From a virus, in IMG/VR virus record IMGVR_UViG_3300029268_000006, positions 1 to 64,000 of that record: a stretch of 64,000 nt of DNA; one strand, written 5' to 3'. How positions within the stretch are numbered: the first letter of the stretch is position 1; each line of letters starts with the position of its first letter. Shown piece by piece: positions 1 through 64,000 of the stretch. Made by a program: the position numbers and the translations under genes. Under the pieces are notes generated by a model, which worked only from the letters and a program-made list of their open reading frames with translations, had not been told where the DNA came from and ran no database searches.

Positions 1-225
1 TTCAGGAACTAGTGGGTCATCAAATACGTCAGGAACCAGTGGAAGTTCAGGAACTAGTGGGTCATCAAACACGTCAGGAACCAGTGGAAGTTCAGGAACT
101 AGTGGGTCATCAAAAACGTCAGGAACCAGTGGAAGTTCAGGAACCAGTGGGTCATCAAAAACGTCAGGAACCAGTGGAAATTCAGGGACCAGTGGAAGTT
201 CTGGTACAAATGGAACATCAGGAAT
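1..225 (+). repeat. 45-bp tandem repeats coding the collagen-like shaft
   Basis: Four nearly identical 45-bp units (1-45, 46-90, 91-135, 136-180) are followed by a decayed unit. Each encodes 15 residues of Gly-Thr-Ser/Gly-Ser-Ser triplets. Units differ mainly at the AAT/AAC/AAA codon that replaces Gly. Such arrays can change copy number by recombination and so alter fibre length. Confidence 0.9.
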
Positions 226-1483
226 TAGTGGAATTAATGGAACAACAAGTGGAACATCTGTTGAAGCATTGTGGAGTGGATCCACAACAGGAAATATATG
301 GAATTTAAACAATTTAAATGTTGGTATAGGAACAGCAGTACCACAGAATAAATTTCATGTTAAAGCTGATACTGGTGCAAATGCTTTAGTTCGTTTTGAA
401 GCATATCAATCAACACCAACTACATCATTTACATTTTATCACGCTAGGGGGACTATGGCATCACCACAATCAATGCTTAAAGATGATAGTATTGGTGGGT
501 TTGGATTTAGAGGATGTATAGATACTAGTGGAACATTTTCAAGTGGTGGTAGGGGTAATATAGTTTGTAAAGCATCTGAGGACTGGACAACATCAGCAAA
601 TGGAACATATTTTAGTTTTCACACAACATCTTCTGGGACAACTACAAATACTGAAAGAATGCGTTTAACAAGTGAAGGGATGTTAGGTATAGGTACAACA
701 AATGAAATAACAAATCCACTTACAGTATATGGACCAAGAGCTGGAGCCATTCCAAATATTCCGTTAAAATTTGTTAGAAATGTTACAACTACATCAGGAT
801 TAAATTCATCAATGATAGGTGTATCAAATACAAACGGTGATATGACGGATGGTTTTGGTGTGGGTTTATTGTTTGCCATAGAAGATAATCTTGGTGTTGA
901 AAATTATATTGCAAAATTGGGATTTTCACGTGATGGTGAGGATAATTCTGGTAAATATGAATTTCAAACATATAATAATGGAGTTAATACTACAAAAATG
1001 GTTATTAAAAAAAATGGATTAGTCGGTATAGGTACAACAGAACCAAGTCAATTATTAGTATTATCTGGTGGTACTATTCAAATTGCAAATGGAAATCAAG
1101 GAACAAATAAAATATTAACATCTAATTCCACTGGTACTGGTAATTGGTCTTCTGTTTTAGAAGATATAAAATTTGAATTTAGAGATGTTGATAATACACC
1201 ACAATCATACGTTTTAGATTTATATGCATATTATTCTTATAATGTATCTGGTATTACAGTTGAAGGTGATCAAGGGACATCCACTTTTAATATAGTAAAA
1301 TCTGGGACTAATATAATTGGTTTAACAAGTTTAACTGCAACATCTACACTGCAACATTTTTATTCAAGTACAGCAAAATCCACTTCTAATGTTAGTGTTG
1401 GTAATGAAATTGTATTGGATATAACAGGTGTATCTGGGACACCAAGAGTTATAAGAGGAAAATTAATGATTATTAGAACATAA
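2..1483 (+). CDS. Tail fibre / receptor-binding protein with collagen-like shaft (5' partial)
   Basis: The frame is open from the window edge through the Met at 269, so the N-terminus lies upstream. About 493 residues are visible. The first ~75 are Gly-Thr-Ser and Gly-Ser-Ser triplets, a collagen-like Gly-X-Y shaft in which every third triplet starts with Asn or Lys. The rest is a beta-rich body with recurring 'VGIGT' motifs followed by a hydrophobic strand (LGIGTTNEITNPLTV, VGIGTTEPSQLLVL), common in phage fibres of Bacteroidota phages. It ends in LMIIRT with no obvious chaperone domain. The stop abuts the stop of the convergent gene at 1484. A structural role is well supported; the receptor is unknown. 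Confidence 0.7.
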   Translation, partial: SGTSGSSNTSGTSGSSGTSGSSNTSGTSGSSGTSGSSKTSGTSGSSGTSGSSKTSGTSGNSGTSGSSGTNGTSGISGINGTTSGTSVEALWSGSTTGNIWNLNNLNVGIGTAVPQNKFHVKADTGANALVRFEAYQSTPTTSFTFYHARGTMASPQSMLKDDSIGGFGFRGCIDTSGTFSSGGRGNIVCKASEDWTTSANGTYFSFHTTSSGTTTNTERMRLTSEGMLGIGTTNEITNPLTVYGPRAGAIPNIPLKFVRNVTTTSGLNSSMIGVSNTNGDMTDGFGVGLLFAIEDNLGVENYIAKLGFSRDGEDNSGKYEFQTYNNGVNTTKMVIKKNGLVGIGTTEPSQLLVLSGGTIQIANGNQGTNKILTSNSTGTGNWSSVLEDIKFEFRDVDNTPQSYVLDLYAYYSYNVSGITVEGDQGTSTFNIVKSGTNIIGLTSLTATSTLQHFYSSTAKSTSNVSVGNEIVLDITGVSGTPRVIRGKLMIIRT

Positions 1484-3781
1484 TTATGATACTGTTGTTC
1501 CAGTTGTAGATTGAATAATATTTGTATTATAAAGATTATTTGAAGATGACCAACCAAAATCCAATTTCATTTGGAAAATAGCATCAATTCTTATATTTCT
1601 TTTTAATAATTCAATATCTTCAATTTTAACTCTTTGACAAACAAATACATTATTTTTATAATAAGAAATAATTCCAATTATACTTATTTCTTTTAATAGT
1701 GTATTTAATTGTGAATCACTTAAATTTGGTTTAGCATATATTACTAAATTTCTATAATAATCAAGTTGTCCTCTCGAATTTGGATTTATAACTGGTATAC
1801 CACTCGCGTCAAATTGTGGTGGTGGTGTGTTTTCTAAATTTGTACCACTACCAGAATTTGTATTATTACCTGTTTCACCACCCGTGTTTATTCCGGTGTT
1901 TATTATGTTAGTATTTCCAATTGCATTACTTGTTCCATTTACGGGTGTTCCTGTATTTATTCCATTTACGGGTGTTCCTGTATTTATTCCATTTACGGGT
2001 GTTCCTGTATTCGAAGTTGGTGTTCCAATTATTAATGGACCAGTATTATAAGTTGTGGTTGATCCGGTACTTGTAATTGGAAATAAATTATTATTTTTAC
2101 TAATATCTACAAATTTCATCGAATCAAAAATTTTAAATTTTCCACTATATAATAAAGTTTTTGTTTTATTTGAGTTTAGAATAATATAAAAATTATCAAA
2201 TTTATCTTTTGACATTTGTTTTAAAACTGGAACATCTTCTTGGTTAACTTTAAAAACAACAATTCCCAAATCAAATCTATTTTCATCTGTTTGATAATAA
2301 ATATCTTTTTCAATATATTTATTATCTGATTGAAAAACTAAATTTAGTTTTCCATTCATTATTATTTCACTTAAACTATAAGGTAAAATTGGACTATCGA
2401 TTGAATCTTGTTTTCCTATTTGAAATTTAATAACATTATCAAATGGTGTCAACACAATATTTAAAGTTCCCATTGATTTATAATCATTTTGATTATTAGT
2501 ATAATTACTTGCTAAAATTTTATAATTGTTAATTAGAATGGGGAAAGGTATTTTAACAATATTTTGATTATTTTGTATTTGATTTTGAATATTTGTATTT
2601 CCAAAATTCATTATTTTATCAGCTTTATAATTATATATTTTTGGTTTAGTAATAGTTGAAACATCTAATCTTGCTAATTTTTTACCATATTTTAGAAGAT
2701 TATTTGTTAAACCTATGGATGATAATCTACTAATAGAACTATTATCAATCAGATCAATAACTTTCATTTCAACATCAATTACGGCTGTTGTGTTTGAATA
2801 TTTAATTATGGGTCTATATTCTATTTTTTGAGAAAAATTTTCTGTTATCAAAAAAGTTGTTGGAAACCCACTAATCAAATTTTCTTCATATAGGGTAACA
2901 ACATATTCTATATTTATTTTTTTCCCTTTATTTTCCAATTCGTTTACGAAATTATCAAGATTTTCATTTGAATTATTATAAGTACCATAAATTTCAAAAA
3001 AATCCCAATCAGTAGATTCATTTATTGAAACACCCAATGATTGAAACTCTGGTTGTCTCGGTATTGATAATTTTGCAGTATCACCCAAATTAAAATAATC
3101 GGTTCCAAAAGTGTTAGTTTTTGATGTAACAAATGAGAATTCCAAAAATAATGGATTACTTAAACTTAATCCAATACCGTTTGTTAAATGATCATTTATC
3201 GAATCTGGTGTAACTTGATTTATATTTGTATTTATATCCCTTTGATTACTGATACTATTTATAGATGGGACATAAAATTGAATATATTTTCCCCATTCTT
3301 TTCCATTATAAAGAAAAGGTTGTCCTAAATTTATTATATATTCTGAATATTCATTAATACCATTTATAACTTGAATTCCGGTTTTGTCATAATAAAAATT
3401 ACTTAACCAAAATTTAGTTTTATTATAATAATCATAACTATAACAGGAAAAATAAAATCCAACATATGTATCAAAATTATAATTATTTGGAAAATACATA
3501 GTAACTTTATCATACATTACTGGTGAAGAAAAATAATTCTGAATTCTTAAAAAATTAAATTTTGTAGTATCAATTTTTGCATATTTTTTCAAAACCGGAT
3601 CAACAACAAACAAATTATGATTGATATCGTTATAATTAGTAGTACTTAAAAAATTTCTAGTTCCTCTAGAAATATCTGACCATACTTGATAATTTTCAGA
3701 TACATAATTAGAATTATATTCATATTCCAATAAAATATTTGGATTGATATTGATTAACTTTTTAGTTGGTGTTGCTGCCAT
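1484..3781 (-). CDS. Large virion-associated protein, function unknown
   Basis: 765 residues, starting MAATPTKKLININPN. The composition is rich in Asn, Tyr, Ile and Ser and beta-strand-like, as in baseplate or tail-decoration proteins. A low-complexity linker near residues 575-640 carries three copies of NTGTPVNGI. After it come about 100 residues with mixed alpha/beta character (YRNLVIYAKPNLSDSQLNTLL), ending in TGTTVS. The gene converges on the fibre gene and has the late-type box at 3801-3814, 19 nt before its ATG. I recognise no enzymatic motif. Its place among tail genes suggests a structural role, which is inference. Confidence 0.6.
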   Translation of the reverse strand: MAATPTKKLININPNILLEYEYNSNYVSENYQVWSDISRGTRNFLSTTNYNDINHNLFVVDPVLKKYAKIDTTKFNFLRIQNYFSSPVMYDKVTMYFPNNYNFDTYVGFYFSCYSYDYYNKTKFWLSNFYYDKTGIQVINGINEYSEYIINLGQPFLYNGKEWGKYIQFYVPSINSISNQRDINTNINQVTPDSINDHLTNGIGLSLSNPLFLEFSFVTSKTNTFGTDYFNLGDTAKLSIPRQPEFQSLGVSINESTDWDFFEIYGTYNNSNENLDNFVNELENKGKKINIEYVVTLYEENLISGFPTTFLITENFSQKIEYRPIIKYSNTTAVIDVEMKVIDLIDNSSISRLSSIGLTNNLLKYGKKLARLDVSTITKPKIYNYKADKIMNFGNTNIQNQIQNNQNIVKIPFPILINNYKILASNYTNNQNDYKSMGTLNIVLTPFDNVIKFQIGKQDSIDSPILPYSLSEIIMNGKLNLVFQSDNKYIEKDIYYQTDENRFDLGIVVFKVNQEDVPVLKQMSKDKFDNFYIILNSNKTKTLLYSGKFKIFDSMKFVDISKNNNLFPITSTGSTTTYNTGPLIIGTPTSNTGTPVNGINTGTPVNGINTGTPVNGTSNAIGNTNIINTGINTGGETGNNTNSGSGTNLENTPPPQFDASGIPVINPNSRGQLDYYRNLVIYAKPNLSDSQLNTLLKEISIIGIISYYKNNVFVCQRVKIEDIELLKRNIRIDAIFQMKLDFGWSSSNNLYNTNIIQSTTGTTVS
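1935..2015 (-). repeat. 27-bp tandem repeat (x3) in a linker
   Basis: Three 27-bp units encode the nonapeptide NTGTPVNGI within the linker of the 765-residue protein. Only the last unit diverges at its edge. Confidence 0.85.
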
Positions 3782-3800
3782 TACAGAATTATTTCTTTTT

Positions 3801-3814
3801 ATTTATATATTAAA
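3801..3814 (-). promoter_or_regulatory. Candidate phage late promoter (TTTAATATATAAAT)
   Basis: On the minus strand TTTAATATATAAAT lies 19 nt before the ATG at 3781. The same box at about the same distance precedes other structural genes in this window. Confidence 0.5.
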
Positions 3815-3935
3815 AAAGTTAAGATGGAAATAAAAAGAAATAAATACTCAAATGTTTTTTTGAATTGAAAATTATATTATTTGGAAATGATATTTTATAG
3901 ATTTAAAAATGAAATGAAAAGTCAAACCAAAAACC

Positions 3936-4083
3936 AAATGAATGACCACTGTTATAGTGGCTTCAGGGTATTTTAACCCGTCTCTTTTAACGTTTCACAG
4001 ACAAGATGCTTCTTAGGTTTCACAGAGAAATGAAACGCATCCACAGAGCTAGCCTCCACGTTCAATAACCGATATTCCATCGG
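3936..4083 (-). ncRNA. Orphan omega-RNA-like element (IS605/TnpB right end)
   Basis: Read on the minus strand, this is clearly homologous over its whole length to 57456-57608. Shared blocks include the CCGAT...ATCGG stem, 'GAACGTGGAGGC', 'CTCTGTGGA' and 'CCTAAGAAGCATCTTGTCTG'. A GGGT/ACCC hairpin and a terminal CCACT/AGTGG hairpin (3946-3960) follow. Stems are kept while their bases differ between the copies. The 37-codon tail of a TnpB-like reading frame (PMEYRLLNVEAS...) is also conserved up to its stop, but a TGA lies just upstream, so no nuclease remains here. TnpB omega-RNAs are made from exactly this part of such elements. Whether this one is transcribed is unknown. Confidence 0.6.
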
Positions 4084-4246
4084 TCAGTATAATTTATATA
4101 TCGGGTTGGCACATCCTGTTATGGTAGGCTCCGAAAATTATTTTTACTTTATTGATTTTACCCGAACCAAGTTTTTAGTCCGGAACCAAATATCAAAGAA
4201 CAATATAAATCTATATATTAACTAATGAAAGTCCAAAAAATAAAAT
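4084..4246. other. Non-coding stretch upstream of the omega-RNA-like element
   Basis: I see no ORF of useful length. The sequence is moderately GC-rich for this genome ('GGGTTGGCACATCCTG', 'GGTAGGCTCCG') and may be flank or remnant of the inserted element. 3815-3935 also carries no gene. Confidence 0.4.
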
Positions 4247-4274
4247 AAAAAAGGGGAAACCACTCCCCTTTTTT
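4247..4274. terminator. Bidirectional terminator hairpin
   Basis: A(6)GGGG, an 8-nt loop, then CCCCT(6). It lies just downstream of the minus-strand gene ending at 4306 and works in either direction by sequence. Confidence 0.8.
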
Positions 4275-4305
4275 GTCAAACTAAAACCAAAATAAAAACC
4301 AAATC

Positions 4306-4794
4306 TTATTTTTCATCTTCTATTATAATATTATTTTCTTCACGATATTTCAATTCATTTTCAAAAGATTCTTTGTATCTGTTCGAAATACTTTTTACAT
4401 TTTGTAATATGGCTTTAATATGTTCATTTGACATATTTTTTAAAAAAACCATTTTTAAAGGTTGATCCAAATTTTTTCCATATGTACCCCACAATATAAC
4501 TTCTCTTGGTTTAAAACCAAGATTTAACATTACATCCAAATCTTCGGTGTAATACCACATACCGGGAAAATTTGGAATTATTCCAGTATTTACTAAAAGT
4601 TGGGTGAATCTCCAATCAGGATTATCCAACCAAACTTTTTTTAATTCTTCATAAACATCATCCGAAATAATAATATTATTATATGTTAATTTTTCATCAA
4701 TTTCAGAAATATTTATTGATCTTTCTTTTAAAAGATCTAAATAAGGGATTATTCTTTCTACTGGTCTCATTTTATTGAATTTTATTGGATGCAT
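4306..4794 (-). CDS. Conserved hypothetical phage protein
   Basis: 162 residues, start at the ATG of MHPIKFNKMRPVER; a second Met at residue 9 is possible. The middle carries 'NPDWRFTQLLVNTGIIPN' followed by 'MWYYTEDLD'. I associate this pattern (D-x-R-x-x-Q-L-L-x-N...W-x-x-E/D) with a widespread small phage protein family of unknown role. No catalytic motif is visible. It is the last gene of a minus-strand accessory run and is followed by the terminator at 4247. Confidence 0.6.
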   Translation of the reverse strand: MHPIKFNKMRPVERIIPYLDLLKERSINISEIDEKLTYNNIIISDDVYEELKKVWLDNPDWRFTQLLVNTGIIPNFPGMWYYTEDLDVMLNLGFKPREVILWGTYGKNLDQPLKMVFLKNMSNEHIKAILQNVKSISNRYKESFENELKYREENNIIIEDEK

Positions 4795-4805
4795 ATTTGA
4801 AATTT

Positions 4806-5069
4806 TTATCTATAAGTTATTAATCCGATATATTTATATTGTAAAATACATTCCGGTGAAAACTCACAACTTATAAATTTGTGTTTTAAATCTTCGGTGG
4901 TTGTTGTAATTTCGTTTTTATTAACATATTGTACAATCATTTCATATTTTGGATTTGATTTAAGAAAAACTTTTTCTCCACACATAAAATTAGTTGGTGA
5001 ATGGTGTATTATTGTATATTGCCAATCAGATAATTGTAAATCACCTCGTTTGAAATTTTCTTCTTCCAT
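4806..5069 (-). CDS. Small hypothetical protein, possibly DUF2158/YodC-like
   Basis: 87 residues from the ATG at 5069; an upstream in-frame GTG is less likely. The segment CGEKVFLKSNPKYEMIV, followed by 'FISCEFSP', resembles the 'GDVVxLKSGGPxMTV...C' pattern of small YodC-like proteins. That resemblance is weak. It lies 11 nt upstream of the 162-residue gene, probably in one operon. Confidence 0.45.
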   Translation of the reverse strand: MEEENFKRGDLQLSDWQYTIIHHSPTNFMCGEKVFLKSNPKYEMIVQYVNKNEITTTTEDLKHKFISCEFSPECILQYKYIGLITYR

Positions 5070-5198
5070 CACTTTGATTTTTTATTTTCAAGTAAATATA
5101 AATATGTTATTTTTGTTTTTATTTGGTATGGGTGAATATTTAAGTTAAAGAATTTATTTTTTTTTCGTATTTGTTGTGATTACCAGTAGAAAATATTA

Positions 5199-5474
5199 TC
5201 ATACTATAAATGAATCTTTTTCAATTTTACCATCTTTAAGTCTCATTCTAAATTCAACTTGTCTTTTAAAAGGTATTTCTTCGAATATTTCCCAACATTC
5301 GTCATAATAATTATAACACTTTCTTGTATTCACCCAATTTTCAATTATGTCGGTTACTATCCAATCAGTATATTTTTTGAAAAATATCTTCGAAAAAAAG
5401 TTCAAATTTCTTTTTTGAGATAATAAATCTTCTTTTTGTTTTGATAAAATATCGATGTATTTTTGTTCTATCAT
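5199..5474 (-). CDS. Small hypothetical protein
   Basis: 91 residues, Lys- and aromatic-rich, mostly helical (KYIDILSKQKEDLLSQKRN, then KYTDWIVTDIIENWVNTRK). No recognisable domain. It follows the 68-residue gene at 5479 by 4 nt, so the two are likely co-translated. Confidence 0.5.
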   Translation of the reverse strand: MIEQKYIDILSKQKEDLLSQKRNLNFFSKIFFKKYTDWIVTDIIENWVNTRKCYNYYDECWEIFEEIPFKRQVEFRMRLKDGKIEKDSFIV

Positions 5475-5478
5475 ATTT

Positions 5479-5685
5479 TTAAAATTTAATAGTCATATCT
5501 TCCACACTATTAATATCGATTTCATAATAACCATCTATATGTTTTCGATTAATTAGTGTACTTCTATTGTTGTTAAAACCAGCATCTTCTGGTACATAAA
5601 GTAAACAGTAATCTTCACTACGATCAGCACTACCCTGACAATAAGTTGTCACTCTGTATTTGAATAATTTATATACGAATTTCAT
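5479..5685 (-). CDS. Small hypothetical protein
   Basis: 68 residues with MKFVYKLFKYRVTTYCQGSADR at the start and a beta-rich pattern. Its ATG overlaps the upstream stop by 4 nt (5682-5685), a sign of coupled translation. Function unknown. Confidence 0.5.
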   Translation of the reverse strand: MKFVYKLFKYRVTTYCQGSADRSEDYCLLYVPEDAGFNNNRSTLINRKHIDGYYEIDINSVEDMTIKF

Positions 5686-5951
5686 AATTTTGTTTTATTT
5701 TCATCATCTATAAATATAAATATATCTTTTGATAATCTAGCATGTATCCCATTATCAAGAAAAACAGTACCATATTGACCATATTGATCATTGATAACAT
5801 AATAACCCATATTACCATTTTTAATTTTTTCCGTAGAACCCTCAAAATTTGTTATCATTATTCTTTTCCTCATTTTGTAATGTGGAACATATTCTACTTC
5901 GAAAATTTCAAAACCATCAGGTGTAATATCACCAACTTTATAATCATTCAT
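5682..5951 (-). CDS. Small hypothetical protein
   Basis: 89 residues, beta-rich (YKVGDITPDGFEIFEVEYVP at the start). The pattern 'VGDxxPDGFEIFEVE...MITNFEG' looks like a small SH3-like or OB-like fold, but no family is recognised. First gene of a three-gene overlapping set reading toward 5199. Confidence 0.5.
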   Translation of the reverse strand: MNDYKVGDITPDGFEIFEVEYVPHYKMRKRIMITNFEGSTEKIKNGNMGYYVINDQYGQYGTVFLDNGIHARLSKDIFIFIDDENKTKL

Positions 5952-5997
5952 AATTAATTTTTCAAATAATTTTCCAATTGTTCAACAGTCCAAATAG

Positions 5998-6148
5998 TTA
6001 AAAACCCCTGACAGCACGAATATAGTTGTAGACGTTCTTAGCGTAGTTGGTCTGATCCCCATTGGTGAAACCCTGGCCCCACGCGTCGTAGGAAGAGGTC
6101 TCCGAGGAACTCCAGTAGTAGTAGTAGGCAACGAAACCACCAACACCC
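5998..6148 (-). other. GC-rich variable-region-like segment (DGR VR candidate)
   Basis: The 3' end of the DUF1566 gene uses TAC, TCC, GAC, ACC and AAC codons almost exclusively and is visibly near half G+C, against a strongly AT-rich background. It ends at the stop codon after a 'CTGTCAGGGG' stretch. This is the position and codon style of DGR variable repeats. Confidence 0.5.
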
Positions 6149-6540
6149 GTTTTATGTAATAAATAAATTTTATTTAGTTCATCTTTTGTCGGTAATCTCC
6201 AATCGTCAAACCCACCACCTCTATAATCAGAACATAATTTATTAGCATTTTCCCAGTTGGTACAACCCAAATCAACATCTGACACAATTAATTTTTGTTC
6301 AATTAGTAACTTATTTGATTCGATATTTAAATTTAAAACATCGTTATCTATTATCCAATTATTATATAATTCATAATCTCGTAATATTTTATCTTCAAAG
6401 AAATCACAATTCCAAGATAAATCATATATAATTTCACCATTCTTATTTTCATAAACATCTTTTATAAATGGATAAGATGGCCACATTGAGTCATTAGACT
6501 TTTTTAATTTTAATTTTGTTCCGATTTCTAATTTTTTCAT
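5998..6540 (-). CDS. DUF1566 (Lcl C-terminal) C-type-lectin-fold protein, candidate diversity-generating target
   Basis: 180 residues. The N-terminal ~80 are Lys-rich with no known domain. From about residue 105 it matches DUF1566: 'GCTNWENANKLCSDY', 'GGGFDDWRLPTKDELNKIY', 'YWSSSETSSYDAWGQGF' and the closing 'IRAVRGF'. This is the C-type-lectin fold used in many variable proteins of diversity-generating retroelements. The last ~50 codons are far richer in G+C than the rest of the gene or its neighbours. The protein may be a surface or tail adhesin. No reverse transcriptase or template repeat is visible in the window, so active diversification is unproven. Confidence 0.7.
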   Translation of the reverse strand: MKKLEIGTKLKLKKSNDSMWPSYPFIKDVYENKNGEIIYDLSWNCDFFEDKILRDYELYNNWIIDNDVLNLNIESNKLLIEQKLIVSDVDLGCTNWENANKLCSDYRGGGFDDWRLPTKDELNKIYLLHKTGVGGFVAYYYYWSSSETSSYDAWGQGFTNGDQTNYAKNVYNYIRAVRGF

Positions 6541-6594
6541 TTTTTAATTTTAATTTTAAATATAATAATTTTATTTGTTTAAAAAAAATTTATT

Positions 6595-6780
6595 TTAAAA
6601 ATCTTTTTCGATATTTAATCCTTTTTTTTCCATATCATCTCTTATCAATTTTTCAATATATTTTGATCTATTGTTAATATCTTCATTTTTGATGTGTTCA
6701 TCAAAAATCTTTAATAATTTATCAGTAATGGAAAATGAAAATTTTCTTTTCTTTTTTTCTTCTGGTTTCTTTTTATTCAT
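6595..6780 (-). CDS. Ribbon-helix-helix DNA-binding protein
   Basis: 61 residues. A basic N-terminus is followed by 'RKFSFSITDKLLKIFDEH' (beta strand and helix 1) and 'NNRSKYIEKLIRDDME' (helix 2), the Arc/CopG RHH plan. Probably a small transcriptional regulator. It is divergent from a second RHH gene at 6854 with a 73-nt gap, so both promoters lie within reach of both proteins. Confidence 0.65.
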   Translation of the reverse strand: MNKKKPEEKKKRKFSFSITDKLLKIFDEHIKNEDINNRSKYIEKLIRDDMEKKGLNIEKDF

Positions 6781-6820
6781 AAAATTTTATTACTAATTTA
6801 TCACTTTTTGACCTTTATAC

Positions 6821-6832
6821 TTTAATATATAC
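6821..6832 (+). promoter_or_regulatory. Candidate phage late promoter (TTTAATATATAC)
   Basis: The box ends 21 nt before the ATG at 6854, the same arrangement as before the tail sheath gene. Confidence 0.5.
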
Positions 6833-6853
6833 TAAAAAAGAATAATAGTTTAT

Positions 6854-7012
6854 ATGAAAAGAAAAAAAGAAAAAGTGGTTGTTTCCATTTCAATTGATAA
6901 AAAACTTTGTTTATACATGGATGAATTGTTTTCTAATAAATCAAAATATCTCGAATGGTTAATATACGAAGATTTATCGAAAATAAAAAATTTAGAAAAA
7001 ATAATTATTTAA
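6854..7012 (+). CDS. Second small ribbon-helix-helix protein
   Basis: 52 residues: a basic start, then 'KVVVSISIDKKLCLYMDEL' and 'NKSKYLEWLIYEDLSKI'. This is the same RHH layout as the divergent 61-residue protein, so the pair are likely paralogues. The stop lies 2 nt before the ATG of the GIY-YIG endonuclease, implying co-transcription. The late-type box sits 21 nt upstream. Confidence 0.6.
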   Translation: MKRKKEKVVVSISIDKKLCLYMDELFSNKSKYLEWLIYEDLSKIKNLEKIII

Positions 7013-7014
7013 AT

Positions 7015-8223
7015 ATGAAAAAGAGAAAACAAAGAGGTTATTGGACGTATGAAAGATGTAAAGATGTGGCTTTAGAATGTAAGACTAAAAAGGAATTATC
7101 TGATAAATATATAAGTGTTATTGAAGTAATTCGTAAAAATAAATGGTTTGAATTAATATTACATTTTAATGAAGTACAAAAACCAAAAGGTTATTGGACA
7201 TATGATAAATGTAAAGAATCGGCACTTGAATGTAAAACTAAAATTGAAATGATTAAAAAGTATATTAGTGCTTATAACATTATTCGTAAAAATAAATGGT
7301 TTGAATTAATAGAACATTTTATAGAATTACGAAAATCCAAAGGTTATTGGACATATGATAAATGTAAAGATGTTGCTTTGAAATGTAAAAATAATAAAGA
7401 ATTAAGAAATTTTGATAGTGTATTTAATTCAATTCGTAGAAATAAATGGTTTGATTTGACATATCATTTTATCGAATTACAGAAACATCATGGTTACTGG
7501 ACATATGAAAAATGTAAAATGGAATCTTTAAAATTTAATAGTAGAATTGAAATGCGTGAAAATACATCTGCTTATTATGCAATTTGTAAAAATAAATGGT
7601 TTGATTTGTTTGAACACATGGTAAATAATTCTAATACTAGAAAAAGACTTATATATGTTTATGAATTTAGTGATAACTGTTGTTATGTTGGTTTAACAGG
7701 GAATATAAAAGTGAGAAATAATAGACATTTAAAAATAGAAAAAACAAGACCAATATTTAAACATATGTCCAAAACAAATTTAATTCCCAATCTTAATATA
7801 AAGACGGATTATTTACCAATTGAAGATGCTAAAAAATTAGAAAATGATTTTATTAATATGTATCGAAAAAACGGATGGATTGTTTTAAATAAAATAAAAG
7901 GCGGGACATTAGGTGGTAATATAGTAAAATGGAATAAAGAATCTTGTGAAAAAGATGTTAAAAAATATAATAAATTGTCAACTTTTAGAAAAAATTCTCA
8001 AAGTTCTTATTATTCTATATTAAAAAATGGTTGGTTTGATGAAATTTGTAGTCATTTAAAAAGATCTAAAGTTAAGAATGGATATTGGAATAATAAAGAA
8101 TTATGTAAGTTTGAATCTGAAAAATATAAAAATAAAACGACTTTTTTTAAAAAATGTGGATCGGCTTATGAACATTCTAGAAAAAATGGTTGGTTAAATG
8201 AATTTTTTCCAAAAAATTATTAA
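7015..8223 (+). CDS. GIY-YIG homing endonuclease with repeated DNA-binding modules
   Basis: 402 residues from the ATG at 7015, chosen because it directly follows the RHH stop and begins at the first repeat; a longer frame from 6955 would overlap that gene. About four N-terminal copies and two C-terminal copies of a ~45-residue module ('GYWTYDKCK...ALECKT...IRKNKWFELI') flank a GIY-YIG core. The core begins 'RLIYVYEFSDNCCYVGL' with 'KVRNNRHLK' after it. The modules probably act as DNA-recognition repeats. A mobile element gene, not needed by the phage itself. Confidence 0.8.
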   Translation: MKKRKQRGYWTYERCKDVALECKTKKELSDKYISVIEVIRKNKWFELILHFNEVQKPKGYWTYDKCKESALECKTKIEMIKKYISAYNIIRKNKWFELIEHFIELRKSKGYWTYDKCKDVALKCKNNKELRNFDSVFNSIRRNKWFDLTYHFIELQKHHGYWTYEKCKMESLKFNSRIEMRENTSAYYAICKNKWFDLFEHMVNNSNTRKRLIYVYEFSDNCCYVGLTGNIKVRNNRHLKIEKTRPIFKHMSKTNLIPNLNIKTDYLPIEDAKKLENDFINMYRKNGWIVLNKIKGGTLGGNIVKWNKESCEKDVKKYNKLSTFRKNSQSSYYSILKNGWFDEICSHLKRSKVKNGYWNNKELCKFESEKYKNKTTFFKKCGSAYEHSRKNGWLNEFFPKNY

Positions 8224-10178
8224 CTTAAGAATGATTCAAGTTGTTCGACTGTCCAAATAGTCATTCCGTATTCTAAAGCTTTCTTTTCTTTTGAAGAACC
8301 ACTACCGATGGATTTCATAATCAAATTTGTGCAGTTTCTACTTATTGAATCCACTACTTTTCCACTTTCTTGTTGAATTTTTTGCTCTAAATCCTTACGC
8401 CTTATACCCGTAAAAATGAAAGTCATACCAATACATTTACTTCCAGTTGGTGTAAAAGGTTCATCTTTTTTTATTGTGATTGGAAGTGTAGACAACCATT
8501 TAAAGAAACGATCATAATTACTACAATAAATAATAGCCGATGTTTCTTCGAAACCTTTTATTTTTTTAACGTCAGTAACTGAAGGTTTTTGTGTGAAGTG
8601 TTCTAACAGAATAAGTTTTTTACTTCCTAAACTGAAACCACTTGTTGGGTCAGTAAAGAATCCTGATGCGTGTTGTAATTTTGATAACGTAATTCCATCA
8701 ATTTTAGAATGAATATCATCGTAGATATTTGATGATTTAGTATCGCCCATTCGTTCTAATTTTCTGAAATCATCAATTGACATATCAATAATTTTTTCAA
8801 TTGTATCATATCCTGAATTGAATAACTGTCGAAAAGTGGTCTCCCTCACATTTTCAACACCAAGAATATCAAAAAAAGACGTAATCTGTTTTATTATTTT
8901 GTCAGAGCAATTATTATTAGTACACATTAAATGTGTGTTGGTATCATTCCAAATTAATGTAGTGTTACAACAAGGACAATTTGATGGTAATGATAATTGT
9001 TTATCTGATTTTTTTACAACGTCAATTATAAGAGGTATAACACTTCCACTTCTACAAATTCTTACTCGTGTTCCAGTACCACCTAACTTAATAACATTTT
9101 TTATATTATTACAAGTTACATTACTAACCAATGCACCATCAAGCATAATTGGTTCTACTTGGGCAACTGGTATTAGGAAACCCATTTTCGATATTTCAAA
9201 TGTAATATTAAGAATTGTGGTTTCTTTCACTTCTTCAAAGGATGCTTTATAAGCTCTCGCATAACCCGGATTCATCACAAGTGGGTTATCTTTGGTTGAT
9301 CTTTCTGAATTAATACTTTTTCTTAAATCTTTATCATTTACTTCAATAACAAGTCCATCAATTTCGAAATTTTTATTCCATTCATCAAAAACACATCTTA
9401 AATATTCAGCATTCAAATTATCAATAGTTTGAAGAATATAAGGGACTTGAAAGTTGTCATCATTGAAATATTGATTTAAAATATCAAGTTGTACACTTTT
9501 ATCCAAATCCATACCACAATGAAAACTATATCTCATATAAACAACATCATTAAATGCTGGTTTATTTTCTTTTTTATATTTGTTGAAAAGGCCACCAACA
9601 CGATTTCTACCATTATCAAATCCATTTTCATCGCCCAAAGCTTTTTTTGAATGTTTTTTCAGAAACACATCTTTTGTTATAAGTGCTTCACCAGTGGTAT
9701 AAATAAATGGTGCGTATTGATATGATTGTAAAAAAGATTCAATTTTATCTTTTGAATATTTTTCCATCACATCCTTAAAATGTGGATCAGAATTTTGACC
9801 AATTGCACCATCACCTCTTGTCCAAGCTTTCGATGCTTTAACATCATTTAAAATAGAAAGACCGTCATATTTTGGTGTAATACAAAGAACGGTATCGAGA
9901 GGAATCCCCTTTTTAATCATCCAAGCTTTTAATTCTTCATAAGATTTAACCTTATTCATTGATGCCATAATCAATGGAAGATTTTCTTTACGATCATCAT
10001 CTGGTGGCGTTTCACCAACTTTTGTAACTCTTTTATTATCAGGATCTAAATCGTCTAATTCTTCAATGTGTGAATCATAAACAGAATCAGGGACGATTTG
10101 TTTACCTTCAAATCTGTAAGAATAATTCCATTGATCTAAAAGGATTTCTAATTCTTTAATTCTTTCGGTGTTTTCCAT
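8220..10178 (-). CDS. ligA: NAD-dependent DNA ligase
   Basis: 652 residues from the ATG of MENTER; a start 9 codons earlier is possible. In order it carries a Ia-like N-terminal helical part with 'NYSYRFEGKQIVPDSVYD' and the adenylation motif 'TPKYDGLSI' (nucleophile Lys about residue 103). Then come 'TRGDGAIGQN', 'RNRVGGLFNKYK', an OB fold, and a Cys4 zinc finger (CPCCNTTLIW...CTNNNCSDK). HhH-like repeats and a C-terminal BRCT domain ('GMTFIFTGIRRKDLEQKI') complete it. It seals nicks in duplex DNA using NAD+, in phage replication and repair. Slightly shorter than the usual ~670. A TATCTTTG box lies about 20 nt upstream. Confidence 0.93.
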   Translation of the reverse strand: MENTERIKELEILLDQWNYSYRFEGKQIVPDSVYDSHIEELDDLDPDNKRVTKVGETPPDDDRKENLPLIMASMNKVKSYEELKAWMIKKGIPLDTVLCITPKYDGLSILNDVKASKAWTRGDGAIGQNSDPHFKDVMEKYSKDKIESFLQSYQYAPFIYTTGEALITKDVFLKKHSKKALGDENGFDNGRNRVGGLFNKYKKENKPAFNDVVYMRYSFHCGMDLDKSVQLDILNQYFNDDNFQVPYILQTIDNLNAEYLRCVFDEWNKNFEIDGLVIEVNDKDLRKSINSERSTKDNPLVMNPGYARAYKASFEEVKETTILNITFEISKMGFLIPVAQVEPIMLDGALVSNVTCNNIKNVIKLGGTGTRVRICRSGSVIPLIIDVVKKSDKQLSLPSNCPCCNTTLIWNDTNTHLMCTNNNCSDKIIKQITSFFDILGVENVRETTFRQLFNSGYDTIEKIIDMSIDDFRKLERMGDTKSSNIYDDIHSKIDGITLSKLQHASGFFTDPTSGFSLGSKKLILLEHFTQKPSVTDVKKIKGFEETSAIIYCSNYDRFFKWLSTLPITIKKDEPFTPTGSKCIGMTFIFTGIRRKDLEQKIQQESGKVVDSISRNCTNLIMKSIGSGSSKEKKALEYGMTIWTVEQLESFLS

Positions 10179-10198
10179 TTTATATTGTTTTGATTTAT

Positions 10199-10210
10199 GA
10201 TACAAAGATA
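10199..10210 (-). promoter_or_regulatory. Candidate host-type promoter box (TATCTTTGTATC)
   Basis: Matches TAnnTTTG, the -7 element of Bacteroidota primary-sigma promoters, about 20 nt before the ligase ATG. No clear -33 TTTG was identified. Confidence 0.35.
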
Positions 10211-10239
10211 CGATGATTATGTGACATAAAAAAATTTAT

Positions 10240-10479
10240 TTAAATATAATCCTTGAAATTTTTAAACATTTCAGGTGTCATACCTTTCTTTATTAACTTC
10301 ATAGTAAATATTAATTTATCTAACTTTCTATCATCAGCTAAAAACCCACATTTTTTACACCTAAAATAAGCTGCACCGTTCTTATCTTTCCAATTGTGTT
10401 CACAATTGGATTGTTTTTTAATTCTTTTAATTGTGGGATTAAAAAGTTGAATTATTCGTTGTTTTATTTTATCTTCCAT
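10240..10479 (-). CDS. Small zinc-ribbon protein
   Basis: 79 residues. 'NCEHNW' and 'YFRCKKCGFLAD' give a Cys-x-His...Cys-x-x-Cys metal site. The remainder is helical and basic. Start and upstream stop overlap (TAATG), so translation is likely coupled to the preceding gene. Function unknown; a nucleic-acid or protein adaptor is possible. Confidence 0.55.
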   Translation of the reverse strand: MEDKIKQRIIQLFNPTIKRIKKQSNCEHNWKDKNGAAYFRCKKCGFLADDRKLDKLIFTMKLIKKGMTPEMFKNFKDYI

Positions 10480-10691
10480 TATTCATCATCAATTAATCCA
10501 AAATATTCACATACTTTTTCTTTACCAATTTGTTCCAAAATATCATTTATATTAAAATGTGATAAAATTTCATCAATTGTGAATTGGTCTAAAATATTAC
10601 CATTTTCAACATCTTCTAATGATACTTCTAACATCCTATATCCCAAAGGGATTATTTTAGTACTTGATGTTTCTATTTTTAAATCTTTCAT
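10479..10691 (-). CDS. Small acidic hypothetical protein
   Basis: 70 residues from the ATG at 10691 (MKDLKIETSSTK). A longer frame would overlap the lipoprotein gene. A GGAGG-like stretch sits 8 nt upstream, unusually good for this genome. The sequence is acidic and helical ('LDQFTIDEILSHFNINDILEQIG'). No family recognised. Confidence 0.55.
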   Translation of the reverse strand: MKDLKIETSSTKIIPLGYRMLEVSLEDVENGNILDQFTIDEILSHFNINDILEQIGKEKVCEYFGLIDDE

Positions 10692-10693
10692 AT

Positions 10694-11056
10694 TTAATTC
10701 CTCCACCACCAATAAGCTAAAACTAAAACGACTACACACCCAATTAAGACACCAGAATAATCTGTTTTTTGATTGGCTTCGTTGGAATCTTTTAGTCTAA
10801 CTGGTTCATATAATTCCCACCCAGTTAAAATAACAGGAACGATGACAGTTTCACTAAAAATGATGGACAAAATAACATTTCCAGCATTAACTTCATAAAC
10901 GACTGTATCTTTCATTTGGGAATTTTCATTTGCCCACCCGAAAGGTTTAGCGGTGAATTCATTACCAGATTTGTCTTTAAATGATTTAGGTTCAGCACAA
11001 GATGTAAATAATGATGTCAAAATAAGACATAAAAATAAAATTTTAATTGTTCGCAT
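10694..11056 (-). CDS. Lipoprotein with C-terminal membrane anchor, u-spanin-like
   Basis: 120 residues. The signal peptide ends in a lipobox (LTSLFTSC, Cys about residue 20). A soluble domain is followed by a C-terminal transmembrane segment 'GVLIGCVVVLVLAYWWW'. A lipidated N-terminus plus a C-terminal membrane span in ~120-130 residues is the plan of unimolecular spanins (T1 gp11), which bridge inner and outer membrane at lysis. The soluble part, with 'FSETVIVPVILTGWELYEPV', is short and beta-like. I do not see a lysin or holin next to it. An envelope protein of another kind remains possible. Confidence 0.5.
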   Translation of the reverse strand: MRTIKILFLCLILTSLFTSCAEPKSFKDKSGNEFTAKPFGWANENSQMKDTVVYEVNAGNVILSIIFSETVIVPVILTGWELYEPVRLKDSNEANQKTDYSGVLIGCVVVLVLAYWWWRN

Positions 11057-11153
11057 TGTTTTTCGATTTTAATTGATTTTTCTAATATTTCTATTTGATG
11101 TTGTTTTTAAGATTAAAGTAAATATAATAAAAATAATTGATATAAAAAAATTT

Positions 11154-12077
11154 TTATCTTCTTCCACCACCACTTCTAATACTTCCACCACTCCCACCAC
11201 TTCGTGATGGTGAAGAATAACTCGGTGAACTTCTTTGTGGGGAATAATAACTCGGTGAACTCCTTTGTGGGGAATAACTCGGTGAACTCCTTTGTGGGGA
11301 ATAACTCGGTGAACTCCTTTGTGGGACACTTCTTTGATATCCCGGATTGGTTGTTCTTTGTGATGGTGTTGAATATCCCGGATTGGTTGTTCTTTGTGAT
11401 GGTGTTGAATAACCCGGATTTGTAGTTCTTTGTGATGGTGTTGAATAACGAGAATTTTGTGTATTTGTTTGTCTTACACTTGGTTGCACACTTCTATAAT
11501 ATTCTTGACTACTTTTAGCTTGTCGATATATTGGAGATGTATAATTTTGTGATTTAGATGTTCTTGAATATTTAGGTTGATTTATTTTGGAATTTTTTTG
11601 GTTTGGTCTGATATAATTGTATTTGGAATTTCTTTGATTTGGTTGTGAATATTTATGATTTAAATTATTCAATCCTTGATGATTCCAATTGTGATGATTA
11701 TGATAATTCCATCCATAATTCCAATAACATCCATAATAAGGATAATAGTAATACGGGTAATAATATGGATAATATGGAAATCCCCAATAATAAGAATAAA
11801 AATAATATGGATAAAATGAATATGGGTTCCACAAATAATATTCAGGACTCCAATAAGAATAGGTTGGTAAAATATTCAAATTGTAATAAGGGACATTGTT
11901 ACTAGAATTAATATAATCATCGTAAAATGTTTGGGATATTTTTATTGTATCTGTTGATTTTGATTTAACAGAATCCACTTCAATCAAATTCCAATCTTTG
12001 TCAATTTTAGTCATGTGTTTTGTGGATGTACAACTTACTAAAATTAAAAGAGTGATATAAAGGAAAAATTTTTTCAT
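11154..12077 (-). CDS. Tyr-rich repetitive lipoprotein
   Basis: 307 residues. Signal peptide with lipobox 'LLILVSC' (Cys about residue 16). Then a Tyr/Trp/Pro-rich section ('YYPYYYYPYYGCYWNYG'), a basic Asn/Gln/Ser section, three copies of YSTPSQRTTNPG, four of PQRSSPSYS, and a Gly/Ser/Arg-rich tail. Proteins of this style are common in Bacteroidota as surface lipoproteins. A phage copy could act in superinfection exclusion or be a host acquisition; both are inference. The repeats are coded by 36-bp and ~27-bp DNA repeats (11215-11450). Confidence 0.6.
   Translation of the reverse strand: MKKFFLYITLLILVSCTSTKHMTKIDKDWNLIEVDSVKSKSTDTIKISQTFYDDYINSSNNVPYYNLNILPTYSYWSPEYYLWNPYSFYPYYFYSYYWGFPYYPYYYPYYYYPYYGCYWNYGWNYHNHHNWNHQGLNNLNHKYSQPNQRNSKYNYIRPNQKNSKINQPKYSRTSKSQNYTSPIYRQAKSSQEYYRSVQPSVRQTNTQNSRYSTPSQRTTNPGYSTPSQRTTNPGYSTPSQRTTNPGYQRSVPQRSSPSYSPQRSSPSYSPQRSSPSYYSPQRSSPSYSSPSRSGGSGGSIRSGGGRR
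11215..11450 (-). repeat. Tandem 27-bp and 36-bp coding repeats
   Basis: Two adjoining repeat families in the lipoprotein gene encode PQRSSPSYS and YSTPSQRTTNPG. Units are nearly identical, indicating recent expansion. Confidence 0.8.
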
Positions 12078-12114
12078 AATTAATAATATTATTTTTCCTT
12101 TATATCAACAAATA

Positions 12115-12744
12115 TTATACCACTTTCAATCCATTTTTAACTATTTTTTCATATTTCCAATGTGAACTGGTTTTTACATGTTTTTCACGCACCCATTTAC
12201 ATACATATTTTTGAAAATCATTATAAGAAAATTCATTTGAAATACGAATAACAAAACCTTCGTTTCTTTCTGTATCTAATTCATTGGCAATTTTAATTAA
12301 GATGTTTTTATCGAATATACCACGATAAATAACTGGAACATGAGTTAATCCCAAAAGATTACACCAAGTAATAGTATCATCATAGGAAAGACAATTGTTA
12401 TTTTCATCCCAAATATTAAATACCATGAAATAAGTTGGTAATTCATTATACACAACGCTGTGGACTGCATATAAATTTTCACCACAAATTCTCCAGTTTT
12501 CTGGAATATCATGTTTTATACTACCCCATAAACCTTTTAACCAATGATTAGATGGATGATCTGTACTATCCAATGAACGGGCATAAATATAATCACGCAT
12601 CAAACTCGAATTTTCACCGTCAAGTTTCAAACTTACAATTATTTCCTTATTTAAAAAGAAATCTAAAGTTTCTATAATTTTATCACCCCTAGTCAAACCT
12701 TTTGAAAAGGGAAGATGCTTTGTTTTTGGATATTTTACTTTCAT
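12115..12744 (-). CDS. ATP-dependent RNA ligase (Rnl2-type adenylyltransferase domain)
   Basis: 209 residues. Nucleotidyltransferase motifs are clear: motif I 'SLKLDGENSSL' with nucleophile Lys40, motif III-like 'RICGENLYAVHSV', motif IV 'NEGFVIRI' and motif V 'YVCKWVREKHV'. Only the catalytic domain is present, as in minimal T4 Rnl2-like enzymes. It would reseal nicked RNA, for example tRNAs cut by host defence nucleases. It lies apart from the other RNA-related genes, and a TAATTTTG box abuts its ATG. Confidence 0.8.
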   Translation of the reverse strand: MKVKYPKTKHLPFSKGLTRGDKIIETLDFFLNKEIIVSLKLDGENSSLMRDYIYARSLDSTDHPSNHWLKGLWGSIKHDIPENWRICGENLYAVHSVVYNELPTYFMVFNIWDENNNCLSYDDTITWCNLLGLTHVPVIYRGIFDKNILIKIANELDTERNEGFVIRISNEFSYNDFQKYVCKWVREKHVKTSSHWKYEKIVKNGLKVV

Positions 12745-12823
12745 AATACAAAATTACAAATAATTTTTGAACTAAAAAAATGGAAATATATCAATTTTTT
12801 TAGTTTATATATAAATAAAAATA

Positions 12824-13828
12824 ATGATTGTTTTTATGATATGTCCTTTTTGTAAAAAATTTATTAATAATATGAATACCAAACATATTTATCAATGTGA
12901 TGAAAAACCAAATGAAAATAAAAAAGAATTGAAATATTTGTATGTTTCATATAATTATCCCGAAATAAGTATCAAAGATATATTATTTAAAAAATATCAA
13001 ATTGATTTATGTAGTTTACCTGATATAGAAAAACAATATGGGATACCATATAGTAACACCCTTTTCCTATTAGATTATTTTAATATTAAAAAAAGAACAC
13101 ATGTAGAAAGTGCAAATCTTATAACCACTGTTAAATATAAAAAAACATGTTTATCTAAATATGGTGTTGATAATTTATCGAAACTTGAAAGTGTTAAGAA
13201 TAAAAAAAAACAAACATTCATTAAAAATTACGGTGTTGATAATATTTGGAAAAGTAAAGAATATTATGAATGGTTACACAAATATATGTTTGATACATAT
13301 GGAAAAAAATCATTACCTAATAGATATGGTAAAATGAATGAATATTATGATAGATTATCAGAATATGAAATAAAACACAAGATGGATAAAGCGAGATCGG
13401 CATATATTAAATATTGGTACAATTTAACTGATGAACAAAAAACAGAATTAATTCAAAAAAGATGTACATTCAAATCTAAATTAGAAACAACAATATCAGA
13501 TTGTTTAAATAAATTGAATATATCTTTTCGTTCTCAATATTGGGTTGGTAGAAAATCTTTTGATTTTAAAATAGAACCTAATATTCTTATAGAAGTGAAT
13601 GGAGATTTTTGGCATGGGAATCCTGAAATTTACAAAGATGATGATATAATTCAACAACCATTTAAAAGTGTTATAGCTAAAGATTTATGGATTAAAGATG
13701 AAAATAAAAAATTAATGGCTGAAAATAAAGGATATAAAGTAGTATATTTTTGGGAAAGAGAATTGAAAGAAAACAAAAACAGTATTTTAGATTTCGTTAC
13801 AGATAGATTGGGTCAATATTTTTTGTAA
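12824..13828 (+). CDS. Homing endonuclease, Vsr-like (EDxHD) family
   Basis: 334 residues; a second Met at residue 5 is possible. N-terminal 'CPFCKKFINNMNTKHIYQC' looks like a zinc finger. Two 'K..CLSKYGVDNLSK'-type repeats follow. The C-terminal nuclease core has 'FDFKIEPNILIEVNGDFWHG' and ends 'GYKVVYFWERELKEN', as in the EDxHD homing enzymes linked to fractured phage genes. It is free-standing and convergent with a decayed gene at 13849, so it may have invaded that site. Confidence 0.75.
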   Translation: MIVFMICPFCKKFINNMNTKHIYQCDEKPNENKKELKYLYVSYNYPEISIKDILFKKYQIDLCSLPDIEKQYGIPYSNTLFLLDYFNIKKRTHVESANLITTVKYKKTCLSKYGVDNLSKLESVKNKKKQTFIKNYGVDNIWKSKEYYEWLHKYMFDTYGKKSLPNRYGKMNEYYDRLSEYEIKHKMDKARSAYIKYWYNLTDEQKTELIQKRCTFKSKLETTISDCLNKLNISFRSQYWVGRKSFDFKIEPNILIEVNGDFWHGNPEIYKDDDIIQQPFKSVIAKDLWIKDENKKLMAENKGYKVVYFWERELKENKNSILDFVTDRLGQYFL

Positions 13829-13848
13829 TTTTCTATTTCTTGTAAAAT

Positions 13849-14186
13849 TTATGTACTGTTCTTCCGACATCCATATACAACTTTTACCATCAAATACCAA
13901 AAAATTATCTGGATTATTATATAGAGATGACCCATTAATTTATATCCATATTCATTAACCTCAATATTTGGTTCACCATCTATTAATTCACATGGATCTT
14001 TTTCACCAAAACGAAAAACATCATAATATCGATCAACAGTTTTATTTTCCATATTTAATAAATAATACAAATCCCAACCATATAAAACTGAAATAAAGTT
14101 TATGGACAAAATGTGGTTTTTTCCAAAGTATAAATCACCTTTGGTTTGAATGAAAACTTTGGTGATTTATGAATTGGTATTTTCAT
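13849..14186 (-). pseudogene. Decayed small phage gene with two frameshifts
   Basis: The ATG at 14186 overlaps the upstream stop (ATGA) but its frame closes after about 28 codons. The conserved-looking sequence continues in another frame as 'KGDLYFGKNHILSINF', 'YGWDLYYLL', 'DRYYDVFRFGEKDP' and 'NEYGYKLMG'. It then shifts again near 13940 into 'SLYNNPDNFLVFDGKSCIWM' and 'SEEQYINFTRN'. The pieces read as one ~130-residue protein broken by two single-base shifts. True decay or sequencing error cannot be separated here. The last part runs into the convergent endonuclease gene. Confidence 0.6.
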
Positions 14187-14401
14187 ATTTCTTTTATTTC
14201 TTTAATTCTTCTGTAAGAATATTTAGTATTTTCACTCACTTCCAAGTAATTACCAAATTTCATTGAATATTTTGGTATAAATATTTCTTGATAATCCGCT
14301 GGTCTATTACGGCCACCAAATTTCCCTCTTGATCTTTGATAAACAATAATATGATCTTTAAAAGTATCTATTTTAATGTTATCCCATTCTTCTTTTTTCA
14401 T
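14183..14401 (-). CDS. Small hypothetical protein
   Basis: 72 residues from the ATG at 14401 (MKKEEWDNIKID). Basic and beta-rich ('IIVYQRSRGKFGGRNRP', 'YQEIFIPKYSMKFGNYLEV'). No family recognised. A TAATTTTGTAT box lies 27 nt upstream. The stop overlaps the ATG of the decayed gene at 14186. Confidence 0.5.
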   Translation of the reverse strand: MKKEEWDNIKIDTFKDHIIVYQRSRGKFGGRNRPADYQEIFIPKYSMKFGNYLEVSENTKYSYRRIKEIKEI

Positions 14402-14428
14402 AAACAATAGTTAATACTTTTCTATTTT

Positions 14429-14439
14429 ATACAAAATTA
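14429..14439 (-). promoter_or_regulatory. Candidate host-type promoter box (TAATTTTGTAT)
   Basis: TAnnTTTG-type element 27 nt before the ATG at 14401. Very similar sequences precede the genes at 32923(-) and 59250(+). Confidence 0.35.
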
Positions 14440-14504
14440 AACAAAAAAGATTTATGAAAAAAATTATATATAGTTATAATGTAAAAAAAAAATTGAAAAA
14501 AAGA

Positions 14505-14517
14505 TTTAATATATAAA
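14505..14517 (+). promoter_or_regulatory. Candidate phage late promoter (TTTAATATATAAA)
   Basis: Lies 21 nt before the ATG at 14539. Confidence 0.5.
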
Positions 14518-14538
14518 TAAAAAATAAGAAAAATTAAC

Positions 14539-14688
14539 ATGAAAAAATTAGAAAACTTATTAGATTTTGAAGATTTCAAATCGAGTTGGAAAGAAAAAGA
14601 ACAAAAGAAAACAAAGAGAACCGAAATTGGATTGGATATTGTTGAAGAAAATGTTGAAAATATTGAATTTAAAAATGATAAAAAATGA
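14539..14688 (+). CDS. Very small protein with 'FEDF' N-terminal motif
   Basis: 49 residues, starting 'MKKLENLLDFEDFKSSWKE' and highly charged. It has its own late-type box 21 nt upstream and sits 60 nt before the tail sheath gene. The start resembles the 'NFEDF' start of the 164-residue protein at 45183 and, loosely, the capsid-targeting peptides described below. Function unknown. Confidence 0.55.
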   Translation: MKKLENLLDFEDFKSSWKEKEQKKTKRTEIGLDIVEENVENIEFKNDKK

Positions 14689-14714
14689 AAATTAACAAAA
14701 AAGTGAGTTTTTTG

Positions 14715-14727
14715 TTTTAATATATAC
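14715..14727 (+). promoter_or_regulatory. Candidate phage late promoter (TTTTAATATATAC)
   Basis: 21 nt before the tail sheath ATG, the most certain late gene in the window and so the best reference copy of the motif. Confidence 0.55.
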
Positions 14728-14748
14728 TTAAAAAATAATTAAAATAAT

Positions 14749-17700
14749 ATGCCAATAGAAAATAAAAACTTAGGTAAATACAAAAGACCGGGTATATATA
14801 TCAATGAAATTGATCAGTCAATTCTTGAACTTCCTATTCAAGATGTTTTGATAAATTTGGTTCCGGGTTTTTCAAAAAAAGGACCTTTTAACAGACCAGT
14901 AAGAGTTGATAGTCCAGCAGAATTTGAAGCTATTTTTGGAACCATTGATAAAAATTTAGAAAATAAGGGATCATTTTTCCATAGAACAGTTGAAGATATG
15001 TTGAATACCGGTCCAATTTGGGCATTAAGTTTATTGAAAACTGATCCGAATAGGGATACGTTAGAATGGGAATCCATATCAACAGCTGCAAAATATGATA
15101 ATGGACTAAAAAATACAGCCCCATATGAAAGATTTTTCAATAGACAAGATTTTTGGGAAAGGGATTCGGAATCTTTTGGTGATATTGTTACTGGTGAATA
15201 TATTGATCACCCAACTATTCAACCGAACCCAAATAATGATATATTTAGTATAACAAATATTGGAAATATACGTTCAACTATTTGGTTATTTAAATCAAGT
15301 ATCACCGGATTTGATGTTACCGCAGAAAGTTGGTATGGTGGTTCTGAAAAAGTTCCATTATTTATGAATCCGAAAGATTTGATGTCAGATTATATTATTT
15401 CAGTTTTGGCAGTGGGTGGTGATTGGACACAAAATGAAACCTTGTCTGTCGATTCATATTGGGGGAAATATTTCAATAGTAATGGTCTTATCAAATCACA
15501 AGTTTCTAATTTCTGGAACGATTCATTAACTAATACAATAGCATATTATGATGTTTCTTTAATTCCAAATTTTAGAGATTTAAATGATGTTGATATGTAT
15601 ATAAAGGATGTCATCAATAGTCAAACAGACAAAACTGGTTTGTTCTGTTATTTTAATGAAGAAGCTTTATTGAGTTCTGATTTTTATAAAGGAAATATTG
15701 ATTTAATTGGACAAACATTGGTCGGTTCATCCAAAAAATCAATTGATTTTCTTTCATATAATGGAAGTATAAGCGAAACACAAATATATTCTGAAAAGAA
15801 TTTAGATGGATTAAATAGTCCAACTAATGTTTTTGGAAATTTAAATTCCACATTTCCAAGTGGTAGAACAGCAACATATACAAACTGGTATACAAATATT
15901 TCACCAAGTGGTAATACAATGGCTGGTAAAAATGATACCTATGTTTATAATATATCATCAATTGATGATTCATATAATATTACACTCACTGACACACCTG
16001 CATTAATGTCAGTTGATGATATTATTTATTTTAATAAATCATTTAGTGAAGTTGATACAACAACCCCATATTACATTTTATCCATAGATACGACAAAAAT
16101 AAAAATTTCTGAAACAAAAGGTGGACCAATTGTCCCACTTATAAGTGGAACTATCACAAATGTTTTCATTTATTGTTTAAAACAAAATTTTGTTGATTCG
16201 AGTAGTGAGATAGCTGATCAATGGTCATATATTATTGGTCAAACCAAATATAGTGGTGATACAAAATTAACATCACATAATTTATTTTTTGATCCGTTCG
16301 CTATTTATCAAAGTGGTGCAACATATTCAAGATATGATGTTCTTTATTTGGATAGTGATTATTCAACTGTTCATACTTTAAAAGGTAATCAGTCTATTGG
16401 AATTGATCCAACATTACCAAATTATTTGTTGAGTAACGAAACTACTATTTTATTGGGATATGTCAAATTACAATATAATAGTGGATTGACTTCAGATCTT
16501 ATAAATTTCGGATATACATATACTGGAATTTCTGTTACTGCCGGAAATAGTTACAAACAATTATCTGGTGGAACTGATATAACAGCATTAAGTGGTACAA
16601 CTACAAATGGTATTAAATATTTAGATTTAATATTTGTTGATACAAAGGGTTCGACTGTTTATACCAATTATAATAAAATGAGAAAAATAAAAATCTTTAA
16701 TGAAATTTATACTAATTTATTAAACAATAAAGGTGTTATTATAAGTGGTGGTTGGTCTTCGGGTGGTGGTTACGGTGATAAATTTCCAATAACATCACCA
16801 ACTATTTATGCACAAACAACAACTACTGATGCTTATATAAGAATCTATTTCAATACAACAGATACAGTTTATCCGTTTGATTATTTTAAAACAGCAGATG
16901 GAAGTTTCTTAATTTATTATATTGATAATGAATTTGTAATGCCACTTATTAATCCTGTTAATACATTAATTACAACAAATCTACCATTGAGTGGTGTACC
17001 ATCAAAGACTGGTATTGTTGCAAAATGGAGTAATTTATATCAAGATTATTATAATGGTGTAATTAACAATGGTGATTATTTTTATATCGATAATGTAAGT
17101 GGTGATACAATGCAAAAAGTGTTTTTAAAGATGTATTTGATAGACGATGTTGATGGTGTTGAAAATTTGACTATTAAATTTGTTGATGAAAACGGAGAAA
17201 CTGTTGAGATTAGTCAATGGGAGAATAGTTATTTATCTAAACTTATTATTTATTCTGATAAGGCAAATTTAAAAGAAACTATTGAAATTGAAAATCCAGA
17301 TGATATCACAGATACAACAAATACTCGTTGGATTTATGTTGATAAAACTAGATATTCACATATCAAAAGAGGATTATATTTAGAAGCATATTATGATACT
17401 ACATATTATGATGATCCTACTGGAGAAGGTTATTTGGCAGGAATGGTTCCAAGAAAACTTGTTAGAATTATAGATATAAAGAATGATACGGTTGATACAA
17501 CTAGAAAAATTTTATATGCCGATGGTTCTATTAAAATTTCTAATAATGGTACTACCTTAGATCCTGATTATTATACTACTGTTTATACTTCAATAGATAA
17601 TTATTTTACTGAATATAAAGGTTTGACAATGAAACCATTTACAGTTCACGTAGATTCTATTCCAAATGGAACAGATGATCGTCAAATGGAAATTTTATCA

Positions 17701-18657
17701 GTAGTAGATAAAACAACAAATTTAGCTAAGGGTTTGGCCAATAAAAATAGAATCAGTTGGAGATACTTAGTTGATGGTTTTGGTTTAGGTTTAACACATA
17801 ACTCAAAACAAGAATTTGTTGATCTTTGTGGTTTGAAACTTAATTGTCTTGGTTTCTTAAATATGCCGAGTGTTCGTCAATTAAAAACATCATTAAATCC
17901 TTCGTTTATTAATGATGATAGAACCTTAAACACAGAATATTTGAAAGAAGGGGGAAATCAAGATACAAATCCTAGTTTCTTATATAGTTTTGGTGAAGGT
18001 GATGGTAGATCAACTGTTGGATATTTCTTCCCATATGTTAAGGATGTTAATGATGTCACAAAATTCATTCCACCATCAGCCAAAGTTGCGAAAGCTTATA
18101 TGAGTAAGTTTCTCACAACAACAGCTGGTATATATCCTTGGACTATTGTAGCCGGATCTATTTTGGGTAAATTACCAGATGTTGGTTCAACTGAAATGAG
18201 ATTCACTGACGATAATTTGTTGGATTTAATGGAAATGGGTTCAAATCCGATTGATTTTACTCAACAAAGAGGATACTATATTAATTCGGAAAATACCGCA
18301 CAAGTGTTCCCATATAGTTCATTAAGTGTAATTCATAGTCGTGAAGTTCTTATTGAACTTGAAAATAGATTATATGACATGTTGTTAAATTATCAATGGA
18401 GGTTTAATACCTCAGAAATAAGAAATGAAATCAAAAGTAGAGCAGATCAAATTTGTAAAGAATTATTAGACGCTAGTGCTTTATACGATTTCAAAAATAT
18501 TATGGATAAATCAAACAATACCAACTACATAATCGATTTACAGATGGGTGTACTTGATACATATTGTGAGGTGATCAAAGGAATGGGTGTTATTGTGAAC
18601 AATATTACAATATTGAAAAAAGGTACAATTTCATCGTCCGGTTTCTTACCAAAATAA
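14749..18657 (+). CDS. Contractile tail sheath protein
   Basis: 1302 residues, about twice T4 gp18. The N-terminus 'KRPGIYINEIDQSI' and 'LVPGFSKKGPFNRPVRV' match the sheath beta-strand handshake and first domain. A large beta-rich insertion (about residues 150-1000) probably forms extra surface domains. The C-terminal region 'PWTIVAGSILGKLPDVGSTE', 'ENRLYDMLLNYQWRFNTSE' and 'GMGVIVNNITILKKG' is the conserved sheath core. The protein polymerises around the tail tube and contracts on infection. The gene has its own late-type box and a strong terminator downstream. Confidence 0.88.
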   Translation: MPIENKNLGKYKRPGIYINEIDQSILELPIQDVLINLVPGFSKKGPFNRPVRVDSPAEFEAIFGTIDKNLENKGSFFHRTVEDMLNTGPIWALSLLKTDPNRDTLEWESISTAAKYDNGLKNTAPYERFFNRQDFWERDSESFGDIVTGEYIDHPTIQPNPNNDIFSITNIGNIRSTIWLFKSSITGFDVTAESWYGGSEKVPLFMNPKDLMSDYIISVLAVGGDWTQNETLSVDSYWGKYFNSNGLIKSQVSNFWNDSLTNTIAYYDVSLIPNFRDLNDVDMYIKDVINSQTDKTGLFCYFNEEALLSSDFYKGNIDLIGQTLVGSSKKSIDFLSYNGSISETQIYSEKNLDGLNSPTNVFGNLNSTFPSGRTATYTNWYTNISPSGNTMAGKNDTYVYNISSIDDSYNITLTDTPALMSVDDIIYFNKSFSEVDTTTPYYILSIDTTKIKISETKGGPIVPLISGTITNVFIYCLKQNFVDSSSEIADQWSYIIGQTKYSGDTKLTSHNLFFDPFAIYQSGATYSRYDVLYLDSDYSTVHTLKGNQSIGIDPTLPNYLLSNETTILLGYVKLQYNSGLTSDLINFGYTYTGISVTAGNSYKQLSGGTDITALSGTTTNGIKYLDLIFVDTKGSTVYTNYNKMRKIKIFNEIYTNLLNNKGVIISGGWSSGGGYGDKFPITSPTIYAQTTTTDAYIRIYFNTTDTVYPFDYFKTADGSFLIYYIDNEFVMPLINPVNTLITTNLPLSGVPSKTGIVAKWSNLYQDYYNGVINNGDYFYIDNVSGDTMQKVFLKMYLIDDVDGVENLTIKFVDENGETVEISQWENSYLSKLIIYSDKANLKETIEIENPDDITDTTNTRWIYVDKTRYSHIKRGLYLEAYYDTTYYDDPTGEGYLAGMVPRKLVRIIDIKNDTVDTTRKILYADGSIKISNNGTTLDPDYYTTVYTSIDNYFTEYKGLTMKPFTVHVDSIPNGTDDRQMEILSVVDKTTNLAKGLANKNRISWRYLVDGFGLGLTHNSKQEFVDLCGLKLNCLGFLNMPSVRQLKTSLNPSFINDDRTLNTEYLKEGGNQDTNPSFLYSFGEGDGRSTVGYFFPYVKDVNDVTKFIPPSAKVAKAYMSKFLTTTAGIYPWTIVAGSILGKLPDVGSTEMRFTDDNLLDLMEMGSNPIDFTQQRGYYINSENTAQVFPYSSLSVIHSREVLIELENRLYDMLLNYQWRFNTSEIRNEIKSRADQICKELLDASALYDFKNIMDKSNNTNYIIDLQMGVLDTYCEVIKGMGVIVNNITILKKGTISSSGFLPK

Positions 18658-18676
18658 AAATGTTTGATAACTACAT

Positions 18677-18708
18677 AAAAAAGGGGATTTATTTCCCCTT
18701 TTTTTTTT
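18677..18708 (+). terminator. Rho-independent terminator after the sheath gene
   Basis: A(6)GGGGA, short loop, TCCCC followed by ten T. It separates the sheath gene from the following endonuclease. Confidence 0.85.
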
Positions 18709-18751
18709 ATTTATTAAACTTTATATTTTTTATTTAATATATTGATTATAT

Positions 18752-20305
18752 ATGAATTACATAGAAATAATAAGAAAAGAAAACGGACCATCTGGTAGAA
18801 TGTATGTGGAAAAATACATAAAAAGAATTTATCCAGAATTACATTTAGAAATTATTAGTTATTGTAATGAAAAATTAAACGATATTTCATTTAAAGAAAA
18901 AGTTTATCATTATGTACATGATATTAAAGAAAAAATATTATGTTGTAATTCAAATTGTAATAACGAAGTAAAATTTAGAAATTCAACTTTGGGATATTAT
19001 AATTATTGTTCAAATAAATGTATAAGTAGTGATCAGAAAATAAAAGATATTAAAGAAAAGAAATCTTATGAAAAATTTGGAACTAAAGCACCATCAATGA
19101 ATATTGATGTTAAAAGAAAAATGATAAAAACGAATCAAGAAACATATGGTTACAATTCACCTTTACAAAATGAAAATATAAAAAGAAAATCCAAAAAAAC
19201 ATTATTTGAAAATTATAATGTTGATAATCCAAATCAATCTCGAATATTGGTAGAAAGAAGAATTAAAAGTTATAGTAAAAATATCAAGAAAAAATATTTA
19301 AATCTATATAAATCGATAGGTGTATATGATATTGATTATAAAAATAGAAAAATGTTTTTAAAATGTGAAAAGGGTCATTTTTTTGAATTGGAATTGGATT
19401 TGTTTCATAATAGAAGAAGAACAAATACATTATTATGTACTGTATGCAATCCAATAAATAAACATATATCTGGATGTGAATTGCAGTTACAAGATTTTAT
19501 AGATAAAAATTTTAATTTCTTTAAAATTTTAAATGATAGAAAAATTTTAAAGCCATATGAAATTGATATTTATTTACCGGATTTGAAACTAGGGTTTGAA
19601 TTTAACGGCCTTTTTTATCACTGTGAAAAACGAATTGAAAATAATTATCATTTAAAAAAAACTGAATTATCCGAAAAATTAGGAATAAAATTAATTCAAA
19701 TTTATGAAGATGAGTGGATATATAAACAGGAAATAGTTAAATCTTATATTTTAAATTTATTGAATAAATCACCAAATAAAATATTTACAAGAAAATGCAT
19801 TGTAAAAGAAATATCAGATAATAAATTAGTTGGTGATTTTCTTGAAAATAATCATTTACAAGGTTTTGTTGGTTCAAGAATTAAACTTGGTTTATTTTAT
19901 AATAATGAATTGGTTTCTTTGATGATTTTTAAAAAATGTAAAAACAATACTTATGAAATGCTAAGATTTTGTAATAAATTAAATACAAATATTATTGGGT
20001 CTGAAAATAAATTATTTAAATATTTCATTAAAAAATACAATCCGATTGAAGTGATTAGTTATGCTGATCGTTCATTGAGTCGAGGCGAATTATATTATAA
20101 ATTAGGATTTAAATTGATTTATAAAATAAAGCCAAATTATTATTATGTTATAAATAGAACAAGAAAATGTAGATCTCTTTATAAGAAAAATATTTTGATA
20201 AATCAAGGCTTTGATCAAAATAAAACGGAAAAAGAAATCATGTTGGACAGAAAAATATATCGTATTTATGATAGTGGAAGTTTGAAATTTATATGGAAAA
20301 AATAA
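18752..20305 (+). CDS. Homing endonuclease, Vsr-like (EDxHD) family
   Basis: 517 residues. A Cys-rich element ('CCNSNCNNEVKF...YCSNKC') is followed by repeated 'YEKFGTKAPSMN'/'ETYGYNSPLQNENIK'/'ENYNVDNPNQS' modules. A second Cys motif (CEKGHFFELE...CTVC) precedes the nuclease core 'YEIDIYLPDLKLGFEFNGLF' with downstream 'YHLKKTELSEKLGIKLIQIY'. A C-terminal ~180-residue domain with 'FLENNHLQGFVGSRIKLGLF' and 'YADRSLSRGELYYKLGFK' resembles GNAT-like modules often fused to these enzymes. The gene is inserted between tail genes, and the TTTAATATATTG box is only 7 nt from its ATG. Confidence 0.72.
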   Translation: MNYIEIIRKENGPSGRMYVEKYIKRIYPELHLEIISYCNEKLNDISFKEKVYHYVHDIKEKILCCNSNCNNEVKFRNSTLGYYNYCSNKCISSDQKIKDIKEKKSYEKFGTKAPSMNIDVKRKMIKTNQETYGYNSPLQNENIKRKSKKTLFENYNVDNPNQSRILVERRIKSYSKNIKKKYLNLYKSIGVYDIDYKNRKMFLKCEKGHFFELELDLFHNRRRTNTLLCTVCNPINKHISGCELQLQDFIDKNFNFFKILNDRKILKPYEIDIYLPDLKLGFEFNGLFYHCEKRIENNYHLKKTELSEKLGIKLIQIYEDEWIYKQEIVKSYILNLLNKSPNKIFTRKCIVKEISDNKLVGDFLENNHLQGFVGSRIKLGLFYNNELVSLMIFKKCKNNTYEMLRFCNKLNTNIIGSENKLFKYFIKKYNPIEVISYADRSLSRGELYYKLGFKLIYKIKPNYYYVINRTRKCRSLYKKNILINQGFDQNKTEKEIMLDRKIYRIYDSGSLKFIWKK

Positions 20306-20361
20306 TAAGGAAGAAGAAAAAAGTAAATCGAAACATTTAAAGGAATGGAAAGAATTTAAAA

Positions 20362-21006
20362 ATGATATTTAATGATAATTGGACAAAATTGGATAACGAT
20401 TTTTATCGTCAATTAATTAGAGAAGGAAAATCTATTGATGATATAATTAGAATAATTGGTATGGACAAATTGAAATATCATCCGAAAGGTAGATATTTAT
20501 CCAGTTTTAGTGATTTTTTAATAAAAGAAATAAAATGTACACCGGAAGAAACTAGATTTAAAATGGAAATAAAAGATTCTGAACATTTTAAAAATGAATC
20601 TGATTTTCAATCAACATTTAAAACTAAATCTGAAACAACATATATTATTGATTTTGTTTATATGAAAGATACGATTGGACCATTTCCAAATAAAGATCTT
20701 TTTAATTTATCTTTTACTACATTATATCAACACGATTTAAATGATGAAATAATATATGAAAATCCAACAAATAAGAATGAACATATAGAATTAATGAAAC
20801 GATTAATTTATATTATTGAAAAATTTGACGTTTATATAAGACAATTAAAAAAAGAAGTTATATATTTTATAGGACAAACCAATGATACTAAAAAAATAAA
20901 TTTTTACAGAAGTGTAATTAAAGATAGTTTTGATAATGTTGAAGAAATTGAAGGTGAAAGTTCATTTAATAAATTAAAATATGGATTTTATTATAAAATA
21001 TTATAA
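20362..21006 (+). CDS. Hypothetical phage protein
   Basis: 214 residues, acidic/basic mixed, starting MIFNDNWTKLDNDFYRQL. The C-terminal part ('VIYFIGQTNDTKKINFYRSV', 'SFDNVEEIEGES', 'YGFYYKIL') has an alpha/beta pattern with no catalytic signature I can name. Just upstream, in a different frame, 'KHLKEWKEFKNDI' resembles the tag peptides of neighbouring genes, so the original N-terminus may have been lost by a frameshift near 20360. It converges with the ART-like gene at 21013. Confidence 0.5.
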   Translation: MIFNDNWTKLDNDFYRQLIREGKSIDDIIRIIGMDKLKYHPKGRYLSSFSDFLIKEIKCTPEETRFKMEIKDSEHFKNESDFQSTFKTKSETTYIIDFVYMKDTIGPFPNKDLFNLSFTTLYQHDLNDEIIYENPTNKNEHIELMKRLIYIIEKFDVYIRQLKKEVIYFIGQTNDTKKINFYRSVIKDSFDNVEEIEGESSFNKLKYGFYYKIL

Positions 21007-21012
21007 TGTAAT

Positions 21013-22041
21013 TTAAACCAGCCAATGTTTTCTATAATCTTCTTTTGGTAGGATGGATATAAATTTAGGTGGTATATTTTCAAAAGTATAATAACCAAAT
21101 CTTCTAGAATCGATGTCAGAATAAAGTTTAATATCCAAATTATTTGCTAATATTTTTAGTATTTCACATTCTTGATTGGTGGTTCTTTCCAATTCTTTTT
21201 TCATCCCCCAAGCCAATTCTAATTCGTCAGTTAAATTAATTTTCGGTTTGGGTGTCAATCCTATTTTTAATATTTTATCTACATTTTTTACTGGTGTAAT
21301 ATAATATAAAATACTTGGTTTTATATCAATGTTTCTGATAGAGTCAAATATTGGTTTTAAAACAATATCATCAAATGACATTTCAAAAAATTCTTTTTTA
21401 TTAAATTTATATGGTGAATAATCAATATTTCCATGTGATATATACCAACCCAATTGATTGCATATTATAAAAATATCCTTAATATTATCACTAACGTGTT
21501 CTTTTCTACCAGCACTTATTTCTATTTCACCATTTGGAAGAATACTTATATAATAATCAGGAAATTTTCTTTTTAAAATTTTAACGGTTTTTTTTGTTGA
21601 GAAAGTAGATATTAAACCTTCTTCTATAAAAATATCTTTATATTCTTTGTAAGCTATTTTTTCAGCCAATTCCATAGTTAATTTTTTCCATATATTTCCT
21701 ATTTTAATTTGGAAATCACCGATAATTGGTTTTTTACTATACCAATCGGAATCAGATTCATCATCAAATATTAATTTATTTGAATCTATTTGAATTCTTA
21801 AAATTACGGAAAAAGATGGATAATTAATCATTTTACTATACATTATAGCATTAGATAATGCATCTGTTACAAAAATTTTCCCTTTACTCCATTTACCTAA
21901 TTCATCACTCCAGTTTGTTTTTCTATCTATATTTGGTGTTAAACCGAATTTTACAATTTCTGGTAAATATTCGGGTTTAGTTGCGTGATAAAATATTCTT
22001 TTGTTTTCACTTTGTTCAAATATTTGAAATTTCGTTATCAT
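21013..22041 (-). CDS. Capsid-targeted protein with two ADP-ribosyltransferase-like domains
   Basis: 342 residues. The N-terminus 'MITKFQIFE' fits the T4 capsid-targeting peptide (cleavage rule I/L-x-E) with cleavage after Glu9. Domain 1 begins 'RIFYHATKPEYLPEIVKFGL' and later 'KIFVTDALSNAIMYSKM'. This is the 'YHxT...I...GL.P...+F.T....A..Y' pattern of ART-fold enzymes. Domain 2 repeats it: 'ILYYITPVKNVDKILKIGL', ending 'YYTFENIPPKFISILP'. T4 packages and injects its ART, Alt, with such a tag, so an early-acting injected effector is the natural model. NAD+ binding and activity are not shown, and a catalytic Glu is not pinned down. Confidence 0.55.
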   Translation of the reverse strand: MITKFQIFEQSENKRIFYHATKPEYLPEIVKFGLTPNIDRKTNWSDELGKWSKGKIFVTDALSNAIMYSKMINYPSFSVILRIQIDSNKLIFDDESDSDWYSKKPIIGDFQIKIGNIWKKLTMELAEKIAYKEYKDIFIEEGLISTFSTKKTVKILKRKFPDYYISILPNGEIEISAGRKEHVSDNIKDIFIICNQLGWYISHGNIDYSPYKFNKKEFFEMSFDDIVLKPIFDSIRNIDIKPSILYYITPVKNVDKILKIGLTPKPKINLTDELELAWGMKKELERTTNQECEILKILANNLDIKLYSDIDSRRFGYYTFENIPPKFISILPKEDYRKHWLV

Positions 22042-22081
22042 TTATTTATATATAATTTTATTGAAATGAAAAATATTAAAT

Positions 22082-22723
22082 ATGAAAACATTTGAACAAT
22101 TTATAAATGATGATAAATTTTCGATAATTAGTTTTACCAATGATAAAAAATTTATCAATAAAGATATATTTGAATTGGATGTTTGTAAAGATTATTTTTA
22201 TAAAAATGAAAGTGTTTTTAATATAATAAAGGATAATACAAACAAAAAAACATACTTTGTTATTGTTGTTTTAAAAAATACAAAACAAGTTGTTGGTTAT
22301 TTCTGGAAATCTGAATATAAAGAACAATCGGAATATTTCAATAAATTTATGGGTAGATATGAAACTGATGAAAATTATAGAAAACAGGGTATTAGTAAAT
22401 TATTCACAAAACAAATGTTATTTTTCTTGAAAAAAATGTATGGTACAGTATTTTTTACTAATTTGAAATCATTAAAGACACAAATAAGTAGTGGTGCTAA
22501 AATAATTGATTCAGATAATCATTATCAACCAGATTTTTATTTTATTGTTGGTGATAAAAAAATTAAATTTGATAATTATAAAGAAGTGACAAATATGTTA
22601 AAAAACAACGAATTAAAAAATATCATTTTGGAATGTAATGGTAAAAAATATCAAAATATTCATGATAATTGGAATGAAATAAAAATTCCAATTGATGGAA
22701 AATATGTATTATTGATACAATAA
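22082..22723 (+). CDS. Capsid-targeted GNAT-like acetyltransferase
   Basis: 213 residues. The first ten, 'MKTFEQFIND', copy the T4 internal-protein targeting peptide (MKTYQEFIAE) except that Asp replaces the final Glu. The body has 'VVGYFWKS', then 'YETDENYRKQGISKLFTKQM' (GNAT motif A with the R/Q-x-x-G-x-G/A-like acetyl-CoA loop) and 'VFFTNLKSLKTQISSGAKI'. It may acetylate a host protein after injection; target unknown. It is first of three adjacent tagged genes. Confidence 0.55.
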   Translation: MKTFEQFINDDKFSIISFTNDKKFINKDIFELDVCKDYFYKNESVFNIIKDNTNKKTYFVIVVLKNTKQVVGYFWKSEYKEQSEYFNKFMGRYETDENYRKQGISKLFTKQMLFFLKKMYGTVFFTNLKSLKTQISSGAKIIDSDNHYQPDFYFIVGDKKIKFDNYKEVTNMLKNNELKNIILECNGKKYQNIHDNWNEIKIPIDGKYVLLIQ

Positions 22724-22727
22724 AATT

Positions 22728-23018
22728 ATGAAAACATTTGAACAATTTATAAATGAATCTTTGAAAGGGGGAGATTTACCAGTTATACAAAAATGGTTAA
22801 AAGATAATGGGTTTGAATTGGCCAATTATGATTTGGATAATCCAACAAATATTGCCGGGAATCCACTTGTTAGGGATGGTTTAGATGGTATAAGGGCATC
22901 ATATCACAAAAGAAGAGATGAATTAAATATATGGTTTACCAATTTATATCAAGATTCAAATAATGAAACAAGACAAAAGGTTGAAAATTTTTTATTGGGT
23001 TTAAAAAATAATATATAA
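22728..23018 (+). CDS. Small capsid-targeted internal protein
   Basis: 96 residues. 'MKTFEQFINE|S' is the best match in the window to the T4 capsid-targeting sequence, with a perfect I-x-E cleavage site. The first nine codons are almost identical in DNA to the start of the gene before it, a sign of duplication of the tag. The mature part ('LPVIQKWLKDNGFELANYDL', 'IRASYHKRRDELNIWF') is unrecognised. Start lies 4 nt after the previous stop. Confidence 0.6.
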   Translation: MKTFEQFINESLKGGDLPVIQKWLKDNGFELANYDLDNPTNIAGNPLVRDGLDGIRASYHKRRDELNIWFTNLYQDSNNETRQKVENFLLGLKNNI

Positions 23019-23071
23019 TGAAATAAAAAGATTTATTCTCACAATTGGAATGAAATAAAAATAAATAAATT

Positions 23072-23287
23072 ATGAAACATTTAAACGAATTTAAATTAAA
23101 CGAAATGAACGATGATAAATTTTATAATGTTTGGAAAACATTATCCGCAATTTGTAACGGAAAAAATTCAAAAGGTCAATCATATTTATCTGATTCTTGG
23201 AATGAAAGTGGTGAAAAAGATCCAGAACTTATGAAAAAATTAAGAAATTTAAAATTTTATTTGAATCAACTTGAAGATTTAGGATGA
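23072..23287 (+). CDS. Small capsid-targeted internal protein
   Basis: 71 residues. 'MKHLNEFKLNE|M' has the L-x-E cleavage rule at residues 9-11. The mature ~60 residues ('FYNVWKTLSAICNGKNSKG', 'LRNLKFYLNQLEDLG') are helical and match no family I know. Third in the tagged gene cluster. Confidence 0.5.
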   Translation: MKHLNEFKLNEMNDDKFYNVWKTLSAICNGKNSKGQSYLSDSWNESGEKDPELMKKLRNLKFYLNQLEDLG

Positions 23288-23297
23288 AACGAACCAA

Positions 23298-23397
23298 TAT
23301 TAATATATAATATTAGAAACTGAAAAAACCAGTTTTAAAGATTAATATATAATATTAGAAACTGAAAAAAACCAGTTTTAAAAATTAATATATAATT
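23298..23397 (+). repeat. Tandem promoter-plus-hairpin repeats before the tail tube gene
   Basis: A ~43-bp unit occurs twice (23298-23340, 23341-23383). Each has ATTAATATATAA, then 'AGAAACTG' A(6-7) 'CCAGTTTT', which folds as an AAACTG/CAGTTT hairpin. A third promoter box (23384-23396) lies 20 nt before the tail tube ATG. The unit looks like a promoter followed by an attenuator-like stem, duplicated. Confidence 0.7.
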
Positions 23398-23416
23398 AAA
23401 AAATAAGATAAATAAT

Positions 23417-23992
23417 ATGCCATTAGCACATTTTACAAACATCGAAACTGCAATGAATTTACATGAACCGATTTACAAAAATTTGTTTGAAGTTCGTATT
23501 AAATTGCCGACAGCTCTTACTGCAAATAACCCACCTGATATAGCTACAAAATTATTAATGGAAAATGCTATTAAAGTGAGTTTACCAATTTATCCGGATT
23601 TGGCTGTTCAAACCCAGAGATTTAAATATTCAACACGTTTATATCCAACAACACCAGAAGAAACATCTCTTAAAGCACAAGAAATCCAATTCAACTTAAA
23701 TCAAGATAAAACATCAAATTCTGTTTTTGTTTTTAGAATGTTGAAGGATTGGTACGATTTAGTATGGAATAATGAAACTGGACAATTATCTTATAAGAGA
23801 AATCTTATGTCACCAATGGTGACAATTGATGTCCATGATAGAGAAGGTCGTGTTATTAGACGTGTTAATTGGATAAATGTTTGGATTGTTAATTTTACAG
23901 GTTTTGAAGATTTTGATTGGTCAACTGGTGATATTCAAAATCCGTTGACAGCAAAGTTCGCTGTTGATTATTGGAACGACTTATACTATTGA
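23417..23992 (+). CDS. Tail tube protein (T4 gp19-like)
   Basis: 191 residues, the normal length for gp19-like tubes. 'HEPIYKNLFEVRIKLP' at the start, 'MLKDWYDLVWNNETGQL' in the middle, 'VTIDVHDREGRVIRRVNWIN' and the closing 'TAKFAVDYWNDLYY' follow the tube fold. It would form the hexameric rings inside the sheath. Expressed from a triple late-type promoter array and ended by a strong hairpin at 24018. Confidence 0.82.
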   Translation: MPLAHFTNIETAMNLHEPIYKNLFEVRIKLPTALTANNPPDIATKLLMENAIKVSLPIYPDLAVQTQRFKYSTRLYPTTPEETSLKAQEIQFNLNQDKTSNSVFVFRMLKDWYDLVWNNETGQLSYKRNLMSPMVTIDVHDREGRVIRRVNWINVWIVNFTGFEDFDWSTGDIQNPLTAKFAVDYWNDLYY

Positions 23993-24017
23993 TAAGTTGA
24001 TTATAAAAAAAATGATT

Positions 24018-24048
24018 AAAAAATTCACAAAAATTTTGTGAATTTTTT
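24018..24048. terminator. Terminator after tail tube gene
   Basis: AAAAATTCACAAAA / TTTTGTGAATTTTT hairpin with a T run; effective in the plus direction. Confidence 0.8.
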
Positions 24049-24092
24049 TTTTATTTATTTCGTGGTTGATTATTTAAAAATAAATTAAAATT

Positions 24093-25013
24093 ATGAATAC
24101 GAAATTATGTAGAATATGTGGAAAAATTAAAAACAACAATGAATTTAGAATAGACAATTTAATGAAAGATGGTTATCGAAATGAATGTAAAAAATGTTCA
24201 AATGAAATATATTATAATGGTGAGAGAAGAAGAGAATTGAATCTCGAAAAAGATATAAAAAATGAAGGAAGTAAAAAATGTAGAATTTGTGATGAATCAA
24301 AAGATATAAATGAATTTCATTTAAAAAGAGGAACAAAGGACGGACATCGTAGTGAGTGTAAAGATTGTGTTAAAAATTTTTTTAAAAAATATAAAGAAGT
24401 TCCAGATTTTAAAGAAAAACAAAAAGAATATGATAAAGAAAGATATCAAAAATTGAAAGACGAAACTATTGATAGAATGAAACAATATAGAATTGATAAT
24501 AAAGAAGAAGTTAATAAAAAGGCGAGAGAAAAAAGAAAATTACCACGTGTTAAACAAAGATATACTGAATATAATAAAAAATATATGTTTGAACACAAAG
24601 AAGAATTAAAAGAATATAGAAATAAAAATAAAAAAATGTTGGCTGAAATACAAAGTAGATATAGAGAAAATAATCCACATGTTATAGCTTGGAGATCTAT
24701 TCTTCATTCTACATTAGATAGACTAGAAACTAAAAAAGAAGGACATACTATTGATTTATTGGGTTATTCAGCATTAGAATTGAAAGAGCATTTAGAAAAC
24801 AAATTTACAAATGGTATGTGTTGGGATAATTATGGTGAGTGGCATATAGATCATCATATTCCGGTTGTATCTTTTTCAAAAGATACTGATGTTAAAATAG
24901 TTTGTGCTTTATCCAATTTAAAACCGATGTGGTCAACTACAAGAATTATTGATGGAATTCTTTATGAGGGTAATTTGAATAAAGGAGATAAGATTCCTGA
25001 TATAATTTTTTAG
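24093..25013 (+). CDS. HNH homing endonuclease with two zinc-finger modules
   Basis: 306 residues. Two N-terminal Cys4 modules ('CRICGKIKNNNEF...CKKC' and 'CRICDESKDINEF...CKDC') lead into a long basic helix. The C-terminal HNH core contains 'EWHIDHHIPVVSF' and 'CALSNLKPMWS'. It sits between the tail tube gene and its paralogue, a typical free-standing homing endonuclease position. Confidence 0.82.
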   Translation: MNTKLCRICGKIKNNNEFRIDNLMKDGYRNECKKCSNEIYYNGERRRELNLEKDIKNEGSKKCRICDESKDINEFHLKRGTKDGHRSECKDCVKNFFKKYKEVPDFKEKQKEYDKERYQKLKDETIDRMKQYRIDNKEEVNKKAREKRKLPRVKQRYTEYNKKYMFEHKEELKEYRNKNKKMLAEIQSRYRENNPHVIAWRSILHSTLDRLETKKEGHTIDLLGYSALELKEHLENKFTNGMCWDNYGEWHIDHHIPVVSFSKDTDVKIVCALSNLKPMWSTTRIIDGILYEGNLNKGDKIPDIIF

Positions 25014-25051
25014 AGACCCGGCTATCTGTAATATATAAAAATAAAAACAAT

Positions 25052-25477
25052 ATGCCGTTAGCACATTTTGGTACTTATAAATTAAATGAAGATTTTTATA
25101 AATTATCTGGTAGAACCGAAGGTTGGGAACCAGTTTGGAATAATTTGGCACAAATAAATTTTACACCAGTTTATTTAAATGATAAATTATCTTATCAATT
25201 ATTTAGAATTGAAGAAGATGTAATGTTTTTTAATTTAAATTGGGATATAGACAAAAAAGAAGTTATTCCATTAAAAACAATTGTAGATTGGTTGAATAAA
25301 CCATTACAAGCTGAAGTTGTTTTTCACGATGTTGAAAATGTTATTATGTATAAAGTAGAATTGATTAATTTGATGTTTATTGAAATATTAGAACCTTTTT
25401 ATTTTAATTGGGAAGATCACTCAATAAAACAATTGGTTGTTAAATTTAAATATGATTCAGTAAAAATAATAGTTTAA
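25052..25477 (+). CDS. Tail-tube-like / tail terminator-type structural protein
   Basis: 141 residues. The first six, MPLAHF, are identical to the tail tube protein, although the rest diverges. 'WEPVWNNLAQINFTPVYL' and 'LKTIVDWLNKPLQAEVVFHD' are tube-fold-like. A tube paralogue or tail-completion protein in the tail block is likely. The next gene starts at the base after its stop. Confidence 0.55.
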   Translation: MPLAHFGTYKLNEDFYKLSGRTEGWEPVWNNLAQINFTPVYLNDKLSYQLFRIEEDVMFFNLNWDIDKKEVIPLKTIVDWLNKPLQAEVVFHDVENVIMYKVELINLMFIEILEPFYFNWEDHSIKQLVVKFKYDSVKIIV

Positions 25478-26203
25478 GTGATTTATAAAAAAATTGAAGA
25501 TTTTGAAAGTGCAATATGTGAGGGATTGATTCATACTCATAATATAGAATCTTCAGTACATATGTTAAGTAATTGGTATGAAGTTATGACGAAATATTTT
25601 CACATTGATATTTTAGATAATGATACTTTTAAAATTATAATAAAAGATATTATTACAACAAGTTTATTTAAAGTTTTGATAAGAGATATAAATAATTTGG
25701 GTTATTTTTCATCTTTAATATATTTAGAAAATGATGGTAATATGATTAATCGTTTTGAATATAATTACGATAAAATTAATAATATCATAATGAGTAAAAA
25801 CATAATTGGAATTGAAATTATATGTGAAAAAAAATTTGATGATGAAATAAAAATATTAAATAAATTGTATCATGTTTGTAGAAAACAAAGTATAGAAAAA
25901 ATATTAAAAAATGGGTTATGTCCAAAATCAAAAAAAAGAATTAGTAATCATCCAGAAAGAATTTATTTTTGCTTAGATATACAAAGTTGTGAGGATTTAA
26001 TAAATAGATTCGAAATGAATGATACAATTAAAAAATTACCAGAACAAAAATATAAAATTTTGGAAATAGATATACCAAAATTGAAATCAGATTATTTTGA
26101 AATAAATAAAGAAATTATATTTAGAAAAGATCCAAATATGAATAAAAATGGAATTTATACTTATGATAATATTCCAAAGGAATATGTAAAAATAAATAAA
26201 TAA
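25478..26203 (+). CDS. ADP-ribosyltransferase-like protein
   Basis: 241 residues, GTG start directly after the preceding stop. The N-terminal half ('IEDFESAICEGLIHTHNIE', 'SNWYEVMTKYFHIDIL') is unrecognised. The C-terminal half 'LYHVCRKQSIEKILKNGL', 'RIYFCLDIQSC', 'ILEIDIPKL' and 'GIYTYDNIPKEYVKI' follows the same plan as both halves of the protein at 21013. It lacks an obvious capsid tag. Possible ADP-ribosylation of host or phage targets is inference. Confidence 0.45.
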   Translation: MIYKKIEDFESAICEGLIHTHNIESSVHMLSNWYEVMTKYFHIDILDNDTFKIIIKDIITTSLFKVLIRDINNLGYFSSLIYLENDGNMINRFEYNYDKINNIIMSKNIIGIEIICEKKFDDEIKILNKLYHVCRKQSIEKILKNGLCPKSKKRISNHPERIYFCLDIQSCEDLINRFEMNDTIKKLPEQKYKILEIDIPKLKSDYFEINKEIIFRKDPNMNKNGIYTYDNIPKEYVKINK

Positions 26204-26208
26204 AAATT

Positions 26209-27156
26209 ATGACAGAAGAAAAAATTAAACAAGAAGATCCTTTAACAAAGTATTTACAACAAGAAACAACAACAAAAACGGAATCAGTTCCAATCGATTC
26301 GGTTGATTACGAAATGTCAAATGAGAATTTATTAGATTATTTGACTGTTGATTTAAACGCTTTACCAGCTGGAGTGTTTTACAAGCCCGGAACTAAAATT
26401 ATGATAAGAGCGGCAAGTGTTTCTGAAGTTCAGGCGTATTCTGCGATTGTAAATGAAAATTTAGTGGATGTTACAGAAAAAATGAATGAAATGTTATCAC
26501 GTTGTATTCGTATTAAATTTCCAAATGGGTTATTGGGATCATATAAAGATTTAAGGGATAATGATAGAATTTTTTTAATTTTTATGGTTAGAGAATTAAC
26601 ATTTCAAAAAAATGTAAATTTAGCAAAAGATGTTAAATGTGGTGAATGTGATCACGAATTTAAAATTCAATATCGTGCAACACCAAATAAAGAATATCCA
26701 AAAACATTTGTTAATCATGAAACTAATAATGATTTAAAACAATTTTTTAATACAAATGAAAGAGTTTTTGAATTTAATGTTAATGGAAAAATATGGAAAA
26801 TAGCACCACCGACAATTAGTTTACAGGAAGCGTTTTTTAAATCAATAAAAGACTCAGTTCAAAACGGAAAAACACCAAATGTTTCTTTTATGAAAATCAT
26901 TCCATATACTTTAACACATTTAAGAACAATATCAGAAGATGGAATTAAAGCGAAGGAAGAAGAATTTAAGAAGATGGATATGGAAGAGTTTCAATTTTTA
27001 AATCAAGCTGTTGAAAAATTACAATTTGGTATTAAAGAATTAGAAACAAAATGTCCATCGTGTGGGTTGGAGGTCCACACCGAATTTACGTTTCCCGAAG
27101 GAGCCTCAAGTATTTTCGTTATTCCAAGTATCTTTGACAAGTTTACGAAAAAATAA
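26209..27156 (+). CDS. Baseplate hub assembly protein (T4 gp26-like) with zinc ribbon
   Basis: 315 residues. 'AGVFYKPGTKIMIRAASVSE', 'MLSRCIRIKFPNGLLGSYKD' and 'NDRIFLIFMVRELTF' are typical of the T4-type gp26 baseplate protein family. Two Cys pairs (CGECDHEF and CPSCGLEVHTEF) frame a zinc-ribbon region. It ends with 'IFVIPSIFDKFTKK'. Followed at once by a small ORF in the +1 frame, as is often seen for gp26/gp51-type pairs. Confidence 0.6.
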   Translation: MTEEKIKQEDPLTKYLQQETTTKTESVPIDSVDYEMSNENLLDYLTVDLNALPAGVFYKPGTKIMIRAASVSEVQAYSAIVNENLVDVTEKMNEMLSRCIRIKFPNGLLGSYKDLRDNDRIFLIFMVRELTFQKNVNLAKDVKCGECDHEFKIQYRATPNKEYPKTFVNHETNNDLKQFFNTNERVFEFNVNGKIWKIAPPTISLQEAFFKSIKDSVQNGKTPNVSFMKIIPYTLTHLRTISEDGIKAKEEEFKKMDMEEFQFLNQAVEKLQFGIKELETKCPSCGLEVHTEFTFPEGASSIFVIPSIFDKFTKK

Positions 27157-27166
27157 ATTTGAATTC

Positions 27167-27382
27167 ATGTATCAAATGAGACAACCAACATCTGTTGTTG
27201 ATAGTTGGCCTTATTATGAATTTGAAGATTATATAAATTTATTAAATGAAAGACACGAAGAAGAGAAAAAACATAGAGATAAACAGGAAACAGAACAAGG
27301 AAAAGGTGTTCCAAATTTTGGAAACTTATCCAATTTGACAAAATCTTTTAATCCTAGTAGTTTTAAACTTCCAAAATTCTAA
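27167..27382 (+). CDS. Small baseplate/tail assembly protein (gp51-like position)
   Basis: 71 residues from the ATG at 27167. 'MRQPTSVVDSWPYYEFEDYI' plus 'LLNERHEEEKKHRDKQE' is helical, then a Gly/Asn-rich tail ending 'SSFKLPKF'. The frame is open upstream into the preceding gene, and 'KFEF' just before the Met looks coding, so it may also be made as a frameshift extension of the gp26-like protein. Confidence 0.55.
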   Translation: MYQMRQPTSVVDSWPYYEFEDYINLLNERHEEEKKHRDKQETEQGKGVPNFGNLSNLTKSFNPSSFKLPKF

Positions 27383-27394
27383 AATGATTATGAA

Positions 27395-28282
27395 ATGATG
27401 ATTAAGAATTTAAAATATTTGAAAAAATTTGAAAATTTTCAAGAAAAATCTGTTCCGATTTTGTTGAAAAAAATTTCATTGATTATAAGAAAAGATATTG
27501 TTGATAGTGGTAATAAATCTTTTAAAAAATCATATTCAATAGATGGTATTGATTTTATTATAATTGTAAATTATAAGTTTGGTGAACATCAACCATATTA
27601 TTCAAATGTTAATATTTATAGTATATTATCAGATCCCGAAAAATATATTGAAATACCGATTAATGTGGTTGATAATGATATAAATATTGATTATTTAATG
27701 TCAATTATTTTACACGAATTAAGACATATATATGATATTTATACTGTGGTGGATGATATTGAAATGAATGAATTTTTAAAAATTTATGGATTTGATAAAT
27801 TTAAAGGAACTGATTTTTCTTATTTTACAAATTTAATATATTTATCATTAGAACACGAACTTATTGCACGTCATAATATGTTATATGAATTATTTAGATG
27901 GATTAATATTACAGATAAATTATATGAGATATTTAAAAAATCTTACACTTATGTTGCATTAAATAATTTTAATCATGTAAAATTTATAAATATGTATAAT
28001 TTTTCACAATTACTTATTTTCACCGAAAATTTTATAAATCATATAAAAGGTGATGAAATAATAAATAATGAAAATGATTTGATTTTATATTATAAAAAAT
28101 GGGAAGAATTTTTTATAAATAAATCAAACGAATTTATGATATATGTAGATGAATTATTAAATGATGTTATTGATGATGTTGTTAATGATAAAGTTTATGA
28201 AAGATTATGTGGTTATGTTTCATATAATGAAGATATTAATAATAAAGTTTCATTAAAAATGTTTGAAAAAATGATAAAATAA
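27395..28282 (+). CDS. Putative zinc metalloprotease with capsid-tag-like start
   Basis: 295 residues. 'MIKNLKYLKKFENFQE' resembles the tag peptides here. The HExxH motif is in 'SIILHELRHIYDIY' (about residue 113), with a downstream 'SLEHELIARHNMLYEL' that could give the third ligand. The rest is helical and AT-rich. A protease delivered with the DNA, or a morphogenetic protease, would fit; neither is shown. Confidence 0.5.
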   Translation: MMIKNLKYLKKFENFQEKSVPILLKKISLIIRKDIVDSGNKSFKKSYSIDGIDFIIIVNYKFGEHQPYYSNVNIYSILSDPEKYIEIPINVVDNDINIDYLMSIILHELRHIYDIYTVVDDIEMNEFLKIYGFDKFKGTDFSYFTNLIYLSLEHELIARHNMLYELFRWINITDKLYEIFKKSYTYVALNNFNHVKFINMYNFSQLLIFTENFINHIKGDEIINNENDLILYYKKWEEFFINKSNEFMIYVDELLNDVIDDVVNDKVYERLCGYVSYNEDINNKVSLKMFEKMIK

Positions 28283-28297
28283 AAATGAATATCATTT

Positions 28298-28310
28298 TTT
28301 AATATATAAT
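28298..28310 (+). promoter_or_regulatory. Candidate phage late promoter (TTTAATATATAAT)
   Basis: 20 nt before the ATG at 28331. Confidence 0.5.
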
Positions 28311-28330
28311 GGAAATATAAATGATATTAA

Positions 28331-29197
28331 ATGAATAAGAAGATAGTTTTCTTTGATTTGGACGGTTCTTTGTGGAATAATGATAACGATATATGGATCA
28401 TAGACAAAGAACGTCCTAGCAAACCTGTGGTGGTTTTAAACCCAATTGAATTTGCATTAATTAAAAGGGGACATTATAAGAAAGATAATATTGTTTTGGA
28501 TTATAATGGTCAATGTTTTTATATTAGTGAAGAATTATCAAAACGTATCCAGAAAAAAGTCAAAACAGAAAATATGGAACGTTTTGGTATATCTTTAATG
28601 CCATTTGTTAGTAAAGAATTGCTTAATAAATCAAAAATTGAATTTCTATTAAAAAATATAGAACATTTAAGATTTGATAAATTTGTTGATATTGGAATAT
28701 TAACAGCAAGATCCAATCAAAGAACCAGTTCAGATCAATTAAACAAATTAAGATTGGAATTAAAAAACATAAATATTGATTTGAAAAAAATTTATTTTGT
28801 TGGTACTAGTGTTAATACCGGACAAAATTACATGAATAAAATAAATATTTTACTTGAACATTTAATTGGTTTTAAAATTAAAACAGGTAAATTTGTATCA
28901 TTGAAACAAGATTGGTATCCCAATGTTAGTTTTTATGATGATGATACCCAAAACATTTTTTATGCAAATGATATTCAAAAATTCTTCGAAGAAATAATAA
29001 GAAAAACTGATGATGAAATGTTACATCTGATAATGGAAAGATTAGATACAGTTAAAATTCAACTGGATAATTATTTAGTAACTTCAAACGATATAAATAG
29101 ATTTGTTAAATCAACAGTAATATTACAAAAACCAATGAGATTTCCTATAAGAGAAAGAATGAAATATATTAAGGATTTTAAAGGTTTTAAATTGTGA
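28331..29197 (+). CDS. HAD-superfamily phosphatase
   Basis: 288 residues. Motif I 'IVFFDLDGSLWNND' (DxDxS), motif II 'IGILTARSNQ', and motif IV 'SFYDDDTQN' are all present in order, with a ~100-residue cap between I and II. The C-terminal ~80 residues are helical. Substrate unknown; a nucleotide or polynucleotide 3'-phosphatase role would suit a phage with RNA repair genes. Confidence 0.65.
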   Translation: MNKKIVFFDLDGSLWNNDNDIWIIDKERPSKPVVVLNPIEFALIKRGHYKKDNIVLDYNGQCFYISEELSKRIQKKVKTENMERFGISLMPFVSKELLNKSKIEFLLKNIEHLRFDKFVDIGILTARSNQRTSSDQLNKLRLELKNINIDLKKIYFVGTSVNTGQNYMNKINILLEHLIGFKIKTGKFVSLKQDWYPNVSFYDDDTQNIFYANDIQKFFEEIIRKTDDEMLHLIMERLDTVKIQLDNYLVTSNDINRFVKSTVILQKPMRFPIRERMKYIKDFKGFKL

Positions 29198-29260
29198 ATT
29201 CAAAAGAAATCTACGACATCTTTAGTAAATGAATTTTGATGAAATGGTCTTTAAATAATT

Positions 29261-29509
29261 TCATATCGTGAATTCTATTCCAAGTTCATCGTACTTTTCA
29301 ATCCAAAGTAGTGTTAGAAAATCATTAAGTTTTTTATATTTTTCATCAATAAATTTGTTTTTACATATCGGTTTAAACATTTTAAAATATAAATCTATGA
29401 GTTTTCTGGAATTTTTAAGATGTTCTTCTTTTACACATGAATCAATAGTATCTACAATTTTATAAAATGATTCAAATTCGTTTGGTTTTTTATTACTTGA
29501 TATTTTCAT
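29261..29509 (-). CDS. Small helical hypothetical protein
   Basis: 82 residues, mostly helical ('FYKIVDTIDSCVKEEHLKN', 'YKKLNDFLTLLWIEKYDEL'). Start is 2 nt after the stop of the PTH2-like gene, so the two form an operon. No family recognised. Confidence 0.5.
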   Translation of the reverse strand: MKISSNKKPNEFESFYKIVDTIDSCVKEEHLKNSRKLIDLYFKMFKPICKNKFIDEKYKKLNDFLTLLWIEKYDELGIEFTI

Positions 29510-29510
29510 T

Positions 29511-30065
29511 TTAAGCCAATTTTTTACCGTAAATTAATTCTTTCAATTTTGCGTTTTGTTGTCCACCAACAAGATGAACCCAACTTAAAAATTCTGTATT
29601 CAAGTTTTCAGATTCATCATATGGTGGTTCCATTTCTTTTTCATCGTCAGATAAATGATAAAACTCAGAAACCCATTTAATAAAAGGTGGATATGTTTCC
29701 CAATCAAAAACTTTTTCATCACAAATGAAACAAAGAGATGAAAGTGAATTGTTTAAATCAGGTTCACGAAAAGATGAAAATGGGATTTTATTATCAATGA
29801 GATATCTTTCGTATAATTCCATTGTTCCCAATTTGGATTCATCAATATAAATATTTTTATCACCGTGAACAATTCCATCATTACTTACGCCACCATTGAG
29901 TAAAATAAAAGTTTTATGGTTATTAAACCAATCCTTATATAATTTGGTTTTTCCAAATTGATTTGAATATTCTTGTGAACAATGTCCGGCTTGTATCCCT
30001 TTATCAATTGTTCCAATGTTTCCCATAACAAAAAAATACATTCTTAATTCTTTTTCTTTTTTCAT
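29511..30065 (-). CDS. PTH2-like peptidyl-tRNA hydrolase domain protein
   Basis: 184 residues. 'MYFFVMGNIGTIDKGIQAGH' with 'CSQEY' matches the 'VVR.DLGMGKGKIAAQCSHA' signature of PTH2. It continues with 'TFILLNGG' (K.VVL), 'LYERYLIDNKIPFSSFREPD' and 'SSLCFICDEKV', in the order of that fold. It may release tRNA from stalled peptides or be a tRNA-binding relative. The catalytic Lys-Asp arrangement is not certain here. Confidence 0.5.
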   Translation of the reverse strand: MKKEKELRMYFFVMGNIGTIDKGIQAGHCSQEYSNQFGKTKLYKDWFNNHKTFILLNGGVSNDGIVHGDKNIYIDESKLGTMELYERYLIDNKIPFSSFREPDLNNSLSSLCFICDEKVFDWETYPPFIKWVSEFYHLSDDEKEMEPPYDESENLNTEFLSWVHLVGGQQNAKLKELIYGKKLA

Positions 30066-30105
30066 TTATTTATACTTATAGTATGATTGTGAATACAAAA
30101 TTAAA

Positions 30106-30489
30106 CTATTCTTCAAAATTTTCAAATAAAACAGAAATTGCTTCTCTGATGGTTGGTTTCCAATTATCTTTTTCTACAAAAAAGGTAAGACTACAATCTG
30201 ATGGTACTGTTGATACAGAACTGTATCCATCTGTTCCCATAGCAAAGTTTCCATTATCATCGTATAAAATAGAAGCATCACCACCCAATTTTGTCAATGT
30301 TTCAAGAATGAAATCGACTGGTAAGTTTTTATGATGTAGTGATAATAAATCGTGAATTTCTTCACCCAATTCATCAATTTCTTTTGGTTCTTCCATATCG
30401 TAATCCAGTGTTTCTTCGTTCCAACTATTTTCGTATTGGTTAAGAAATGATTCACGAATTTTTAATTTATTTTCTATAATATTTATCAT
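30106..30489 (-). CDS. Small acidic hypothetical protein
   Basis: 127 residues from the ATG at 30489, which avoids overlap with the gene upstream. Acidic ('YDMEEPKEIDELGEEIHDLL'), followed by 'LGGDASILYDDNGNFAMGTD' and 'EKDNWKPTIREAISVLFENF'. No family recognised. Confidence 0.55.
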   Translation of the reverse strand: MINIIENKLKIRESFLNQYENSWNEETLDYDMEEPKEIDELGEEIHDLLSLHHKNLPVDFILETLTKLGGDASILYDDNGNFAMGTDGYSSVSTVPSDCSLTFFVEKDNWKPTIREAISVLFENFEE

Positions 30490-30503
30490 AATTATATTAT
30501 TTT

Positions 30504-31862
30504 TTATTTTTGATAATCTAAACCACATTCCAAAGTGGAATTCAGTTCTTTTTTAATATAATCCAAATACCATTTTCCAAAATCGGATTTGATGTCATCA
30601 GAATTTGTATCTTTAAAAAATTGTTCATTTTTTTCTTTACGATATTCAGTAATAACATTACCCAATTCTTTTCCTTTTAATCCAGACCATTCCATCACCA
30701 ATTCACCATTGAATTTAGCCCTTATCTTTTGATTATCTTCATCTTTCTTTTTCAAAATTTCAATTTGTTCAAGAAAATGAACTTCCGGAAAACTGGAATC
30801 GATTAAATTCAATACATCATTTGTTAATTTTTCATTATCGAATTGAAAATCTTTAATATATTCCAAAAATTTATTAAAAGTTGGACGTTTCTTGTTTCTT
30901 TTTCTATCATCTTGATTTAAATTTTCCAAGAAAAATATTTGTGGTTTAAAATATTTACATGAAATAATCCAATCATAAATTTCTTCTAATGTTTCAAATC
31001 CATTATATTTACGATTAATGTCCAATCCCATAAATGGAAACATTTTATTTATATCTTTTGTGATTAAAATTTCACCCAATTTATTAGACAGTGATTTATT
31101 GAAAATGATAGCATATAATCCATCTGGTCTATATTTTAAATATCCACGAATAGTATTATCATATTTTTTAATTAATCCCATTTTATATCCTTTTTTTGTA
31201 TAACTTTCAATTTCTTTTTTTAAAACGTATAAATTTTTATTTCCGTTATTCATCCAAGTTTTACCATAAGATGAATTATCATTTCCACAATTTTTACCTT
31301 TTTTTGATAATGATAATTTATTTTTTGTTTCTTCTGACATTGGTATATTTTTGTTCCAAGGTATATTACCGATGTTTTTTCCTTTTGTTGCTTTTGATAT
31401 TTTTATACGAGTTTCTTCTGATGTTAAATGTCCTGTTTGTGTTTTAAATTTATCTTTTTGTTCTTGAGTCCATTTTTTACCTTTATTATATTCGGATAAT
31501 TTTAATTTTGTAATATCAGATAATTTTTTCCCTTTATGTTTTTTAGATATTTTTTCTTTTGTTTCATTAGAATGTTTATACCATTTTCTATTTTCTATTG
31601 TTTTTTTATATATTTCATTCTTTTTTTCTTCTGAATATCCTTTGATAACATTTCCACCATCACCACCTTTTGCTATATTATAAAATTGATTCGATTCACA
31701 TGCTTTGTAAAAATCAATCCAATATTTTTCTTTTTCCTTTAATTCTTCCGATGTATTACAATGTTCAATTATTTCTTTTTTGAAATTTTCTTTACCATAT
31801 TTTTTTACAGATCTAGTTAAATGTATTCCAGAACCAAAATAATTTGAATCATTTTTTTCATC
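30504..31862 (-). pseudogene. Decayed GIY-YIG endonuclease fused in frame to the 3' half of a nucleotidyltransferase
   Basis: The frame is open for ~452 codons but the first in-frame ATG is at 31340. Codons down to that Met read as a GIY-YIG enzyme lacking its GIY and YIG strands: 'NYFGSGIHLTRSVKKYGKEN', 'EKYWIDFYKACESNQFYNIA' and 'KGGDGGN'. NUMOD3 repeats follow ('SEETRIKISKATKGKNIGN'), then 'KTWMNNGNKNLYVLKKEIES'. About 31145 onward is a different protein: 'YLKYRPDGLYAIIFNK', 'FETLEEIYDWIISCKYF', 'FNGELVMEWSGLKGKELG'. That is the C-terminal part of the nucleotidyltransferase begun at 31922-32332. The endonuclease part is dead. A product starting at 31340 could still be made. Confidence 0.65.
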
Positions 31863-31873
31863 TTAAATTACCA

Positions 31874-31907
31874 TTATGATTTTTATTTTTATATATAAAA
31901 ATCATAA
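31874..31907. terminator. 13-bp perfect inverted repeat at the insertion boundary
   Basis: TTATGATTTTTAT pairs with ATAAAAATCATAA across an 8-nt loop, between the nucleotidyltransferase 5' half and the endonuclease remnant. It has little GC and could be a weak terminator or the end of the inserted element. Confidence 0.5.
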
Positions 31908-31921
31908 GGTTCGTTATCGGG

Positions 31922-32332
31922 TCATTCTTCAAATTTTATAGATCTAAATAATTTTCCCAACAAATTACTTGTTGGGTCGTAATCCATCCAAAATTTAGTG
32001 GATTCCCAAACAGATTCAGCGACCGGAATTAAATCAATTTGAAATTGTTCAAAATCAAAAGTTGTTGTTCCATCATTTACCACAATTTCATTTGGTGATA
32101 AATGTTTATCGATTTCTTTACGAATATTTATACCTTTATTATAAAACTGATTATCTACTTTCAATAGAATATCCATATCACCATGATCCGGTTTGGTATG
32201 GTAAAATTTCAGAACATAAATTTCAGTTCCAAAAATTTCTTTCAATTTCGGAATTAAACGACTTTGAATGTCATAAAACTGTTCTGTCGTTTTACGCTCG
32301 GTGAATGTATGCTTTAACGCCTTTCCTCCCAT
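31922..32332 (-). CDS. Nucleotidyltransferase, N-terminal half of a split gene
   Basis: 136 residues. 'MGGKALKH' at the start and 'FYHTKPDHGDMDILLKVD' (DxD metal-binding pair of the pol-beta-type nucleotidyltransferase fold) identify the catalytic half. 'DFEQFQIDLIPVAE' supplies the third Asp. It stops after 'LLGKLFRSIKFEE', where an intact protein would continue into 'KYRPDGLYAII' now found at ~31145. Substrate unknown; RNA tailing or repair is possible. Whether the two halves assemble is not known. Confidence 0.65.
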   Translation of the reverse strand: MGGKALKHTFTERKTTEQFYDIQSRLIPKLKEIFGTEIYVLKFYHTKPDHGDMDILLKVDNQFYNKGINIRKEIDKHLSPNEIVVNDGTTTFDFEQFQIDLIPVAESVWESTKFWMDYDPTSNLLGKLFRSIKFEE

Positions 32333-32625
32333 TATTTCAAAAGTTTTATTTGTTTCATATATTTTTTGAATATTTTTATGTCAGGTGTTGTGATCCAATC
32401 CTTATTGTTTTGTAAATCATCTTCACTATTATAAATATAATATATGGTTTGATGTGAAAATAATAATGTATTGTTTTTTTGTCTTTTATATTTATTCCAC
32501 AATTTTTTATCCGATGTTATTAAACAAGGGATTTTATCGTTTGCTAAATCTGATTCACTTCTATAAACATAGAATGTGGTTTGAGCTAAAAAAATTTTAC
32601 CGTTTATTATTTCACGAACTACCAT
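32332..32625 (-). CDS. Hypothetical protein with two internal repeats
   Basis: 97 residues from the ATG at 32625, adjacent to the stop of the upstream gene. Two ~40-residue repeats: 'TTFYVYRSESDLANDKIPCL' and 'QTIYYIYNSEDDLQNNKDWI', each followed by a basic '..K.WNKYKRQ'/'..KIFKKYMKQ' segment. No family recognised. Its stop overlaps the start of the nucleotidyltransferase. Confidence 0.5.
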   Translation of the reverse strand: MVVREIINGKIFLAQTTFYVYRSESDLANDKIPCLITSDKKLWNKYKRQKNNTLLFSHQTIYYIYNSEDDLQNNKDWITTPDIKIFKKYMKQIKLLK

Positions 32626-32626
32626 T

Positions 32627-32923
32627 TCACCCCCATTGACTTCTAAGTTCGTCCCCTGCATCATCATCCCCATCTAACCAATTGGCTGCCATTGTAGCGG
32701 AATTATTCATATCATAAACTTCATCCGGATTCCATTGATCATAAACTTCATCCGGATTCCATTGATCATCAACTTGATCGGTGTCCATTTCTTCTTCAAT
32801 GACTTGAATTTGAGCATCAAGTTGTGCATGATTATCTTCCCCAAAAAAATTAAAGTGTGGGGCCTTTTCTTTTTGTCCTTCTAATAAGGAAACCATTTCA
32901 TTTCTTTCGGCAAGTGTTCTCAT
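32627..32923 (-). CDS. Acidic hypothetical protein with DQWNPDEVY repeat
   Basis: 98 residues, very acidic. Starts MRTLAERNEMVSLLEG. A nonapeptide DQWNPDEVY is duplicated through a perfect 27-bp DNA repeat (32711-32764). A TAGTTTTGTAAT box is 23 nt upstream. Function unknown. Confidence 0.5.
   Translation of the reverse strand: MRTLAERNEMVSLLEGQKEKAPHFNFFGEDNHAQLDAQIQVIEEEMDTDQVDDQWNPDEVYDQWNPDEVYDMNNSATMAANWLDGDDDAGDELRSQWG
32711..32764 (-). repeat. Perfect 27-bp tandem duplication
   Basis: Two identical 27-bp units, followed by a diverged partial third, in the acidic protein gene. Confidence 0.85.
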
Positions 32924-32946
32924 AATATTTTTATATTTTTATTTGA

Positions 32947-32958
32947 ATTACAAAACTA
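32947..32958 (-). promoter_or_regulatory. Candidate host-type promoter box (TAGTTTTGTAAT)
   Basis: TAnnTTTG-type box 23 nt before the ATG at 32923. A late-type AATAATATATAA box for the divergent gene at 33014 lies beside it. Confidence 0.35.
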
Positions 32959-33013
32959 CAACAAACTTTTGAAATAAAAAAATAATATATAAAATAAATC
33001 AAATTAATTTAAT

Positions 33014-33436
33014 ATGAAAAATTATAAGAATTTCATTAACGAAGAAATGGTAAGTTTCGATACCGTTTTTAAAACAGAAGTTAGTGATGTAACAATATAT
33101 GGATTGGAAGAAACATTATCTAATAGTCCAGATGATGTGGATATAAGTCCAAGTAATGCAATTGTAACTTGGAATTTACAACCGGATATGAGACAAGATA
33201 GAATAAAATCTATGGATTTAGTTGTTACAAGAATAGAATGTCAAATTGAATGGAGTATTTATAAAGAAGGTTTGAATAATGCTAGACTTAAAGATAATTA
33301 TATTTATTTTGATACTGATTCACAAGATTTTAAAGATTGGGAAATAGATCCACATATAGATTTTGAAACAGATGGTGGTGTTTGTCCAGATTGTGTGGAA
33401 ATTGATTATAATTACAAAAAGATTACTATTACTTAA
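33014..33436 (+). CDS. Capsid-targeted internal protein
   Basis: 140 residues. 'MKNYKNFINE|E' is a clear T4-style capsid-targeting peptide with an I-x-E site. The mature part is acidic and beta-rich ('SPSNAIVTWNLQPDMRQDRI', 'VTRIECQIEWSIYKEG') and ends with 'GGVCPDCVEIDYNYKKITIT'. No enzyme motif seen. A late-type box lies 20 nt upstream. Confidence 0.55.
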   Translation: MKNYKNFINEEMVSFDTVFKTEVSDVTIYGLEETLSNSPDDVDISPSNAIVTWNLQPDMRQDRIKSMDLVVTRIECQIEWSIYKEGLNNARLKDNYIYFDTDSQDFKDWEIDPHIDFETDGGVCPDCVEIDYNYKKITIT

Positions 33437-33562
33437 TTTTCTGATTTTACAAATGAAAGTCCAGAATTAATTACAGAAATTTTCAAATCAATTTTTATTT
33501 TAAATCCGGGATAATGATTTGATTAAAAATGAAGTCATAGACGAAAAAGAATTTTATATAGT

Positions 33563-34558
33563 ATGATATTAGATGAATTTGTTTTAATGTATTGGAATAA
33601 TTATGATAAAAAATATTATGTTGATAAAGGATATGTTTTCACAAAAAGATTTGATAAATTTGAAGTAAATATTAAAGATTTAATGTTGTGTAGTAACTTG
33701 AAGATAAATGTTAAATGCGATATTTGTGGTAAAGAAAAACTATTATCATATCGTAAATATTTAAAAAATATGAATAATGGTGATTATTATTCTTGTTCTC
33801 AGAAATGTTCTCATAATAAATCTAAACAAACTAGTTTAAAAAATTATGGAGTGGAACATTATTTACAATCTGATATTGGTATAAAAAGAATACAAAATAC
33901 ATGTTTGGAAAGATATGGATTTGAAAATGTATCTAAAAACAATGAAATAAAAAAAAGGAAAAAACAAACTTGTTTAAAAAATTATGGAACTGAATATCCA
34001 AGTCAATCGAAAGAAATACAAGAAAGATATAAACAAACTTGTTTAAAAAAATATGGTTGCGAATGGCCTTGGTTAAATATAGAAGTGAAAGAAAAAGTTG
34101 AAAATACTATGTTAAAAAAATATGGAACAAAAAACCCAACACAAAACATAAATATAATGAATAGTATAATTCAAACACAAATAGATAAATATGGTGAAAT
34201 TTGGAAAAATCATGTTCCTAGATATAATCCAAATTCAATAATGTATTTAGATTTAATATCAAAAAAATTAAATATACCAATTCAGCATGCTTTAAATGGT
34301 GGTGAAAAGAAATTCATAAAATATTGGATAGATGGATATATTGATAAATATAATATATGTATTGAATGGGATGAAGAATGTCATAATTTAGAAAATGATA
34401 AAAAAAGAGATGAATATTTAAAAGATAATTTTAATTGTAAAATGATAAGAATTAGACAAAAAACATTTCTTAAAAATATAGATATTGAAATTGAAAAAAT
34501 AGTTGATGAAATAAATGATTATATTTTATCATTAAAATCGTATGAAAAGAAAAAATAA
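33563..34558 (+). CDS. Putative homing endonuclease (PD-(D/E)XK-like) with YG-repeat modules
   Basis: 331 residues. N-terminal Cys motif 'VKCDICGKEKLLSYRKYL...CSQKC', then four to five 'K.TCLKKYGTEYPSQS'-type modules, then a nuclease-like end 'YWIDGYIDKYNICIEWDEEC' with 'NCKMIRIRQKTF'. The module order is that of the Vsr-like homing enzymes, but the catalytic core is shorter and variant. Just upstream (33437-33512) 'FSDFTNESPELITEIF' looks like a fragment of a disrupted gene. Confidence 0.6.
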   Translation: MILDEFVLMYWNNYDKKYYVDKGYVFTKRFDKFEVNIKDLMLCSNLKINVKCDICGKEKLLSYRKYLKNMNNGDYYSCSQKCSHNKSKQTSLKNYGVEHYLQSDIGIKRIQNTCLERYGFENVSKNNEIKKRKKQTCLKNYGTEYPSQSKEIQERYKQTCLKKYGCEWPWLNIEVKEKVENTMLKKYGTKNPTQNINIMNSIIQTQIDKYGEIWKNHVPRYNPNSIMYLDLISKKLNIPIQHALNGGEKKFIKYWIDGYIDKYNICIEWDEECHNLENDKKRDEYLKDNFNCKMIRIRQKTFLKNIDIEIEKIVDEINDYILSLKSYEKKK

Positions 34559-34590
34559 AAAAGGGATGAAAATAAATTTCATCCCCTTTT
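34557..34590. terminator. Bidirectional terminator between endonuclease and Ro60 gene
   Basis: AAAAGGGATGAAA, 5-nt loop, TTTCATCCCCTTTT. It ends both convergent genes. A second stem, CTGTTCAT/ATGAACAG, follows at about 34606-34626. Confidence 0.8.
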
Positions 34591-34644
34591 GTTCATTTTT
34601 TTCATCTGTTCATTGATAATGAACAGTAGATTAAAATGAACAGT

Positions 34645-36252
34645 TTAGATTTCAACTGCTTCAATCTTGTGAATCAAAGCCTGACGATCTTGTTCCAACA
34701 TTTTCATTAAATCGAAAACTTTATCTGAAAATCCAGCCAAAGCGTAAACTTTGTTTTCTGGGAATTGTAAAGTTCCGTAACCTTTAAGGTCAATAGAATA
34801 GATATGAGACTGACATTTATACTTTTTACAGTATTCTTTGAAAGTTGTTGTTGGTGCGTGATATCCAACCCAACCTTGTTCATCAGATAAAATAATTATT
34901 CTATCGTAAGCTTTATTGGCTTTTTGAAAGATACTATGGAAATTAGTACCAGCACAAGCGAACTTGTAAATGTTTGTAATAGTCATCAAACTATCAGATG
35001 GGTTATAGTTTTTGTATTCTGCATGATCATCAAATCTCATCAAATCACAACCATTACGTTTTGCGATAGCGGCTGCGAATTGTGCACCAGCTTCAGCACA
35101 ACTAATTGTACTTTTTGCTACTTTATTTGATGTCATAGAACCAGATGTATCTAAAACAACCAATGTTTCACCATCAAATTTCGGAATATTATTAAGTGAA
35201 ATTTCAGTAGCTTCGTTGATGGCAGTTAGAACTTTTCTGTATTTAGAATCCGAAGTACCAAGACTTTGTAATTCTTTGTAAGCTACAAGAAATCTGAATG
35301 GTAAAACCAATGATTTCTTAATTAACTTTTCATCAGTTAAAAGTTCACAAGCGACATCAATCATTTCCGGTGCTTGTTCAACAATGTTTCTTAGGTTACG
35401 AAGTAAAGCGAAGTAACCGATTTTACGTTCACTAAGAAGCTTTGTCCAAGCGTCTTTTTTAAGGTCTTGTTTTTCATCTTCATTGTTAGCTATTTGACCA
35501 GCTTTTGACAATTCAGATTCCCAAGTGTCTTTACTACGAAGTAAATCAATTACAAGTGCTTCAAGAGCGTGAATTTTGATAGTTCCACCTTCTTGTGATT
35601 TAACCCAATTAAGTTTCTTTTCAATTTCTTTCTTATCTTCAGCTTTCTTTTTCAAAGATAATTTCTTGTTAAGTATGTCAATGTATTCTTGACGATTAAC
35701 AGTTACCAAAAATTTATCACCCTGTGTTGGTACTGGGTGTACCAAGTTGGCAATATCAACTAATTTGAAGTCTTTACCTTCACCTCTCCATTTTCCAAGT
35801 TGGTATGCATCGAATCTTGAAATAGCTTCAGCGAAGCCTTTTTTCATCGAATTGGTAATTTTGTTGTCTTTCTTTTTCATGTAGTAAGCCAAGATTTCCA
35901 TCATATCATCCGGTCTACGGACAATTTTGTTATAGAAATTTTTTGCCCAAGGTAAGTTGGACAAATATTTAGCCAATTCAGCAGCTGTAATATGTGATAT
36001 GGATCTCATACCAAATTCATTACGGGCATAAAGTGCAGATTTAGCTACAAAATCCGGTTGTGTCTTACCAATAAGATCAATCAATCTGTTATTGGTTTGT
36101 TCTTCAGTTTCGTAAAAAGAATTCTGTACAAAGGATGTTAACAAAATAGAAACTAATTCTAATTTATTTGATTCTTTGTAGGCTTCACCACCTGCTAAGT
36201 TAACAGTTTTTTCTGCTTTGTAAGCAACTTTTTTTTCATTGAATTTTGACAT
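34645..36252 (-). CDS. rsr: Ro60/TROVE-domain RNA-binding protein (Rsr-like)
   Basis: 535 residues. The N-terminal ~330 residues form the HEAT-like TROVE ring ('SKFNEKKVAYKAEKTVNLAG', 'YARNEFGMRSISHITAAEL', 'GYFALLRNLRNIVEQAPEMI'). The C-terminal vWA domain has the MIDAS motif 'LVVLDTSGSMTSNKVAKST' and 'AGTNFHSIF'. Ro60 proteins bind misfolded RNAs and small Y RNAs; in bacteria they work with exoribonucleases. A few phages carry them. The gene has a GGA-containing ribosome site 8 nt upstream of its ATG and, ~50 nt further up, the terminator of a separate structured RNA. Higher GC than its neighbours suggests transfer. Confidence 0.88.
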   Translation of the reverse strand: MSKFNEKKVAYKAEKTVNLAGGEAYKESNKLELVSILLTSFVQNSFYETEEQTNNRLIDLIGKTQPDFVAKSALYARNEFGMRSISHITAAELAKYLSNLPWAKNFYNKIVRRPDDMMEILAYYMKKKDNKITNSMKKGFAEAISRFDAYQLGKWRGEGKDFKLVDIANLVHPVPTQGDKFLVTVNRQEYIDILNKKLSLKKKAEDKKEIEKKLNWVKSQEGGTIKIHALEALVIDLLRSKDTWESELSKAGQIANNEDEKQDLKKDAWTKLLSERKIGYFALLRNLRNIVEQAPEMIDVACELLTDEKLIKKSLVLPFRFLVAYKELQSLGTSDSKYRKVLTAINEATEISLNNIPKFDGETLVVLDTSGSMTSNKVAKSTISCAEAGAQFAAAIAKRNGCDLMRFDDHAEYKNYNPSDSLMTITNIYKFACAGTNFHSIFQKANKAYDRIIILSDEQGWVGYHAPTTTFKEYCKKYKCQSHIYSIDLKGYGTLQFPENKVYALAGFSDKVFDLMKMLEQDRQALIHKIEAVEI

Positions 36253-36300
36253 AATAATCCTTTCTTTTTTATTTTTTGTTTGTTTGTAATTTAAAGTTAA

Positions 36301-36640
36301 AAAAAAAAGGGACTATCGAAATAAATTTCAGTAGCCCCTTTTGGTGACATTCATTTCTGAATGTCTTAATCTATAGATGAAGAAAACGATAAGTGAGATG
36401 TGAAATTTAGGTTTTCACTAAAATGAAAGATTTATCATCTTTCATATTCAACCCCGATTTTGGGTTAATTGGAACCTTGACTTTTTGGATGTCAAATCCT
36501 CGGTTTTAGGTAGAACCGAACCACCTGTTATCACCTTATTGGTGATAACGTTTCTGATGCCCGAAGGCTTCTTCCATAATTGTCGAAGTAACACTCAATC
36601 TTACTATCATCAGTAAATATTATAAGGAGTAAATCTAAAA
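36301..36640 (-). ncRNA. Highly structured ncRNA upstream of Ro60, Y-RNA-like candidate
   Basis: On the minus strand a dense series of stems ends in a true terminator just before the Ro60 gene. The stems are TTACT/AGTAA (36601-36616), GCC-TTCG-GGC (36559-36568), GTTATCACC/GGTGATAAC (36527-36549), a 6-bp stem with 7-nt loop TTCGGTT (36508-36526, T-arm-like), a TTGAC/GTCAA plus AACC/GGTT bent stem (36473-36505), AACCC/GGGTT (36450-36466), ATGAAAGAT/ATCTTTCAT (36423-36445) and GACATTCA-GAAA-TGAATGTC (36346-36365). The terminator (36309-36338) is followed by ten T. No ORF is present. Bacterial Y RNAs are encoded beside rsr and mimic tRNA arms, which fits. The ~320-nt length is larger than usual. 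Confidence 0.6.
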
Positions 36641-36789
36641 TAACTTTTTTTCATTTCCTACGAAGTAAGTTATTTTATCACTACCTTTTTTAAAAATCAT
36701 TAAAATTAAGAACGTTTGTTTTATTTATATTTCAAAAAAACATAAAAGTTTAAAAAATTGTAAAGATATTTTTTTAAGAGTTTTGATAA
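36641..36789. other. Non-coding stretch between the two structured RNAs
   Basis: No ORF. AAATAACTT...AAGTTATTT can pair over about 36638-36685. The rest is A/T-rich without clear signals; 36863-36955 is likewise empty. Confidence 0.4.
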
Positions 36790-36862
36790 AAAGCGACTTT
36801 TTGGTGCTTTCTATTGGAGTCGAACCAATTAGAACCGAAGTATCTCTTAAAATTGCTATTAC
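36790..36862 (-). ncRNA. tRNA T-arm-like element with 3' CCA
   Basis: The minus strand reads ATTGG-TTCGACT-CCAAT, a perfect tRNA T-arm, followed by 'AGAAAGCA' and CCA (ending 36802) and then an AAAAAG/CTTTTT stem. Just before it is an ACTTCGGT stem-loop. No matching 5' acceptor strand, D-arm or anticodon arm is found, so it is not a complete tRNA. The decamer TTCGGTTCTA is shared with the larger ncRNA downstream. Confidence 0.4.
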
Positions 36863-36955
36863 AACATTTATTTTATATATTTGTCAAAAAAAGTCTATTT
36901 TTTCCATTTTTGATAAATATACATCTTTTTTATTAAGAAAAAAATAAAAAGTTTA

Positions 36956-39382
36956 TTAAATATTATATTTTTTTGGCCAAAATTGTTTTTTTTGTGAATT
37001 TGGCCAAAATAATGGATTTTTATTTTCATCATCATTTTTTCTAAATGGGTCAGGTTCTCTCCAAGGATTTCGTTTAAATATTTCGTTTGAATCATCTTCT
37101 CTCCAAGGATTATTTGGTTTAATAGAATTTATTTGTGACATCACATCAACTTTATTTATGAATTGTTTTCTAGCTAATCTGAATGATTTGTAGTTTATTG
37201 TATTTTCAAGTGGTGCAGTTTCTAAGAAATTTTTAACAATTTCTTTTTCTATATCTGTTGCATTAAAGTCAATATAAGTGTCAATTATATTTTTCCAATC
37301 AATATGACTATAAATAGTTGCCAAGTTTATAATTGACATCACACAGTCATCAGTACCACTTTGAGATTTATATGTCACTTCACCATTTGCCAATTCTTTT
37401 TTGGAGAATGAACTTAATTCTATTATGGTTCCACTGTGATGTAATACCATCGCGTCTTTTTTGATACAATCTTGAAAATCTTTTATCATTAGTTTCTTGC
37501 CTTTTTCTCCACTTTTCACAAGGAAACCAACAGTTAGGTAAGTATCAGTTTCATTTTGTTTGTAACGAACAAATACCGAATCACCATAATTGTTGATATC
37601 ATTAAATACATGTTTCATATTATCTAGAAGTCTATCACCCAGATTTTTATTTTTTTCAAGAACTATTTTTACTTTTTCAGAATCGAATAATTCAAATCCT
37701 ATTAAATATAATATATGTGATATTTCATTTGCGTTATAAATATTATTTTGAAAAACACCAATTTGTTCCAATTTAAATAAATCATATTTGCTTTCATACA
37801 TTAGTCTTTTTCTATTTATAATATCTTTATCTTTCATCATTAATCTAAAAATATTTATCACAGTGTAATTTTGTGCAAGTCCTTCACCCATGTCAATTCC
37901 TATAAATATATTATAATTTTTTACTTGTCTAATATCAAATAGATCCGGTCTATTTTTTATCCATTTTAAATCTGTATAAGGAAATTTTAATTTATTTTCA
38001 AATTGTGGTATTTCTTTATATTCAAATGGTGTTTCATTATTAGTTAAACTTTCAAATATAATACTATCAAATAATAAATTTTGATCTGTTATAAATTGAA
38101 GTCCGTATTCTTGTTTGAATTTATCTTCACCACCTATAAGATTTGTTTCTTCTTCTTCCCAATTAGAAATATATGCAATTTCAGTAAAAGGAATTTCACT
38201 TTCAAATTCCATATTGTCATCTCTTGTTTCTAAATTTGTTGCAATTCTTAATGAACGGATACTGGAAATATCAGATTGAAGTGATGGGGTTATTTCATCA
38301 TCTTCGTAAAATTTAATATGATGTATAGCTATACCATCAAGTACCTTATCATAAAGTTTATAACCCAATTCATTTCTCAAATAATTCAAAACATAACCTT
38401 CAGTTAATCCGTGTTTTTTGAGTTTGTCGTCAATGAATTTTATTTTAGTATCCCTCCTACCTTTTATTTGATACCAATAAACTTTAAGTGCTTTATATGG
38501 GTTTTTATGTGGATCACCTTCTGGTAATTCGGCATCTCTTAATAATTCAAAGAATAAATTTCTACCGTCCGGGGTTGATGTAATAATAATTTTTGAATTT
38601 GTAATTGATGATACAGTTGGTACAACGGATGAATAATAAGCTCTAATTATATTATCTGGAATTTTAGCAAACTCATCGAGATATAGTAAATCTATTGTAA
38701 AACCAATGGCCGGTTCTTTGGATCTATTTTGTGTTTGTATTCTACTACCATTTTCAAAAGATAGTGATCTTTCGTTCCAGTTGTTTATACCGGCCTTTAA
38801 GTAGAATGGTAATAATTTATATATGTCTTTTATTTTTCTTATAATTTCTTTAACAGTATTAGATACGTTAGCAACAACCATAACCCCTTTATCTTTATTA
38901 AATAAAACAGTCCACAACATTACAATTGCAGCACTAACTGTATTTAAACTTAAAATATCATTTGTATAATAACTATGTTCATTGGATTGAATTGATAAAT
39001 CGAACATAGAAACTTTATAGTTTTGTTTAATAATAGATTTTATTTTTGATGGACCCCTTTTGGTTAAAACTATATCATCGTGTGTTAAATCTTTAACAAA
39101 TTTAATTATATGATTTTCACAAAAAACACCATGAACATCCGCACAATTTAATTTAATACCATTTTCCAATTTTAGTGTATAAAATGTATATGGTTGTGTT
39201 AAATTAATTTCTTCAATTGGAACAAAACCATAATCTGTTTCGACTAATAAATTTTCTAATGGTAAAAAATTTAATATTTTTTTTGTTTCATCATTTTCAT
39301 CTAAATCTATGTTTCTATATTCATAATTTTCTAATTTTTCAATTAAAAAATATATAATATTTCTTAATATTTTCTTAAACAT
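36956..39382 (-). CDS. terL: Large terminase, C-terminal part preceded by split-intein IntC (fractured gene)
   Basis: 808 residues. Residues 1-147 are the C-terminal intein piece. 'FLPLENLLVETDYGFVPIEE' and block B 'LENGIKLNCADVHGVFCENH' come first, then it ends 'EHSYYTNDILSLN|T' (His and terminal Asn, +1 Thr). The extein starts TVSAAIVMLWTV, completing the Walker A from the other ORF (SRQSGK|T). Walker B 'LLYLDEFAKIPD', coupling motif 'ITSTPDGRN' and nuclease residues ('IFIGIDMGEG', 'VLEKNKNLGD', 'GTDDCVMS') are present. The C-terminus carries two 'NPWRE' repeats. Trans-splicing with 41556-42089 should give a full packaging motor. Confidence 0.85.
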   Translation of the reverse strand: MFKKILRNIIYFLIEKLENYEYRNIDLDENDETKKILNFLPLENLLVETDYGFVPIEEINLTQPYTFYTLKLENGIKLNCADVHGVFCENHIIKFVKDLTHDDIVLTKRGPSKIKSIIKQNYKVSMFDLSIQSNEHSYYTNDILSLNTVSAAIVMLWTVLFNKDKGVMVVANVSNTVKEIIRKIKDIYKLLPFYLKAGINNWNERSLSFENGSRIQTQNRSKEPAIGFTIDLLYLDEFAKIPDNIIRAYYSSVVPTVSSITNSKIIITSTPDGRNLFFELLRDAELPEGDPHKNPYKALKVYWYQIKGRRDTKIKFIDDKLKKHGLTEGYVLNYLRNELGYKLYDKVLDGIAIHHIKFYEDDEITPSLQSDISSIRSLRIATNLETRDDNMEFESEIPFTEIAYISNWEEEETNLIGGEDKFKQEYGLQFITDQNLLFDSIIFESLTNNETPFEYKEIPQFENKLKFPYTDLKWIKNRPDLFDIRQVKNYNIFIGIDMGEGLAQNYTVINIFRLMMKDKDIINRKRLMYESKYDLFKLEQIGVFQNNIYNANEISHILYLIGFELFDSEKVKIVLEKNKNLGDRLLDNMKHVFNDINNYGDSVFVRYKQNETDTYLTVGFLVKSGEKGKKLMIKDFQDCIKKDAMVLHHSGTIIELSSFSKKELANGEVTYKSQSGTDDCVMSIINLATIYSHIDWKNIIDTYIDFNATDIEKEIVKNFLETAPLENTINYKSFRLARKQFINKVDVMSQINSIKPNNPWREDDSNEIFKRNPWREPDPFRKNDDENKNPLFWPNSQKKQFWPKKYNI

Positions 39383-40520
39383 TTTTATTTTTTATTAATT
39401 TTAAAATAATAGATTTTATATATTTATTATTATTTTTCCATTCTTTTTCCCATACATGTATTAAATTGATATTTTTATTTTTACAATTATTTGTTTTATC
39501 ATTATGATAATTTTCATTTTTATAGATATTACTATGCCAATAATCACCGTTATATTCAAATGCTAAATTTAAATCTGGTAAATAAATGTCTAATTCTTTA
39601 CCATTTAATATTTTTCTATCATTTTTAATTATTACCCCTTTATAATTTTCTTTTATGAATTTAAATAATTTTCTTTCACCGTCTGATGTTAAAGAATGTT
39701 CTGGATAACATATTGTACATGTTGTTATGTTATGTGACAACCTATTATGAAATAAATTAATATTTATTTCATAATTATGTCCTTCTTCACAACAACAGAA
39801 ATATTTTTTATTTTCGTAATCTATTTTTTTAATAAATAAATATTTAGATAACATTTTTTTATTATAATATTTTTGTGTTTTTTCTTTATGTTCTGGTAAT
39901 TGTGATACATTTTCAATATTATATTTTGTTTTACATGTTTTTTTAATTTTTATAATGTTATTGTAATTTTCATTATCATATTTTTTGTTTTTTGTATTTT
40001 TCGCTTTTTCAACAAAAAATGAATTTTGTGCTGGTCTATCACAATTGTATTTTTCATTATTTGTTTTTATAGATTTTTGTAAAATTTCTTTATTTTGTTG
40101 TGGATAGTCACAATCATATTTTTCATTATTTGTTAATTTAATTTTATTTTTAATTTCTTCATTTTGAAAAACATTTTCAAATCCATAAATTTCCAAATTT
40201 GTTTTTTTACATTTATTTCTATTATTATAAGTTTTATTATTATATTTTTTTTGACATGTTAATTTGTTTTTAATGGATGAACATTTGTGACAAGTATATA
40301 AATTATATTTATTAAAATTATTATTATAACTTTGATAAGATATAATTTTTTCACATCCACAAATATCACAAATTCCTGTTATTTTAACATGTGATTTTAA
40401 TGAGACGTGTTCTATTTTTATTAAAATTTCATCATTTAAATTACAAACATAACCAAAATTTCTAAATTTTTTAATTGTTTTGTCTGCAATTTTGATGTTT
40501 ACTTCTTTTTCTTTTATCAT
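39375..40520 (-). CDS. Vsr-like (EDxHD) homing endonuclease inside the terL intein break
   Basis: 381 residues. N-terminal 'ICDICGCEKIISYQSY' zinc motif, several 'NNEKYDCDYPQQNKEILQKS'-like modules, a second Cys motif, and the nuclease core 'ELDIYLPDLNLAFEYNGDYW' with 'KNINLIHVWEKEWKNN'. It overlaps the start of the IntC-terminase ORF by 8 nt, so their translation may be coupled. This is the arrangement known from fractured phage genes. Confidence 0.8.
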   Translation of the reverse strand: MIKEKEVNIKIADKTIKKFRNFGYVCNLNDEILIKIEHVSLKSHVKITGICDICGCEKIISYQSYNNNFNKYNLYTCHKCSSIKNKLTCQKKYNNKTYNNRNKCKKTNLEIYGFENVFQNEEIKNKIKLTNNEKYDCDYPQQNKEILQKSIKTNNEKYNCDRPAQNSFFVEKAKNTKNKKYDNENYNNIIKIKKTCKTKYNIENVSQLPEHKEKTQKYYNKKMLSKYLFIKKIDYENKKYFCCCEEGHNYEININLFHNRLSHNITTCTICYPEHSLTSDGERKLFKFIKENYKGVIIKNDRKILNGKELDIYLPDLNLAFEYNGDYWHSNIYKNENYHNDKTNNCKNKNINLIHVWEKEWKNNNKYIKSIILKLIKNKNV

Positions 40521-40528
40521 TTTTTATT

Positions 40529-41506
40529 TTATTTTAAAAATTTTAAACATTTTTGAATTGTTTTTTCTGGATCGTTTTTATAATCCGATTCCCATATGAT
40601 CAAAATGCTAAAATTTTTCTTTTCGGCTGCTAATATTTTTTCTTTATCGTGTTTCCAAATATCTTCGGATTTTAACCATTTTCTATATGGGTGTGGATTA
40701 TCATTATTTTTCCATTTGATTGGATTTGCGTGATACATATCACTATTAAATTCGATTATCTTTTTTTTATTTTTATCAGTAAAATCATATTGATAAAATT
40801 TATTTTTTTCAGATAAATTTTCATTTTTTTCAGATATGAAATATTCTTTGTTTTTAGTTGCAAAATAAACATTTATTCTATCTTTAATTTCATATTGTTC
40901 TAAAATATCATAGAAAAGTTTTTGAGATATTTTAGAGAACCCACATTTTAAATTTCCATTTTCCAATAAAGATTTTTGCCATTTATTTTGACGTTCATTC
41001 CATATTTTTAAACCATCAATTTCACCGTGTTTTTCTATATATTTTTCTAAAGTAAATGTTCTTTGTCTTTCAGATAATTTTTGTTTTGCATCAATTTCAT
41101 TGTATCCTTTCTTTAACCAATATTCAATTCTGGTAGATTGTTGTTCTGGTGTTATATTTTCATGAACCTTTTTTGAAAATTCAATAGCTTCATTTTCATT
41201 TTCATACTTTATAAAATTTTTTGAAAAAGGACTTCTCTGTTTTCTTTGTTCTTCTGTTGTTTTTGATTTACTGTTTGGATTTTTTTGTCCTGTTATTTTG
41301 TCTGAAAATAATTTTTTATATTTTTCTTGTTTCATGTGTAATCCACCATTTTTAGTTGTTTCTTTATAATCGGATTCTGAATATAAAGGTTCACCGGGAT
41401 ATAACTTTAAATATTCGTCTGATGTTAAACCATGTTTTTTTAAATGTCTACCATATATTCTGGTTGATTTTTTTCCACATATTTTACAAGTAATTAAATT
41501 TTCCAT
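40529..41506 (-). CDS. Second EDxHD-type homing endonuclease inside the terL intein break
   Basis: 325 residues. 'ITCKICGKKSTRIYGRHLKK' with 'HGLTSDEYLKLYPGEP' is a MucR/Ros-like zinc finger. The middle holds 'RIEYWLKKGYNEIDAKQKLS' modules. The core is 'YQYDFTDKNKKKIIEFNSDM' followed by 'YHANPIKWK' and 'NFSILIIWESDYKNDPEKTI'. Clearly related to the endonuclease in the helicase break at 62629. A late-type box is 14 nt upstream. Confidence 0.75.
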   Translation of the reverse strand: MENLITCKICGKKSTRIYGRHLKKHGLTSDEYLKLYPGEPLYSESDYKETTKNGGLHMKQEKYKKLFSDKITGQKNPNSKSKTTEEQRKQRSPFSKNFIKYENENEAIEFSKKVHENITPEQQSTRIEYWLKKGYNEIDAKQKLSERQRTFTLEKYIEKHGEIDGLKIWNERQNKWQKSLLENGNLKCGFSKISQKLFYDILEQYEIKDRINVYFATKNKEYFISEKNENLSEKNKFYQYDFTDKNKKKIIEFNSDMYHANPIKWKNNDNPHPYRKWLKSEDIWKHDKEKILAAEKKNFSILIIWESDYKNDPEKTIQKCLKFLK

Positions 41507-41555
41507 TGTTGTTTTTATTTTTATATATTAATAGCAAGCGGACAAAATGGGATAT

Positions 41556-42089
41556 TTATTCTACATATTTTAGAATTTTATAAAGAAATAATTTAGTTTT
41601 TTCAATAATGGTTAATTTTCTATATTTTTTAAGCGTTTCGTAATATAATTCACCAATTGAAATTTTAAAAATATATCCATTTTCATCTTTTAAATTTGCT
41701 AACGTATTGAAAATTAAGCACTTACCGGATTGTCTACTAGCCATTAGTATCGAATATCTGTTTTCAGTATATAATTTTATAATATCTTTTTGGTATTCAC
41801 GAAGTTTCATTTGTCCGATGCTACCATCTTCCAATTTAATTTTACAGTAGTGTTCCGCGAAGTAATATACAGATAATTTACATCTGACATATTCACGTAT
41901 CTCTTCTTCTGTCATAGCGAATTTTAATCCCGGTCTTCTAATACCCGGATTATTCTTAAACCACAGTCTTTCAGTTAGTTTAAGTGGTAATGCTAATCTT
42001 TCTTTCTCTTGAATTTCTTTAACTTTTTCAGTAGTTAATATGTGACTTTGATCAATATTTTTATTTTTGGGTGATGTTGTTTTTGCCAT
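41556..42089 (-). CDS. terL: Large terminase, N-terminal part ending in split-intein IntN (fractured gene)
   Basis: 177 residues. Residues 1-123 are terminase ('LKLTERLWFKNNPGIRRPG', 'IKLEDGSIGQMKLREYQKDI', then Walker A 'SILMASRQSGK'). At residue 124 the intein begins, 'CLIFNTLANLKDENGYIFKI', and stops after ~54 residues. That is far shorter than a canonical ~100-residue IntN, so this is an atypical early split, as in the AceL-TerL type. The cut falls between Lys and Thr of the ATP-binding loop, so the unspliced halves should be inactive. Confidence 0.87.
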   Translation of the reverse strand: MAKTTSPKNKNIDQSHILTTEKVKEIQEKERLALPLKLTERLWFKNNPGIRRPGLKFAMTEEEIREYVRCKLSVYYFAEHYCKIKLEDGSIGQMKLREYQKDIIKLYTENRYSILMASRQSGKCLIFNTLANLKDENGYIFKISIGELYYETLKKYRKLTIIEKTKLFLYKILKYVE

Positions 42090-42117
42090 AATTGTATTTA
42101 TTTCTTTTTCAACGTAT

Positions 42118-42130
42118 TATATATATTAAA
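42118..42130 (-). promoter_or_regulatory. Candidate phage late promoter before terL-N
   Basis: Minus-strand TTTAATATATATA, 28 nt before the ATG at 42089. Confidence 0.4.
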
Positions 42131-42193
42131 TTTTTAATGTCATTTTTTTAAACTTAATTTCATATTTTATTTATAAAAAAATAAAAATTATTA

Positions 42194-43015
42194 ATGAATA
42201 GAACAGAAATTTTAGGAACTGGAAATAAAAATATTTTAGTATTAACTGGTGTTCATGGAAATGAAATATCACCAGTTTATGCTGGATATATATTAAAGAA
42301 ATTTGATTTTGATAAATCTAAATTTAAAAAATTAACAATTTTAAATGCTGTAAATACTGATGGAATAAAAAACAATATAAGGGAAATTCCAAATGATAAT
42401 ACTAGTGATTTAAATAGAATGTTTAAAGTTGATTTTGATAATAATATATCTATTGATGAATTAACAAAATTATTTAATGATAATGATATTATTATTGATG
42501 TACATTCATCTCCAAGATGTTGTGAATTTATATTGTTAAATCAGGATGAAACAACAAATTCGTATGTTGAATTTGCATTAAAACATGATATTAAATATCT
42601 TATTCGTTATTCTGATTCAAATACAATTAAGAAATACGGTTTAGATAAAGGGAAGATTAGTTTTACAATTGAAATAAATCAAATGAATTATATTGATTAT
42701 GATAGTGCAAAAAGATGTTCCGAATTGATAATTAATATTATAAATAATTGTGATGATTTTAAATTAACTTTATGTGAACCCAAATACGATGAATTTTTTG
42801 AATTTTTCACTTATAAAGATGGATTATTTTTACCTAAAGTAAAAATTGGTGATATTATATCAGAAGGTGATTGGTTGGGTGAATTGTTGGATCTAACTAC
42901 TTTTGATACAGAAAAGATTTTTTATAGAAAAGATAGAAAGTCTAGAATTATATGTAGTGGTGAAAGTCAATATGTATCCGCTGGGAGAAGTATGTTCTTT
43001 TTACAACCAGTTTAA
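42194..43015 (+). CDS. Succinylglutamate desuccinylase/aspartoacylase-like zinc hydrolase
   Basis: 273 residues. 'VLTGVHGNEISP' gives the HxxE zinc site, 'NTDGIKNNIREIPNDNTSDL' with 'NR' matches the substrate-binding loop, and 'IIIDVHSSP' supplies the third His. 'FTIEIN' may hold the general base Glu. The C-terminal beta domain ends 'YVSAGRSMFFLQPV'. Cleaves an N-acyl amino acid bond; its use to a phage is unclear. It is divergent from terL-N. Confidence 0.7.
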   Translation: MNRTEILGTGNKNILVLTGVHGNEISPVYAGYILKKFDFDKSKFKKLTILNAVNTDGIKNNIREIPNDNTSDLNRMFKVDFDNNISIDELTKLFNDNDIIIDVHSSPRCCEFILLNQDETTNSYVEFALKHDIKYLIRYSDSNTIKKYGLDKGKISFTIEINQMNYIDYDSAKRCSELIINIINNCDDFKLTLCEPKYDEFFEFFTYKDGLFLPKVKIGDIISEGDWLGELLDLTTFDTEKIFYRKDRKSRIICSGESQYVSAGRSMFFLQPV

Positions 43016-43167
43016 ATTATATATACTAAAAATAAATATATTTTTATGAAACACATAAAGGAATAGAAATGAATACGATCCTAATACATATAAAGAAACT
43101 GGTTGGAAGAAATTACAAAAAAGATGGTGGTGTGGATTTTTTAGATTTTTAAAAATTATATTAAAAA
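43016..43167 (+). other. Gap with a decayed tag-like coding fragment
   Basis: 'MKHIKE' at about 43048 is followed, after a frameshift, by 'NEYDPNTYKETGWKKLQKRW' and 'FRFLKIILKNE'. It reads like the remnant of a small tagged gene. Evidence is weak. Confidence 0.3.
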
Positions 43168-43323
43168 ATGAATGAAGATATTTTAATTGGATCATCATTT
43201 TTTGCACCTTGGATGTTAATGGATTATATTACGGATGGATATGTTATTGTAAGTATGAGTGATGTTTATTATAAGACCGCAAAGGGATTGCTGATAGAAT
43301 GGGTTTTGCATTACCAAAAATAA
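43168..43323 (+). CDS. Very small hypothetical protein
   Basis: 51 residues, 'MNEDILIGSSFFAPWMLMDY' then 'ITDGYVIVSM'. Hydrophobic, no clear membrane span. It may be a truncated piece of a larger gene. Converges with the gene at 43341. Confidence 0.35.
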   Translation: MNEDILIGSSFFAPWMLMDYITDGYVIVSMSDVYYKTAKGLLIEWVLHYQK

Positions 43324-43340
43324 AATTTCACAAATTTTAA

Positions 43341-44231
43341 TCATTCTCTTTTATTAGTGTCATAAATTTGAAATATTTCGTTCAAATGATCAACCATATC
43401 TGATTCTGCGTTATCTATTAAAATATTTCTTATATCGTTATTATCTTTTATTTTAATATCCTTTTCAATTTTTGTACTTTCAGTAAAGTACACATTATGA
43501 AAATCATTTTTTGATATAAAAATATCCACTTTATTTTTATTTTCAGTTTTTTCTACAACTTTAGAATTTATAATTAAATCGACAAAATCATTAGATATTT
43601 TATCTATTTCATTCAATTGAGAAATATCATCAATATATATTTCTTTGAATTTAGGACTGTAATTATTTTCAATAAATCTAACTTCATTTTGTTTTAAACT
43701 AAAAGCATAAAACCCATGTGGTGATGTTGTATAATCTTTATTTAATTGATAAGGTGATGTAATATTTATATTTATATCACTACCTTTTTCATTGTCGTAA
43801 AACCCGTTAAATGTTTTTTTGATATCTTTTATTTCTTTTGGTGTGTTATTATAAAATAGATATTCAGTATCATTGTCTGGCATTAAAAAATTACCATTTG
43901 GTATGAACATTAAATTTTTAACTTTTTTGGTTTCTTTAAATATTTTTATATTCTTTCTATTGAATAAATCTATTGATAAATCATCATTAGACCCTTTCAG
44001 AACGAATATTTGTATAAAGGTGGATAGTTCATCAAATATATCAAAGACATCCCTCAAAACCTTAAAATGTGTAGATTGTTTGTTATAAAATATGTTTCCG
44101 GTATGAACAAGAATATCACCTTCACGATATACTTTTTTCAAGTATGGTATGAAAGAATTTTTAAAATAATTAATTTGAATGTCGAACATTTTCGGGTATC
44201 CAAATAGTGTGTTCCCTATAATATATATCAT
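43341..44231 (-). CDS. Calcineurin-fold (Mre11/gp47-like) protein with degenerate active site
   Basis: 296 residues. The layout follows a metallophosphoesterase: 'MIYIIGNTLFGYPKMFDIQI', 'DILVHTGNIFYNKQSTHFKV', 'IQIFVLKGSNDDLSIDLF'. The metal ligands are changed. The initial DxH is lost, GD-x-F-D becomes GNIFY, and GNHD becomes GSND. The C-terminal half is unrelated and Asp/Asn/Ile-rich. It is probably a structural or regulatory descendant of a phosphoesterase, not an enzyme. Sequence-only judgement. Confidence 0.5.
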   Translation of the reverse strand: MIYIIGNTLFGYPKMFDIQINYFKNSFIPYLKKVYREGDILVHTGNIFYNKQSTHFKVLRDVFDIFDELSTFIQIFVLKGSNDDLSIDLFNRKNIKIFKETKKVKNLMFIPNGNFLMPDNDTEYLFYNNTPKEIKDIKKTFNGFYDNEKGSDININITSPYQLNKDYTTSPHGFYAFSLKQNEVRFIENNYSPKFKEIYIDDISQLNEIDKISNDFVDLIINSKVVEKTENKNKVDIFISKNDFHNVYFTESTKIEKDIKIKDNNDIRNILIDNAESDMVDHLNEIFQIYDTNKRE

Positions 44232-44277
44232 GTATATTTTATAATATTTTTAGTTAAAAGTTTTAATTCATGGCACA

Positions 44278-44303
44278 AAAAACCCCGTCCTGTCGGCGGG
44301 GTA
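44278..44303 (-). terminator. GC-rich terminator
   Basis: ACCCCG...CGGGGT followed by six T on the minus strand, just after the gene ending at 44318. The stem is nearly all GC, unusual in this genome. Confidence 0.85.
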
Positions 44304-44317
44304 ATATTTAATTTAAA

Positions 44318-45169
44318 TTATTTTGATAAAAGGACAATTAGACCATTTCTTATTAAATCGTATAAATCTTTTGGGATATTTGATATAATAGAAAAATTAT
44401 TGTTTCCTTTAATTTTTATTTGTGATGAATTTTCATTTAATTTTTTATTTTTAATTTGAATTTCCATGAAACTTAATACAAAAGGTTGAATTTTGAAACC
44501 TTTATCATTATTTCTAATAACGTGAATTTCATCATTTTTTTCAGAAACCATATACCAACATTTTTCCTTGATACCTTTTGTTGTTAAAAAATCTTCAACA
44601 TCTTGAAGTTTCAATCCTGTATAATGTGTAACTTTTCCAATGACTTTAATTTCCTTCTTCGAATCTAACATTTCGTTTGTTGGGTTTGAATTATCTGGAT
44701 TTTTTTCAATTTCCTCTTTTTCGAGTTTTTTCGGATCAGTTAAAACTTTTTGTGGTTGTTCTCCCTTATCTACTTTATGTGATGGTTTTTCTGGTTCTAC
44801 TTTATTTTCTATTATGGATTTTATTGGAACTTTATTTTCCACTTTTTTTACGGGTGGTTTTAATATTTGTTTCGGTTCTTCTTTTCGAACAGTTTCGAAC
44901 TTATTATTTTTTGGATAATGTTCTAAAATATTTTCAAATTTAACAGATATTATTGTTTGACCCACTTTAACGTCATAGGTTTCAATTCCGTTTTTTTCAT
45001 ATGTTTTACAAATTTCACCCCTAAACTCACGTCCTTTGAATTCAGTAACAACTATATCACCATCTTTTATCATACTAACAACTTTTTGTGGTTGTTGTTG
45101 AATGGGTATTTGTGGAGATAAATTATTATCTTCAAATAGTTTATACAAATCTTTAATATCTAATTCCAT
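44318..45169 (-). CDS. Hypothetical protein with charged linker
   Basis: 283 residues from the ATG at 45169; the longer frame upstream overlaps another gene and is low complexity. 'MIKDGDIVVTEFKGREFRGE' looks like a small beta-barrel (SH3/KOW-like). A Pro/Lys/Glu-rich linker follows, then a C-terminal domain 'GLKLQDVEDFLTTKGIKEKC' to 'LYDLIRNGLIVLLSK'. No family recognised. It forms an operon with the gene at 45183 and ends at the strong terminator. Confidence 0.55.
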   Translation of the reverse strand: MELDIKDLYKLFEDNNLSPQIPIQQQPQKVVSMIKDGDIVVTEFKGREFRGEICKTYEKNGIETYDVKVGQTIISVKFENILEHYPKNNKFETVRKEEPKQILKPPVKKVENKVPIKSIIENKVEPEKPSHKVDKGEQPQKVLTDPKKLEKEEIEKNPDNSNPTNEMLDSKKEIKVIGKVTHYTGLKLQDVEDFLTTKGIKEKCWYMVSEKNDEIHVIRNNDKGFKIQPFVLSFMEIQIKNKKLNENSSQIKIKGNNNFSIISNIPKDLYDLIRNGLIVLLSK

Positions 45170-45182
45170 ATTTAATATATTT

Positions 45183-45677
45183 TTATTGTTCAGTTGCTGG
45201 TATTTGTTGTGCTGTTTGTTGAGGATTTGGTTGTCCTGATGTTGCCGGTGGACTTTGAATTTGCTGTCCTTGTCCACCTTGTGATGTTTGTGCTGGTGGT
45301 TGTGATTGAATTTGTGCTGGTGGTTGAGCAATTTGAGCTTGAGTAGATTGAGCAGATTGAGCTTTTTGTTCACCTTCAGTTCCAGTTGCAATTGATACTG
45401 GAAAATTCTCAATTATCATTAAGTGTGAAGTGGATGTGGCATAATCAACTAAAGTTCTAGCAATTAAATCATCTGACCATATACCACCTTTGGCTATATC
45501 TTTACCTGTTTCATCCAGTACTTTTTTAATAAAACTTTTTACTAAGGCCAAAGGAAAATTTACCATTTTGACTATTGGTATTGAATCCATTTGTGATTGT
45601 GAAGCTTCAATAATTTTAGATTCATTAGTAGATTTTTTTTCACGAAAATCTTCGAAATTTGTTAAGTTTTTTGCCAT
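45183..45677 (-). CDS. Hypothetical virion-type protein with Gln/Pro/Ala-rich tail
   Basis: 164 residues. The N-terminus 'MAKNLTNFEDFREKKSTNES' resembles the 49-residue protein at 14539. A folded part 'VNFPLALVKSFIKKVLDETG' and 'GGIWSDDLIARTLVDYATS' precedes ~60 residues of Gln, Pro, Ala and Ser. A late-type box 23 nt upstream fits a structural gene. Confidence 0.5.
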   Translation of the reverse strand: MAKNLTNFEDFREKKSTNESKIIEASQSQMDSIPIVKMVNFPLALVKSFIKKVLDETGKDIAKGGIWSDDLIARTLVDYATSTSHLMIIENFPVSIATGTEGEQKAQSAQSTQAQIAQPPAQIQSQPPAQTSQGGQGQQIQSPPATSGQPNPQQTAQQIPATEQ

Positions 45678-45700
45678 AATATTTTTTAATTATTTTTCTA

Positions 45701-45713
45701 GTATATATTAAAG
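45701..45713 (-). promoter_or_regulatory. Candidate phage late promoter (CTTTAATATATAC)
   Basis: 23 nt before the ATG at 45677 on the minus strand. Confidence 0.5.
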
Positions 45714-45714
45714 T

Positions 45715-45742
45715 AAAAAACTCATTTTTAAATGAGTTTTTT
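45715..45742. terminator. Bidirectional terminator
   Basis: A(6)CTCATTT, short loop, AAATGAGT(6). It separates the operon at 45677 from the gene ending at 45787. Confidence 0.8.
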
Positions 45743-45786
45743 ACAGGTAATTTCTATATATTAAAAAATAAAGGACTAAAATTGAT

Positions 45787-46611
45787 TTATTTCTTTTTAC
45801 CGAATCTCCATTGAAGAATGTCATAATGTATAGAAAATCCCATACTCCAACCAAATCTGGGATTTGCTAAATTATAATCTGTATTTAAACCAAATCCAAT
45901 ATATGGTCCTATTGCCCAATTTTTTGATTTATCTATTAATGGTTGTGGTGCTTTTTTGTAGAAAAAACCACCATCTAATTCTATCAATTTTATTTTTGGT
46001 GATTCTGATATGGCGAAAACTCTATATTTGTCATCTAAATCTTTTAATCCGTATGTTATTTTTATTGTTGTTAAATTAGTATCAATTATAGTAATATCTG
46101 GTTGTATTGTCCATTTTTTAGTTATTTCATTTGGTAATAAATAAAATCTACTAGAACCGACAAGTTTTTGTTCAAAACCTTTATCTTGATAAAATGATTT
46201 AAATTTTAAACCATATTGAAATTTAGTAGAGTCGATAGTGATTAATTCATTGGATGTTTTAATACCACCCAAATCACCTTGAACTTTTGAATTTATTGCA
46301 GCTATAATATCACCTTGAACTTTTTTAAGTTTATCATATAATACTTTATTATAATTTTCTAAATCTTTCAATTGTTCCAAAACATAATTATCTTTTGAAA
46401 ACTCATATGCTTTTAATTTTTCATTAAATTCCACTCTAATACTATCTGTCATAGCACTTATATTTTGAGTTCTAATTTTTTCTTGAAAAACTCTATCTTC
46501 ACGTTCTTTTTTTAAATTTGAACACGTTTGAAATAAAAAAACGGATAAAACAAGTATGATGCCGAATAATATTATCGAATAATATTTCTTAATGAATTCT
46601 AAAATTTTCAT
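45787..46611 (-). CDS. Membrane-anchored coiled-coil protein with C-terminal beta domain
   Basis: 274 residues. The N-terminal membrane segment 'IILFGIILVLSVFLFQTC' is followed by a coiled coil (about residues 32-110). A beta-rich C-terminal region ends 'IGPYIGFGLNTDYNLANPRF' then 'GWSMGFSIHYDILQWRFGKK'. That last part resembles the outer-membrane-like tail of similar proteins in Bacteroidota prophages. An envelope-spanning (spanin-like) role is possible; not shown. Confidence 0.5.
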   Translation of the reverse strand: MKILEFIKKYYSIILFGIILVLSVFLFQTCSNLKKEREDRVFQEKIRTQNISAMTDSIRVEFNEKLKAYEFSKDNYVLEQLKDLENYNKVLYDKLKKVQGDIIAAINSKVQGDLGGIKTSNELITIDSTKFQYGLKFKSFYQDKGFEQKLVGSSRFYLLPNEITKKWTIQPDITIIDTNLTTIKITYGLKDLDDKYRVFAISESPKIKLIELDGGFFYKKAPQPLIDKSKNWAIGPYIGFGLNTDYNLANPRFGWSMGFSIHYDILQWRFGKKK

Positions 46612-46664
46612 AATTTTAATTTTAATTTAATTTATGTTTTATATAAATAAAATATTTTTTTGTT

Positions 46665-48773
46665 TTATAAATTATAAGTATTTATTGCTGTTTTATTAGA
46701 TATTTGATAATTTTTTTTAATGGACAGTGTTATGATTTGATTTGTCCAATTATAACCCCCAAAATAACCATTTATCCATTGTCCACCCAAATAAACACCA
46801 TAAAAATATCCTTCGTGAAATACACCATTAAAAAACGCACCACTTGATGGAATGTTTGTAGTTAAACCATAACGATTATTATAAAATTTTCCACCGTAAA
46901 AATCACCATTATACCAATTTATTATTGATGGTGTTAATGTATAACTTGATTCCGGTTCTGGGTTAACATCAGTTGAAATATTATCAGAATTACCAAAAAT
47001 ACCATTATTAAATGTTCCGCCACTCCAATTGATTTGGGGTGGATCATACAAAATTGATGATGATATTTTCATTTTTATGCCCATTGTACCATTATTAAAT
47101 GTTCCATTATACCAATTAACTGCATGAAATGTGGAATCGTTGACAATACCATTTTTCCAAATACCATAAAGCCAAACCGAATTATTAAAATTACCATAAT
47201 TAAAAGTTCCACCACTCCACATACTATTTGTGAAATTACCACCATTAAATATTCCATTTAACCAAAAAGAATTTACAAAATTACCACTATTAAATGTACC
47301 ATTTTTCCATTGCTGTGTAATTCCAGATGATAGAAAAACATTTGTATTATTAACACCTGTATTGAAAATTCCATTATTGAAAATTCCATTATACCAAGTA
47401 CTATTTTCAAAAGTTCCATTATTAAATGTCCCACCTGACCAAATACTATCTTTAAAAATTCCATTATTAAATGTCCCACCACTCCACATACTATTGTCAA
47501 AAGTTCCATTATTAAAAGTTCCATCTGACCATATTGATGACTCTAAAAAATTTTCACCATTAAAACAACCACCCAACCAATTGGAATTGAAAAATTTTCC
47601 ACCATTGAAAGTTCCACCACTCCAATTACTGAAAGAAAAATCGGGATCATCCGGATCTTTAAAAATACTACTATTTCCATTAAATATACCACCCAACCAA
47701 GTACTATATTCAAAAATTCCATTATTAAAAATTCCAGTTACCCATGTTTTTCCATTAAATACCCCCTCATTCCAAATTCCATTATACCATATATTTGGAC
47801 CAAAATTTGTAGTTAAACCACTACCGTACCAAATACCATATTTCCATATTGATTTATTATCTATATTACAATTTATAAAATTACCATATTCAACTGTTAA
47901 TCCCTTAAAATCACAATTTATAAAATTCCCGTTATATATCGTTCCACCAGAAAATGTACAATTTGAATAATATCCATTATTTATTATTGAACAAAAGAAT
48001 TTTGTGTATGATATATAAGTGTAACCATATAAATTATTATTTTTCGTATAATAACTAGTTACAGGGTTTTCTGTTTTTATATTATAATCATATTTTTTAT
48101 ATTTATATGGATTTATAGAAATTGGTGATTTTTTTGTTAAAGATGATAATTGAGAATTAACAGATGTATATTGTGTATCATATTTATCTTTAATATCAAT
48201 ATAATAAGCATTATAAACATTTCCTAAAAGAACACTCGAATTGGTTCCACCACTTAATATAATACACTGTTTAATATCAATATCAATATAAGTATCTGTT
48301 TGACTATTCAAATCTACAGATCTAAAACAAACACCATCGACCCAACCACCATAAAAATTTATTTTATTTATATATATTTTACATAAATAGTGATTATTTA
48401 ATTGAATATTATCCAAATTTGAATTATAATATCGTTTAATTGTTATTTCATTGTTTGATTCGTTGGTGTTCAAAACTTCATAACCTTGACTTGATTTTAA
48501 ATAAATCCAATTTGTATTTCCACTATATTCATAATAATTATCTAATATTGTTTGTCCGGTTCCACTATATCCATTATCATCAAACATTATAAAAACATAA
48601 TCACCTTTATTAATTGACATATTTGTTTCAGTATATAACTTAACATAATTATTATCATTTGATATTACGGGTAATAATTTGACAGAATTTGGTGAAATTG
48701 AATATTTTGTATTATTATTTATATTTAATATTTCTCCAAATTTTTGATTGGATACATTTGTTTGGGTTGTCAT
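46665..48773 (-). CDS. Beta-solenoid tail fibre/spike with WxGGxFNxGxF repeats
   Basis: 702 residues. The N-terminal ~250 residues are a mixed beta domain. From about residue 270 to 680 there are more than twenty ~15-residue turns of the form 'WSGGTFNNGIFKDSI', a right-handed beta-helix pattern akin to pentapeptide-repeat solenoids. Trp, Gly and Phe occupy fixed positions. It likely forms a rigid fibre or spike of the virion. A late-type box precedes it by 22 nt. The opposite strand carries long open frames that are artefacts of the 45-bp periodicity. Confidence 0.7.
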   Translation of the reverse strand: MTTQTNVSNQKFGEILNINNNTKYSISPNSVKLLPVISNDNNYVKLYTETNMSINKGDYVFIMFDDNGYSGTGQTILDNYYEYSGNTNWIYLKSSQGYEVLNTNESNNEITIKRYYNSNLDNIQLNNHYLCKIYINKINFYGGWVDGVCFRSVDLNSQTDTYIDIDIKQCIILSGGTNSSVLLGNVYNAYYIDIKDKYDTQYTSVNSQLSSLTKKSPISINPYKYKKYDYNIKTENPVTSYYTKNNNLYGYTYISYTKFFCSIINNGYYSNCTFSGGTIYNGNFINCDFKGLTVEYGNFINCNIDNKSIWKYGIWYGSGLTTNFGPNIWYNGIWNEGVFNGKTWVTGIFNNGIFEYSTWLGGIFNGNSSIFKDPDDPDFSFSNWSGGTFNGGKFFNSNWLGGCFNGENFLESSIWSDGTFNNGTFDNSMWSGGTFNNGIFKDSIWSGGTFNNGTFENSTWYNGIFNNGIFNTGVNNTNVFLSSGITQQWKNGTFNSGNFVNSFWLNGIFNGGNFTNSMWSGGTFNYGNFNNSVWLYGIWKNGIVNDSTFHAVNWYNGTFNNGTMGIKMKISSSILYDPPQINWSGGTFNNGIFGNSDNISTDVNPEPESSYTLTPSIINWYNGDFYGGKFYNNRYGLTTNIPSSGAFFNGVFHEGYFYGVYLGGQWINGYFGGYNWTNQIITLSIKKNYQISNKTAINTYNL

Positions 48774-48795
48774 TAAATTGGTTACACTTTTTATT

Positions 48796-48807
48796 GTATA
48801 TATTAAA
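48796..48807 (-). promoter_or_regulatory. Candidate phage late promoter (TTTAATATATAC)
   Basis: 22 nt before the ATG at 48773 on the minus strand. Confidence 0.5.
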
Positions 48808-48871
48808 AAGTGTTTGTTAAATTAAACTTTTTTTATTTTGATAAGTATATTAGAAAAATAATATTTATTGA

Positions 48872-49198
48872 ATGATTAGTCAATCTGAAGAAGAATATAA
48901 AAAATTTCTAACATCTATTTTTGTTGAAAAAAGGGATATTTTTAAAAAAATGATAATTGAAGTTAATAAGGCATTGAAAGATTCCATGAAATTGGATTTT
49001 CAATATAATTATGATGATTTTTGTACAGATTATATGACTGTTTTTATATCTTTTTTTAAAAGACACCCGGATGTGGATTATCTGGATATGAATATGGTAA
49101 CGTTTTATACAAATATTATTTTGGGGGAGATTTTTTTAAAAATAAAAATTAAGTATTCTAACAATGAAGGAAGAAATGTTGATAATGTTGACAAATGA
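48872..49198 (+). CDS. Small helical protein, paralogue of the next gene
   Basis: 108 residues. 'FLTSIFVEKRDIFKKMIIEV' and 'FQYNYDDFCTDYMTVFISF' align with 'MLTNDLVENREKFKEMKDDV' and 'IDWSYDEFCIKFINNLKRK' in the following protein. Function unknown; the pair share a 'Y-x-Y-D-[DE]-F-C' motif. The gene overlaps its partner by 35 nt. Confidence 0.5.
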   Translation: MISQSEEEYKKFLTSIFVEKRDIFKKMIIEVNKALKDSMKLDFQYNYDDFCTDYMTVFISFFKRHPDVDYLDMNMVTFYTNIILGEIFLKIKIKYSNNEGRNVDNVDK

Positions 49199-49502
49199 TT
49201 TAGTTGAAAATAGAGAAAAATTTAAAGAAATGAAAGATGATGTTTCTAAATTGGTTGAAAGATATGATGGAAAAGGTATCGATTGGTCATATGATGAATT
49301 TTGTATAAAATTCATCAATAATTTAAAAAGAAAAAATATAAAAACTAATTTTACAGTTGAACAAATGAAAATGGTTTTTCTAGATTGCATGGTGGAAATC
49401 GGAGTTGAAGAATTACACTACCGGGGGAAAGAAAGTGAATCTGAAATATTGTATAGAATATTGAAAAATAAAGAATATGATTATGAAAAATCCAGTATTT
49501 GA
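49164..49502 (+). CDS. Small helical protein, paralogue of the previous gene
   Basis: 112 residues, starting 'MKEEMLIMLTNDLVENREKF'. Tandem paralogue with the same helix pattern and 'YDEFC' motif; the C-terminus is more charged ('HYRGKESESEILYRILKNKE'). Origin by duplication is likely. Role unknown. Confidence 0.5.
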   Translation: MKEEMLIMLTNDLVENREKFKEMKDDVSKLVERYDGKGIDWSYDEFCIKFINNLKRKNIKTNFTVEQMKMVFLDCMVEIGVEELHYRGKESESEILYRILKNKEYDYEKSSI

Positions 49503-49507
49503 AAAAA

Positions 49508-50333
49508 TTATAATTTCAATTTAATATTTGATATATCAAATTCAGAATTATTTTGTTTAATAATCCAAAAATTTCTTTTTACGAATCTATAATTTTTTAT
49601 CGCATCATATACATTTCTTGTACATATACCAACAAATTTTGAACATTCTTCAACATTATTAAAATTATTAATTATTTCTAAATTTTGATTTAATAGATAT
49701 AATGGTGTTTCATGACTTCTAATACCTAAGTGAGATTTACTTATTTTTTCTTTGGTAATATCTGAATGTTTTCTTCCTGTTTGTGATATACTCATTTTTT
49801 TCTTCGTTTCATTGGAAATTTTCCCCCCTACTTTTCCAAGATTCAATCATTTTTGATTTGGTTTCCATAGAATGTTTTTTACCATAAAAATGATTATTAT
49901 TACCGATTGTAGAATTTCTAATTTTTTCAATTGTTTTATTTGAAACTTCTTTATTTAAATTTATTTGTCTTAGTTTTTCTTTTGTAATATCACTAACTTT
50001 ACTATTTTTTCCTCCGGGTCTAATATTATATCCAATTTTTTTATCTGTTGATTTATAAAATTCTATATAATATAATTCTTTTTCATTTAATTCTTCAATT
50101 GAATTTGCATAATATAAAATTTCACACTGAAAATTTTTATATCCATATTTGTGAATAGATTTCGATATTATTTGTTTGGAATTTTTTTTGGAATTTTTGT
50201 GTTTATTTAGTCTTGATTTTAAATTTATTGATTGTCCAATATATATTTTATTATTGATATTATTTTTTAATAAATAAATTGTAAAATTTGTTTTATTTTC
50301 TAATAAAAAATTATCAATTAAACTTATCATCAT
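49508..50333 (-). pseudogene. GIY-YIG homing endonuclease with a frameshift in a G run
   Basis: The 5' frame (49809-50333) has 'NFTIYLLKNNINNKIYIGQS', 'LKSRLNKHKNSKKN' and 'NEKELYYIEFYKSTDKKIGY', a complete GIY-YIG domain, then NUMOD3 repeats up to 'KMIESWKSRG'. There the frame breaks at a run of six G (about 49825). The second frame (to 49508) continues in register as 'GGKISNETKKKMSISQTGRK' and a C-terminal helix-turn-helix 'EECSKFVGICTRNVYDAIKN'. One base fewer or more restores a ~270-residue enzyme. Phase variation, decay or sequencing error are all possible. Confidence 0.65.
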
Positions 50334-50398
50334 AATATTTATATATTAAAAAATAAATTGAAAATAAATTAAAAAAACACCAATTTGGACCGATTAAA

Positions 50399-50550
50399 TT
50401 TAATATATAAAAAAGCCTATTATAATTTTTAAACTTTTTTGTTTTGATGTTATAAAAGGTTTTGAAAGGCAATTTTTAAATTTTTAGGATTAATTGGCTT
50501 AACGAAAGACTTCACATTTAAAGGCTTTCTAAAAAACAATCAAAGCATGT
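50399..50550 (+). promoter_or_regulatory. Promoter box and long structured leader of the gp32-like gene
   Basis: TTTAATATATAAA at 50399-50411 is followed by a ~140-nt leader. Repeated complementary pieces occur in it: 'AAAGCCTATT', 'TGAAAGGCAATTTTT', 'CGAAAGACTT' and 'AAAGGCTTTCT'. T4 gene 32 mRNA is autoregulated through a 5' pseudoknot and leader binding, so a similar control is plausible. Confidence 0.4.
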
Positions 50551-51558
50551 ATGGAATACAAGGAATTTGATGACAAATTTTTGTTCGAATCTGACGCAGA
50601 TCAACAAAAAGAAGAAATGAGTTTTCTTAATAAGAAAACTAAAAACCAAGACGGTATTTATCGTCCAACACTCGAAGAAGCCGCTGATGTAAAAGTGGGC
50701 TACAAATCAAAAATTCGTTTTCTTCGTAATTTAACTAGAGGTGGTAAATTAGGACCAGCTTCAGTTGAAAAACATGTGCATTATGTTGCACGTGGACCAT
50801 TTGACAATCATCCTGATTTAATCGGGTATTATGATTGTGAACGTAATTTTAAAGAAAAATGTGATCTTTGCACAATGTTTTGGAAATTGAAAAAATCTAA
50901 AAATCAAGCTGATGTTGAAAAGGCAGAACTGTTGAATAGGAATACTAAATATTACAGTTATGTTGAAATAATTGAAGATGTTCAACACCCAGAATTGGTT
51001 GGAAAGATTTTAGTTTTCCCTTACGGGTACAAAATTAAAGAGAAGATTAATCTCGAAATGACAGGTGAAGTTACCGGAACGAAGTGTAATATTTTTGATT
51101 TCGCGAAAGGAAAAGATTTTATCTTAATCATTAAAGAAAGAAAAACGGCAGTTGGTACTTTCCCAGACTATGATAATAGTACATTTTTGGAATCATCACC
51201 ATTAAAAATCTATAACGAAAAATCACAAAAATTTGTGGCAGTTCAATTAGATGAAAATAATGAAATTTCTGATAAGAAATGGCAATCAAAAATTAGAGAA
51301 GTTCTTTTGGGTCGTGATGAAAAAGTAAATATTGAAGATCATATTCCCAACAAGGAATGGACTGATGAAGAAAGAGATAAAGTTGGTAGGATTATCAATG
51401 TGTTAAATGGATCTGATGTATTTGCAGCAGAATCGGCAACCAGAGAAGTACGTAATACTAACCCATCCACAACATCAAAACCACAATCACAATCAGTTGT
51501 GGCTGATGCTGAACTTGACGATTTTTTTAATTTCGCAGAAGCTGAAGATGAAAAATAA
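50551..51558 (+). CDS. Single-stranded DNA-binding protein (T4 gp32-like)
   Basis: 335 residues. N-terminal basic/assembly segment, 'IYRPTLEEAADVKVGYKSKI', then the OB core with a zinc site made of His and Cys ('EKHVHYVARGPF', 'YYDCERNFKEKCDLCTMFW'). After 'FPYGYKIKEKINLEMTGE' and 'PDYDNSTFLESSPLKIY' comes a flexible Ser/Thr/Gln linker. The acidic C-terminus 'ELDDFFNFAEAEDEK' would contact replication partners, as in gp32. It coats ssDNA during replication and recombination. Long leader upstream, terminator downstream. Confidence 0.88.
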   Translation: MEYKEFDDKFLFESDADQQKEEMSFLNKKTKNQDGIYRPTLEEAADVKVGYKSKIRFLRNLTRGGKLGPASVEKHVHYVARGPFDNHPDLIGYYDCERNFKEKCDLCTMFWKLKKSKNQADVEKAELLNRNTKYYSYVEIIEDVQHPELVGKILVFPYGYKIKEKINLEMTGEVTGTKCNIFDFAKGKDFILIIKERKTAVGTFPDYDNSTFLESSPLKIYNEKSQKFVAVQLDENNEISDKKWQSKIREVLLGRDEKVNIEDHIPNKEWTDEERDKVGRIINVLNGSDVFAAESATREVRNTNPSTTSKPQSQSVVADAELDDFFNFAEAEDEK

Positions 51559-51581
51559 ATAAGATTATTTTTCTAAAATAG

Positions 51582-51615
51582 AAAAGGACTGAATTAACAT
51601 TCAGTCTTTTTTTTT
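51582..51615 (+). terminator. Terminator after the gp32-like gene
   Basis: GACTGAAT-TAAC-ATTCAGTC followed by nine T. Confidence 0.88.
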
Positions 51616-51760
51616 GAAATACGAAAAAAATTTAGTTCGTGCCGTAAGGAATTTTTAACTAAAAAAATTTTAAATATTTTTAAAACAAAAATGTAAAAGT
51701 GAAATATAATAAATTATATTTCAAAAAACCATTTAAGTTTAAAAAATAATTACAAATTTA

Positions 51761-52456
51761 ATGATTAAACCCATCGATGAAATTGAAAAAAATGAAGAAG
51801 ATACTATATGGGATGACATAGAAAATAAATTAGACACAGTTCAAAATGAAGAAATAGAAGATATATTAATTGATAATAGTGAGATGGGGGAATTAGAACA
51901 AGATGATATAATAAGTAATATAAATGATGAATCTGAAAGTGATTTAGATATTTATTTTAAATTCGGTACAAATAATCATAAATTAGATGGAAAACATAGC
52001 TTAAAAAGAGATACAATTTTAAATGGTAAAGTGGATGAGGTGGAAGTGGAGGGAATGGAAACTTATAAACAAGATATGGATTATTTTTCATCACACGATC
52101 CAGTAGAACATGGATCAATTTTTGAAGATGAAAGTAGAAATAATGAAGAATTAGCGAATAGAAGAAATTTATCACAAGATATTTATACAATTTTAAAAGA
52201 AAAAACAAATATAGATTTTAATGTGAATCGTAGAAAACCAAATAAAATAACATTCAATTCGTATTATAAAATGTTATTAAATGACGTTGGAAAAACATAT
52301 ACTAAATCGGAAATATTTGTGGAATTGGCGTATTATTTCACAGATAATATTTTCAATATGTATAAACTTTTGGATAAGAAATATGCTATCGGTATTATTG
52401 AAGAATTAAGAGATAAGGGTTATTTATCTAATCTTAAATCAATAAATTTCATGTAA
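51761..52456 (+). CDS. Acidic hypothetical protein, possibly replication/transcription accessory
   Basis: 231 residues. The first ~130 are very acidic and low complexity ('DEIEKNEEDTIWDDIENKLD'). The C-terminal ~90 form a compact helical domain ('FNSYYKMLLNDVGKTYTKSE', 'IFVELAYYFTDNIFNMYKLL'). Position after the gp32-like gene hints at a replication or late-transcription role, which is inference. The next ATG follows its stop without a gap. Confidence 0.45.
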   Translation: MIKPIDEIEKNEEDTIWDDIENKLDTVQNEEIEDILIDNSEMGELEQDDIISNINDESESDLDIYFKFGTNNHKLDGKHSLKRDTILNGKVDEVEVEGMETYKQDMDYFSSHDPVEHGSIFEDESRNNEELANRRNLSQDIYTILKEKTNIDFNVNRRKPNKITFNSYYKMLLNDVGKTYTKSEIFVELAYYFTDNIFNMYKLLDKKYAIGIIEELRDKGYLSNLKSINFM

Positions 52457-53530
52457 ATGAATAAAACAGAAAATTTTATTAAAAAATCTATTGATATTCA
52501 TGGTAATTTATATGATTATTCATTGGTTGAATATATTAATAATAATACCAAAGTAAAAATTTTATGTAATGAACATGGTGAATTTAAACAAAAACCAGTA
52601 AATCATATATATTTTAAATGTGGTTGTCCTAAATGTGCAGGAAAAAATATAACTACACAAGAATTTATAGAAAAATGTAATAAAATTCATGGTAATTTAT
52701 ATGATTATTCATTGGTTGATTATAAAACAATGCACATTAAAATAAAGATAATATGTCCAGAACACGGTATTTTTGAACAAACACCATCTAATCATATTCA
52801 TCATGGATGTAAAAAATGTTTTTTTGATAAAAAGAGAAATAATGAAAAAATAATAATTGAAAAATTCAAAAAATTACATAATAATTTATATGATTATTCA
52901 TTGATTGATTATAAAACTATGAATACCAAAATAAAAATAGTTTGTTTAAAACACGGTATTTTTGAACAAACACCAGTGAATCATTTACAAGGTAAAGGAT
53001 GTTATAAATGTTCACCAAATAGTAAAAAAGATATTTTTTTAATTTTAGAAAAATTAAATGAATTACATAATAATAAATATAATTATGATATGAATTTTAA
53101 TAAAACTTCAAATAAAATTGAAATTTTATGTGACAAACACGGTATTTTTTACCAAACACTAAATAATCATTTGGATGGTCATGGGTGTCCTTTTTGTAAT
53201 GAAAGTAGTGGTGAAAAGAAAATTAATCAATATTTAAGTGAAAAAAATATAAAATTTGAAAGACAAAAAACATTTTCATCTTGTAAAGATAAAAGAAAAT
53301 TACCATTTGATTTTTATTTATGTGATTATAATTTATGTATTGAATATGATGGTGAACAGCATTTTATGATTGTGGAAGAATGGGGTGGTGAAGAAAAATT
53401 TTTAATTATTAAAAAACATGATGAAATAAAAAATGAATTCTGTTGGAAAAATTCAATAAAATTATTGAGAATTAATTATGAAGAAAAAATAGAAGAAAAA
53501 ATATCTAATTTTTTTTTAGACATTCTTTAA
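52457..53530 (+). CDS. Putative homing endonuclease with four DUF723-like repeats and PD-(D/E)XK end
   Basis: 357 residues. Four ~60-residue zinc-binding repeats: 'IHGNLYDYSLVEYINNNTKV', 'ILCNEHGEFKQKPVNHIYF', 'CGCPKCAG' and variants. The C-terminal nuclease has 'SSGEKKINQYLSEKNIKFER', 'KLPFDFYLCDYNLCIEYDGE' and 'QHF', a Vsr/PD-(D/E)XK core. It is inserted directly between the acidic protein gene and nrdJ. Confidence 0.7.
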   Translation: MNKTENFIKKSIDIHGNLYDYSLVEYINNNTKVKILCNEHGEFKQKPVNHIYFKCGCPKCAGKNITTQEFIEKCNKIHGNLYDYSLVDYKTMHIKIKIICPEHGIFEQTPSNHIHHGCKKCFFDKKRNNEKIIIEKFKKLHNNLYDYSLIDYKTMNTKIKIVCLKHGIFEQTPVNHLQGKGCYKCSPNSKKDIFLILEKLNELHNNKYNYDMNFNKTSNKIEILCDKHGIFYQTLNNHLDGHGCPFCNESSGEKKINQYLSEKNIKFERQKTFSSCKDKRKLPFDFYLCDYNLCIEYDGEQHFMIVEEWGGEEKFLIIKKHDEIKNEFCWKNSIKLLRINYEEKIEEKISNFFLDIL

Positions 53531-53564
53531 AAATTATTATATAAATAAAAAATAAATATATTTT

Positions 53565-54746
53565 ATGGATAGAAAAAACGTATTCGACTCAACTTTGAAA
53601 TATTTTAATGGAGATACTTTAGCAGCTGATGTTTGGGTGAATAAATATTGTTTAAAAAATGTTGAAAATGGTGAAATAGTATATTATGAAAATACACCCG
53701 ATGATATGCATCGAAGAATATCAGATGAATTATATAGAATTGAAAACAAATATAAAAATCCTCTTGAAAAAGAAAAAATATTTGATTTACTTAAAAATTT
53801 TAAATATATTATACCACAGGGATCTCCAATGTCTGGTATAGGTAATAATTTTCAAATAGTGAGTTTAAGTAATTGTTTTGTCATTGGACATGAATATGAT
53901 TCATATGGTTCCATTATCATGTGTGATGAAGAACAGATTCAATTGATGAAAAGAAGGGGTGGTGTAGGACACGATTTATCACATATCAGACCAACAGGAA
54001 CCGTAGTTCAAAATTCCGCGTTGACATCAACTGGTATTGTTCCGTTTATGGAAAGATATTCAAATTCAACAAAAGAAGTGGCACAGGATGGTAGAAGAGG
54101 AGCTTTAATGCTTACAATTTCAGTCAAACATCCGGACGCTGAAAATTTTATTGATGCAAAACTAGAGCAAGGAAAAGTGACAGGTTCAAATATTTCAATA
54201 AAAATTGATGATGAATTTATGAATTGTGTTTTAAATGATACACCATATATTCAAAAATTTCCAATAAATTCAGACAATCCAAAGGTTACTAAAAGTATCG
54301 ATGCTAAAAAATTATGGAAAAAAATAATTTACAATGCATGGAAATCAGCAGAACCGGGGGTTTTATTTTGGGATACTGTTATTAGAGAATCTGTTCCAGA
54401 TTGTTATAAAGAAGATGGTTTCACTACAATCAGTACTAATCCTTGTTTATCTGGTGATTCTCTTATTACAACAACAAAGGGTGAAATATCAATTAAAGAA
54501 ATTTTTAATAATTTCAAAAATGAAAAATATCAAGTTTTAACATATAATGAAAAAAATAAAAATTTAGAATATAATAATGTATCTGATGCTATTTTAACAA
54601 AAAGAAATGCCAATATAATAGAAATTGAATTAGTTGATGGAACTACATTAAGATTAACACCAGATCATAAAGTTTATACGAAAAATAGAAAATGGATAGA
54701 AGCATCAAAATTAACAAATGATGATATATTAATAAAAATAGATTAA
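53565..54746 (+). CDS. nrdJ: Class II ribonucleotide reductase, N-terminal part ending in IntN (fractured gene)
   Basis: 393 residues. Residues 1-293 are reductase: 'YIIPQGSPMSGIGNNFQIVS' with 'LSNCFV', 'RRGGVGHDLSHIRPTGT', 'DGRRGALMLTISVKHPD', ending 'TTISTNP'. At residue 294 the intein starts, 'CLSGDSLITTTKGEISIKEI', with block B 'LRLTPDHKVYTKNRKWIEAS', and stops after 100 residues. This is the canonical late split. The cut is at the NP|CGE active-site motif, so splicing is required for activity. The enzyme makes deoxynucleotides using adenosylcobalamin. Confidence 0.9.
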   Translation: MDRKNVFDSTLKYFNGDTLAADVWVNKYCLKNVENGEIVYYENTPDDMHRRISDELYRIENKYKNPLEKEKIFDLLKNFKYIIPQGSPMSGIGNNFQIVSLSNCFVIGHEYDSYGSIIMCDEEQIQLMKRRGGVGHDLSHIRPTGTVVQNSALTSTGIVPFMERYSNSTKEVAQDGRRGALMLTISVKHPDAENFIDAKLEQGKVTGSNISIKIDDEFMNCVLNDTPYIQKFPINSDNPKVTKSIDAKKLWKKIIYNAWKSAEPGVLFWDTVIRESVPDCYKEDGFTTISTNPCLSGDSLITTTKGEISIKEIFNNFKNEKYQVLTYNEKNKNLEYNNVSDAILTKRNANIIEIELVDGTTLRLTPDHKVYTKNRKWIEASKLTNDDILIKID

Positions 54747-54748
54747 TA

Positions 54749-54796
54749 AATCCATGTGATTATTTTATATATAGGTATAAAATAATCACATGGATT
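54749..54796. terminator. 21-bp perfect inverted repeat after nrdJ IntN
   Basis: Left arm 54749-54769 and right arm 54776-54796 are perfect complements with a 6-nt loop. The stem lies between the IntN stop and the endonuclease ATG, and its right arm ends 1 nt before that ATG. It may attenuate transcription, hide the endonuclease start, or mark the element boundary. Confidence 0.8.
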
Positions 54797-54797
54797 G

Positions 54798-55562
54798 ATG
54801 GAAAAAATATTATCCTTTTTTAATGATGTAAAATTAAAAAAATTTAAAACAAGAAATGGTGGTTCAATTTATCATGATAAAGACAAAATAAAATCAGATA
54901 TTAGATATGATTTGGTTAAAGAATTTATAGAAAAAAATTATTATACTAATGGTATGGGAATAAAATCAATTATTAAAAAATATAATTTACCAATTACATA
55001 TTCTATTTTAAGATTTTATTTTATAAATTTTTTTAAAATTAAAATTAGAGATAATAAAGAAATAACAGATTTTATAAGAAAATCAAGAAGAGAAAAGGCA
55101 ACATATGAACGAGATAATAAAATTGGGTTTTTTAATCAAAATTTACAAGATAACCTTAAAATTAGAAATAGTACAATAAGAGGGATACAAGGTTATTATT
55201 TTAATATTTCATTAAATAAATATGTATGGTTGAGAAGTTCTTGGGAATATATTTTTGCGAAATGGTTAGATAAAAATAATTATAAATGGGATGTCGAAAT
55301 TAAAACTTTTGAAATTTCGAATAATAAAAAATATAGACCCGATTTTTTTATATTTGATAATAATGATAATATTATTAAAATAATAGAAGTTAAAGGTTAT
55401 TGGAAAGATAAACTTTATAAATTTGTAGAACTAAAAAATATGTTAAATAAATCTAATATTGAATTTATTTTGGTTGATAAAATAAAAACATATTCATATA
55501 ATGGATTTAAACAAGATTTGAATAATTGGAAAAGAGAAAGAATTTTGGATTTAAAAAAATAA
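54798..55562 (+). CDS. PD-(D/E)XK homing endonuclease inside the nrdJ intein break
   Basis: 254 residues from the ATG at 54798, at the foot of the hairpin. 'NKYVWLRSSWEYIFAKWLDK' followed by 'YRPDFFIFDNNDNIIKIIEV' and 'KGYWKDKLYKF' gives the catalytic P-D...E-x-K. The N-terminal half is helical and probably binds DNA ('GMGIKSIIKKYNLPITYSIL'). It is a different nuclease type from the EDxHD enzymes in the other two breaks. Confidence 0.8.
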   Translation: MEKILSFFNDVKLKKFKTRNGGSIYHDKDKIKSDIRYDLVKEFIEKNYYTNGMGIKSIIKKYNLPITYSILRFYFINFFKIKIRDNKEITDFIRKSRREKATYERDNKIGFFNQNLQDNLKIRNSTIRGIQGYYFNISLNKYVWLRSSWEYIFAKWLDKNNYKWDVEIKTFEISNNKKYRPDFFIFDNNDNIIKIIEVKGYWKDKLYKFVELKNMLNKSNIEFILVDKIKTYSYNGFKQDLNNWKRERILDLKK

Positions 55563-55569
55563 TTTTAAT

Positions 55570-57333
55570 ATGAAAGAGATAAAAATTAAAAAAATAAACA
55601 TTAAACAAAATGATGATGTATATGATTTAAAAATAGAAAATAATCATAACTTTTTTGCAAATAAAATATTAGTTCACAACTGTGGTGAGATTCCATTATG
55701 TCCAAATGATTCTTGCCGCTTATTGGCAATAAATTTATATAATTTTGTAAAAAATCCATTTACTAAAGATCCAATTTTTGATTGGGAATGGTTTAAAAAA
55801 TGTGTTTTGTATGCAGAAAGATTCATGGATGATATTATAGATTTGGAAATTGAAAAAATTGAAAAAATTATTGAAAAAATAAAATTAGATCCAGAACCAG
55901 AATATATGAAAAAAGTGGAAATGGAAGTTTGGAATAAAATTATGAATATGACTAAAAAAGGTCGTAGAACTGGATTGGGTGTTACAGCAGAGGGAGATAT
56001 GTTAGCTGGTATGGGTTTAATTTATGGAACCCCGGAAGCAACTGAATTTTCAACTAAAATTCATAAAACACTCGCAATCGAAGCTTATCGTTCATCCTGT
56101 ATTTTAGCTAAAGAAAGAGGTACATTTCCTATATATGATTACAATAAAGAAATAAATAATCCATTTATTAGCAGATTAAAAAATGATGATCCAGAATTGG
56201 ATGAAATGTTAAAAAAATATGGAAGAAGAAATATATCATTACTTACAATTGCACCAACCGGCAGTGTGAGTATTTTAACACAAACGACATCAGGTGTCGA
56301 ACCTGTTTTTCTTGTGTCTTATAAAAGAAGAAGAAAAATAAATCCATCAGATAAAGATATGATGGTGAATTTTGTTGACGATGAGGGAATTAAATGGCAA
56401 GAATATAATGTATTTCATCATAAATTTGAAGTTTGGTTGAAAAACAATGGATATAATATCGATGAAGTGAAACTTATGAAGGAAGAAGATTTGAAAGAAA
56501 TAATCAAATTATCACCTTACTATAAAGCAACATCAAATGATGTTGATTGGGTTGAAAAAATTAAAATGCAAGGTAGTATTCAAAAATATGTCGATCATTC
56601 TATTTCAGTAACAGTAAATTTACCGAAAACTGCAACAGAAGAAATGGTTTCCCAAGTGTATGAAACCGGATGGAGTAGTGGGTGTAAAGGCGTTACTGTA
56701 TATAGAGATGGTTCAAGACAGGGTGTTATTATTTCTAATGAAAGTAAAGATAAAAAAACATCAACAAATAATATTCCAAAAAGGCCAGTAAAATTACAAT
56801 GTGATGTACTTAGATTTGTAAGTAGAGGTAATAAATGGGTTGGTTTTGTTGGTTTAATGGAAGATACTGATGAAACCTATCCATATGAAATGTTTACTGG
56901 ATTGGCTGATGATTTTGTTATTCCTAATTATGTCGAAAAGGGTTTTATTAGAAAGGAAAAAATAAAAGATAGTGAAAACAATTTAATTTCCAGATACGAT
57001 TTTATTTACCATGATAAAGATGGATTTGAAGTGACAATGCAGGGTCTTAATCGTGCATTTGATAGAGAATATTGGAATATTGGTAAATTATTAAGTGGTT
57101 TACTTCGTCATAGAATGCATTTTCCATCAATTATAAAAATCATAGAATCTTTAAAATTAGACGGTGATACTTTGGGTACTTGGAAAAAAGGTGTTATCAG
57201 AATTTTAAAAAGATATATCAAAGAAGGTGAGATGGAAACTGATGAAGAATGTCCAATTTGTAAATCTAAAAATTTGGTTCATAAAGAAGGTTGTGTTTCA
57301 TGTTTGGACTGTCAATGGTCGAGATGTTCTTGA
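55570..57333 (+). CDS. nrdJ: Class II ribonucleotide reductase, C-terminal part preceded by IntC (fractured gene)
   Basis: 587 residues. Residues 1-37 are IntC: 'DDVYDLKIENNHNFFANKIL' then 'VHN|C'. The extein continues CGEIPLCPNDSCRLLAINL. Reductase motifs include 'GRRTGLGVTAEGDMLAGMGL', 'LLTIAPTGSVSILTQTTSGV', and the B12-enzyme C-terminal domain 'TGWSSGCKGVTVYRDGSRQG'. The zinc/thioredoxin-like Cys tail is 'CPICKSKNLVHKEGCVSCLD' then 'CQWSRCS'. A TnpB remnant follows directly. Confidence 0.9.
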   Translation: MKEIKIKKINIKQNDDVYDLKIENNHNFFANKILVHNCGEIPLCPNDSCRLLAINLYNFVKNPFTKDPIFDWEWFKKCVLYAERFMDDIIDLEIEKIEKIIEKIKLDPEPEYMKKVEMEVWNKIMNMTKKGRRTGLGVTAEGDMLAGMGLIYGTPEATEFSTKIHKTLAIEAYRSSCILAKERGTFPIYDYNKEINNPFISRLKNDDPELDEMLKKYGRRNISLLTIAPTGSVSILTQTTSGVEPVFLVSYKRRRKINPSDKDMMVNFVDDEGIKWQEYNVFHHKFEVWLKNNGYNIDEVKLMKEEDLKEIIKLSPYYKATSNDVDWVEKIKMQGSIQKYVDHSISVTVNLPKTATEEMVSQVYETGWSSGCKGVTVYRDGSRQGVIISNESKDKKTSTNNIPKRPVKLQCDVLRFVSRGNKWVGFVGLMEDTDETYPYEMFTGLADDFVIPNYVEKGFIRKEKIKDSENNLISRYDFIYHDKDGFEVTMQGLNRAFDREYWNIGKLLSGLLRHRMHFPSIIKIIESLKLDGDTLGTWKKGVIRILKRYIKEGEMETDEECPICKSKNLVHKEGCVSCLDCQWSRCS

Positions 57334-57380
57334 TTTGAGAACAAAATTTTTGGGATAATTATGTCCAAATTTTTGTATAC

Positions 57381-57566
57381 ATATCATGGGTGTGTTCGGT
57401 TTGTGGTGAAAAACATGATCGTGATGTAAATGCAGCAAAAAATATAAAAAATTGGCCGATGGAATGTCGGTTGTTGAACGTGGAGGCCGGCTCTGTGGAC
57501 GAACGTTTCATTTCGATGAAACCTAAGAAGCATCTTGTCTGTGAAACGTTAAAAAAGATGGGTTGA
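57381..57566 (+). pseudogene. tnpB: C-terminal remnant of TnpB
   Basis: Right after nrdJ an open frame reads 'WVCSVCGEKHDRDVNAAKNI', the second Cys pair of the TnpB zinc finger and the RuvC-III 'DRDVNAAKNI' with its catalytic Asp. It continues 'PMECRLLNVEAGSVDERFIS' to a stop at 57566. The rest of the nuclease is missing; nrdJ lies where it should be. The element seems to have lost its left end and most of tnpB. Confidence 0.75.
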
Positions 57567-57608
57567 AAACCCAGAAACCACTACATCTTTAGTGTAGTGG
57601 TAATTCAT
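57456..57608 (+). ncRNA. Omega-RNA-like element and IS605-type right end
   Basis: Stems in order: CCGA/TCGG (57456-57470), GTTTCAT-TTCG-ATGAAAC (57505-57522), GGGTT-GAA-AACCC (57560-57572), and the terminal CCACTACA/TGTAGTGG hairpin (57578-57600). The copy at 3936-4083 preserves each stem with different bases. The right-end hairpin supplies the last codons (Pro-Leu-His-stop) of the convergent gene at 57589. In intact elements this region yields the guide RNA of TnpB, with the guide read from DNA past the hairpin. Confidence 0.62.
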
Positions 57609-59130
57609 ATGGTTCCATTTGATTATCTATTCTATCCATTAAACTATAAATATCGGGAATCCCAATTTTTTTAGAATAATCATCAATATTTTGAATTAAT
57701 TCATTATACATATCATAAAAGTCACAAGGTGATGGTAAATATACAACGAATTTATACATGTGTGTGACTGGTTTTTTAAAGTCTATGATGATATAAACAT
57801 GACCACCTAATGCGTAATCATTCCAAAATTCATAGCTTTCACGAGCGAAACACCACAAAGTATTATTACCAAGGGTGATCATATCCCGATTACTACCAAC
57901 CAAAATTATCATAACTTTATTTTTTTCATATACAATATTTGACGATTTACAATATTTAACTTCTTCCCTAATTTGAACTGGTGTTATATCATTTACTAAA
58001 AAATTTTTAATGTCTTTTAAATGTAGTAAAACAGAATCAATTGTTTTATTTTTACTGGAAAATGCCTTTTTAAATATTTTATCAGAATAAACAGGATTGA
58101 TGGTTTTTAATGTATTGAATTGAGACCTTAAATCTTTCATTTTTTGAAATAATTGAACAAATTCCCATCTTGTTCTTGGTTTTCTTATATCATCTCTTAT
58201 ATTACGAAGATAAATACGATCAAAATTTTCTCTAACAAAACCAACAACATATGATCTGTCTTGTAATGCTTCTAATAATTCTAAAATATGTAATTTTGGT
58301 TTCACAATATTATTTGGATCATAATCCACAATAGGGAAAAAATTATTATCATAATCCTTAATATATTCGTACATTTTTTTCATCATCCGGATTGAATTCG
58401 GATTCCAATCATCTTTGTCTTGTTCAAATTGTTTAAAATGATGAAAAGCGTCAGCTATCAATTTTGTATAATTATCTCCACCAGTAATAGATAAAATTAG
58501 TTTTTTATCATTATCAGTAAGTTCACCAGTTTTGAAATATAATTTATTTGCCAATTGAAGATTTTCAGATAATACTAATTTTTTGTTTTGTACTTTTTCA
58601 ATATGATTTTCAATTTTATCAATAATATAATTATCAAATCCATAACTTATCAAATCATATAAATTACTAATTTGTAAATCAATATTATTTGCTGACCAAG
58701 CTTCAATTTTAATATTATTATAAATTGTAAATGTGATGCATAATTTAGATAAATTTACAAAATCATCATCTTCCATTAATTTTTCTAATCTTTCTTGTTC
58801 TTTTTTTGTTAAATCTTCACCATCTTCTTTTTTCTTATTCAAGTAATAATATAATTCGGAATTTTTTTCATTTCTACTAGTTATTTTATCTTTTTTGATT
58901 AAAATAATTAATCCAGTATCACTATATTCATCATTTGGGACATTATCACTATCCCATATTTCTATATATGAACCGTCTGAAACACTAGTACACCAATGTG
59001 TAAAAGCACCATATTTCATGGAAGCTTTTGCGGTTAATGGTGCAACTAAAATATATTTGTTGTCCCTAAAAATATCTATTCTTTCAGATGATTTAACGGA
59101 ACCTTCGAAAATTTTAAAATTAGTAATCAT
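57589..59130 (-). CDS. Large capsid-targeted protein with two 'KYGxxTxWC' domains
   Basis: 513 residues. 'MITNFKIFE|G' is a capsid-targeting-type peptide with an I-x-E site and is closely similar to the start of the ART-like protein at 21013. Domain 1 has 'APLTAKASMKYGAFTHWCTS'. Near the C-terminus 'ITLGNNTLWCFARESYEF' and 'GGHVYIIIDFKKPVTHMYKF' repeat the theme. Proteins with a 'KYG...T.WC' motif are widespread in large phages and remain uncharacterised. The 3' end runs into the IS right-end hairpin, so its original C-terminus may have been replaced. Confidence 0.5.
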   Translation of the reverse strand: MITNFKIFEGSVKSSERIDIFRDNKYILVAPLTAKASMKYGAFTHWCTSVSDGSYIEIWDSDNVPNDEYSDTGLIILIKKDKITSRNEKNSELYYYLNKKKEDGEDLTKKEQERLEKLMEDDDFVNLSKLCITFTIYNNIKIEAWSANNIDLQISNLYDLISYGFDNYIIDKIENHIEKVQNKKLVLSENLQLANKLYFKTGELTDNDKKLILSITGGDNYTKLIADAFHHFKQFEQDKDDWNPNSIRMMKKMYEYIKDYDNNFFPIVDYDPNNIVKPKLHILELLEALQDRSYVVGFVRENFDRIYLRNIRDDIRKPRTRWEFVQLFQKMKDLRSQFNTLKTINPVYSDKIFKKAFSSKNKTIDSVLLHLKDIKNFLVNDITPVQIREEVKYCKSSNIVYEKNKVMIILVGSNRDMITLGNNTLWCFARESYEFWNDYALGGHVYIIIDFKKPVTHMYKFVVYLPSPCDFYDMYNELIQNIDDYSKKIGIPDIYSLMDRIDNQMEPYELPLH

Positions 59131-59248
59131 ATATATTATTTTTTTATTTTATATAAATTTTGTAATTTTGTATCAAATTAAATAATCATATCATATATAT
59201 TATTTTTTTATTTCATATAAATTTTGTAATTTTGTATCAAATTAAATA
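59127..59248. repeat. 58-bp direct duplication (64-bp period) spanning the intergenic promoter
   Basis: Two copies (59127-59184 and 59191-59248) differ at one or two bases. Each carries TAATTTTGTATC on the plus strand, so the promoter region of the gene at 59250 is doubled, and the first copy runs into the ATG of the minus-strand gene at 59130. Confidence 0.85.
59227..59237 (+). promoter_or_regulatory. Candidate host-type promoter box (TAATTTTGTAT)
   Basis: 12 nt before the ATG at 59250; repeated 64 nt upstream by the direct duplication. Confidence 0.35.
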
Positions 59249-59249
59249 T

Positions 59250-61370
59250 ATGTCAGATTTAGAAAAATATTCGGGAAATTTAGGAAAAGAAATCGAAATT
59301 ATAAAATCATTTCTTGAAAAAGTTTTGGGATCAGATGTTTTAGAAATAGGTGATATTTTTATACAACCATCTTCATCTTATATCGCTGTTAAAGTTACTA
59401 ATATAACATATAAAGAAAATGACAATAAGAATCAAGATCATCTGGGATATAAAGTTATAGTAACTTATAAAAGAGCCTCAAATTGGGAATTGAGTGATTG
59501 GGAAGATGAACATAATTCAGATTTCAATAATTTTAATAGTACTTGGATTAGAAATTCAACAAAGGTTAAACACGGTGAAAATATTTCAGACTATTTAGAC
59601 AAAGCAAAAAAGATTATTTCCGGTGAAATAGATATTGAATCATTAAATGATAATAACGATGATGATACAAATACAGAAACATCACTTATATCAAAAAACT
59701 CAAAAACCAATCTTTTGACACTTCAAAATGATTTAGAAGAAAAAAGGAAAAATGCGGAACTGATTAAATCCTTCGTTTCTATTGAAATGGAGAAAAAGAA
59801 AAGAGAACTTGATAAGATAAGACAAAAATTAAACGGGGTAATCGATATTTTTAAGAAAAAAATAGTCAAAATAATGAAAGTTATCACTACCATTGAATTA
59901 TATCTTGGTATTGATGAAGAATTATTTCAAATTCAAGATGGTGAATTAGCACCAAAAGATACCCCAATATCATTTCGTCAAGCAGTTCTTTATATGGATG
60001 AAGAAATTGGTCATTGGGAAAATGGTGGGTTGGATTTTACAAATATTGACTGGTTTGATCAATGGTTGATAAAAGATAATAATTATAAAAAATTATTACC
60101 TGAAGAAAAAGGGTTGGTTGTTTTCAGACCTAGAAGATATGAAAAGGATTATGGTGGTGATCCTAGATATAATAGTGCAATGAATCAGGAAAATAAATAC
60201 AGAACTTATCTTCTCATAAGAAATGGTGAATGTCTTTATAGGGTTTATACTGAAAATATTGTAATCTTACCTAGATTGTTTCCTAAACGTGATGAGTTAC
60301 AGAAATTGATGAATGAAATTCAAAAAGAAAATTTGAGTTCGTGGAGTGAAGAAAAAAAGCAAGAAAATGTTGAAGATTTGGTTTATCAGTATAAAAAAAG
60401 AGCAATATTACTTCAAGGATTAGTTGATAGAACTGAAGTTTTTCATCCATTACCAGTTGATAAGATAAATATTTTTGATATGACAAATCTTGAAGGAAAA
60501 GTAAATTTCATTTATGATGATGAATATTTATTACCATCCGATAGATTATCATTTTGGGATTGGCATAAAGAAATAAATAGGAAAATAGGAAAAGGTAGTA
60601 GGATATTATTAACTGGATTTCATGATGGTAAACATGGTGTTCGAGATAGAATTTATTATTATTGTAGTGAATATCGAATACCTGATAGACCATCCGTTGG
60701 AATTTATGAAGTCGAAGAATATTTACAGGAAGAAAAAAAGGATATGAAAATGTCCGATTTTGAAGAACTGAAAAAAGTATGGGATGAAAGAGGAATTAAA
60801 TATGAAATAAAAGAAACTCGTAAAAATCAATATCATATAAATTGGGAAAGTAATTTTTCACGTGAAAAAGATTATGTTCCAATATATGAAGATGGTGTTA
60901 TAGTAAAAAGTACATTCATACATTTAACCATTCTTTATAATCCAAAAGATGAAGTTTATGGGCCTTGGGGAACATATGATCCACATGATCGTAAGAAAAG
61001 AATTCGTTTAAGAATATATCCATCTGATGATTTTGTTTTAAATTATGATCAAATAAGTCTGAATGATATTGAATTTTATCTTACGAGTAGGGTGGATAGA
61101 CCTAACTATTTGAAGATGTTACCAATGTTGAATGATATGAAAAAATGGAGAATTCAGGAATTGGAAAATGAAAAGAATTTTACCAAACTTATTTATTCTC
61201 AAGTTTATAAAAATTTCAAAGGAAAATCCGAAGAATATATTTATAATAAAATATGGGAAACTATCGATTGGTGGAAATATAAAAATATGTGGAAAAGACC
61301 TATCGATAAGGATGATACCAAAGCTTTACGAATGATTGTAAAAAAATTGAAAGGTACAACAAATGATTAA
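59250..61370 (+). CDS. Large uncharacterised phage protein
   Basis: 706 residues from the ATG at 59250; a TTG six codons earlier is less likely. N-terminal ~150 residues: a folded domain ending in an acidic stretch ('NDNNDDDTNTE'). A long coiled coil follows (about 165-215, 'EMEKKKRELDKIRQKLNGVI'). The main domain has 'DTPISFRQAVLYMDEEIGHW', 'GLVVFRPRRYEKDYGG', 'YRTYLLIRNGECLYRVYTEN' and 'ILLTGFHDGKHGVRDRIYYY'. I know of no assigned function. The coiled coil suggests an oligomer. Not structural on any evidence here. Confidence 0.55.
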   Translation: MSDLEKYSGNLGKEIEIIKSFLEKVLGSDVLEIGDIFIQPSSSYIAVKVTNITYKENDNKNQDHLGYKVIVTYKRASNWELSDWEDEHNSDFNNFNSTWIRNSTKVKHGENISDYLDKAKKIISGEIDIESLNDNNDDDTNTETSLISKNSKTNLLTLQNDLEEKRKNAELIKSFVSIEMEKKKRELDKIRQKLNGVIDIFKKKIVKIMKVITTIELYLGIDEELFQIQDGELAPKDTPISFRQAVLYMDEEIGHWENGGLDFTNIDWFDQWLIKDNNYKKLLPEEKGLVVFRPRRYEKDYGGDPRYNSAMNQENKYRTYLLIRNGECLYRVYTENIVILPRLFPKRDELQKLMNEIQKENLSSWSEEKKQENVEDLVYQYKKRAILLQGLVDRTEVFHPLPVDKINIFDMTNLEGKVNFIYDDEYLLPSDRLSFWDWHKEINRKIGKGSRILLTGFHDGKHGVRDRIYYYCSEYRIPDRPSVGIYEVEEYLQEEKKDMKMSDFEELKKVWDERGIKYEIKETRKNQYHINWESNFSREKDYVPIYEDGVIVKSTFIHLTILYNPKDEVYGPWGTYDPHDRKKRIRLRIYPSDDFVLNYDQISLNDIEFYLTSRVDRPNYLKMLPMLNDMKKWRIQELENEKNFTKLIYSQVYKNFKGKSEEYIYNKIWETIDWWKYKNMWKRPIDKDDTKALRMIVKKLKGTTND

Positions 61371-61521
61371 TTTCGATAACATTGATGATTCAGTCGATCT
61401 AAAAAGAAGATATACCCAAGAACAATTACTGAAGATATGGGATGATACATATCCTAAATTATCAGAAATTAGTAGTGATAAAATTATTATAACAATTACA
61501 CCACCTGAAAGGTGTTTATAA
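61363..61521 (+). CDS. Very small hypothetical protein
   Basis: 52 residues, starting MINFDNIDDSVDLKRRYT. Start overlaps the previous stop by 8 nt, and the stop overlaps the convergent helicase stop. Acidic and helical, then 'KIIITITPPERCL'. Coding status moderate. Confidence 0.4.
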   Translation: MINFDNIDDSVDLKRRYTQEQLLKIWDDTYPKLSEISSDKIIITITPPERCL

Positions 61522-62610
61522 TTTTCCTGTTCCCTCTAAGTTATCATTTTCAATGGATAAATATCTTGGATGAAAATCGAAACCAATTATTTCACCTTTA
61601 TGATCACCGTCGCGAAGTTTAAGAATTTTTAAACGATATTTGTTATTCTTTCTCATTTCGTTATTTCTGATAATAGCCCATACACAATCCGCTGTTTCAG
61701 CGACAGCTTTACTTTCTGGAATATCCGCCAACTTAATATCATTTGCACCCCAAACAGATTTATCGGTTTGTGTAGCTGTTATCATAGCAACGTTGTATTT
61801 GTCTGCTAAATACCTTAATCCTTCTGCCAGATGTTTTCCTTTTAAGAAAAGGTTGTTACCCATTTCTTTATGTAATTTATCAACAGACATGAGATTAATG
61901 TAGTCAATAATAATCATATCGAATTTAACATTTCTAACTTCAATATATTTATTTATAAGATTATCCAAATCATCGATTGTACATTGACCAGTATTGAATT
62001 TTTTGACCCAAATTTTTCCAATTTTCCCATTATTAAATAAACCTAGATTTGTTGTGTTTTTTAATTGTGATATTTTTGATTTAATAAAATTTGGATCTTT
62101 ACTTAATTCGTCATATTGATCTGCATCAATTTTTAATCTCATTGCACCTAAACGTTTCATAACTTTTCTCTTAGATAATTCGACTGAAACTACTAATACG
62201 TTCGCACCACTATCTGCTGCGTTTTTTGCAGTATTATATAACCACATTGAATTATGACTCAAAATATCATTTGTCCAAAATCTATGATTTTCATCGTTTA
62301 GTTGAAAATCAAACATATTTGATTTTTTATCATGAATATCTTTATAACATTTACAAACAACTTCCACACCATTTTTTGTTTGTATTTTATCACCTGATAC
62401 TAAGTCTTTAACAAAAACTTCGTTCATATTTTCATCAAAAACAATATGGGTATCTGCACATATTAATTCAGATGTTTGTGTTATTAAAACCCATTCATCA
62501 TATTCTATTGTTTTACCTATTGATTTGATATCTGACCAACCATTATCGGTTTCTATTTGCCATTCATCTATTTCTACTGTATCTATAAATTTTCTTTCAA
62601 AATCTAACAT
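61516..62610 (-). CDS. DnaB/gp41-like replicative helicase, C-terminal part preceded by IntC (fractured gene)
   Basis: 364 residues. Residues 1-120 are IntC of an atypically split intein. 'EWQIETDNGWSDIKSIGK' and block B 'TSELICADTHIVFDENMNEV' come first, ending 'HRFWTNDILSHN|S'. The extein starts SMWLYNTAKNAADSGANVLV, restoring Walker A as GETGVGK-S. Then Walker B 'FDMIIIDYINLMS', 'AMITATQTDKSVWGANDIKL' and the arginine-finger region 'YRLKILKLRDGDHKGEIIGF'. It unwinds the replication fork. Spliced in trans with the ORF at 63658. Confidence 0.87.
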   Translation of the reverse strand: MLDFERKFIDTVEIDEWQIETDNGWSDIKSIGKTIEYDEWVLITQTSELICADTHIVFDENMNEVFVKDLVSGDKIQTKNGVEVVCKCYKDIHDKKSNMFDFQLNDENHRFWTNDILSHNSMWLYNTAKNAADSGANVLVVSVELSKRKVMKRLGAMRLKIDADQYDELSKDPNFIKSKISQLKNTTNLGLFNNGKIGKIWVKKFNTGQCTIDDLDNLINKYIEVRNVKFDMIIIDYINLMSVDKLHKEMGNNLFLKGKHLAEGLRYLADKYNVAMITATQTDKSVWGANDIKLADIPESKAVAETADCVWAIIRNNEMRKNNKYRLKILKLRDGDHKGEIIGFDFHPRYLSIENDNLEGTGKL

Positions 62611-62628
62611 TTTTTATTTTATTCTTTT

Positions 62629-63657
62629 TTAACCATTCAAAAAATCTATACACGTTTGAATAGTTTTTTCTTTATGAAATTTATAATCACATTCCCATAC
62701 AATTAAAATATTATATCCAACATCTTTTATAGAATCAATTTTCAATTTATCTTTTTCCCAAATTTCATATGCAAACATTTGGAGATATTTATGAAAATAA
62801 TTTTTATTATATGTTTTAGGATTACAGTGCCAGTAATCACCGTTGAATTCTATTATTTTTTTATTATATACAAAATCATATGAGAATGTTTTTCCCAATT
62901 CTTTAAAATGTCTAAAAAATTGTTTTTTTCCGTAATGAACATTTTCTAATTTTATTTTTTCCAAAATATTTTCAAATAATTCTAATTCTGGTCCGGAATA
63001 ATTATCATATTTAAATTTTACAAAATCACCATTTTTATATTTGGCTTCTATTTTTTCACTCCATTTATTTTGTCTATTATTCCATATTTCTAGACCTTTA
63101 ATTTCACCATATTTTTCTATACATTTTTCTAATGTGAATGTTTTTTGTCTTTCCGATACTTTATTTTTAGATTCATCTTCCGTGAATCCTTTTTTCATCC
63201 AATATAATTTTTGTGTTGGGTTTACATCAGTATATAAGTGTTTATTATCGTGTCTTTTTTTTATTGCTTTTTTAGATATATCATTTTGTATATTTTTTAT
63301 TATTTTTAATGAATCTTCATTATTAAATCCTCTTTTCAACCAAAATTCGATACTTTGTCTGGATTTTTCCTTAAAAAAATTCTTATTTTTTTCGAATGAT
63401 TTTTGTAATCCAATTGTAATTTTTTCACCTCTGTTTAATGCTCTATCATTCATTAAATCAATAGCATCTTTTTTTGATAAACCATATTTATACATAAGAA
63501 ATTCATACGTTCCTGTGGCTCTAGTTTTTCCCAAACACTCTTTGGAATTACATATCCTATGATACCCCCCACTTATATTAAAAAAAATTGAAGGGTTTCC
63601 ACAGTAATAACAAGTACCTTCATTTTCCTTTTTAAAGTGTTTATCATAGTATTCAAA
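62629..63657 (-). CDS. EDxHD homing endonuclease inside the helicase intein break
   Basis: About 342 codons. The frame is open from the codon after the IntN stop and stays in the same frame as IntN. The N-terminal part 'EYYDKHFKKENEGTCYYCGN' with a second Cys pair (CNSKEC) is typical for this family, so coding starts upstream of the TTG at 63534, yet no in-frame ATG exists. Modules 'YWMKKGFTEDESKNKVSERQ' follow. The core is 'FSYDFVYNKKIIEFNGDYWH' and 'VGYNILIVWECDYKFHKEKT'. Start codon unresolved: a near-cognate start or stop read-through are options. Confidence 0.7.
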   Translation of the reverse strand, partial: FEYYDKHFKKENEGTCYYCGNPSIFFNISGGYHRICNSKECLGKTRATGTYEFLMYKYGLSKKDAIDLMNDRALNRGEKITIGLQKSFEKNKNFFKEKSRQSIEFWLKRGFNNEDSLKIIKNIQNDISKKAIKKRHDNKHLYTDVNPTQKLYWMKKGFTEDESKNKVSERQKTFTLEKCIEKYGEIKGLEIWNNRQNKWSEKIEAKYKNGDFVKFKYDNYSGPELELFENILEKIKLENVHYGKKQFFRHFKELGKTFSYDFVYNKKIIEFNGDYWHCNPKTYNKNYFHKYLQMFAYEIWEKDKLKIDSIKDVGYNILIVWECDYKFHKEKTIQTCIDFLNG

Positions 63658-64000
63658 TTACAGTTTTAGATAATTGAAAAATTCACCAATTGTAATTTCC
63701 TTTATTTCTTTGGTTTTTTTATTTTTAATTTTTATGTGAGTATTTGATTTACAGCACTTACCAACTCCAGTTTCACCAAGAAATACATTGAATGTTGATT
63801 TATCCCATCCACCGTGCAAAAGTGTGTCTACACTAGACCAACCGGATGTTATTTTATTTTTGGAAACTTCTTGTTTATGTGATTCTGGATCATCAAAATC
63901 GTCACCCAAATCTTCTTCATCTTCAAGTATTGATATATTACTAAATACTGTTTTTACTTTAGATAAAACATCGACAACATTATCATAATCTATTTCTTTC
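63658..64000 (-). CDS. DnaB/gp41-like replicative helicase, N-terminal part ending in IntN (5' partial)
   Basis: The frame is open to the window edge, so the N-terminus lies outside. Visible extein: 'VLSKVKTVFSNISILEDEED', 'KITSGWSSVDTLLHGGWDKS', 'TFNVFLGETGVGK'. The intein begins at the first Cys of 'CCKSNTHIKIKNKK' and stops after 32 residues ('GEFFNYLKL'). Taking the first Cys as residue 1 restores GETGVGKS after splicing, a perfect Walker A. The short IntN makes this an early, atypical split. Confidence 0.85.
   Translation of the reverse strand, partial: KEIDYDNVVDVLSKVKTVFSNISILEDEEDLGDDFDDPESHKQEVSKNKITSGWSSVDTLLHGGWDKSTFNVFLGETGVGKCCKSNTHIKIKNKKTKEIKEITIGEFFNYLKL

What the first reader, a model, noticed from the sequence alone, without database searches (positions are those of the whole stretch)
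36956..42089. Terminase large subunit fractured by an atypically split intein with two endonucleases in the break
terL is encoded by two ORFs 2.2 kb apart. The first ends in Walker A 'SRQSGK' plus a ~54-residue IntN; the second starts with a 147-residue IntC ending 'DILSLN' and resumes at Thr. The split between blocks A and B is the rare early type (AceL-TerL is the known precedent). Two EDxHD nuclease genes sit inside the break. Packaging would depend on protein trans-splicing.
Basis: partly seen in the sequence, partly recalled or inferred. Interest (0 to 1): 0.9.

Follow-up and report, generated by a model that had tools for sequence, protein, structure and literature searches.

The report
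Phage packaging gene split by intein
In this giant-phage genome the DNA-packaging motor gene is broken inside its ATP-binding site into two separate genes whose proteins carry the two halves of a self-splicing intein and must be stitched together after translation; in relatives, including the largest phage genome described in 2020, the two halves lie 9-12 kb apart, so the join can only happen between proteins.

Summary
terL is two minus-strand ORFs. TerL-N (42089-41556) ends SRQSGK plus a 54-aa IntN starting at Cys1. TerL-C (39382-36956) begins with a 147-aa IntC ending NDILSLN and resumes at Thr. Two homing-endonuclease genes lie between. Intact terL genes of close relatives read SRQSGK|TVSAA with no insert, exactly the predicted spliced product. 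IntC matches contiguous inteins at the same TerL site (E=5.5e-26) and solved inteins. IntN, IntC and exteins are all under purifying selection.

Decisive evidence against RNA splicing: in three relatives, including the complete 735-kb megaphage, the halves lie 9-12.4 kb apart with opposite-strand genes between, and the 735-kb genome holds no intact terL.

The kind is known: a fractured gene with a split intein and free-standing endonucleases, with an AceL/GOS-TerL-like early split. What is new: the Walker A site with +1 Thr, a 54-aa IntN (known early-split IntNs are 15-37 aa), conserved helical extensions at the split, dislocated halves, and three further fractured genes (nrdJ, dnaB-type helicase, ABC ATPase) in the same 132-kb contig. 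Splicing itself is inferred, not shown.

The parts
41721..42089 (-). TerL N-extein (123 aa), ends inside the Walker A motif at SRQSGK
   Evidence: phrog_5989 5e-21; 75-88% identical to intact or split relatives, dN/dS 0.05-0.19
41556..41720 (-). IntN, 54 aa plus stop, Cys1; block A followed by a conserved helical-looking tail RKLTIIEKTKLFLYKILKYVE
   Evidence: phrog_36964 (intein-bearing TerL family) runs from extein into IntN, residues 50-166; contiguous-intein HMM position 1 falls on Cys1 although E is only 0.66; dN/dS 0.26-0.44
40529..41506 (-). HEN-A, free-standing endonuclease gene (325 aa), MucR-like zinc finger plus VSR/I-Bth0305I-like C-terminal domain
   Evidence: ROS_MUCR 1.3e-4, phrog_22677, Foldseek top three VSR and I-Bth0305I but E 0.19-0.23 on a poor model; orthologue next to the N-half in G001, 63%
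39375..40520 (-). HEN-B, free-standing homing endonuclease gene (381 aa), DUF7487-type repeats plus VSR-like domain; overlaps the TerL-C start by 8 nt
   Evidence: phrog_3339 homing endonuclease 6e-39; DUF7487 1e-12; homologue overlaps the C-half start in G001 too
38942..39382 (-). IntC, 147 aa: helical head, CADVH block B, NDILSLN end, Leu instead of His as penultimate residue
   Evidence: 5.5e-26 to contiguous TerL inteins; profile hits gp41-1, NrdJ-1, Cat, VidaL structures; AlphaFold2 plus Foldseek Hint fold; dN/dS 0.07-0.28
36956..38941 (-). TerL C-extein: rest of the ATPase domain (starts TVSAA, +1 Thr) and nuclease domain
   Evidence: Terminase_6N 8e-9, T4 gp17 7e-26
53565..54746 (+). 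second fractured gene: class II RNR (nrdJ) N-part plus canonical 100-aa IntN (from 54444)
   Evidence: Ribonuc_red_lgC 2e-32, Intein_splicing 2e-10; NrdJ-1 structure 6e-17
54795..55562 (+). ORF in the nrdJ break, nuclease-like by eye (255 aa)
   Evidence: position between IntN and IntC; no Pfam match
55570..57333 (+). canonical 37-aa IntC (...FANKILVHN|C) plus RNR C-part
   Evidence: Ribonuc_red_lgC 1.5e-52, Intein_splicing 3e-6
61516..62610 (-). third fractured gene: DnaB/gp41-type helicase C-half with early-split IntC (62251-62610, ...NDILSHN|S)
   Evidence: DnaB_C 2e-17 from just after Walker A; IntC 3.5e-32
62629..63657 (-). HEN in the helicase break
   Evidence: 69% identical over 210 aa to the HEN in the terL break of relative L009
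63658..64000 (-). helicase N-half (runs on to 64371 of the record), ends GETGVGK|C plus a 32-aa IntN
   Evidence: IntN 0.0039; sequence; the intact relative W01 reads GETNVGKSMWLYN

Best explanation
This is a fractured terL gene of a Mahaphage-like giant phage. The two ORFs are translated separately. IntN (54 aa, on TerL-N) and IntC (147 aa, on TerL-C) associate, probably helped by the conserved helices at the IntN tail and the IntC head, and complete a Hint fold. By class-1 splicing (Cys1 N-S shift, transesterification to Thr+1, Asn147 cyclisation without the usual penultimate His) they join SRQSGK to TVSAA, restoring an unbroken Walker A and the full TerL ATPase-nuclease. Because the break lies inside the P-loop, neither half can be a working packaging motor. 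The endonucleases are free-standing homing enzymes, one associated with each half, that originally spread the insertion and are not needed for splicing. Shown: anatomy, intein homology, empty-site match, purifying selection, dislocation in relatives. Inferred: that splicing occurs, helix-assisted docking, homing activity, essentiality.
For: Intact relatives L011, L012 (75-77% identical to the C-extein) encode exactly ...SRQSGK|TVSAAIVMLW. Intein homology: 5.5e-26; gp41-1 7.5e-6, NrdJ-1 9e-6, Cat 1.4e-4, VidaL 0.011; the 50 listed Foldseek hits are inteins or related Hint domains. Contiguous inteins occupy the same Walker A site in phages Kuja, Magnus, VP-1, VPALA with +1 Thr. Purifying selection on IntN, IntC and both exteins. 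Dislocated halves with opposite-strand genes between: W01 12.4 kb, G001 12.3 kb, G003 9.0 kb. No intact terL in the complete 735-kb genome (completeness from PMC7162821). No Rfam intron match. Intein and extein trees broadly agree.
Against: No experiment. The TerL-N IntN alone is only weakly similar to contiguous inteins (E 0.66). The window record is a 132-kb fragment, so an intact terL further away in that particular phage cannot be excluded. The penultimate His is Leu, which often slows or alters C-terminal cleavage (established knowledge), though Leu is conserved across window, L009, L010, G001, G003 and W01. The AlphaFold model of IntC alone is of moderate confidence (pLDDT 66.7). Splicing efficiency and host conditions are unknown.
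Confidence: 0.9

Rival explanations
1. RNA splicing: the break is a group I or II intron carrying endonuclease ORFs, so the mRNA is joined and an ordinary contiguous (or no) intein results, as for terL in ICP1 and Jug phages.
For: terL of ICP1 and Jug phages is interrupted by introns with endonucleases (PMC10448857; PMC12363816). The two ORFs are collinear and only 2.2 kb apart in the window.
Against: No Rfam intron match in the window, nor a plausible one in the permissive scan of 36-43 kb. The breakpoints are the termini of a recognisable intein, each half with its own start or stop. In W01, G001 and G003 the halves are 9-12.4 kb apart with opposite-strand genes between.
Confidence: 0.04
2. 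Decayed terL: the fragments are remnants of an intein invasion, and another terminase does the packaging.
For: The record is incomplete; a TerL paralogue family exists in relatives (W01 699893-701044, L051).
Against: Purifying selection on all four segments; Cys1, block-B His, C-terminal Asn and +1 Thr conserved in the window, L009, L010, L013, G001, G003 and W01 proteins; the W01 paralogue is ~394 aa, ATPase-only, with SRQMGIT in place of SRQxGKT; no intact terL in W01.
Confidence: 0.04
3. Regulatory device: the split is kept because two separately controlled genes act as an AND gate that delays assembly of the packaging motor.
For: In W01, G001 and G003 the halves sit in different gene neighbourhoods; the break is inside the P-loop so that neither half is active; the HENs are lost in W01 and G003 but the split is kept.
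Against: Retention can be explained by the difficulty of precise loss alone; intact relatives L011 and L012 nest inside the split clade, so the split is dispensable; no expression data.
Confidence: 0.1

Closest known systems
Fractured genes with split inteins and free-standing homing endonucleases (Dassa et al. 2009, cited in PMC11766414 and PMC10448857; paper itself not held)
   Same: Essential phage-type gene broken at an intein, IntN and IntC on separate ORFs, VSR/EDxHD-like endonuclease in the break
   Different: Two endonucleases; early rather than canonical split; four such genes in one contig; in relatives the halves are far apart, each with its own endonuclease (G001) or none (W01, G003)
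AceL-TerL and GOS-TerL split inteins (PMC11766414, PMC13014065)
   Same: Naturally split TerL intein, split after the first helix, short IntN and long IntC
   Different: IntN 25 and 37 aa there, 54 here; +1 Cys there, +1 Thr here (Walker A site); extra helices at both split ends; Leu-Asn end
Contiguous TerL inteins of Ackermannviridae and relatives (Kuja, Magnus, VP-1, VPALA)
   Same: Same insertion point in the P-loop, Cys1 and Thr+1, about 36% identity over the second two thirds of IntC
   Different: Contiguous, 159-179 aa; hydrophilic linker where the window intein is split and carries helices
VidaL and gp41-1 / NrdJ-1 split inteins
   Same: VidaL is an early-split phage-type intein; the nrdJ split in this window is a NrdJ-1 relative (6e-17)
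   Different: VidaL IntN is 16 aa; gp41-1 and NrdJ-1 are canonical splits
Split DnaE of cyanobacteria (own knowledge)
   Same: Gene halves at distant loci joined by protein trans-splicing
   Different: Cellular polymerase, canonical split, no endonucleases

Membership tests
Intein (Hint) splicing domain | Sequence homology to known inteins | tested here: met
   for IntC; IntN only weakly (0.66) but in register
Intein (Hint) splicing domain | Hint fold | tested here: met
   (IntC alone, moderate confidence, TM about 0.5)
Intein (Hint) splicing domain | Nucleophile at position 1, block-B His, C-terminal Asn, nucleophile at +1 | tested here: met
   C1, H84 (CADVH), N147, T+1; conserved in relatives
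Intein (Hint) splicing domain | Penultimate His (usual, not obligatory) | tested here: not met
   Leu146, Leu also in L009, L010, G001, G003, W01; His in L013
Intein (Hint) splicing domain | Splicing activity | not testable with these tools
   needs co-expression
Early-split (AceL/GOS/VidaL/PolB16 type) split intein | Split between blocks A and B, on separate ORFs | tested here: met
Early-split (AceL/GOS/VidaL/PolB16 type) split intein | IntN 15-37 aa | tested here: not met
   54 aa (55 in W01, 69 in W03); range from PMC13014065. The DnaB (32) and ABC (34) inteins of the same phage do meet it
Fractured gene with split intein and homing endonuclease | Essential gene broken at an intein with a free-standing endonuclease in the break | tested here: met
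Fractured gene with split intein and homing endonuclease | Active homing into empty sites | not testable with these tools
   empty sites exist (L011, L012) but no cleavage assay
EDxHD (VSR-like) homing endonuclease | VSR-like fold, I-Bth0305I as structural member | tested here: inconclusive
   HEN-A: best three Foldseek hits are VSR and I-Bth0305I, E 0.19-0.23 on a pLDDT 51 model. HEN-B: phrog_3339 homing endonuclease
Group I/II intron-interrupted terL | Intron RNA between the exons | tested here: not met
   dislocated halves in relatives

The most novel reading that the evidence does not exclude
In the clade of the largest known phages, protein trans-splicing of TerL has become a fixed, endonuclease-free and obligatory step of genome packaging: the halves are encoded 9-12 kb apart in different operons and find each other through a docking-helix module added at the split site, a kind of split-intein association not described before.
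Probability: 0.4. Interest if true: 0.82.

Novelty: new variant of a known kind. Interest (0 to 1): 0.68.

Why it matters
It shows that the motor that packages the DNA of giant phages, including the 735-kb genome reported in 2020 as the largest, is encoded in pieces that can only be made whole by protein trans-splicing, which standard annotation misses (the 735-kb record carries no annotation, and the word intein does not occur in the main text of its paper). It gives a natural series from empty site through contiguous intein and adjacent split (with 1 or 2 endonucleases) to dislocated halves, which makes the question of how split genes arise and persist testable. It also supplies three early-split inteins coexisting in one phage, a natural test of orthogonality and a source of new trans-splicing tools.

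Tried and rejected
RNA intron explanation: Rfam at gathering threshold on the window and at E up to 1 on 36-43 kb gave nothing plausible. Single-sequence search of HEN-A and HEN-B against solved structures: nothing; profile of HEN-A: only weak hits, among them VSR. AlphaFold of HEN-A: poor (pLDDT 51). L014/L051 was first taken as an intact terL, but its neighbourhood and 413-aa length show it is the ATPase-only paralogue, so it is not counted as an empty site. Amphipathicity of the split-end helices: IntC head p 0.01-0.11, IntN tail not significant for most, so docking helices remain an inference. IntN+IntC as one chain and the contiguous homologues from annotated phage records were not folded, because the stated rules of the structure tool cover only unchanged window or fetched-contig proteins. 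The Dassa 2009 paper is not held, so statements about it rest on citing papers and memory.
Full report
Check of the observation. On the minus strand of the window, ORF 42089-41556 (177 aa) and ORF 39382-36956 (808 aa) are the two parts of a T4-type large terminase: PHROG family phrog_5989 matches the first at 5e-21 and the second at 7e-19, Pfam Terminase_6N matches the second (8e-9), and T4 gp17 structures match it at 7e-26. The first ORF ends in SRQSGK, the Walker A motif short of its Thr, followed by 54 residues starting with Cys; the second starts with 147 residues ending NDILSLN and continues with TVSAA. Two ORFs of 325 and 381 aa lie in the 2,173-bp gap. An 81-kb contig of the public viral collection is identical across the region, so the break is not a peculiarity of one record.

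It is an intein. A profile built from four contiguous TerL inteins of unrelated phages (Klebsiella Magnus, Vibrio Kuja, VP-1 and VPALA), all inserted at the same Walker A point with Cys1 and Thr+1, was run against 1,658 six-frame ORFs of the 132-kb record: it finds TerL-C at 5.5e-26 and, unexpectedly, two further IntC regions at 3.5e-32 and 1.4e-29. The three IntN halves score weakly (helicase 0.0039, ABC 0.023, TerL 0.66), each starting at the Cys after GK. A profile of IntC hits only inteins at the top of the solved-structure list: gp41-1, NrdJ-1, the consensus TerL intein Cat, and VidaL. The AlphaFold2 model of IntC alone (pLDDT 66.7) matches inteins and related Hint domains in the whole list of 50 best hits.

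The predicted product exists in nature. L011 and L012, with C-exteins 75-77% identical to this one and the same neighbouring genes, carry an intact terL reading SRQSGK|TVSAAIVMLW, with no insert. The same holds for the ABC ATPase of this phage (intact relative L040 LGKSGCGKSTILRYICG) and for the helicase (intact W01 GETNVGKSMWLYN).

The parts are maintained. Nei-Gojobori dN/dS between relatives is 0.05-0.19 for the N-extein, 0.26-0.44 for IntN, 0.07-0.28 for IntC and 0.08-0.18 for the C-extein. Cys1, the His of CADxH, the terminal Asn and Thr+1 are kept in the seven proteins compared there. The penultimate residue is Leu in window, L009, L010, G001, G003 and W01, and His in L013; W03 ends in Gln (NGILSSQ|T).

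RNA splicing is excluded in relatives. In the 735-kb megaphage LR756501 (W01) TerL-C lies at 609226-611508 and TerL-N at 623865-624413, 12.4 kb apart; in contig G001 12.3 kb and in G003 9.0 kb, all on one strand but with several opposite-strand genes between. W01 is described as a complete, curated, circular genome and the largest phage genome at the time (PMC7162821). Searching it with an intact TerL finds only the two halves and a truncated ATPase-only paralogue with SRQMGIT. Rfam finds no intron in the window. Intact terL genes sit at the place of the C-half, so it is the N-half that appears to have moved (inference from synteny).

The endonucleases. HEN-A has a MucR-like finger (1.3e-4) and a C-terminal part whose poor model is most like VSR and I-Bth0305I. 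HEN-B belongs to a homing-endonuclease PHROG (6e-39). In G001 the HEN-A orthologue (63%) stands next to the N-half and a HEN-B homologue overlaps the start of the C-half 12 kb away: one endonuclease goes with each half. L009, L010 and W03 have one endonuclease in the break, L013 one in the opposite orientation, W01 and G003 none. The nuclease part of the helicase-break HEN of this phage is 69% identical to the terL-break HEN of L009, so these genes appear to move between breaks. GC content of the inserted parts is 17-24% against 27-31% for the exteins.

Evolution. The extein tree groups window, L009, L010 with the intact L011, L012 (100/100), then W01, G001, G003, then L013 further out; the intein tree has the same larger groups. 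The simplest reading is an old split inherited mostly vertically, with loss or an empty state in L011/L012; repeated gain by homing is not excluded.

What is unusual. Reviews give natural early-split IntNs of 15-37 aa (PMC13014065) and +1 Cys for AceL/GOS-TerL (PMC11766414). Here IntN is 54-55 aa (69 in W03), +1 is Thr, and both split ends carry conserved helical-looking stretches that the contiguous homologues lack. The IntC head is predicted helical and modestly amphipathic, the IntN tail less so; that they dock is an inference. The contig holds four fractured genes: terL, a helicase and an ABC ATPase with early-split inteins at their P-loops, and nrdJ with a canonical NrdJ-1-like split intein. 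I found no paper in the held library describing dislocated terL halves or this many split inteins in one phage, but the library is partial and the searches were few.

Verdict. The system is a new variant of a known kind: a fractured gene with a split intein. The dislocation in relatives is the strongest argument that protein trans-splicing is really used, and is the most surprising part. No splicing was observed; a co-expression test would decide.

Noticed in passing
window 53565-57333 (+): Class II ribonucleotide reductase gene fractured by a canonical NrdJ-1-like split intein (IntN 100 aa, IntC 37 aa) with a 255-aa ORF in the break.
   Followed up: partly
window 61516-64000 and record to 64371 (-): DnaB/gp41-type helicase fractured in Walker A by an early-split intein (IntN 32 aa) with a HEN in the break.
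   Followed up: yes
record G000 84934-87010 (L002, L005): Phage-encoded ABC-transporter ATPase fractured in Walker A by an early-split intein (IntN 34 aa), no endonuclease in the ~0.4-kb break; intact in relative L040.
   Followed up: yes
W03 (LR756500) 39415-39831, L084: PhoH-like P-loop gene fractured by a split intein with a HEN in the break in the 462-kb phage.
   Followed up: partly
W01 699893-701044 (L034), L051, L019 6931-7749: Short ATPase-only paralogues of TerL, two of them with a degraded Walker A (SRQMGI); function unknown.
   Followed up: partly
window 34645-36252 (-): Ro60/TROVE-domain protein next to terL, conserved in relatives; Rfam found no Y RNA in the window.
   Followed up: no
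L019 4956-6845: IntC of the 462-kb phage ends in Gln instead of Asn (NGILSSQ|T).
   Followed up: no
window 33563-34558 (+): Another DUF7487/homing-endonuclease-like gene near terL, related to HEN-B (40% over 161 aa).
   Followed up: partly
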